Shown: in pieces, positions 1 to 24,403 of the stretch | Position numbering within the stretch: position 1 is the stretch's first letter | Layout: every line of letters begins with the position of its first letter | DNA from: a virus | Length of the DNA stretch: 24,403 bases | Reading direction: 5' to 3' (one strand) | Virus record (IMG/VR): IMGVR_UViG_3300035698_004351 | Span: 1 to 24,403 of that record | Notes under the pieces: generated by a model | What the model saw: only the letters and a program-made list of their open reading frames with translations | The model's database searches: none | What the model was told of the DNA's origin: nothing | Made by a program: the position numbers and the translations under genes

Positions 1-1458
1 AAATGCATCTTCTTCTTTTAATCCTATACCGGCAATCTCTTTCAGATAATCGAGAATAATTTTTAATTCATCTTTAAATTTTACAATTATAGCAATACCC
101 GTTGCTAATGCCGCAAATCCGATAATAAGCGGGCCGGAAACAGGGGCAAGTAATGCTCCAATAGCAACCATAACGAGTTTTAATGCGATAAGGGCTTTTG
201 TTAAAAGCGGAATTGCGAGTGCTCCGGCGAGTAAAACACCGACCGCAGTTGCAAGCGCACCGAGTCCGAGAACTGTAAATGCGATAGCTTTTGTTAAATT
301 TTCATGTTCGCGGGCAAGATCGATTATCACTTTATTAAATTTTGTTAAAGGAACAACAACCGCGCCGATTGCCGGGAGAAAAACCTCACCGATAGTCTGC
401 GCAAATACAATTGTACTTTGTATTAATTGGTCAATTGAAAAACCTGTTGCGTTAATCCCTTTGGCTTGTTCATCGAATGATTTACGCATTGTTCCTGTGG
501 CATTTTCCATTTTTGCGAGTTTTCCGGTATAAACATCGGATTGAGACCCTGCCAATGCCAATGCCAAAACTTGACCGCGTATTGAACCAATATACTCAGA
601 GAGAGGTTTCCCTGAATTATTCGCTGCCTCTACAATTGTGTCAATTGCACCTTTTAATCCTTTCTGTGCAAGAAGGGCTTTACCGGATTCAATTCCTAAA
701 TCTCCTAATAACTCATTCATCGTATCGGTCGGCGATAATAATGCTTGTAATGCCCCTACAAATTGAGTTGAAACTTCAGCAGCATTACCAGTTACACCTG
801 TCGCGGTCGCCATAACAGCAAATAATTCTTCCTGTGATACTGTTAATTCTTTCGCAAGAGGGATAACTTTTCCCAATGACCCTGCTAATTCGGGAAATGT
901 TGTTTGCCCTAATTCATTTGTTTTTAATGCTAAATCGGCGGCTTTTTCTAAAGCGGCGGAAGATGTATCACCATAACCTTTTGTAATACCTGATAATAGG
1001 AAAAGCGATTCTGATGCTGAAGCATTTCCGGCAACCGCTGTCTTTGTAACAACTTCAAATCTTGCAACGGTATCGGCGGCATCACCGAAAGCAGAAATAA
1101 CTTGAAACATTCCTTGTGTTAATTCTCCGGTCGATTTACCGACTCCAATAGCCATGTCTTGAACGGCAACCCGTAATTCTTTTACTCTTTTTGCCGAACC
1201 CGGAATCAGAGTTGCAATATTCGCCATTTCTTTATTCATCTTTATAGCGGCTTTTGTAACAAGGGCAATTGCCGCCGCGGTCGCTACTCCGAAAGCCGTT
1301 GCCGCAATAGAAGCCGTTTTCATCGCTTTTCGAGTATTCTCCAGCATCTTTTGATTGTCTTTGAGTGATTTATCGACTTTCGCCATATCACTCTCAAACT
1401 TAGATGTCATTGCTTTGACATTTACGATTAGATTCCCGGATACAACATCATTTGCCAT
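1..1458 (-). CDS. Tail tape measure protein, N-terminal 486 residues (runs off the window)
   Basis: The frame is open from ATG at 1458 to the window edge without a stop, so the C-terminus is missing. The product resembles the TP901/PhageMin_Tail type of tape measure protein: a short charged N-terminal helix (about residues 20-45), an Ala-rich segment, a middle region rich in small residues with alternating helices (SKSTGELTQGMFQVISAFG is part of it), then two strongly hydrophobic stretches around residues 380-470. Tape measures fix tail length and later leave the tail to help DNA cross the host membrane. An AGAGGT ribosome site lies 5 nt before the start, and the stop of the tail-chaperone extension is 3 nt upstream. 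Position after tube and chaperone genes is the canonical one. The class is confident; the subfamily is inferred. Confidence 0.88.
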   Translation of the reverse strand, partial: MANDVVSGNLIVNVKAMTSKFESDMAKVDKSLKDNQKMLENTRKAMKTASIAATAFGVATAAAIALVTKAAIKMNKEMANIATLIPGSAKRVKELRVAVQDMAIGVGKSTGELTQGMFQVISAFGDAADTVARFEVVTKTAVAGNASASESLFLLSGITKGYGDTSSAALEKAADLALKTNELGQTTFPELAGSLGKVIPLAKELTVSQEELFAVMATATGVTGNAAEVSTQFVGALQALLSPTDTMNELLGDLGIESGKALLAQKGLKGAIDTIVEAANNSGKPLSEYIGSIRGQVLALALAGSQSDVYTGKLAKMENATGTMRKSFDEQAKGINATGFSIDQLIQSTIVFAQTIGEVFLPAIGAVVVPLTKFNKVIIDLAREHENLTKAIAFTVLGLGALATAVGVLLAGALAIPLLTKALIALKLVMVAIGALLAPVSGPLIIGFAALATGIAIIVKFKDELKIILDYLKEIAGIGLKEEDAF

Positions 1459-1461
1459 TTT

Positions 1462-1710
1462 TTACCTCTGCGATAATGCACCTTTTCTCTGCATATTCTT
1501 TATATTTGCCGTTTGCGCATCTAACTTACTTTTTTCATTTTTCGGTTCTTCTATTTCTTCTTTTTCGAGATTGCTTGCTTTTACTGCAACCGCAATATCA
1601 AAATCTAATGCGATTCTCTCGTTTGGTATTCCAATAATAGCCGATGGGCGCTGACCATATCTCTGACTAATCCCATCAATTAACGAAACTAATGTATTAT
1701 TCTTCACGAA
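1462..1710 (-). CDS. Tail assembly chaperone T-like extension, reached by frameshift from the G-like gene
   Basis: This is the part of an open frame that looks protein-like: it continues beyond the end of the 1697-2098 gene and ends 3 nt before the tape measure start. About 82 residues, with a charged C-terminal half (KASNLEKEEIEEPKNEK). There is no convincing start in frame: an ATG at 1854 lies deep inside the G-like gene and would give a nonsense-looking hydrophobic N-terminus, and a GTG at 1707 has no Shine-Dalgarno. The frame is +1 (equivalently -2) relative to the G-like gene. In lambda-like phages the T domain is made only as a G-T fusion by ribosomal frameshifting and recruits the tape measure. 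A fusion here would be about 211 residues. Position and frame are seen; the mechanism is inferred. Confidence 0.6.
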   Translation of the reverse strand, partial: FVKNNTLVSLIDGISQRYGQRPSAIIGIPNERIALDFDIAVAVKASNLEKEEIEEPKNEKSKLDAQTANIKNMQRKGALSQR

Positions 1711-2098
1711 AGGGTTCGAAGGTATCTGCCCCCGGAACCGAATTAATCCATGTAAAAATAAACATCCTGTCATCAAAGGGAATTTTTTCAATATTTTCCT
1801 CGGTAACAACAGGATCAACAGTTGCAAGAATTGTAATATTATTTGCGAGAACAACTAAACTTTTAAGGTCTTTTTCCGTTAAATTACTATCAGTAGCTTT
1901 TTTTGCATATTCCGTTACGCCATTTACTAAAGTCATTGAGATATGACCTTGAGCCGCTTCCTCAAGAAGAGCTAAACGCCGTAAAACCACTTGAGCGCCT
2001 GATGGTAGTGTTACTTCCTCATTCTTTTTTTTTGCGAGTTTTGACCACTGTGCGATAGATGTGGTTTTCTTTTTGGTATCCTTTTTTGGTTCTGTCAT
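1697..2098 (-). CDS. Tail assembly chaperone, G-like
   Basis: 133 residues, Lys-rich N-terminus (TEPKKDTKKKTTSIAQW) followed by a helical, acidic domain. Its position, directly after the tail tube gene and before the tape measure, together with a second overlapping frame running to the tape measure start, is the hallmark of gpG/gpGT tail chaperones, which coat the tape measure before tube polymerisation and are absent from the finished virion. The start at 2098 has GGAGGG seven nt upstream. The last sense codons read GAA CCC TTT CGT GAA GAA before TAA, including sequences prone to +1 slippage. No sequence motif alone proves the family; the call rests on context, size and the two-frame arrangement. 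Confidence 0.7.
   Translation of the reverse strand: MTEPKKDTKKKTTSIAQWSKLAKKKNEEVTLPSGAQVVLRRLALLEEAAQGHISMTLVNGVTEYAKKATDSNLTEKDLKSLVVLANNITILATVDPVVTEENIEKIPFDDRMFIFTWINSVPGADTFEPFREE
1706..1733 (-). promoter_or_regulatory. Candidate +1 frameshift sites at the end of the G-like gene
   Basis: Reading the minus strand in the G-like frame, two places permit +1 re-pairing. One is GGG followed by G (1729-1732), where the P-site tRNA can re-pair perfectly. The other is CCC TTT C (1708-1714), where proline CCC can slip to CCT or phenylalanine TTT to TTC; both variants give the same Pro-Phe-Val junction. A +1 slip at overlapping proline codons is established for structural genes of Listeria phage PSA, and a -2 shift for phage Mu tail chaperones. 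Which site is used cannot be decided from sequence alone. Confidence 0.4.
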
Positions 2099-2125
2099 GA
2101 TACTACCCTCCGGGTTTAATTAAAT

Positions 2126-2659
2126 TTAAGTTGTGATATCGCCGATCCAGAACAATTGATATCCTGCTGTTTGAGTTGAATCGCGAAATGCCGTGAAAGT
2201 ACATTGAATAATACGCACACCTTCACGTGTAAATCCGATATCGATCGCTTCGGTACACATTGCTTTATAGATAGTGATTTTATTGTTCGCATCTGTATCA
2301 AGTGTTCCCGATCCGCCGACAACAGGCGTGATAATCACTTGCACAAGATTCGAAGAACTGACCGCTCCGCCGCCATATTTAACAACTTGTTTTGTGCTGC
2401 TCGTATCTCTCGATCCTGCGGGTGCGGCAACCAAGAAATTAGCAGTTGAATATTCAGACAACGGAACAACAACCTGAGCATCTTCCTGAGTTAAAAACGC
2501 TTTTTCCGCCATAGTAGTCTGGTCAGGGCGAACAATCGTATAAGCCTGAGTGTATGTGAAAGTAACACCGCCTTCGGTAAAACCCAAATCAGTACCGTCA
2601 TGAGTTACTTGAGCACCGCCCATTTCAATAGACCCTTTAGCACCTGTCATATCAGCCAT
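2126..2659 (-). CDS. Major tail tube protein
   Basis: 177 residues, predicted mostly beta: Thr/Val/Gly-rich with alternating hydrophobics (GGVTFTYTQAYTIVRPDQ, then KITIYKAMCTEAIDIGFTREGVRIIQCTFTAF is split over the centre and C-terminus). Size, beta content, early Ser/Thr/Gly segment, and placement between the gp10-like/terminator genes and the tail chaperones fit a siphovirus tail tube subunit, which stacks as hexameric rings around the tape measure. AAAGGAG lies eight nt before the ATG. No sheath gene precedes it, supporting a non-contractile tail. It is the expected highly expressed tail gene but has no dedicated promoter that I can see. Family membership is inferred from context more than from a signature motif. 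Confidence 0.75.
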   Translation of the reverse strand: MADMTGAKGSIEMGGAQVTHDGTDLGFTEGGVTFTYTQAYTIVRPDQTTMAEKAFLTQEDAQVVVPLSEYSTANFLVAAPAGSRDTSSTKQVVKYGGGAVSSSNLVQVIITPVVGGSGTLDTDANNKITIYKAMCTEAIDIGFTREGVRIIQCTFTAFRDSTQTAGYQLFWIGDITT

Positions 2660-2677
2660 TTTGTATTCTCCTTTTTG

Positions 2678-3196
2678 TTAGACTTTTGATGCGTTATTCT
2701 CCAAGAATTTGAATAATCCTTTATTTATATTAGATATTGTTGCTTTACGTTTTATTCTCATTGCTACAGCAAGAAATGGTCTTGCCTTGGCGCCGCTGGT
2801 TGTTAAAAATTTTCCGGTATTTGTTTTATATACCCACGGCGTTTTACGGCCTTTCCCGCCTTTTGCAAATATACCAGTACCAAATTCAATATATTTTGCA
2901 TATTTTGTTCTTGAGCGTGTCGATGTTACTATCATTCCATGCTCAATACGTGCTTTCTCGTCTCCTTTTGTTCGAGCCTTTAATAAACCTGTTCTGCGCC
3001 ATGAAATTTTAGATTTACTGTTGTATATTTTTGTATTTAAGTATTTCTTTGCTTCATTACCGATTTCAATGCCGGATATGACAACCCCATCCTGCATTTC
3101 TTGTGAGGAAAGTATTTTTGACCCGTATTTTTTAAATGCTTCCGCAAGTTCTTTGCCTCCCTCGACATCCATCCCGAACATTTGCTCTCCAGCCAT
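2678..3196 (-). CDS. HK97 gp10-like tail completion / neck protein
   Basis: 172 residues. The signature of this family is visible: YAKYIEFGT at residues 99-107, a Gly/Lys-rich turn, a WVY segment near 121, then GAKARPFL at 135-142. These are typical of the HK97 gp10-like putative tail-component family, which sits at the head-tail junction or tail terminus and is needed for joining. An N-terminal helical region (ELAEAFKKYGSKILSSQEM) also fits. The start lies one nt after the stop of the upstream tail-terminator-like gene (TGA T ATG), so translation is probably coupled. The order terminator first, then gp10-like, is the reverse of the most common order in HK97-type modules. Confidence 0.82.
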   Translation of the reverse strand: MAGEQMFGMDVEGGKELAEAFKKYGSKILSSQEMQDGVVISGIEIGNEAKKYLNTKIYNSKSKISWRRTGLLKARTKGDEKARIEHGMIVTSTRSRTKYAKYIEFGTGIFAKGGKGRKTPWVYKTNTGKFLTTSGAKARPFLAVAMRIKRKATISNINKGLFKFLENNASKV

Positions 3197-3197
3197 A

Positions 3198-3641
3198 TCA
3201 GCATAACCTCACTATCATATCGAAAATCATAAAATATTGAGCTAATTCAGCATTATCCAAATCATCTAATCGCTGCCGTCCGGTATTCATACTGATATTA
3301 TATGCAAATACTTCTTCGTTTAAATCAGCCGGACCGAACTTTTCAAGTAAACTGTAAATCCGGGACAGAATCATTTTGGCATCACCGGGTTTCGGCGCTC
3401 TCGCCCATATTTGAATTGACGGCTGATTAATGGGTAAATCCTTCCAACTGAAACCCGATGTTTCCCGAACATTTACGGCAACCGCGTATTTTCCCGCGCT
3501 TTCACCTTCATTCGGAGGGAAATCCTGAATAAACACCGGAAGCTCTTCATTTCCTTGCCCAAGAATATATAAACTCTCCGTAAGCAAATAATCTCTCATT
3601 GCTTCTTCGACATCAGGATATAACCGCTCCGCCAATTCCAT
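3198..3641 (-). CDS. Tail terminator-like protein
   Basis: 147 residues. The pattern QPSIQIWARAPKPGDAKMI in the middle, followed by a helix (LSRIYSLLEKFG) and a C-terminal beta segment, is typical of tail terminator / minor capsid proteins of siphoviruses, in which a strand ending in a charged residue is followed by a helix carrying the residues that cap the tube. Such proteins form a hexameric ring that ends tail polymerisation and binds the head connector. The start ATG has AGAGGGA upstream at about 8 nt. It is adjacent to the gp10-like gene (one-nt gap), consistent with a neck function. Alternative: another neck protein of the same fold; the neck assignment is firmer than the exact ring. 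Confidence 0.62.
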   Translation of the reverse strand: MELAERLYPDVEEAMRDYLLTESLYILGQGNEELPVFIQDFPPNEGESAGKYAVAVNVRETSGFSWKDLPINQPSIQIWARAPKPGDAKMILSRIYSLLEKFGPADLNEEVFAYNISMNTGRQRLDDLDNAELAQYFMIFDMIVRLC

Positions 3642-3653
3642 TAAAATTCCCTC

Positions 3654-4760
3654 TTAGATGTACGTGTATGCGATAATAACAGTTAAACCGGATATATCCG
3701 CAGGCGAACCAAGAGCCAGATATTCGACTTGCGCATGTTCGGTCGATGCGATTGTTGCATAGGTTTCATTTAATTCACCCATGTCATATAAACGTCCAGC
3801 CACTAATGCCGTGCCTGAACTTGCCGGGCCATGAACGAACGCGCTTCCGATCCGGTTACTGCTGTCATCGGTAATTATAACTTCCATATATGCGGTTTCG
3901 GAATCAGCAAGTGCCACGGTATCAGCACCAAAGAATACTTTCTTTATTGTTGCTGTTCCGCCCGGTTTAAATATTGCCGATTTCTTGGCTGCGCTATCTG
4001 CGGCAATAATCGTGCCTACATTTACAACCGCATAATGATATAAATCAACCGGAGTATAATCACATCCGCCTCGCATAATACCATCAACATCGATAGTCAA
4101 TACTTCGACACCATTCCGTTTAAGCTGTAAACTATCACGTTGTAAATGGTCAGTTTGAATCAAACCATCCGTTCCGGCTTCGCCATTTTTCGCACGGAGA
4201 ACATTATCGGTAACTGTTCCGGTTTGCGCTTCCGGGCGGTCGATTGTATATGTGATATGAAGCCCGACACCACTTAATATTCCGCCTGTGCCAACCATTG
4301 TCGGAGCCATATAAAACGTTTCGTCTTTCGGAATCGCGCCAGCCGCGGATGTAATTCCTGATACCGCAGACGGCGTTTTTAATGCCAAGCCAGCGGTAGT
4401 TGTTAGCGCCGTAAATAAAGCTGCTGATGCCCCACTCCGGTGAAATGCAATCGATTCATAATTTGAACCATCTGCGTCAAGAGTCGTATCAAGTGTTAAT
4501 TCAATATTTGTAATCGTGATGTCTGACATTGCCCGTAATAGCGGATATTTAAAATCATCACTATCTTTTGCCACATCACCGATATAAACTGATGCATAAC
4601 GGTCTTTCCAGCCGTTCGCGCAATCCATAAATCCATCTTTTGTTAATGTAAATTCACGAGTTCCCGCGTTATCATAACGCATCGCATCCCGATTATTATT
4701 TATATCAATTAGGATTGCGGCATCTCGGTCTTGAGTATCTTCCGAATCAAATAAACCCAT
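3654..4760 (-). CDS. Probable virion decoration protein with two copies of a repeated beta domain
   Basis: 368 residues, no known motif that I recognise. It holds two related halves. Each has a short beta entry segment (REFTLTKDGFMD in half one, VEVLTIDVDGIMRGG in half two), then a VGxIxAADS-like stretch, a strand of the type ITITNIELT or ATIKKVFFG, and a last strand pair ending GVGLHITYTI or GLTVIIAYTYI. The neighbouring 4799-5335 gene has one copy of the same domain. The composition (Thr, Ala, Gly, Asp, few Lys) is typical of exposed phage virion proteins. GGAGG lies 9-10 nt before the ATG. Located inside the head-tail joining block, so a capsid/neck decoration or fibre role is inferred; a tail-side role is possible. 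Confidence 0.5.
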   Translation of the reverse strand: MGLFDSEDTQDRDAAILIDINNNRDAMRYDNAGTREFTLTKDGFMDCANGWKDRYASVYIGDVAKDSDDFKYPLLRAMSDITITNIELTLDTTLDADGSNYESIAFHRSGASAALFTALTTTAGLALKTPSAVSGITSAAGAIPKDETFYMAPTMVGTGGILSGVGLHITYTIDRPEAQTGTVTDNVLRAKNGEAGTDGLIQTDHLQRDSLQLKRNGVEVLTIDVDGIMRGGCDYTPVDLYHYAVVNVGTIIAADSAAKKSAIFKPGGTATIKKVFFGADTVALADSETAYMEVIITDDSSNRIGSAFVHGPASSGTALVAGRLYDMGELNETYATIASTEHAQVEYLALGSPADISGLTVIIAYTYI

Positions 4761-4798
4761 ATTATTAAACCTCCATTTTATTTATCAGTTATATGCAA

Positions 4799-5335
4799 TT
4801 ATGCACCTGTCGTGTATGAAATTAAAAATGTTAAACCACTCATTACGAGACCGCTCGAAACTACTGTTGGCGAGAAATAACAATACTGCCCGGTCGTTAA
4901 TTCTTCGTTTGTAATATCTCCCAGAGTTGTCCATGTCGCCGCATCAACTCCCGGATTTGCCGTTGGTGTTGCAACTGATGCGATCTTAGCGCCAGCATTA
5001 TTACTGATAAGCAATGTTTGCCCATTCGTACCGCCATCGAGAGTATCGGTATCGACACAATACTCGATTTTAGTAATTGTGATTGTGCCTCGCGATTCAA
5101 AGAGAAAATAATCGAATGCATCACTGGCAGCGACAATATCACCTACCTGAACTGCTATCTGGCGAGTATTTTGAACTCCGCCAGGGTCAGGTATTCCGAG
5201 ATAATTGACACTAAAAACTTCTGTATCATTCTTTTCAAATGTGATAAAATCCGCTGCTGCTCTCGTACCCGCACCCTGATCACCATAAATTAGCGGTCCC
5301 GAACCCGGAACATTTACTAATCTTAAATCCGCCAT
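4799..5335 (-). CDS. Probable virion decoration protein, single copy of the repeated beta domain
   Basis: 178 residues when started at ATG 5335, chosen because AAGGAG sits 7 nt upstream; a longer reading from 5401 would add a Lys-rich tail that really belongs to the upstream small gene. The core (TEVFSVNYLGIPDPGG, VGDIVAASDA, GTITITKIEY, GLVMSGLTFLISYT) matches both halves of the 3654-4760 product segment by segment, so the two genes are paralogues by partial duplication. Mostly beta, low in Lys and Arg, no Cys clusters. Function is unknown; the context between head closure and tail terminator genes and the Thr/Gly/Asp composition suggest a surface protein of the capsid or neck. Confidence 0.5.
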   Translation of the reverse strand: MADLRLVNVPGSGPLIYGDQGAGTRAAADFITFEKNDTEVFSVNYLGIPDPGGVQNTRQIAVQVGDIVAASDAFDYFLFESRGTITITKIEYCVDTDTLDGGTNGQTLLISNNAGAKIASVATPTANPGVDAATWTTLGDITNEELTTGQYCYFSPTVVSSGLVMSGLTFLISYTTGA

Positions 5336-5336
5336 A

Positions 5337-5495
5337 TTATTTCTCCTTTTTCTTTGAAACTTTAGATTTTTTAGTTTCACGTTCTGCATCTTTAATAGCA
5401 CCCATAACAGCCGGATTCTCCCGTGCTAATGCTTCCTCTGCTTTTGTTAAAGTACCATCTGTTAACCCTTTAATCATCTGTAATCTCGTTTTCAT
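5337..5495 (-). CDS. Small basic protein, 52 residues
   Basis: Starts at ATG 5495 with a perfect AAGGAGG seven nt upstream that overlaps the stop of the head-closure gene, and stops one nt before the start of the 4799-5335 gene, so it fills the gap exactly. Sequence: a short helical N-terminal part (KTRLQMIKGLTDGTLTKAEE), then a Lys-rich tail ending KKKEK. The layout (small ordered N-terminus, highly charged tail) is shared with the 11110-11334 and 11399-11692 products, but I see no clear homology. Function unknown. The strong ribosome site and precise packing make it a convincing gene despite its size. Confidence 0.7.
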   Translation of the reverse strand: MKTRLQMIKGLTDGTLTKAEEALARENPAVMGAIKDAERETKKSKVSKKKEK

Positions 5496-5504
5496 ATTCC
5501 CTCC

Positions 5505-5876
5505 TTAAATAACCGTTACCGGCTGTTCGTTTGATTTACGTTGCCTAACTACTGTTGCTCTGTAATACCGTACTATATCTGTTACAATATCTTTTTTCGG
5601 TTGAACTTCACTCACCACATAATCATAGCCGTCATATTCGATTTTATCGGTTGCCAAAAGTTCTGTATTCATTCGGAACTCACCATCAATAATAACATCT
5701 CTGCCAGTGCCCTCATTCGGAATTGATTTCCCTATTTTCGGTAAGAATTTACACGGCTCATCGGCGATAAATAAATAATATTCATCTGCCGCTTTGCTGC
5801 CATCCTTGACGGGCGTATCGCCTCCGGTTTCACGCCTCCATATTTTACAAGTTTTGTTATACAATCCTTCAAACAT
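5505..5876 (-). CDS. Head closure / head-tail joining protein
   Basis: 123 residues, beta-rich. It opens with MFEGLYNKTCKIWRRE, a common beginning for SPP1 gp16 / HK97 gp7-class head closure proteins, and continues with an oligonucleotide-binding-like barrel pattern in which KIEYDGYDYVVSEVQP (about residues 77-92) is the typical central hairpin followed by a strand ending RYYRATVV. These proteins plug the connector after packaging and present the tail attachment surface. The start is one nt after the TGA of the connector gene and lacks its own Shine-Dalgarno, so translation probably depends on coupling. Placement right after the connector supports the call. Confidence 0.7.
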   Translation of the reverse strand: MFEGLYNKTCKIWRRETGGDTPVKDGSKAADEYYLFIADEPCKFLPKIGKSIPNEGTGRDVIIDGEFRMNTELLATDKIEYDGYDYVVSEVQPKKDIVTDIVRYYRATVVRQRKSNEQPVTVI

Positions 5877-5877
5877 A

Positions 5878-6507
5878 TCAGATATTTACCCATCCGTTAT
5901 TTTGATAATATCTTACATTATTTAATGCTTCCGGCCCAACTCCGCCGATCCCTTGTATTCGAATTCTGCGCGGAACATTTTTAAGAATTTTCTGTATCGG
6001 CGCATCCCCAAATGTCGCTTTATCACCTGACAGATTAACTTCATTCATCAGCATCGGATTGCTTTTTATCAATAATGCAATTTGAGCCTCGGCAAATAAA
6101 ACCTTTTGATACCCGATATTCGTATTATCGAACCCGTATGTATAGCTGACTTCAAAATCATTAAGCAAAGGAGTCAGTCTAAAATTAGACATATAACTAT
6201 CGGAATAGAATAAAAGCCCGGTGCGTTTGTCATAATCATAATCCGTGAACCGTGTGAGTGTCGTTTCAGTATCAGCATCTTCATCGATAGAATATAAATA
6301 CGAAAAATCAGTTATCGGCATATTGAGAAATATTCGCCCAGGGAAACCGTAATCAGTAGAAAACCGGAGTACCACAGCGGTATCTTCCCAGCGATAATGT
6401 GAATAAGAATGGATATATGCCTGAGCGATATTCAATTGCGCCTGAGTTACATCAACTCCAGTTATTTCTTTTGCGTTTGCCGGCGAATTATAGCTAATAA
6501 TAATCAC
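5878..6507 (-). CDS. Head-tail connector (gp6/gp15-like adaptor)
   Basis: 209 residues. N-terminal helices around ITGVDVTQAQLNIAQAYI match the start of HK97 gp6 / SPP1 gp15 type adaptors; the middle has beta strands (GRIFLNMPITDFSYLYSID, then LTRFTDYDYDKRTGLLFY), and the C-terminal half has a long helix (KVLFAEAQIALLIKSNP). Such adaptors form a 12- or 13-subunit ring beneath the portal. The start is GTG at 6507: AGAGGGGA lies immediately upstream (short spacing), and the nearby ATG in another frame stops after a few codons. The insertion of many surface-type genes between the capsid and this gene is unusual, since connector genes generally follow the capsid gene directly. Confidence 0.68.
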   Translation of the reverse strand: MIIISYNSPANAKEITGVDVTQAQLNIAQAYIHSYSHYRWEDTAVVLRFSTDYGFPGRIFLNMPITDFSYLYSIDEDADTETTLTRFTDYDYDKRTGLLFYSDSYMSNFRLTPLLNDFEVSYTYGFDNTNIGYQKVLFAEAQIALLIKSNPMLMNEVNLSGDKATFGDAPIQKILKNVPRRIRIQGIGGVGPEALNNVRYYQNNGWVNI

Positions 6508-6527
6508 TCCCCTCTATGTTCATTATT

Positions 6528-7109
6528 TTAATCTTCTGGTATAATTGTGAATACAAAATCCATTGTCTGCGCTCCTGCAGCATTTGCTATTGATACCCAT
6601 ACAGAAGTTCCAACATCTATTGTCCGCATACCCGCTCTGGTCGAAGTAGGACTAACTTGTTGCGGGTTCGTATCATCACCGAATAGCCATAAATCCTGAT
6701 AATCACCAGCCGCAACTCCGGCGGCATTAGAAGCTCCCCATGCTATTCTCATTTTATAAAGTGAATTACTATTAACCGCTGTAACCATAATTGCGTGCAT
6801 ATGGAATATCTTATTTCCAGATATAATCGGCGTATCATCTGAACCTATTATTTGAATTGCTGTCCCAAAATTAGAATCAGCGGCAGCTGTAACCGTAAAC
6901 GGATAAAATCCAAGCGACAATGTATCAGCAAATGAAGTTCCTGACGGTGTTTGGTCAGCGTGCATTAACCATTGTCTGCCATGAAATTCATGGTCTAAAT
7001 GCTGAGCTAATGCATAAGTTCTGTTTATAGCAGTACCTTGACCACCAGCATTTATTGCATACGATACTGTTGCAAAAATTATTAAAGATAATATAAAATA
7101 TTTCTTCAT
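6528..7109 (-). CDS. Virion-operon protein with an N-terminal Sec signal peptide
   Basis: 193 residues from ATG 7109, preferred over TTG 7133 because AAGGA precedes it by 7 nt and overlaps the stop of the upstream gene. The N-terminus is a textbook Sec signal: KK, a hydrophobic core FILSLIIFATV, and SYA as a signal peptidase I site (cleavage after about residue 18); no Cys follows, so not a lipoprotein. The mature part is beta-rich with no Cys and no motif I recognise (HEFHGRQW, GDYQDLWLFGDD, TIDVGTSVWVSIANA). Its neighbours are virion surface genes on both sides and the spacing is tight, so it is cotranscribed with structural genes. Function unknown: possibly an exported host-surface or superinfection-related factor, or a virion protein that acquired a leader. 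Confidence 0.6.
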   Translation of the reverse strand: MKKYFILSLIIFATVSYAINAGGQGTAINRTYALAQHLDHEFHGRQWLMHADQTPSGTSFADTLSLGFYPFTVTAAADSNFGTAIQIIGSDDTPIISGNKIFHMHAIMVTAVNSNSLYKMRIAWGASNAAGVAAGDYQDLWLFGDDTNPQQVSPTSTRAGMRTIDVGTSVWVSIANAAGAQTMDFVFTIIPED

Positions 7110-7119
7110 GAAAATATCC

Positions 7120-8601
7120 TTACGGTAGTGCAACTGCTGTAATTGTTGGTGCTGCCCCGATTGACGTTACCCGATATGGAATTACAGCATCATCTCGCTC
7201 TGCGCTGACTTTAACATGAATCTGTACGGATGCGTTCGCCTGCATCGGACCAACTCTGAACATAACTCCGCTTGATTCAATAGCCAATGTTCCTGCCCCT
7301 GTTGCCGTGATCTGAGCACTTTCTATCTGAGTCGCCCTGTAATTCGTGCCATCAATTTGTTTAACAAGAATTACATCTAAAGTATCGGCGGCTGTCGCAT
7401 CTGTATCCCAACCGGTAGTTGACTTATTGAAATCGAGATCGATGGTACAATCCATTAATCCGGTTGCCGGGGCAGTTACGGTCAAAAGATTCTGGAATGA
7501 TGTATAATCCGCTTCTGATATATCGAAATTGGCATCACCTGTTGCTTCCCGTATTCTTGTTTTGTTTAAAATACCTTTCACATAGGCGATAATTGTTTTA
7601 TTTGCAGCAACATCGTCAAGAGCATCCTCATCCTTTTTACCGATAACATCACGCATATTTACATCGGTAGTTGCGCTCTTTGCCGGCACCGCATGAAGTG
7701 CTGGAATAGTTGTTACTACTGCGGTTGAAATTGTATCTAAATCTCCCGCAGCCAATGCATCGCCTGAACCGCCTGAAACGGCTGAACCGACAGCACCATC
7801 ATAAAAAGCGGCAAACCATGTCGATCCTGTTTTTGTATCGATAACGGATTTTGTGAAGTCTGTCGTTCCGCTATTATACATATATCCGATAACATTACAA
7901 TCAACTACCGCTGTTGTATGAAATTCAACAACGGCTGTAGTGGCTTTCCCATAGAAATCAATATCGATTCGTGTCTGGCTTCCACCGACAAGTCGGATCG
8001 CATTTTCACAAGCACCGCCGCCTGTGAATCCTCTATACTTCAGTTTAATATCAAGCCTGTCCGCATCTGCCGTTGTTAAAATGGCTCTTGCGGCCTCCAC
8101 GGTTGCGCTTGCATCCTGCCATTCGATATCGAGAGTACAATCGGCTGCCGAAATAACAAATGCACTTGTTAATTCATCATCTCCGCAAATTCCGACAATA
8201 TTTTTAATCGTAACACTTGCGGCAGTTACAAGGAATGTCGCGGAATTATCAGTTGATGTAAATGTGATTGCCGGACGATCCGCACCACTTCCCAAGCCCT
8301 GAATAGTAATACCTTCCACATCAGCAGTAATCGCACCAGCCGATGTGATAGTTTCAGCGTGTCCTTCCATGAGAAAAATTGTATCACCGCTGTTCGCATC
8401 ACATTGCCCGATTGCGTAATTAAGAGTTATAAACGGGAAATCGGGATTTTGCCCTTTCCCAACGTCATCAGATCCGCCCGATGCTGATTTACCGGAATCA
8501 ACATACCAGCGATTACCCGTTGACTTCGTATTATCTTCAACGGCAAACATACCGCCTGATTGTTTTTGAACGAATAATCCTGTCTTTTGACCTCGTGCCA
8601 T
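7120..8601 (-). CDS. Right-handed beta-helix virion protein, 493 residues
   Basis: N-terminal segment with GGMFAVED, TGNRWYVDSG and a Gly/Asp-rich linker, then PFITLNYAIGQC and SGDTIFLMEGHAETI, a pattern common in phage surface proteins that begin a parallel beta-helix. Repeated short strands (GITIQGLG, ASVTIKNIVG, CTLDIEWQ, DRLDIKLKYRG) run to about residue 270. A helical linker follows (about 275-350), then a C-terminal beta sandwich (TGLMDCTIDLDFNK to AVIPYRVTS). Clear paralogue of the 10092-11066 product over the first ~130 residues. AAAGGAG lies 7-8 nt before the ATG. A decoration, fibre or glycan-binding role is inferred; no catalytic residues of a depolymerase can be picked out with confidence. 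Confidence 0.62.
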   Translation of the reverse strand: MARGQKTGLFVQKQSGGMFAVEDNTKSTGNRWYVDSGKSASGGSDDVGKGQNPDFPFITLNYAIGQCDANSGDTIFLMEGHAETITSAGAITADVEGITIQGLGSGADRPAITFTSTDNSATFLVTAASVTIKNIVGICGDDELTSAFVISAADCTLDIEWQDASATVEAARAILTTADADRLDIKLKYRGFTGGGACENAIRLVGGSQTRIDIDFYGKATTAVVEFHTTAVVDCNVIGYMYNSGTTDFTKSVIDTKTGSTWFAAFYDGAVGSAVSGGSGDALAAGDLDTISTAVVTTIPALHAVPAKSATTDVNMRDVIGKKDEDALDDVAANKTIIAYVKGILNKTRIREATGDANFDISEADYTSFQNLLTVTAPATGLMDCTIDLDFNKSTTGWDTDATAADTLDVILVKQIDGTNYRATQIESAQITATGAGTLAIESSGVMFRVGPMQANASVQIHVKVSAERDDAVIPYRVTSIGAAPTITAVALP

Positions 8602-8651
8602 TGTATCATTCTCCTTTCGGGCTTTTCACCCTTGTAAGGAATTAATTGTTA

Positions 8652-9248
8652 TTATACTTCTTCCCATAAAAATGAGAATACGAAACAGTCTGTAGTTGCA
8701 AGCGTATTATAAGTACACAGCGTATTGCCTGGCTGTAATATTAATGAACCATCAAGCTCATAGGTTGTGAACACAACAGAAGTTGCGCTCGTTGCCACGG
8801 TCCCATAACTACCTACCACATCCCATAATACAGGAGTTGCTATTGTATGCCCTCCAGATGCCAGAGCTACCGAAGCTACCCCGCCTGTCAAACGATTAAC
8901 CGGAACCAATAGATTAGTTGTTAATGTTGTCGTTGCAGCCATCATAAGCCCAATTGCTCCGGCTACATCAGAAGCAATTTCTAAACCATACCCAAACTTT
9001 ACTATTTTCATTTGAACACCTGAGCCTGTCGGATTACAAATCGCAAGTCCTTCCCATGTTGTCGTAAGTGCAGAAGTGGTCCCAACTTTTGCCTGATTTG
9101 CTACCGAAAACATTCTACCCGCAAGTGTCGCTTCTGCGTATTTACCGCCTTGTTCGATAACCATATCACCGGTTACACTTTGTCTTATAGGCCCGGATAC
9201 ACCGGCATCAAGTGCTTGTCGCCCTACTTTCGCTTCAAAATCTGGCAT
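8652..9248 (-). CDS. Probable virion surface protein, paralogue of the adjacent 9274-9876 gene
   Basis: 198 residues, beta-rich, no recognised domain. It shares with the next gene upstream the segments EQGGKYAEA, AGRMFS / AGRVFS, TTWEGL / TTWTGL, PVNRLTGG / PVNRLVGG, TPVLWDVVGS / TPVLWDVLGS and a C-terminal FSFLWEE / FSFTWEE. The two therefore arose by tandem duplication and have since diverged to roughly 40 percent identity (estimated by eye). AAAAGGATA precedes the ATG. No Cys cluster, signal peptide or coiled coil is evident. The setting between two beta-helix genes suggests the four proteins build one surface structure, perhaps on the capsid or neck; this is inference. Confidence 0.55.
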   Translation of the reverse strand: MPDFEAKVGRQALDAGVSGPIRQSVTGDMVIEQGGKYAEATLAGRMFSVANQAKVGTTSALTTTWEGLAICNPTGSGVQMKIVKFGYGLEIASDVAGAIGLMMAATTTLTTNLLVPVNRLTGGVASVALASGGHTIATPVLWDVVGSYGTVATSATSVVFTTYELDGSLILQPGNTLCTYNTLATTDCFVFSFLWEEV

Positions 9249-9273
9249 TTTATTATCCTTTTTTAAAGTGTTA

Positions 9274-9876
9274 TTATTTTATTCGAGCTCTTTCTTCCCA
9301 TGTGAACGAAAACAGGAAAGCAGCAGTTGAATCCAATGTTGTAAATGGAGCAACCATATAGCCGGGATCTAAAACTATCGATCCGTCTATATCGTATGTT
9401 TGTGCATTTTCAGCTCCAATGGTATTTGTGTTTGCCGTTCCGAAACTTCCCAGAACATCCCAAAGAACAGGAGTCACAATCGTCTGTCCCGCTGATGCTA
9501 ACCCTGTTGCTGCAGCTCCCCCTACTAAACGATTTACAGGGGTAAGAGAAGTGGTCATACTTGTCTTACTAATCTCAAGTCCAATTACTCCAGCTTTTTG
9601 TTTCGCTAAAGAACCGACAGCTGAGAATGATATTAGTATAATCTGAATCCCTGAATATAAAGGATTGCCTACTCCCAGCCCTGTCCATGTAGTAGCCAAA
9701 GCATCAGTTACAGCAACTGCCGCTTGACTCGTAATAGAAAATACTCTACCGGCAGAGACAGCCTCGGCATATTTACCACCTTGTTCTCTCATGGTGCTTC
9801 CATAAGCATTTTGGCGAACAGGATTCTGTGTCCCCGATGCATAATCCTGCCGTCCTTCTAATCCATTCAATAACAT
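9274..9876 (-). CDS. Probable virion surface protein, paralogue of the adjacent 8652-9248 gene
   Basis: 200 residues, starting at ATG 9876 with AAGGAG 7 nt upstream. The N-terminal GRQDYASGTQNPVRQ and EQGGKYAEAVSAGR line up with the downstream paralogue, and the alignment continues through the C-terminal FSFTWEE, after which this copy has a short basic end (RARIK). The middle (about residues 65-110) is the most divergent part, which suggests that region carries the specific surface contacts while the termini hold a shared scaffold. Family not recognised. The gap of 25 nt to the downstream copy contains only its ribosome site. Confidence 0.55.
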   Translation of the reverse strand: MLLNGLEGRQDYASGTQNPVRQNAYGSTMREQGGKYAEAVSAGRVFSITSQAAVAVTDALATTWTGLGVGNPLYSGIQIILISFSAVGSLAKQKAGVIGLEISKTSMTTSLTPVNRLVGGAAATGLASAGQTIVTPVLWDVLGSFGTANTNTIGAENAQTYDIDGSIVLDPGYMVAPFTTLDSTAAFLFSFTWEERARIK

Positions 9877-9887
9877 ATTATTTCTCC

Positions 9888-10076
9888 TTATATACCTGCT
9901 TGTTCAAGTGCAAAAATCATTCTTAGATCATCCTGCCAATTCGAGCCGTCCCAAACGAACTGTGCTCCGGTATCCCAGAAATGGAGTGTCGAGCCGATAG
10001 GAATATCAACTGTTGGTTTATCATCAGTAGATAAGCACTGCCGATGAGTTACGTTAGTTACTAATTGTACAGCCAT
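9888..10076 (-). CDS. Small virion-operon protein with a WDGSNW motif, 62 residues
   Basis: Starts at ATG 10076 after GGAAGGTGG and fits tightly between two surface-protein genes. It contains DIPIGSTLHFWDTGAQFVWDG and then SNWQDD: a pattern in which a Gly-Ser-Thr turn, an aspartate-threonine-Gly turn and a Trp-Asp-Gly-x-x-Trp loop follow one another, seen in many short phage proteins encoded among virion genes. The compact beta hairpin arrangement suggests a small domain used as a cap or linker of a larger surface complex. Function is not established for these short proteins as far as I know. The gene call itself is solid from spacing and ribosome site. Confidence 0.6.
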   Translation of the reverse strand: MAVQLVTNVTHRQCLSTDDKPTVDIPIGSTLHFWDTGAQFVWDGSNWQDDLRMIFALEQAGI

Positions 10077-10091
10077 AGAGCACCACCTTCC

Positions 10092-11066
10092 TTACGAACC
10101 AAAGTCCGAAACGCTTCCAGTGAGAGTATTAGCGGAATATGCGCCGGGTTCGCATGACTGAATATTGTTCATGAAACTGGCAGTATATCCGACAATAGGC
10201 TGATTAGCACCTGCAATACCGAAAACTATTAAATCACTTAAATACCATACTGCGCTTGTATCCATTGTAATCACGTCCGTTGAGCTTCCCAATCTACAGT
10301 TGTGAATATACCATTTTGTGTTTACATTAGTACCTTGATCACCTTGAATACAACCATCTGCGAATGTTCCAATAATATCGCAATAGCGCATAGTAACATT
10401 TGTTGCGCCATTCGAGCTATTAGTCACCGATAAAAAAGACTCATCATGCCCGGCAAGTCCATAAAAAGTACAATATTCAATAATAACTTCATCAATAGCC
10501 CCACCCGTATCGAGTAAAGTAATGATACCGTAATGCTCGCCAATACCCAATTCTGTATCAGTTGATGTTTCTCTGAAATCACAATTGGCTATTCTCGTGT
10601 TATCCCCGGTAATTTCAATAGCAACTTTCGAGCCGCCTGCATTGATACCGAGAAGTTTAAAATTATCTAACACACATCCATCAGCACTAATAAGAATCGG
10701 TGCGGCTTCGGTATGTTCAGTATCAATATTCAATAAAGGCTTGCTTCCTTCCCATCCAATACCTTGAATATGGACTCCATCAATATCAACGGCAATATCG
10801 GCTTCGCCTGACAGGGTTTCCTCGTGTCCCGGCATTACATAAACAATATCACCGTTGCTTGCCGTTAAAACATCGGATGACAAAGCATAAGCGAGTGTCG
10901 CAAATGGTGTATCCGGGCCTCTCCCGCTTCCGACTGAATCTGCTGCTGTCGCCGATCCTGAATCAACGAAAAATCTATTACCGGTTGTTAGTGACATGTC
11001 CTCAATTGAGAACATCCCGCCCGGTTGGTTGTTTGCGAATAAAGCTGTTCTTATTCTTTTTGCCAT
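10092..11066 (-). CDS. Right-handed beta-helix virion protein, 324 residues
   Basis: The N-terminus (GGMFSIED, TGNRFFVDSG, PFATLAYALS, NGDIVYVMPGHEETL, GVHIQGIGWEG) matches that of the 493-residue product, so both genes share an anchoring domain plus the first helix coils. The rest consists of short repeating strands (CVLDNFKLLG, TRIANCDFRETS, EVIIEYCTFYG, VTMRYCDIIG, WYIHNCRLG), the typical turn pattern of a parallel beta-helix with stacked Cys, Asn and aromatic residues. It lacks the C-terminal sandwich of its paralogue. AAAAGGAG precedes the ATG by 7-8 nt. A role in surface decoration or glycan contact is inferred from fold and position; enzymatic activity cannot be asserted. Confidence 0.62.
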   Translation of the reverse strand: MAKRIRTALFANNQPGGMFSIEDMSLTTGNRFFVDSGSATAADSVGSGRGPDTPFATLAYALSSDVLTASNGDIVYVMPGHEETLSGEADIAVDIDGVHIQGIGWEGSKPLLNIDTEHTEAAPILISADGCVLDNFKLLGINAGGSKVAIEITGDNTRIANCDFRETSTDTELGIGEHYGIITLLDTGGAIDEVIIEYCTFYGLAGHDESFLSVTNSSNGATNVTMRYCDIIGTFADGCIQGDQGTNVNTKWYIHNCRLGSSTDVITMDTSAVWYLSDLIVFGIAGANQPIVGYTASFMNNIQSCEPGAYSANTLTGSVSDFGS

Positions 11067-11109
11067 TTTAAATCTCCTTTTCGGATTTTAACCGCCGTAA
11101 GGGTTTTTG

Positions 11110-11334
11110 TTATTTTTCGACAGGCGATCCTGTCATTTGTTTATTTTGCTCAGTATCTTCCATTTTCTTTTCTTTCGGCCTGCCCGGTTTTTTTTTCGTT
11201 TTCTTCTTTGGTTTTTCATCTGTTATTGCTTCTGCCGCGCCTCTTTGAATCATTTGTTGTGCTAATCCTTCTGAAATATCAAGCTCTGTTCCTTTTGGAC
11301 GATTCATCCACATACGTTTTAATCTGATTTTCAT
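11110..11334 (-). CDS. Small basic protein, 74 residues
   Basis: ATG 11334 is chosen because GGAGGGTG precedes it; a longer reading to 11556 would run through the frame of the upstream gene and a hairpin and is Arg/Lys/Leu-rich nonsense. The N-terminal ~38 residues (KIRLKRMWMNRPKGTELDI then SEGLAQQMIQRGAAEAI) form a pattern frequent in small phage proteins encoded near capsid genes: a strand, a Gly turn, then a helix ending in a Gly-Ala-Ala step. A Lys/Pro-rich disordered tail follows (KPKKKTKKKPGRPKEKK), resembling AT-hook-like basic tails that could touch DNA or the capsid interior. Function unknown. Confidence 0.65.
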   Translation of the reverse strand: MKIRLKRMWMNRPKGTELDISEGLAQQMIQRGAAEAITDEKPKKKTKKKPGRPKEKKMEDTEQNKQMTGSPVEK

Positions 11335-11359
11335 TGTTACACCCTCCGTTTTTAGTAGA

Positions 11360-11393
11360 TGGGCTATCCGCAAGGAAGTGAATAACCCATCCG
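11360..11393 (-). other. RNA hairpin between two small virion genes
   Basis: On the minus-strand RNA, GAUGGGUUAU (11393-11384) can pair with AUAGCCCAUC (11369-11360) in a 10-bp stem with one G-U pair and a 14-nt loop. The same place on the plus strand would have a C-A mismatch, so the structure favours the transcribed strand. No U-run follows, so this is not an intrinsic terminator; an RNA-processing or mRNA-stability element between cistrons is possible. Confidence 0.45.
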
Positions 11394-11398
11394 TATAA

Positions 11399-11692
11399 TT
11401 ATTTCTGTTTCTTTTTGCTATGTTTCCGTTTCGGTTTTTCAACCGGTGCCGGAGGTTCGGGTGCTTCTTTAACCTCGACCTCAGCTTCAGGCTCTGGCTC
11501 AACTTCGATTTCCGATTCGGGAATAACCTCATCTTCAACAACAGGCTCTTCCACAATTTCCGGTTCCGGCTCCGGCTCTACATAAGGAATTGCAATATCC
11601 GGCGTAATCTTTTCAAGCATTGATTGACCGCATACTTTAATTACTGCGCCTTCCGCGAAACCTTCCCAATCTTTTAACAGTTTAAATTCCAT
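11399..11692 (-). CDS. Acidic Pro-Glu-repeat protein with basic end, 97 residues
   Basis: Begins EFKLLKDWEGFAEGAVIKV, a short beta segment with a Gly turn like that in other small phage proteins next to the capsid gene, then a helix to about residue 36. From residue 38 on it is nearly pure Pro/Glu/Val repeat (VEPEPEPEIVEE and variants) up to about 85, ending in a strongly basic KPKRKHSKKKQK. The charge switch is striking: an extended acidic stalk capped by a cationic tip. GGAGGT lies 8 nt before ATG 11692. Such proteins may act as flexible linkers or molecular spacers; this is inference from composition only. Repetitive coding makes it prone to length variation. Confidence 0.65.
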   Translation of the reverse strand: MEFKLLKDWEGFAEGAVIKVCGQSMLEKITPDIAIPYVEPEPEPEIVEEPVVEDEVIPESEIEVEPEPEAEVEVKEAPEPPAPVEKPKRKHSKKKQK

Positions 11693-11722
11693 AATAAAAT
11701 ACCTCCGGTATCAAAACTGCGA

Positions 11723-12421
11723 TTAGAGTGTAGCTGCCATTTTTTGAACTCCAATAGCACCTGGCATCGGCATATTTCTATGTCTCGGATTAGTCAAAAT
11801 AACTAAACCGCTTGCGAGTGTGGCTCCGCCCGGATCGGATAATACAACTTGGAACCAGTCATAATCATCTGCGGCATCCATATTTTCAGCATCGATTTCA
11901 AACAGATAATTCTTAAATGTGACTGTCGGAATTGTAATCGTGCTTGACGGCGCGGTATAGAGAGGAACCATTATATCCTCCTGTTCTCCCGTACCATTTA
12001 CCAAAGCAGTAGCCCCGGATGTACCACCCGTTAAAGTCGCATTATCTGTCCATGTGGTTCCGCCTGTCAGATTACGAACAACGAGAAAATCAGGGCCGAC
12101 TTCATATACTTCAGCAGTTAATGTCGCAGTAACAGTCTCACCAACAGTAAAAGTACCACTAACTCCATCTATCTTTAACACTTGACCGCTTGCCCATGCC
12201 TTCGTATATGCGAGTGCTTGTTCGCCTGCCGCGGCCGCCGATGTAGCTTGCGTGAATGTTACTGTGAATGTCGCTCCGATAGTATCACCAACAGAGATAA
12301 GTACCGTTGCATGGCCATAATCTGCCATGTGAATATACGCGGAACTTACCGCAGCATCATCTAAATCCTGCGGAGGTATCATTATGAAACCTGCATTTTG
12401 TACTAATTCTTTTCCAAACAT
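11723..12421 (-). CDS. Probable capsid decoration or other virion protein, first gene after the capsid
   Basis: 232 residues. The region around VTFTQATSAAAAGEQALAY and the C-terminal YDWFQVVLSDPGGATLASG are patterns I associate with virion proteins encoded immediately after HK97-fold capsid genes. In the middle is an inserted beta stretch (GTFTVGETVTATL, GGTTWTDNATLTGGTSGA) of the Thr/Gly-rich type found in phage head fibres and decoration proteins. AAAAGGAG lies 7-8 nt before ATG 12421. Location as the first gene after the capsid gene is where capsid-stabilising or decoration proteins are usually found. The family is not firmly recognised, and the exact role is inferred. Confidence 0.55.
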   Translation of the reverse strand: MFGKELVQNAGFIMIPPQDLDDAAVSSAYIHMADYGHATVLISVGDTIGATFTVTFTQATSAAAAGEQALAYTKAWASGQVLKIDGVSGTFTVGETVTATLTAEVYEVGPDFLVVRNLTGGTTWTDNATLTGGTSGATALVNGTGEQEDIMVPLYTAPSSTITIPTVTFKNYLFEIDAENMDAADDYDWFQVVLSDPGGATLASGLVILTNPRHRNMPMPGAIGVQKMAATL

Positions 12422-12452
12422 TTTGTTTCTCCTTTTATGTTTTCCTTTAGAT

Positions 12453-12493
12453 TACCCGGAAAGGATTCTAAAAAACGGGATTTATACCGGGCA
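12453..12493 (-). other. Possible hairpin in the 111-nt gap after the capsid gene
   Basis: The gap 12422-12532 holds no gene. Its minus-strand RNA contains UGCCCGG (12493-12487) and CCGGGUA (12459-12453), which can pair over 7 bp including one G-U pair, with a 27-nt loop containing a U6 run. No U-run follows the stem, so it does not look like a standard terminator. It may set the 3' end or stability of the capsid mRNA. Weak evidence. Confidence 0.3.
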
Positions 12494-12532
12494 AGAGTCA
12501 ATCTCTCACCCGATTATATATTAATTTATGTA

Positions 12533-13825
12533 TCAGTCACGCGCCGCAAGTACGACAAACGGACTCTGTGAATCACCATGCAGCGGGGCAAACGAAGAAG
12601 GCCACCACGGCTGTCCGTCAATATAGAATGAGAACCGGAAAGCTGTTTGCCCGTAATCGAATTTAAGATGCGCTGATTCAGCGGTTGTAAGACCGGATTT
12701 ACCAGAAAGCTGTCCGATAAGATACTGTGACCAGTCAAACAATCCGATATCGCCTGTATCACCGAGTTGCTGCATTCTTGAAGTCCATACGAGAGGCAGA
12801 CCATGAAGCGACTGGTTCGGTTTGCCTGCGGCATTTGTACCCGAAAGGAAAACAGTCGATCCGCCGGCACCGACAGCAACGTTCATAACGCCGAGTTGCG
12901 GGAATACAGTTTTGTTTGCATCCCATTCACCGTTATCGCCATATTGCCGTGCGAACATATTCAGCGAATTTTCATATACGAAAGTATCTGAATTCTGATT
13001 CGTTTCTATCGGAACGGTGACAAGACAATCGGCATTCATAACACCGAGCGGCTGTCCAACACCTGTGCCGTTAATAAATGCATTTGAAAGCGCGAGATCG
13101 AGAGCATTGTCAACACCGGAAGTAATAAACGGTGCAACTGAGATCGGCGAGAAATCCATCATCTGTCTTGTTACGTATACCATCGCAGATGCTTCGTGTA
13201 AAGTAAGCGAAGCCATTTCGAACTCTACTTGGTTATTCGTATCTTGACCAACTTCTGATTTCCAGCGGAATTTAACATTACCGGATGACAATCCCTGCGA
13301 TTCATTGAATCCACCGACAAAAGGAATATCAAGATGGTCAGTCGCCATATTTAATACAACAGCTTTGTTCATGATATTCGAACGCTCTTTCGCGATAGTA
13401 AGTGATGTTTTACTATACTCCGGAGGTATCAATGCCGCACCAGCCTGAAGCGATGCAACATTCTGGGACGGTGTTGCCGCGGCTTTTTCTTCAGCCAAAA
13501 CACCATCGGCGGTTTTGAGCCATTTACTCATTTTTATTGCGCTGGGAGTTGACGGATTGTGAATACCTGCCATTTCCGGGCCGCAAAGATAAACCGCTTG
13601 TGCGAACTCTTCCATGTTTCTAAATCCGCCTGTCGGGTCGATCTCAGGATGTTTATCTCCAAACTCAGGAGCTTTACCGGCGACATCTTTCACGGCTTCC
13701 TGAACCATTTCCTTGAGTTCGTCTTTCATCCGCTCGGTGATTTCGGCACCCGCGGCTGTTACCGCTTCCAACGCTTTTGTTTCAATTATTTTACCAAGTT
13801 CATCTTTAGTGATTGCTTCTGGCAT
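12533..13825 (-). CDS. Major capsid protein, HK97 fold
   Basis: 430 residues. An N-terminal charged helical region (about residues 1-60, EAITKDELGKIIETKALEA) fits the scaffold-like delta domain that is cut off during maturation. The capsid domain starts near the segment LQAGAALIPPEYS (about 125-140) and shows the usual elements: KFRWKSEVGQ, a spine helix in SGVDNALDLALSNAFINGTG, QPLGVMNA, GLPLVWTSR, IGLFDWSQYLIG, and FRFSFYIDGQPWW near the end. AAGGAGG lies 7-8 nt before ATG 13825. The upstream neighbour is the prohead protease, the classical order. The delta-domain cleavage site cannot be placed from sequence alone. Expected to be the most abundant virion protein. Confidence 0.9.
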   Translation of the reverse strand: MPEAITKDELGKIIETKALEAVTAAGAEITERMKDELKEMVQEAVKDVAGKAPEFGDKHPEIDPTGGFRNMEEFAQAVYLCGPEMAGIHNPSTPSAIKMSKWLKTADGVLAEEKAAATPSQNVASLQAGAALIPPEYSKTSLTIAKERSNIMNKAVVLNMATDHLDIPFVGGFNESQGLSSGNVKFRWKSEVGQDTNNQVEFEMASLTLHEASAMVYVTRQMMDFSPISVAPFITSGVDNALDLALSNAFINGTGVGQPLGVMNADCLVTVPIETNQNSDTFVYENSLNMFARQYGDNGEWDANKTVFPQLGVMNVAVGAGGSTVFLSGTNAAGKPNQSLHGLPLVWTSRMQQLGDTGDIGLFDWSQYLIGQLSGKSGLTTAESAHLKFDYGQTAFRFSFYIDGQPWWPSSFAPLHGDSQSPFVVLAARD

Positions 13826-13949
13826 TTTATGCCTCCTTGAAATTATTAGTCATTGTTATTTAAGAACTAATACCTTCGAAATCATTCCGTAATATCTCTA
13901 ATCTTTCGATCTAATATCTCTCGGAATTTAATCTGGTATCTCTATCCTT
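13826..13949 (-). promoter_or_regulatory. Non-coding leader of the capsid gene with repeats and a possible hairpin
   Basis: No gene is visible. The plus strand has a 10-bp direct repeat TAATATCTCT at 13890-13899 and 13912-13921. Minus-strand RNA can form an outer stem AUUCCG/CGGAAU (13927-13922 with 13889-13884) around a small inner stem closed by a GAAA tetraloop. The only obvious signal next to the gene is AAGGAGG. I see no convincing -35/-10 pair. The length, well above the 10-30 nt between most genes here, suggests post-transcriptional control or mRNA processing of the capsid message. Confidence 0.35.
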
Positions 13950-15479
13950 TTATATTTTCCCTTTTGCTGCTTTTAAAACTTCATTAACTGTATTTTTTAG
14001 CATATCCGGTAAAATCTTTTTAATCGCTACATTGATTTTATCGCCTACTTGTTTATCAATATCATCAACATCAATTTCTTTCTTCTCTGGTAGAACGTCA
14101 TCTGAGAAAGTAATGTATTTTTTATCATCCTCCCCCGGGCCAGGCCGTTCTTCCCTGCGCATTGTACCACCACATTCTTCACACTTTATATCCTTGCAAT
14201 GCTTTTCAGTTGTTGTTTTCCAGCCGCAATCAATACATTCACAATTATATTCTTCATCTGCTTTCTTGTCATCCGTACCCGGCAATAGAGGCTCCAGTTT
14301 CTCGGTTGCTTTGAGCAATTCACTTAACTCACCTATTGCCGTCTCTATTACAGTAACCGCGTTAGTCATTGCTTTACGTGTTTTTGCGGAGAGTGTCCGG
14401 CCTTCTTTTTCGTTTTGTATTTCAATTATTTGGTCAAGTAATTTTTGGTTTTCGAGAATACGCTCATTTGTTTTGTTGATCAATTCAGTTGATCTATCTA
14501 TGTTTGCATCATTTTTATAATCCTTTTTCGGTTTATATCCAGATTCAAGTTCAGTAGATTCTTTTGATAATTCAGCTTTGCTATCAGAATATGTATAATC
14601 ATATTGCCTGTATTTATCTTTTCCCTTATCTGATTCTGCAATAATTACATGACCATTCGGATATTTCATTGGGTATATATCGGCAACCCATTTCGTCCAC
14701 ATATCAGTTTTAGGATTCAATATTGATTGAATTGCGCTGTTGATATCCCATATTGACGGGTTGCCTTTGAGATCGACACTCTTTTCTTCAACAACAGGTT
14801 CTTTAATTTCCCCTAATTTCTCAGTCAGTATTTTCATATCATCCTCAATAACGATATATTCGGGTGCGTCCTCAACTTTCAACAATGCCTTATTAATTGC
14901 GATTGCTATTGCATCGGGATTGCTCGGAACAGGCACATCGGAATATTCGAGTAGAATCCATTTTGTATAAATCCTGCGTACTCCGGCTTTTTCTTCTTTC
15001 GAACCCTTATCGGGCGTTACCCATTCAACAGGAATAAATCCAATAGACTGCGCAAGCGGGTTTCCCTCTTTACGGTAATTGAATATCTTTATTCCTTCTT
15101 CCGTGTTGGCATAGATAGTTTTTGCCACAAGCCCTTTTTTATCCGCTTTAATCCATTCGTTTCTCCCAATCGGGAGGCTATGATGGTCGTGACCGAACAG
15201 GACAACTGGAGTTTTTTCGTACTGATCAAGAATAGCCCCCTCCGGGAGAACGATTTCATTATCGCGGTCTTTTGTGGATGTCGTTATTGTTGTAATGATT
15301 GCCATTTCATCACCATCGAATTTCATATCTGAGGCATTAAGCCCTTTTAATAAAACTTCCTGCTCTGCTTCGCCAACACCATATTCATCTTTAAGAACTA
15401 ATATTACTTCATCTTTTACCGGTAAATCTTTAAGTTTTATTCGTTGTGTAATCAGTTCAATACCGTTTAATTCAGGCAT
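13950..15479 (-). CDS. Prohead protease with long C-terminal extension carrying a Cys-rich finger
   Basis: 509 residues, far longer than the usual 180-250 for HK97-type prohead proteases. Residues ~55-195 look like the S78-type fold: VVLFGHDHHSLPIG (catalytic His candidate at 97, with 99 or 100 as alternatives), NPLAQSIGF (catalytic Ser 145) and the typical EYSDVPVPSNPDA after it. Residues 240-315 form a second region (WDINSAIQSIL, WVADIYPMKYPNGHVII) like domains seen in phage core proteins. About 325-395 is predicted coiled coil, and residues 413-436 hold a C-x-C-x2-C / C-x4-C-x2-C cluster ending GGTMRREERPGPG, a zinc-finger-like motif widespread in phage proteins. I infer a protease-scaffold fusion, as no separate scaffold gene lies before the capsid gene. 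AGGGAG precedes the start. Confidence 0.8.
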   Translation of the reverse strand: MPELNGIELITQRIKLKDLPVKDEVILVLKDEYGVGEAEQEVLLKGLNASDMKFDGDEMAIITTITTSTKDRDNEIVLPEGAILDQYEKTPVVLFGHDHHSLPIGRNEWIKADKKGLVAKTIYANTEEGIKIFNYRKEGNPLAQSIGFIPVEWVTPDKGSKEEKAGVRRIYTKWILLEYSDVPVPSNPDAIAIAINKALLKVEDAPEYIVIEDDMKILTEKLGEIKEPVVEEKSVDLKGNPSIWDINSAIQSILNPKTDMWTKWVADIYPMKYPNGHVIIAESDKGKDKYRQYDYTYSDSKAELSKESTELESGYKPKKDYKNDANIDRSTELINKTNERILENQKLLDQIIEIQNEKEGRTLSAKTRKAMTNAVTVIETAIGELSELLKATEKLEPLLPGTDDKKADEEYNCECIDCGWKTTTEKHCKDIKCEECGGTMRREERPGPGEDDKKYITFSDDVLPEKKEIDVDDIDKQVGDKINVAIKKILPDMLKNTVNEVLKAAKGKI

Positions 15480-15498
15480 ATTTAACTCCCTGTTTATA

Positions 15499-16374
15499 TT
15501 AAGGTTTTTCCGTCAACTGGTACATTGTGCAACGGCAATTTATCGAATCAGCACCATCACCGCTACTATCGCCAGGGTATTCTAAACCATTAGAAAATCT
15601 ATCACCAATCTTAACGGCTTCCGCTGCAATTGTCATTTGCTCGTGCGACTTCCGGATAGCGCTATCGAGACTGCCAACCCATTGATGACCCCAGACAACA
15701 TTTGATTGCCGCGAACCTTCAAGCGTTCCTTTATTAACTGCGCCAACTGTTTCAGTCTGCGCTATAATTACCGCTCTTGAGCGTGATGCCTGCGCAAATA
15801 TCGTTTCAACACGGGTTGCTATTTCATCAATACTTTCCTCAGCATCGATTCCGGCTGAGATCGAATTGGTTAATTTTTTCATTGTCGTTTTATTTACTTC
15901 TATCGAGCTGGCAAGAGTTTTTTCTTTTATGAATGCAACCGCTTCCACAGACCCGATATCGAAATCATCAATATCCTGTTTTGATATAAAGTCCTTTTTC
16001 GGTTTCACTAATTCCCGCGCGTCAATGATAGCTTGCGTTCCTCCGGTATTAAATCCGATAGTGATATGCTTTTTGTTTATCGCTTCGAGTTCTTTTACCC
16101 ATTTCTTTAATTCCGGTCTTGAGAACGTTCCCGGTAATTTAGCAAGCGCGGCCTTTTCCTGTTTCTTAAAGAATGGCCGGATATCAGCAGCATACTTTTC
16201 AACAATCGGATCGGAGTTATCAACAAATTTATTCCATATCCGAGTCCTAAGTTCCATCGGCATCTTTGTCATTATCGGATGACTGCACCGGTATGCCTCC
16301 GCAAACTTCTCATTCTCGGAAATCTTAATCGCGATACTTCGGGCAATTTTATTTGTCGGGCAACAGTTCATCAT
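15499..16374 (-). CDS. Head morphogenesis protein, Mu gpF-like
   Basis: 291 residues. The C-terminal third has the family's pattern: AQTETVGAVNKGT, then WVGSLDSAIRKSHEQM, a GDRFSNGLEYPGD segment and the closing INCRC motif (around residues 278-282). The Mu F / SPP1 gp7 family is a minor head component found inside the capsid, associated with portal and DNA ejection. The N-terminal half is helical. The start overlaps the stop of the portal gene as ATGA (16371-16374), so the two are translationally coupled; the first codons read MMNCC, an unusual Cys pair. Start choice rests on that overlap, since no independent ribosome site is obvious. Confidence 0.85.
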   Translation of the reverse strand: MMNCCPTNKIARSIAIKISENEKFAEAYRCSHPIMTKMPMELRTRIWNKFVDNSDPIVEKYAADIRPFFKKQEKAALAKLPGTFSRPELKKWVKELEAINKKHITIGFNTGGTQAIIDARELVKPKKDFISKQDIDDFDIGSVEAVAFIKEKTLASSIEVNKTTMKKLTNSISAGIDAEESIDEIATRVETIFAQASRSRAVIIAQTETVGAVNKGTLEGSRQSNVVWGHQWVGSLDSAIRKSHEQMTIAAEAVKIGDRFSNGLEYPGDSSGDGADSINCRCTMYQLTEKP

Positions 16375-17771
16375 GCCATTTCCTCAACAAGTTCATCAAA
16401 TATTCTGCTAACTGTTTCATTGATATCGATAATTTTATCGTCAACCGGTTCATCTTCATCCGGCGAAAGTTCAAGACCGACCTGACTTAACGGCATTATA
16501 CCACGAGCGATAAGAGGCTCATTACCACCCTCTGCCTCTTCCATGCCACGCTCCTTACGTACTTCATTCGGTGATTTAATACTACCCTTAACGAGTTCCG
16601 TATCTTCTTTAAGTGCAAATTCCTTATCCTCCGGCACAATATTATCAAATGCAAGGAATAGTTTCTCGTCAAATTCGGGGCCGATATACTCATTTAGTTT
16701 TGATTCAAACCGGATATGATTCGGACGTATCCCATATTTTGCAAGAACAAATTCTGCGGTATCGGCATTTGCACGGTTCGCGCTCGGATCGAATAAACTC
16801 ATAGGCACTACATAAGCGTCAAAGATTTCCTGTTGTGTCCATTTCCGGCCATTCAAAAATCCCAACTCCCGCGGTCCCCAATTAATCGGTTTAAATTCTA
16901 CTCCATGACTAAAGAACTGAGTTTTACCAACATTATTATTGCCAATCGTTGTTTGTTGTAATTCCGCCTTAATTCTCTCAAACGATTCTTCATCAACATC
17001 TGTTGACGGTGAGGAGTAATAACCCTCCATCCGGGCGTTATTCGAGAACATTGAGTTTTCATAAACATTCATATTTTCGTTTATGTTATACGATTCCGCA
17101 ACAGCCTGAAGCGGAGATGCACCGTAATACAAATCTTTCGGGTTCGGATATTTAAAATGGATAATATTTTCTACAGGGAATACAATCTTTTTTGAACCGT
17201 ATTGATATTCATAGCCTGAGATAAATTCAACCGGATCACGAATAATAGATATCCTGTCAGGAGGTATTACCCATATTTGCTCAACTAAACCAAGCCCGTC
17301 TTTCACAAGATACCAATATGCATCGCCCGTTAATTCCTGATGCAAGGATGATATTTCAAGCAGATCGACTCTATTCATGTGAGGATTTACGTTATTAAGC
17401 GTTGTGATAAACCGGTGATCAACAACTTCCTCGATCTCAGCGGCTTTCATTACTGCCGGATTATTTGCGATATGTGATTGTGATAACAGTTCTTTCTTTT
17501 TTATCTTAGAGATCGGGCGGGATATTCCTTTTGCGGTTGTTTTTCCTTCGGGTAATGCTACATACATTCGAAGCGGTGTTGATGCGAACGTTGATGCCTT
17601 GATAGATGAGCAGACATACACCCAGCTTTTGTATGCCTCGAGTAATGCGGTTTTATCTTTTGTATCAGCGATGGCTTTATTTTCATTAAAACCATAACTA
17701 AGATTCGGAGTAAGGTTATTATTTAGTTTCTTTGCTTTTGAGATATTGAGGTTATATCCGAATAAATTCAA
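16371..17771 (-). CDS. Portal protein, HK97/SPP1 family
   Basis: 466 residues from TTG 17771, chosen because GGAG precedes it by 8 nt and the product then begins MNLFGYNLN, a usual portal N-terminus; a TTG at 17801 lies inside the upstream terminator hairpin. Family signs: a segment AYKSWVYVCSSIKAST, ELTGDAYWYLVKDG, WVIPPDRISII, ENIIHFKYPNP, YYGASPLQAVAE, and the stem region IFDAYVVPMSLFD. The tail is acidic. Portals form the dodecameric ring at one capsid vertex through which terminase drives DNA. Its own promoter (17854-17881) and a terminator (17786-17829) lie directly upstream, implying regulated read-through. Head morphogenesis gene follows in ATGA overlap. Confidence 0.9.
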   Translation of the reverse strand: MNLFGYNLNISKAKKLNNNLTPNLSYGFNENKAIADTKDKTALLEAYKSWVYVCSSIKASTFASTPLRMYVALPEGKTTAKGISRPISKIKKKELLSQSHIANNPAVMKAAEIEEVVDHRFITTLNNVNPHMNRVDLLEISSLHQELTGDAYWYLVKDGLGLVEQIWVIPPDRISIIRDPVEFISGYEYQYGSKKIVFPVENIIHFKYPNPKDLYYGASPLQAVAESYNINENMNVYENSMFSNNARMEGYYSSPSTDVDEESFERIKAELQQTTIGNNNVGKTQFFSHGVEFKPINWGPRELGFLNGRKWTQQEIFDAYVVPMSLFDPSANRANADTAEFVLAKYGIRPNHIRFESKLNEYIGPEFDEKLFLAFDNIVPEDKEFALKEDTELVKGSIKSPNEVRKERGMEEAEGGNEPLIARGIMPLSQVGLELSPDEDEPVDDKIIDINETVSRIFDELVEEMA

Positions 17772-17785
17772 TTTATTTTCTCCAC

Positions 17786-17829
17786 AAAAAAAAGAGCACA
17801 ATCACCCATGCTTCGGCAATTATGCCCTC
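17786..17829 (-). terminator. Intrinsic terminator in the portal leader
   Basis: Minus-strand RNA: GAG, two unpaired G, then CAUAAUUGCC (17824-17815) pairs with GGUGAUUGUG (17806-17797) and CUC closes the base; three pairs are G-U, so the stem is good only on this strand. An uninterrupted U8 (17793-17786) follows at once. The ribosome site GGAG of the portal gene starts just 3 nt after the U-run. The promoter at 17854-17881 would start RNA ~18 nt before the stem, so transcripts either end here (about 60 nt) or read into the portal gene. Confidence 0.7.
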
Positions 17830-17853
17830 CAGTTTTTTTGTTACTTACTATTT

Positions 17854-17881
17854 ATAATAACATATTAATTTTAAAAGTCAA
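17854..17881 (-). promoter_or_regulatory. Promoter before the portal gene
   Basis: On the minus strand TTGACT (17881-17876), a 16-nt spacer, and TATTAT (17859-17854) preceded by TGT as an extended -10. Predicted start near 17847. The stretch from AAAGG before the -35 through the -10 (33 nt) matches the promoter upstream of the HNH gene at 29 positions, far more than the boxes alone require. Confidence 0.65.
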
Positions 17882-17903
17882 CCTTTTTTATTAAATGTCT
17901 CCT

Positions 17904-17994
17904 TTATTTGCCAAATGGGTAATACTCCTCTTGTTGATAGTTTTCAGGATTACTTACTAATTCAGCAAGCTCTTTAGTTGTCTGGGATATTCAT
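17904..17994 (-). pseudogene. Small gene with broken reading frame, about 29 residues
   Basis: ATG 17994 overlaps the stop of the preceding gene as ATGA but gives only MNIPDN before a stop. One frame over, the sequence TTKELAELVSNPENY to QQEEYYPFGK is clearly protein-like and ends at TAA 17904. Removing one C from the CCC at 17984-17986 would restore a 29-residue protein starting at the ATGA overlap. Alternatively the segment is simply in frame behind the TGA of the 124-residue gene and would need stop read-through. The TT-x-EL segment resembles the 22-residue ORF at 24215. A single-base sequence error, decay or recoding are all possible. Confidence 0.45.
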
Positions 17995-18365
17995 TTAATT
18001 AGTTTATTCCGATCCGCCAAACAGACTGAACTTTTACATTGAGTATCGAATCTTTCACACCAAAAGATTTTACCGCGCTCGGTGCGCAATCCGTTCTTTC
18101 TGCAATCTACAGCTTGCCGTCCATAATTCCGGCTTACCGGATATTTAATTTTATTTACTTCGGGTTTTATAGGTGCCCAATGAATACACCCAAATTCTTC
18201 ACCAATTGTAAAAGATATTCCATAATTATCATTATTTGGTAAGCAATATAAATAATCAGGTTTTTCTTCATTACCACTTGGAAAGCTGCAATCTATTTTA
18301 TTATTATTACATTCTCCATAACAAGCATCACTTCTTTCCCAATGTGCGCAGTTTTTACATAACAT
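17991..18365 (-). CDS. Cys-rich small phage protein, 124 residues
   Basis: N-terminal Cys pairs: C3-x2-C6 followed by HW, then C15-x3-C19 and C26, and later FGCIHWAP near residue 60. This arrangement (CxxCxHW at the start and a GCxHW at the end of the unit) is common in short zinc-binding phage proteins of unknown function. The second half (about 68-124) adds three or four more Cys around WCERFDTQCKSSVC. GGAG lies 8 nt before ATG 18365. It sits in the small-gene interlude between terminase and portal, with overlapping neighbours on one side. A metal-binding or host-takeover role is inferred from Cys content only. Confidence 0.6.
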   Translation of the reverse strand: MLCKNCAHWERSDACYGECNNNKIDCSFPSGNEEKPDYLYCLPNNDNYGISFTIGEEFGCIHWAPIKPEVNKIKYPVSRNYGRQAVDCRKNGLRTERGKIFWCERFDTQCKSSVCLADRNKLIK

Positions 18366-18379
18366 TTTATTCTCCAGTA

Positions 18380-18583
18380 TTATCTTATATGTGGATCATC
18401 CCAACCAAAATTACGAGGGTCTGAAGCACGGCAAATATTTTCTTCATGTTGTTTTAAAAGAAAAATGATTTTTCCAGTTAGTCGGAATATTTCTAATATT
18501 GGCACATCATACATGGTCTCACTTAACCGTTTATAAATCTCACTATATTGTTTCTCAATATCTTGTAGCTGTTTGCTTATCAT
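18380..18583 (-). CDS. Small helical protein, 67 residues
   Basis: Start ATG 18583 overlaps the stop of the preceding broken gene as TAATG, a coupling arrangement, with a G7 run close upstream as a possible ribosome site. A longer reading from 18658 would run antiphase through that upstream gene and is rejected. The sequence is nearly all helix (ISKQLQDIEKQYSEIYKRL, then LEIFRLTGKIIFLLKQHEE) with a short C-terminal tail ending WDDPHIR. No family recognised. Amphipathic helices suggest a small oligomer. It ends 14 nt before the start of the Cys-rich 124-residue gene. Confidence 0.55.
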   Translation of the reverse strand: MISKQLQDIEKQYSEIYKRLSETMYDVPILEIFRLTGKIIFLLKQHEENICRASDPRNFGWDDPHIR

Positions 18584-18776
18584 TACGCCCCCCCACTTAA
18601 ATATTTCATGCTGCTTTCCTTCGTGATTTTCTCGGTATCCGATGAACAATACTTCCACAGTTCCGGCATCGTCTTGATTTGGTCGGATAATATTTCATTT
18701 CCGTTGCCGCGCCGGGTCTGATACGATCTCGCATTATTAATTGTGTGATGAACTTCCCTTGCGGTGTAAAAATCAT
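18583..18776 (-). pseudogene. Small gene with frame break at its third codon, about 64 residues
   Basis: ATG 18776 has AAGGAGG upstream and its own promoter, but in frame it gives a 56-residue Arg-rich ORF that looks unnatural. The -1 frame, entered within the T5 run of codons 2-3, reads FYTAREVHHTINNARSYQT on through SDQIKTMPELWKYCSSD to YLSGGA and ends at TAA 18583 in a TAATG overlap with the next gene. One extra T in the T5 would restore a 64-residue protein. The N-terminal FYTAREV resembles FYTTTEL of the 22-residue ORF at 24215. The break is either a real mutation, a sequencing error in a homopolymer, or an unusual recoding so close to the start that it seems unlikely. Confidence 0.55.
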
Positions 18777-18797
18777 GTTATGCCCTCCTTGCTATGT

Positions 18798-18825
18798 AGT
18801 ATAATACATAAAATCTATTTGTCAA
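18798..18825 (-). promoter_or_regulatory. Promoter with very short leader before the 18583-18776 gene
   Basis: TTGACA (18825-18820), 16-nt spacer, TATACT (18803-18798) on the minus strand. The predicted start near 18791 is directly at the AAGGAGG (18790-18784), so the 5' leader would be about 15 nt. It lies just after the stop of the 18833-19068 gene, so it would drive the small-gene block toward the portal. Confidence 0.6.
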
Positions 18826-18832
18826 ATGTTAT

Positions 18833-19068
18833 TTAAAGTTTTTTTATAGTTTGAGATTTATAATCTGGCTTTCTACCTTCTTCAACTGGGATATATGATG
18901 CTGATATTGATATTGTTTCAGTATTAGAAACTTCTACAAAACATTGCCCATGACAACACTGGCAAGTATCCCATCTTTCCGCCACTGTATCTGCTGGTTG
19001 AACATTATTAACTGCACCCTTACCGTTGCACCCTTACCGTTGCATACTGGACATTTTTCTGCGTGCAT
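18833..19068 (-). pseudogene. Zinc-ribbon gene interrupted by a 14-bp tandem duplication
   Basis: ATG 19068 (GGAGGG upstream, one nt after the terL stop region) begins MHAEKCPVCNGKGA, a DnaJ-type CxxCxGxG zinc motif. A 14-bp exact tandem duplication (19014-19041) then shifts the frame and the ORF ends after 44 residues. If one copy is removed, the reading continues as VNNVQPADTVAERWDTCQC, then CHGQCFVEVSN and a hydrophilic tail to TAA 18833, a 73-residue protein with a second CxxCxG-like cluster. The intact version would be a small zinc ribbon, perhaps acting with a terminase or host factor. The perfect repeat suggests a recent event or an assembly artefact. Confidence 0.7.
19014..19044. repeat. 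Perfect 14-bp tandem duplication
   Basis: GCACCCTTACCGTT occurs twice in direct succession (19014-19027 and 19028-19041), followed by a further GCA, giving 2.2 units. Because 14 is not a multiple of three, copy number decides whether the surrounding zinc-ribbon frame is open. Confidence 0.95.
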
Positions 19069-19079
19069 AATACCCTCCG

Positions 19080-20684
19080 TTAAATAAAAGTTCCCTGTGC
19101 CTGTTTCGGTTTCTCTTCCGGCTTCTTATTCAAATCAATTGTCATTGCACGTACACCCGGTTTCATAATCATTTCCGCTAATCCGGTAAGCGCGTCCGGT
19201 GCATCTAAATATTCATTCTTGCCGTCTTTCTGAAAATCATGAATCTGCTTATGAAACAACGGCCACATCTTATCCCAACCCTCCGGGAATTTAATATGCT
19301 TCATAATAAAACTGCTTGCAACAAGAATCCTTGCAATTTTGTTTTCCGACTGGTGAAACCAGTTAAATGGAACACGTGTCCAATCCCGATCTTCATCTGT
19401 AAAATCATCTTCCTTATCTTTTACCCTGACATCTTCCTCTTTGAGATGTTCCTTTATTTCCTTTTCAACAGCCCGTTGCCATCCGCGACCGCCGTTATTA
19501 CTTTCAACCTTTGCCAATCCAACCCTGTTACGGTTTAAGAAACGTGCTGCCTCCGGTTCTGTGATTTCCATGCCATCCTTTGTTATATAGACATCGACAA
19601 CATACCCTTCGCCCTCATGGAAAATAGCCACAATCGAGCAAAGATAACAATTACCCTCATCGGCAGTATCGGTATATGAAATGATTCGAAGCGGGGCAGG
19701 CGGCAGTTCATCCGGTTTATAGGTTATCAGGTTTTTATAAAGCGTTCCCTTAATATCAATAGGCTCTAAATCATAGTTTGCCTCGAATATCTCCGGTATC
19801 ATTTCTTCTTTTAGCTCGTCATATTCCTCTTTCGATAGAATTTCAGCGCATAGCATCTCATCTGTTTCTTTATTGTACGCTGGCATACTCAGTATATACC
19901 ACATATTCGCCCTGGGGCTGTTTTTAATGCGCCCTATCGGATCTTTTTTCGCCCAGGGAGTACCCATCATGATTTCAAGTTTGCGGCCTTCTTTCCGCGA
20001 TAGCAACGTTCCAGTGCGCTGTTTCCATATCCCATCGAGAGCTACGTCATTAAATGCAATTTTCTCATTTTTAATTAAATCATCTTCTATTAATATTGTC
20101 GCTGGGCTTCCAGTCAATCCCCCGTCAATACCCGCACCCTTGTATGAAAAGAATTCCCCCTCCATAGCCCACTCCATAAATGAAGCATGACCTCTTTTAA
20201 TGTGTGATCCCGGAAATATATCTGTGTAAACGATGTCTTGTGGAAGTGTGCGCGTCTGATCGATTCCGTCTCTTGTATATCGGGAAAACTCAGATGCCGG
20301 TTTATCGCCGTATGAGACTGAAAGGATTCTATTTGTGGTATCGTTACCAAGCGCCCACTGAGAGAAAAGCACCATTGTGCGCGTTTTGCCATGCCGGGGA
20401 GGCATATTTATCATGAGACGCTTATATACAGTCCCATCGCTTTTAATTAAACGTCCCTCATAGAACGCCTGTAATGTATCACATAGTTTTTTTAAATGTG
20501 TTTTTAAATCGGTATAGAAATCAGGTTGCAGAGTCTGACAGAAATAATGGAAATTATTACGGCTTTTTCTTAGAGCCGTTTCCCTTTCGAGTGTTAGCTC
20601 CCTTTCCAGTGCCTTTCTTTCCTGAAGCTCCCGAAGCTGGTTTATTTCCGTTCTGTCGAGATCGGAGTTTTTTAAGTTCGGCAT
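19080..20684 (-). CDS. terL: Terminase large subunit
   Basis: 534 residues. ATPase: Walker A NMPPRHGKTRT at residues 93-103, Walker B ILIEDD at 197-202 with the catalytic Glu at 200, and MMGTPW (239-244) as the coupling-motif region. Nuclease: ISYTDTADEG with Asp at 338-340, KVESNNGGRGW with Glu 394, and YLDAPDALTG with Asp 494/497, the three acidic positions of the RNase H-like fold. It packages DNA into the prohead through the portal. ATG 20684 is supported by GAGGA 5-6 nt upstream although it lies 128 nt inside the small subunit gene. The N-terminal 40 residues are a charged helix translated entirely from the overlap. Followed by small accessory genes rather than directly by the portal. 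Confidence 0.95.
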   Translation of the reverse strand: MPNLKNSDLDRTEINQLRELQERKALERELTLERETALRKSRNNFHYFCQTLQPDFYTDLKTHLKKLCDTLQAFYEGRLIKSDGTVYKRLMINMPPRHGKTRTMVLFSQWALGNDTTNRILSVSYGDKPASEFSRYTRDGIDQTRTLPQDIVYTDIFPGSHIKRGHASFMEWAMEGEFFSYKGAGIDGGLTGSPATILIEDDLIKNEKIAFNDVALDGIWKQRTGTLLSRKEGRKLEIMMGTPWAKKDPIGRIKNSPRANMWYILSMPAYNKETDEMLCAEILSKEEYDELKEEMIPEIFEANYDLEPIDIKGTLYKNLITYKPDELPPAPLRIISYTDTADEGNCYLCSIVAIFHEGEGYVVDVYITKDGMEITEPEAARFLNRNRVGLAKVESNNGGRGWQRAVEKEIKEHLKEEDVRVKDKEDDFTDEDRDWTRVPFNWFHQSENKIARILVASSFIMKHIKFPEGWDKMWPLFHKQIHDFQKDGKNEYLDAPDALTGLAEMIMKPGVRAMTIDLNKKPEEKPKQAQGTFI

Positions 20685-21012
20685 TTATTTCCTCATCGCT
20701 CATGTGCTGTAAATTCAGATTACCATCAACAAGCGCGTTTAAATCAATATCCAAAGACTTGAGATCGGGCGCAAGTTTCTTCATTACGGCAACCATAATC
20801 TGAGGATTATTATACGCCATTGATACAAATGTGTCAGCAAGAGATACTAATTCATTATCTGGAAGTTCACCCTTTTCATTTAATTCACGGCGTTTTTCCT
20901 CAATACGGGCAACGGCTTCCGTGACTATTTGCGTCATAGGATTTAAGGGACGACCTGCAGGGTTGCCCGATATCCCTTTTTCAAAGCCGCCTTTGCCTGT
21001 TGGATTACCCAT
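20557..21012 (-). CDS. terS: Terminase small subunit-like DNA-binding protein
   Basis: 151 residues. It begins with a KGxSGNPAGRP-type motif (GFEKGISGNPAGRPLNP, residues 9-25), which is seen in many proteins encoded directly before large terminase genes. A long central helix pair (VTEAVARIEEKRRELNEKG, then SLADTFVSMAYNNPQIMVA) would form the oligomer, followed by HMSDEEINAELKKL and a very basic low-complexity C-terminus (GKKGTGKGANTRKGNGSKKKP split in the overlap). The last 42 codons overlap the large subunit gene in another frame. The start at 21012 has only a weak ribosome site (AGGT), so production may be kept low. Pac or cos recognition is inferred from position. Confidence 0.75.
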   Translation of the reverse strand: MGNPTGKGGFEKGISGNPAGRPLNPMTQIVTEAVARIEEKRRELNEKGELPDNELVSLADTFVSMAYNNPQIMVAVMKKLAPDLKSLDIDLNALVDGNLNLQHMSDEEINAELKKLRSRQNGNKPASGASGKKGTGKGANTRKGNGSKKKP

Positions 21013-21023
21013 CTTGTACCTAT

Positions 21024-21036
21024 CTTGATTATCAAG
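21024..21036. promoter_or_regulatory. Perfect 13-nt palindrome in the terS leader, operator candidate
   Basis: CTTGATTATCAAG: six-base arms CTTGAT/ATCAAG around one base, located about 10-20 nt downstream of the predicted terS transcription start. The position is where a repressor dimer could block transcription. No second copy was spotted nearby. Confidence 0.35.
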
Positions 21037-21051
21037 TTTATATTATATCTA

Positions 21052-21081
21052 TAAATAACGTCATAATCCCGATTTTGTCAA
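21052..21081 (-). promoter_or_regulatory. Candidate terS promoter
   Basis: TTGACA at 21081-21076, an 18-nt spacer and TATTTA at 21057-21052 on the minus strand; a good TATAAT lies further down at 21047-21042 but with no -35 at the right distance. The -35 overlaps the U-rich end of the terminator just upstream, so the previous unit stops where this one begins. Confidence 0.45.
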
Positions 21082-21082
21082 G

Positions 21083-21172
21083 AAATAAAAAAGACCGGCT
21101 GTCCCACAACAACCGATCTTTCTCTTTAGGAAATTTAAATCACTGTTGATTTTTAGAGTGGTTTACTCCACT
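21083..21172 (-). ncRNA. Candidate small RNA of about 90 nt
   Basis: A promoter (21179-21206) would start RNA near 21172, and a strong terminator ends it near 21085, with no start codon plus ribosome site and no ORF in between. The 5' end can form AGUGG-AGUAAA-CCACU (21172-21157); an unpaired A/U-rich middle follows, then the terminator stem. This is the organisation of a regulatory RNA or an attenuated leader upstream of the terminase operon. I recognise no known RNA family. Confidence 0.4.
21085..21120 (-). terminator. Strong intrinsic terminator upstream of terS
   Basis: Minus-strand RNA: AAGAUCGGUUG (21120-21110) pairs with CAGCCGGUCUU (21101-21091) over 11 bp with two G-U pairs and an 8-nt loop, followed by a U-run ending in UUUA-UUU. 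It isolates the early-type block above from the terminase operon unless antitermination occurs. Confidence 0.85.
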
Positions 21173-21178
21173 TTAATC

Positions 21179-21206
21179 AATATATTATGTTTTCAGTATT
21201 TGTCAA
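21179..21206 (-). promoter_or_regulatory. Promoter of the candidate small RNA
   Basis: TTGACA (21206-21201), 16-nt spacer, TATATT (21184-21179) on the minus strand. The -35 lies in an 18-bp direct repeat (21200-21217) whose other copy at 21510-21527 lacks a -10 at the right place. It overlaps the last codons of the 21203-21481 gene. Confidence 0.55.
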
Positions 21207-21217
21207 GAACAATTATT
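21200..21217. repeat. Direct repeat, copy 1 (flanks the 92-residue gene)
   Basis: TTGTCAAGAACAATTATT, identical to 21510-21527; similarity extends beyond with one or two indels (GTTTTCAGTAT here, GTTTTCGTATT there). It covers the last codons of the 92-residue gene and a -35 box. Confidence 0.85.
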
Positions 21218-21481
21218 TATCCCTTTGTCGATTATATTATTTACCTTTTCTGACATTTCCTGTTCTTCTTTATCCGGCCGCAAAGAGCTAAGCCTAAATA
21301 AATCTATTTTAAGATGTGTTTCTTCACAAAAGATTTCCATTTTTTCTACTTTCTCTATTGATATTTCTCCCGCTATATCTACGTTTTTTTTATTAAACAG
21401 ATAATCTCTCAGGTATTTTATGATTGCCATTTTTCTTTTCTTTGTCATTGTTGAGCCATATCTTACTATTTCATTTGTCAT
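21203..21481 (-). CDS. Small charged helical protein, 92 residues
   Basis: ATG 21481 is chosen because GTGAGGG precedes it at about 7 nt; an earlier start at 21544 would run through the intergenic repeat. The product is Lys/Glu-rich and mostly helical (TKKRKMAIIKYLRDYLFNKK, EISIEKVEKMEIFCEETHL), ending in NNIIDKGINNCS. No family recognised. It is flanked by an 18-bp direct repeat that includes its own final codons, indicating that it was gained or could be lost as a unit. As the last gene before a strong terminator it closes the early-type block. Confidence 0.6.
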   Translation of the reverse strand: MTNEIVRYGSTMTKKRKMAIIKYLRDYLFNKKNVDIAGEISIEKVEKMEIFCEETHLKIDLFRLSSLRPDKEEQEMSEKVNNIIDKGINNCS

Positions 21482-21509
21482 TTTACCCTCACTTTTTAGT
21501 TTTCGTATT

Positions 21510-21527
21510 TTGTCAAGAACAATTATT
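21510..21527. repeat. Direct repeat, copy 2
   Basis: Second copy of the 18-bp sequence, 310 bp away, located between the stop of the 111-residue gene and the start of the 92-residue gene. Here the TTGACA box is followed by no recognisable -10. Confidence 0.85.
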
Positions 21528-21530
21528 GTC

Positions 21531-21866
21531 TTACCAAAAACCAATTTCTTTTAATTTCTCCGTTATCATATTTTTATTTTTGACAATATATGGCATTAAA
21601 ATTTCCAGTGGTATTCTTTGATTCCATTTTTCTCTGGGCATGTGACGTGAATCAACGGGATCGGTATGTATTTCACCTTTTTCATCAAAATAAACAAAAT
21701 AAGATAACGAACCATCGCCTCTTGAAAATCTTGCATCCCATATTATAAAACCAAAATCAAATCGCGGGTATCTTATACAATGTGTGCGTTGACTATTCGT
21801 ATGATATTGCACCGGAAATAACTTTGCCATTTCTTCATTTGTCATTTTAACATTATGTTTGCTCAT
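21531..21866 (-). CDS. Hypothetical protein, 111 residues
   Basis: Starts in ATGA overlap with the stop of the preceding 65-residue zinc-finger gene. Aromatic and mixed alpha/beta: RYPRFDFGFIIWDARFSRG, then LSYFVYFDEKGEIHTDPVD and a helical end (MPYIVKNKNMITEKLKEIGFW). I recognise no family. The pattern of two aromatic strands followed by an acidic turn resembles small single-domain phage proteins that bind host enzymes, but nothing specific can be said. The internal Met at residue 8 lacks a ribosome site, so the longer start is kept. Confidence 0.6.
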   Translation of the reverse strand: MSKHNVKMTNEEMAKLFPVQYHTNSQRTHCIRYPRFDFGFIIWDARFSRGDGSLSYFVYFDEKGEIHTDPVDSRHMPREKWNQRIPLEILMPYIVKNKNMITEKLKEIGFW

Positions 21867-22060
21867 TTCCCCACGCTTTCATATTTGCCGGAAGAGTTTC
21901 TTTTTTGAACAGTATCACAAGTTCTGCACCTTCTAAATTTTCCCACCTTAGTATAACCAAATGCGTGTCCATACCATTTACAATACTCTTTGGGATATCC
22001 ACTCTCTTGTGCATATTTCCGAATCTCATTCATTTGACTATTACTTATTTCATTCCCCAT
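21863..22060 (-). CDS. Small zinc-finger protein, 65 residues
   Basis: C27-x4-H32 and C45-x2-C48 (YCKWYGHAF ... RCRTCDT) form a four-ligand zinc site like that of DUF1660-type small prophage proteins, preceded by a helix (NSQMNEIRKYAQESG). GAGGAG lies about 6 nt before ATG 22060. Stop overlaps the next start as ATGA. The same ligand spacing recurs in the 22470-22721 product, so the two may be distant paralogues. DNA- or protein-binding is inferred from the zinc site only. Confidence 0.65.
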   Translation of the reverse strand: MGNEISNSQMNEIRKYAQESGYPKEYCKWYGHAFGYTKVGKFRRCRTCDTVQKRNSSGKYESVGK

Positions 22061-22148
22061 TATTTCTCCTCGCTTTCACAGACGTTGCCGATACGCTCTT
22101 CCCGTCTTTAATCAGGCATTTCATAGATTCTGTCTGGCTATCGTTCAT
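22050..22148 (-). CDS. Possible 33-codon overlapping gene
   Basis: ATG 22148 lies within the last codons of the 111-residue gene (ending AATGAACGATAG), and the frame runs across the 77-nt gap into the start of the zinc-finger gene, ending at TGA 22050. The product (NDSQTESMKCLIKDGKSVS is its first half) has the composition of real small phage proteins and explains the gap, but no good ribosome site is present, so it would depend on coupling. An inner ATG at 22124 is an alternative start. Another frame of the gap also looks somewhat protein-like, so certainty is low. Confidence 0.4.
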   Translation of the reverse strand: MNDSQTESMKCLIKDGKSVSATSVKARRNNGE

Positions 22149-22473
22149 TCAGTGCATCGGTAAGCTCTTTGATGAGCGCATCCTTCTGCTCGATAGCATT
22201 ATCAGCCTTCAATACCATAGCTACATCTTGACTTTGCGGGAATAGCTGTTGTTGTTCATCGGCTTGTTCTGTGGCATCGAGACAGGCTTGACAACGCTTA
22301 ATATCTAACCAATTTTGTGTTAAGGACATAATCCTATGGAAAACTTTACATCTTTTGCGCCCATTGGGGGCATCAGAAATATTATACCTTTTGCATTTAT
22401 CTCCACAATACTGATTGTTATCCCCTTTAAACTCAATGTTAGTCGGTACGAGTATCGTTTGTTTCTCAGTCAT
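22138..22473 (-). CDS. Cys-rich phage protein, 111 residues
   Basis: Five Cys: YC23GDKC27, RC42KVFHR and RC61QAC64, a spacing common in small phage proteins where the first pair is followed by a Cys-x-x-phe/his loop and a final CxxC; probably binds one or two zinc ions. The C-terminal part (about 66-111) is Gln/Glu-rich and then helical (DNAIEQKDALIKELTDALNER), likely a coiled coil for dimerisation. ATG 22473 overlaps the stop of the upstream gene as ATGA. Function unknown; DNA-binding or host-factor binding is plausible. Confidence 0.62.
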   Translation of the reverse strand: MTEKQTILVPTNIEFKGDNNQYCGDKCKRYNISDAPNGRKRCKVFHRIMSLTQNWLDIKRCQACLDATEQADEQQQLFPQSQDVAMVLKADNAIEQKDALIKELTDALNER

Positions 22474-22721
22474 GTCGTTCTCCTGTATATTCCCTGAATC
22501 TCTTTAAATCTTTCAGATTGTATATGACCACATCGGGTGCATATTCTTAGCTTCAAATACCCATGTAGATTAAGAATAGGAACTATCGTATCAATTCTTT
22601 CCCATTCACCTTTGTGAAAACCGAACCAACACAAAACCTTACCTCTCCATTGTCGTATCGTTCGTTTCTCGGTCATGATCACCCCACCGCTTAATTCAAG
22701 AGGTGTCTGTATGTTAGTCAT
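22470..22721 (-). CDS. Small zinc-finger protein, DUF1660-like, 83 residues
   Basis: The core LC31WFGFH36KGEW, then LRIC61TRC64GHIQ gives C-x4-H and C-x2-C ligands, as in DUF1660 prophage proteins, with the characteristic FG before His. AAGGAG precedes ATG 22721 by 6-7 nt. A second in-frame ATG at 22676 with GGTGGGGTG upstream would give a 68-residue form beginning MTEKRTI, like the MTEKQTI start of the next gene, so two forms or the shorter one alone are possible. No function established for the family. Confidence 0.62.
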   Translation of the reverse strand: MTNIQTPLELSGGVIMTEKRTIRQWRGKVLCWFGFHKGEWERIDTIVPILNLHGYLKLRICTRCGHIQSERFKEIQGIYRRTT

Positions 22722-22731
22722 GGCATTCTCC

Positions 22732-22824
22732 TTACTTTTTATTCCAGATAAGTGGATATATTGAAATCATAACTGCAATAAATATAAGTACGATTGTTTG
22801 TATAATCTCATTTATCTCATTCAT
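22732..22824 (-). CDS. 30-residue single-span membrane protein
   Basis: ATG 22824 overlaps the stop of the preceding gene as ATGA and AAAGGAG lies 7 nt upstream within that gene's last codons. Sequence: NEINEIIQT, a hydrophobic stretch IVLIFIAVMISIYPLIW (17 residues, enough to span a membrane), then NKK. The topology is N-out or N-in undecidable. Similar tiny membrane proteins in phages can be lysis regulators, holin-like or host-envelope modifiers; nothing here decides. Ends 11 nt before the next start. Confidence 0.65.
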   Translation of the reverse strand: MNEINEIIQTIVLIFIAVMISIYPLIWNKK

Positions 22825-23510
22825 GACTCACTCCTTTCAACTTCATTAAGCTCAATCCACGTTTTATCAGCGGTGTAGATTGTGAGCGGTAAGCCTTTGT
22901 AAGTTAAGCTAAAATCATCTTTAGCTGTAAAACCGGCTACAATTTTACAGTGCTTCAGATTTATATTATTAGGCTCAAGAAGTTCATACGGAAAGCATTC
23001 ATACCCTTTACCATCAGCCGTCTTGCTTGGACGGGTGTGTTGAGCGTTCCACCACGGAATAAATGATTTGTGTATAAAATCTTCCTTTGCTTCAGCATCA
23101 AACTCATAGTCATATTCTGGATAATGGGGGACATCGATATACATTGCCAGCTCATTAAGCTCATTTCCTGTCAACTCACTCACACGCTTGACCTGTGTCG
23201 TGATCGTCAGCTTGGTGTCGGTTTTCTGTGGGACTGTATATTCTTTGTCGTAGAGACATGTAACAGGATACTGACGATTAGTCTCATAGTGCTTTGTTGG
23301 CGCATACAGCACATACTCATCGGAGCTGTAACGAAGAGGAACTTCAATATCAATAAGTAAGTTTGCATCTGAGAATATCGCTATACCGTGTGATATTTCC
23401 CTGAGATAATACCCCTCTGGAGGCTGACTAATTAGTAGTCGCACCATTACTCCTTGTTCGTTAGATAAAATATTGCCAGCCTCTTTCTTTGTTACAAATA
23501 TCCTTTTCAT
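22821..23510 (-). CDS. Unrecognised 229-residue protein, possibly ASCH/PUA-like
   Basis: ATG 23510 with AAAGGAAG upstream. Mixed alpha/beta. The run ITTQVKRVSELTGNELNELA (about residues 104-123) followed by FIPWWNAQHTRP near 150-161 and a beta end (LPLTIYTADKTWIELNE) recalls the ASCH-type phage proteins, in which a strand with an RV element is followed by an acidic helix and a W-N segment. Residue order and length fit only loosely, so the call is tentative. It lies between an endonuclease and small membrane and zinc genes, typical of early accessory genes. If ASCH-like, RNA binding would be expected. No Cys cluster or signal peptide. Confidence 0.4.
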   Translation of the reverse strand: MKRIFVTKKEAGNILSNEQGVMVRLLISQPPEGYYLREISHGIAIFSDANLLIDIEVPLRYSSDEYVLYAPTKHYETNRQYPVTCLYDKEYTVPQKTDTKLTITTQVKRVSELTGNELNELAMYIDVPHYPEYDYEFDAEAKEDFIHKSFIPWWNAQHTRPSKTADGKGYECFPYELLEPNNINLKHCKIVAGFTAKDDFSLTYKGLPLTIYTADKTWIELNEVERSES

Positions 23511-23524
23511 TTACACACTTCCTT

Positions 23525-24067
23525 TCAAATGTGAGTCCAGAATTCCCTGCCTACTATCCTGTGGACATATTTAGCTGTTACTCCATAATCTTTGGCAATA
23601 TTTCTATGAAGCTCTTTGTTTAAAGCCCTCGACCTGATATTTTTTATATCCTTGTCGGTTAGCTTTGATCGAGGGTTGTTTTCGCCGGTGATACTTACTA
23701 ATCCTATACGGAAAGCATGTTTGTTATTTTCAGAGCATGTAACTAATTCCAAGTTATCAAGCCTATTGTCAGTTTTAATTCCGTTTATGTGATTCATCAC
23801 TAAGCCTCGCGGTATATCACCATTGAAATATATCCATATTATTCTATGCACGAGACAGGCTACTTGCTTGCCATTAACAGCTATAAAAACTTGAAGATAC
23901 CCTTTGTCATGGTTCTTGCTTCCCACCATTCTTGGCTGTATTTTTTCATCCTTATTCTTCCAACGTTTCGTCATTAAACGCCAGATTTCCCCGGTATCTC
24001 TAATCTCAAAATACCCCTTGTTAATCATATCAATAAAATAGTGTTCGTTGTTTGCAGACTTACTCAT
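23525..24067 (-). CDS. HNH homing-type endonuclease, 180 residues
   Basis: ATG 24067 (GAGGA upstream) rather than TTG 24106, which lies in the terminator stem. The HNH core spans about residues 70-118: VHR with His 74, MNHINGIKTDNRLDNLELV with Asn 92, His 93 and Asn 101/105, and SENNKHAF with Asn 115 and His 117; this is the HNH_3-like arrangement typical of phage free-standing homing endonucleases. An N-terminal beta region (GEIWRLMT, GYLQVFIAVNGKQVACL) resembles NUMOD4-type DNA contacts, and the C-terminal KLTDKDIKNIRSRALNKEL to TAKYVHRIV is a helix-turn-helix. It is preceded by its own promoter and attenuator-like leader, so it looks like a self-contained cassette inserted after a 22-residue ORF. 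Confidence 0.88.
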   Translation of the reverse strand: MSKSANNEHYFIDMINKGYFEIRDTGEIWRLMTKRWKNKDEKIQPRMVGSKNHDKGYLQVFIAVNGKQVACLVHRIIWIYFNGDIPRGLVMNHINGIKTDNRLDNLELVTCSENNKHAFRIGLVSITGENNPRSKLTDKDIKNIRSRALNKELHRNIAKDYGVTAKYVHRIVGREFWTHI

Positions 24068-24081
24068 AGTGTTCCTCACAA

Positions 24082-24144
24082 AAAAAGCGATACCCCTGTG
24101 GTCCAAGAAACTACGGATAGTTTCAAACAGGAATATCGCTTTTT
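24082..24144 (-). terminator. Terminator/attenuator in the HNH leader
   Basis: Minus-strand RNA: AAAAAGCGAUA (24144-24134) pairs with UAUCGCUUUUU (24092-24082), then CCUG with CAGG (24131-24128 with 24098-24095), and an inner perfect hairpin GAAACUA-UCCG-UAGUUUC (24124-24107). U7 ends the structure and the HNH ribosome site begins 2-4 nt later. Promoter start is about 34 nt upstream of the stem. Confidence 0.75.
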
Positions 24145-24177
24145 AATATCATATAAAAACTCCGTAGTATCTTGGAC
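24101..24177 (-). promoter_or_regulatory. Alternative long-range pairing that would break the terminator
   Basis: The RNA 5' end GUCCAAGAUACUACGGA (24177-24161) is complementary at 16 of 17 positions to UCCGUAGUUUCUUGGAC (24117-24101), which lies inside the terminator loop and contains one arm of its inner hairpin. The two folds exclude each other except as a pseudoknot, the layout of an antiterminator/terminator switch. Confidence 0.6.
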
Positions 24178-24183
24178 TGTTTA

Positions 24184-24211
24184 ATTATAACACATTAATT
24201 CTAAATGTCAA
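24184..24211 (-). promoter_or_regulatory. Strong promoter of the HNH gene
   Basis: TTGACA (24211-24206), 16-nt spacer, TATAAT (24189-24184), with TGT before it as extended -10; consensus at both boxes. Predicted start at A24178/G24177, exactly where the antiterminator strand begins. It matches the portal promoter at 29 of 33 positions. Confidence 0.85.
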
Positions 24212-24214
24212 CCT

Positions 24215-24283
24215 TTAAAAGCACCCTGTGTCCTGCTGATTAATCTGGCGTGATAGTTCGGTTGTTGTGTAGAAGTTTTTCAT
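24215..24283 (-). CDS. 22-residue ORF directly before the HNH promoter
   Basis: ATG 24283 overlaps the stop of the preceding partial gene as ATGA; GAGGCGAC upstream is a fair ribosome site. Product MKNFYTTTELSRQINQQDT plus GCF. The N-terminus resembles that of the broken gene at 18583-18776 (FYTAREV...IN), which should be about 64 residues, so this ORF is probably the N-terminal stump of a similar gene cut by arrival of the HNH cassette; a genuine short peptide is the alternative. Confidence 0.5.
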   Translation of the reverse strand: MKNFYTTTELSRQINQQDTGCF

Positions 24284-24403
24284 TTAGTCGCCTCTCGTCT
24301 CATTAATTGTTCCATTTCTGCTATTTCTTTCTGATATTTTCTAATTGCTATTTGCCGATTAATAACCCTGCGATGAAGCCCGTTGAGACGATTTTTGAAT
24401 AGT
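24280..24403 (-). CDS. Partial gene, C-terminal 40 residues (N-terminus outside the window)
   Basis: Open from the window edge to TGA 24280. The visible part is strongly basic then helical: LFKNRLNGLHRRVINRQIA followed by IRKYQKEIAEMEQLMRREA and TK, likely a coiled coil. It ends in an ATGA overlap with the 22-residue ORF. No family can be named from the fragment. Confidence 0.55.
   Translation of the reverse strand, partial: LFKNRLNGLHRRVINRQIAIRKYQKEIAEMEQLMRREATK

Follow-up and report, generated by a model that had tools for sequence, protein, structure and literature searches.

Leaders whose 5'-terminal RNA hairpin pairs with the apical loop of an intrinsic terminator, here called kissing terminators, appear on balance to constitute an undescribed RNA class. 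The 5' hairpin in these RNAs would read the terminator loop through a freely varying code of 7 nt. Phages, above all those of Bacteroidota, would use such leaders to gate early replication operons, and homing endonuclease cassettes would carry them along. In the 24,403-nt stretch of viral DNA analysed here (the window), a leader upstream of an HNH endonuclease gene would represent a divergent, hairpin-less version that is equipped with a leader ORF and belongs to a phage with sigma-70-type promoters.

Selfish nuclease genes must spare their phage, and little is known about how they are restrained outside T4-like phages. Gating of a terminator via its own loop would be a compact means of control. 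Taken together, the related leaders form a natural set of at least 20 kissing pairs, with several per phage and with cultured Flavobacterium phages included. The idea is therefore directly testable, and the pairs could serve as a toolkit of independent attenuators.

Anatomy of the HNH gene leader

The HNH gene lies at the right end of the window. Phage structural and terminase-like genes, whose roles were partly read from the sequence, are found on the minus strand. The interval between the promoter and the HNH gene is occupied by a leader of 111 nt, and the features of this region are as follows.

24184-24211, minus strand: sigma-70 promoter with an extended -10 TG, 12/12 consensus match
24161-24177, minus strand: segment A, the RNA 5' end, complementary to the terminator loop
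24160-24163, minus strand: Shine-Dalgarno (SD) sequence GGAG of the leader ORF, overlapping the end of A, 7-nt spacing
24123-24152, minus strand: putative leader ORF MILKSDIPV*, over terminator arm B
24127-24144, minus strand: terminator arm B, AAAAAGCGATATTCCTGT, pairing with B'
24107-24124, minus strand: inner 7-bp hairpin GAAACTA-TCCG-TAGTTTC, -4.3 kcal/mol
24101-24117, minus strand: segment A', inside the terminator loop, pairing with A
24082-24099, minus strand: terminator arm B', ACAGGGGTATCGCTTTTT, pairing with B
24080-24086, minus strand: T-run of the intrinsic terminator, seven T's
24074-24077, minus strand: SD sequence GAGG of the HNH gene
23525-24067, minus strand: HNH homing endonuclease gene, 180 aa, Pfam HNH_3 (E 7.2e-18), with its ATG start codon at 24067

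The initial annotation had described a consensus promoter that starts RNA at a 17-nt segment complementary to the loop region of a terminator right before the ribosome site, and this description is borne out. The promoter hexamers TTGACA (24211-24206) and TATAAT (24189-24184) are separated by 16 nt and predict a +1 position at about 24178 on the minus strand. Segment A (GTCCAAGATACTACGGA, 24177-24161) pairs with A' (TCCGTAGTTTCTTGGAC, 24117-24101) at 16 of 17 positions. The terminator had been called perfect; its stem does consist of 18 contiguous pairs, two of which are G-U, and it merits that word only if wobble pairs are allowed. Its loop measures 27 nt and contains the inner hairpin, and the T-run lies just upstream of the HNH SD sequence. 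The latter (24077-24074) and the start codon are almost wholly unpaired in the predicted fold, which contains no hidden ribosome binding site of the mobE or I-TevI type.

The leader had also been thought to choose between two mutually exclusive folds. This applies to the inner hairpin, which is the only element that shares bases with A' and which competes with A:A'. The long helices A:A' and B:B' use disjoint bases; together they would form a pseudoknot with the order A-B-A'-B', and their apparent exclusivity arises mainly from the inability of ordinary folding programs to represent pseudoknots. The folding check that had been suggested does return two nested folds of equal energy up to the U tract (-29.3 versus -29.2), from programs that exclude the pseudoknot. 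Each long helix reaches -24 to -25 kcal/mol as a separate duplex. The double structure would be connected by links of 16, 9 and 1 nt, which is tight, yet 'not impossible' by estimate rather than computation. The 5' element of the leader is without a stable hairpin: a weak AAGAT/GTTTT stem can be drawn around ACTACGGA, and none is present in the fold.

This architecture exceeds chance expectation. The leader folds with a z score of -4.24 relative to shuffled sequences. Crossing stems were scored as the weaker of the two stems in the order A-B-A'-B', and the value of -27.3 kcal/mol obtained for the leader is reached by none of 2000 shuffles (best -16.7; extrapolated p about 2e-8). The best other 150-nt tile in the window, among 1942 tiles, scores -16.9 kcal/mol. 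When the upstream regions of about 90 HNH genes were compared with those of other ORFs of the same loci, strong crossing stems were present at 5/90 HNH genes versus 1/241 other ORFs (Fisher 0.006).

No short leader peptide had been recognized in the initial annotation, which overlooked nine codons and a stop (ATG ATA TTA AAA AGC GAT ATT CCT GTT TGA) preceded by GGAG. Any combination of an SD sequence and a mini-ORF arises in 5% of shuffles, and an ATG with GGAG in 0.4%; at these rates the leader ORF is suggestive and no proof. A short ORF that has an SD sequence and covers a terminator arm is a feature of leader-peptide attenuators, and a run of regulatory codons, which was also looked for in MILKSDIPV, is absent.

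The statement that no known ligand-binding motif is visible agrees with Rfam, where the leader has no match and only chance hits with E about 4. A DNA search of the phage collection likewise found no relative of the leader, its match being a stretch of 80 nt within the HNH gene that recurs in two Streptococcus prophages. A terminator-pattern scan of IMG/VR returned five matches; those examined sit in unrelated, mostly coding DNA and include no leader homologue. The HNH protein itself has distant relatives only, and searches for homologues of the phage gave two weak relatives by terminase and none by the next gene. Among the other HNH leaders of the sigma-70/SD type with a terminator that were examined, there is no further kissing leader.

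Kissing-terminator leaders of Bacteroidota phages

Two of the HNH leaders with crossing stems (L044 and L048) begin with a hairpin whose loop is the complement of the terminator loop. Two pattern scans of IMG/VR, one for a T-run directly before a MEIW-type HNH start, which is blind to kissing, and one for the promoter-hairpin region, yielded dozens of such leaders. They start with a promoter (TAnnTTTG, which we take to be the Bacteroidota-type consensus), followed by hairpin 1, whose loop is 8 nt long and in most cases reads AGUNNNNN. A spacer rich in A and T, about 20 nt in length, leads to hairpin 2. The inner stem of hairpin 2 is short, an internal loop UGAU/UGAU is often present, and the outer stem ends in T's. 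The apical loop of the terminator kisses the 5' hairpin loop over 7 bp, and in most leaders an ATG lies within about 15 nt of the terminator T's.

A strict detector finds 72 unique cases in 2.35 Mb of fetched loci versus 16 in shuffled copies, counts that do not translate into a genome-wide rate because the loci were fetched partly by leader patterns. In an alignment of 38 leaders, 95% of cells are paired and both sides change in 19 of 20 pairs. The covariation score is 0.70, compared to 0.17 for shuffled and about 0.1 for slid alignments, and 0/500 shuffles reach it. The kissing helix is paired in all 38 rows and is represented by 20 different 7-mers. Since the detector demands complementarity, pairing was checked on a set chosen without regard to kissing. 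Of the 15 5' loops picked first in this set, 12 are matched by the terminator loop of the same leader over 7 nt or more. Among the remaining three, the wrong hairpin had been picked in two, and the correct loops of these do match; a G-U pair accounts for the third. Compensatory changes, whose absence from homologues had been named in the initial annotation as grounds for refutation, are thus strongly evident in the analogous leaders. The inner stem holds the kissing bases in an apical loop, so that kissing and terminator coexist. This clear loop-to-loop pairing with the terminator hairpin folded is a second argument against mutually exclusive folds.

The family extends to cultured Flavobacterium phages. 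In vB_FspS_mumin9-1, hattifnatt9-1 and their relatives, one leader precedes an HNH gene (NC_048837, 11678-11757, in mumin9-1), and a second leader, whose kissing sequence is different, lies upstream of a gene block leading to helicase and primase. The second leader differs between mumin9-1 and hattifnatt9-1 at 12 of 126 positions; two of these differences fall in A (GTGGAACG to GTGAGACG), and exactly two compensate for them in A'. In FCL-2 and its relatives, one leader precedes gp54. Other leaders are located before genes for a Prim-Pol/DUF3987 primase (L316, and by sequence likeness L303), an N6/N4 methyltransferase (L110) and a possible HTH replication protein (L106). The leader of a GIY-YIG nuclease gene (L289) is nearly identical to that of an HNH gene (L109). 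Several leaders with differing kissing sequences occur in the same contig or genome in L209, L318, L251, L118, L197, L106 and mumin9-1.

Those of the analogous leaders that were compared with Rfam have no match there. A GTDB scan for the hairpin-2 core gave one real case, in a Bacteroidetes MAG (L328), and nine chance matches. A covariance search of 395 Bacteroidota genomes, which was insensitive with 11 candidates scored per genome, was empty.

In the window leader, as in this family, an intrinsic terminator sits directly before a gene and its loop is complementary to a 5'-terminal element of the RNA. Unlike the family, it carries no stable hairpin with an 8-nt loop at this element, forms a 17-bp rather than a 7-bp pairing, and uses a sigma-70 promoter and an SD sequence. 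The 1-nt link between its A:A' helix and B' also makes its geometry tighter. A search of the window with the family covariance model R2 gave no hit with an E value of up to 1. The window leader would work like a kissing terminator, yet is no family member.

Proposed transcription attenuation and alternative explanations

The window leader may be a promoter-proximal transcription attenuator with a default OFF state that holds the free-standing HNH gene nearly silent, an explanation to which we give about an even chance of being correct. It upholds the earlier idea of a structured leader near the promoter, with a terminator to be passed before the HNH gene. The promoter, A, terminator, SD sequence and HNH gene follow one another in order and with exact spacing, and the crossing stems are both beyond chance and enriched upstream of HNH genes. 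The covariation in analogous leaders, the compensation between mumin9-1 and hattifnatt9-1, and the leader ORF with its SD sequence also count in favor of attenuation. Other results count against it. The covariance model of the Bacteroidota family does not recognize the window leader, which is also devoid of a stable 5' hairpin. The searches described above revealed no homologue of the window leader, which therefore lacks covariation of its own, and the 38 analogous leaders lack a conserved leader ORF (a closed ATG ORF of at least 5 aa is found in 7/38).

In the proposed mechanism, the RNA would begin at A, which would pair with the loop of the following terminator to create a pseudoknotted leader. 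Most polymerases would halt at the T-run before the HNH SD sequence, and the HNH gene would be expressed from read-through only. In the analogous Bacteroidota phage leaders, the pairing joins two folded hairpins, coexists with the terminator and probably stabilizes it. On the simplest view, kissing would assist or lock the terminator in the family, and expression would result from read-through. The gate in the window would most simply be translation of the nine-codon leader ORF, whereby a ribosome would free A and cover arm B, letting polymerase pass. We infer from this arrangement that termination occurs, that A:A' pairing favors it and that the leader ORF acts as the gate, and the direction of control and its signal are deduced in the same way.

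It is less probable that the same elements act with the opposite sign. The window A:A' helix, with 17 bp and only 1 nt to B', could hinder termination instead: A:A' would form before B' is made and block closing of the terminator, such that the HNH gene would be ON unless A is removed. A:A' does form first in growing-chain folding, neither nested fold has an energy advantage up to the U tract, and the short A'-B' link strains simultaneous closure. An antiterminator keeps some of its probability because of this tighter geometry, but A:A' and B:B' share no bases, and in the family a separate stem closes the apical loop that contains the kissing bases, which allows both structures to coexist.

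We consider it improbable that the element exists to make the terminated RNA, about 97 nt long, as a phage small RNA that would target further leader copies in trans, with the HNH gene riding along. A promoter, a structured RNA and a terminator do amount to a complete small RNA gene, and the differing kissing sequences among leaders of one phage are expected if specificity matters. The CI RNA of phage P4 provides a precedent: it pairs with sites located within its own leader and thereby causes termination (PMC4825925). However, the window holds no other site of at least 11 nt complementary to A or the loop, an opposite-strand promoter over the leader is represented by weak matches only, and the intramolecular partner is always nearer.

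The attenuator explanation must also be weighed against two views in which the pairing of A has no role in the RNA. Terminators are common near mobile genes, and one might simply shield the HNH gene from transcription, with the match between A and the loop a functionless by-product. This is very doubtful for a terminator that sits downstream of the gene's own consensus promoter, in a leader whose A:A' pairing exceeds chance and has an equivalent that is kept by covariation elsewhere. Least probable of all is that the nested inverted repeats serve at the DNA level as an operator or cleavage-like site through which the HNH protein represses its own promoter. Autorepression of this kind, by promoter binding, is known for I-TevI (PMC2988022). 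Together, however, the order A-B-A'-B', the T-run and the loop-to-loop complementarity form an RNA layout, and family sequences vary freely while pairing is kept.

Known systems and other structured leaders

The initial annotation regarded regulated leaders of free-standing homing endonucleases as undescribed, which was overstated. T4-type homing endonucleases, including free-standing ones such as those encoded by mobE and segB, are controlled by RNA hairpins, late promoters, terminators and RNase E sites (PMC2988022, PMC3014915). Hairpins that hide the ribosome binding site or late promoters operate for I-TevI, I-TevII, I-TevIII, segB and Aeh1 mobE (PMC2988022, PMC3014915). As is proposed for the window, RNA structure before the gene keeps expression low or late. 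The I-TevI-, segB- and mobE-type hairpins cover the ribosome site and thus act on translation, whereas the window structure leaves the SD sequence largely free and has the form of a transcription terminator.

The closest functional parallels are pT181-type attenuators and P4 CI RNA. In pT181-type attenuators such as the repC leader, an upstream hairpin or segment of the 5' leader is combined with an intrinsic terminator, and RNA pairing sets read-through (PMC4878617). Orthogonal variants of these attenuators differ in a short kissing sequence (PMC4878617), as do the family leaders. Their 5' segment pairs with a terminator stem arm and their signal is an antisense RNA; A of the window pairs with the loop, not with a stem arm, and a search for an antisense promoter over the leader gave only weak matches. 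As proposed for the window leader, P4 CI RNA and IsrK of Gifsy-1 belong to phage leaders with a short terminated RNA and a read-through message (PMC4825925). There, a processed RNA pairs with separate target sites, whereas the partners in the window are the 5' end and the terminator loop of one short leader. The int-alpA RNA (RF02996) resembles the window in placing a structured terminator directly before the SD sequence of a phage gene; its fold differs, and neither the window nor any of the kissing-terminator leaders that were tested matches it. A sub-threshold match to this RNA (31.9 bits versus 35.8) lies directly before an HNH gene in another locus (L039, 375-447), where the loop AACCTC could pair with a downstream GAGGTT.

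Searches of open-access papers returned no description of loop-to-loop gated terminators before homing endonucleases, and with this scope the novelty of the family is provisional. A group I intron, an IscB-type guide RNA and a CRISPR-like repeat were considered and dropped, with no supporting match for any. The segment 24160-24120 of the window (minus strand; GTTTTTATATGATATTAAAAAG...TTTGAAAC) has CRISPR-repeat-like ends, which are taken as coincidence.

Several other phage genes have leaders with related layouts. An HNH leader in L047 (1325-1475) follows a TATAAT promoter and contains two crossing stems, of about 16 and 21 bp, in the order A-B-A'-B', with no T-run; its crossing-stem score is -23.0 (0/2000 shuffles), its fold z score is -5.5, and the close relatives that were looked for are lacking. 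In a PinkBerry-associated phage (L014), the HNH gene is preceded, upstream of 1165 and after a TATAAT-like box, by a long leader that looks structured, GCATCTT...AAGGTGC enclosing inner stems. Genes for a 123-aa protein (for example, MELWLAASLFFGG...) in L337, L339, L346, L351, L352, L355, L359 and L374 show an attenuator-like layout, in which a TATAAT-like promoter is followed at once by a terminator hairpin and then by an SD sequence.

Two further elements of the window are worth recording. A small ORF (MKNFYTTTELSRQINQQDTGCF, 24283-24211, minus strand) ends where the HNH promoter lies and may be the truncated start of a DNA-binding protein gene that was broken when the HNH cassette arrived. 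At 21206-21087 on the minus strand, a second promoter (TTGACA-16-TATATT) is followed by two small hairpins and a strong terminator. This element precedes a small-terminase-like gene, has a fold z score of -5.0 and no kissing loops, and looks like a small RNA gene or another attenuated leader.
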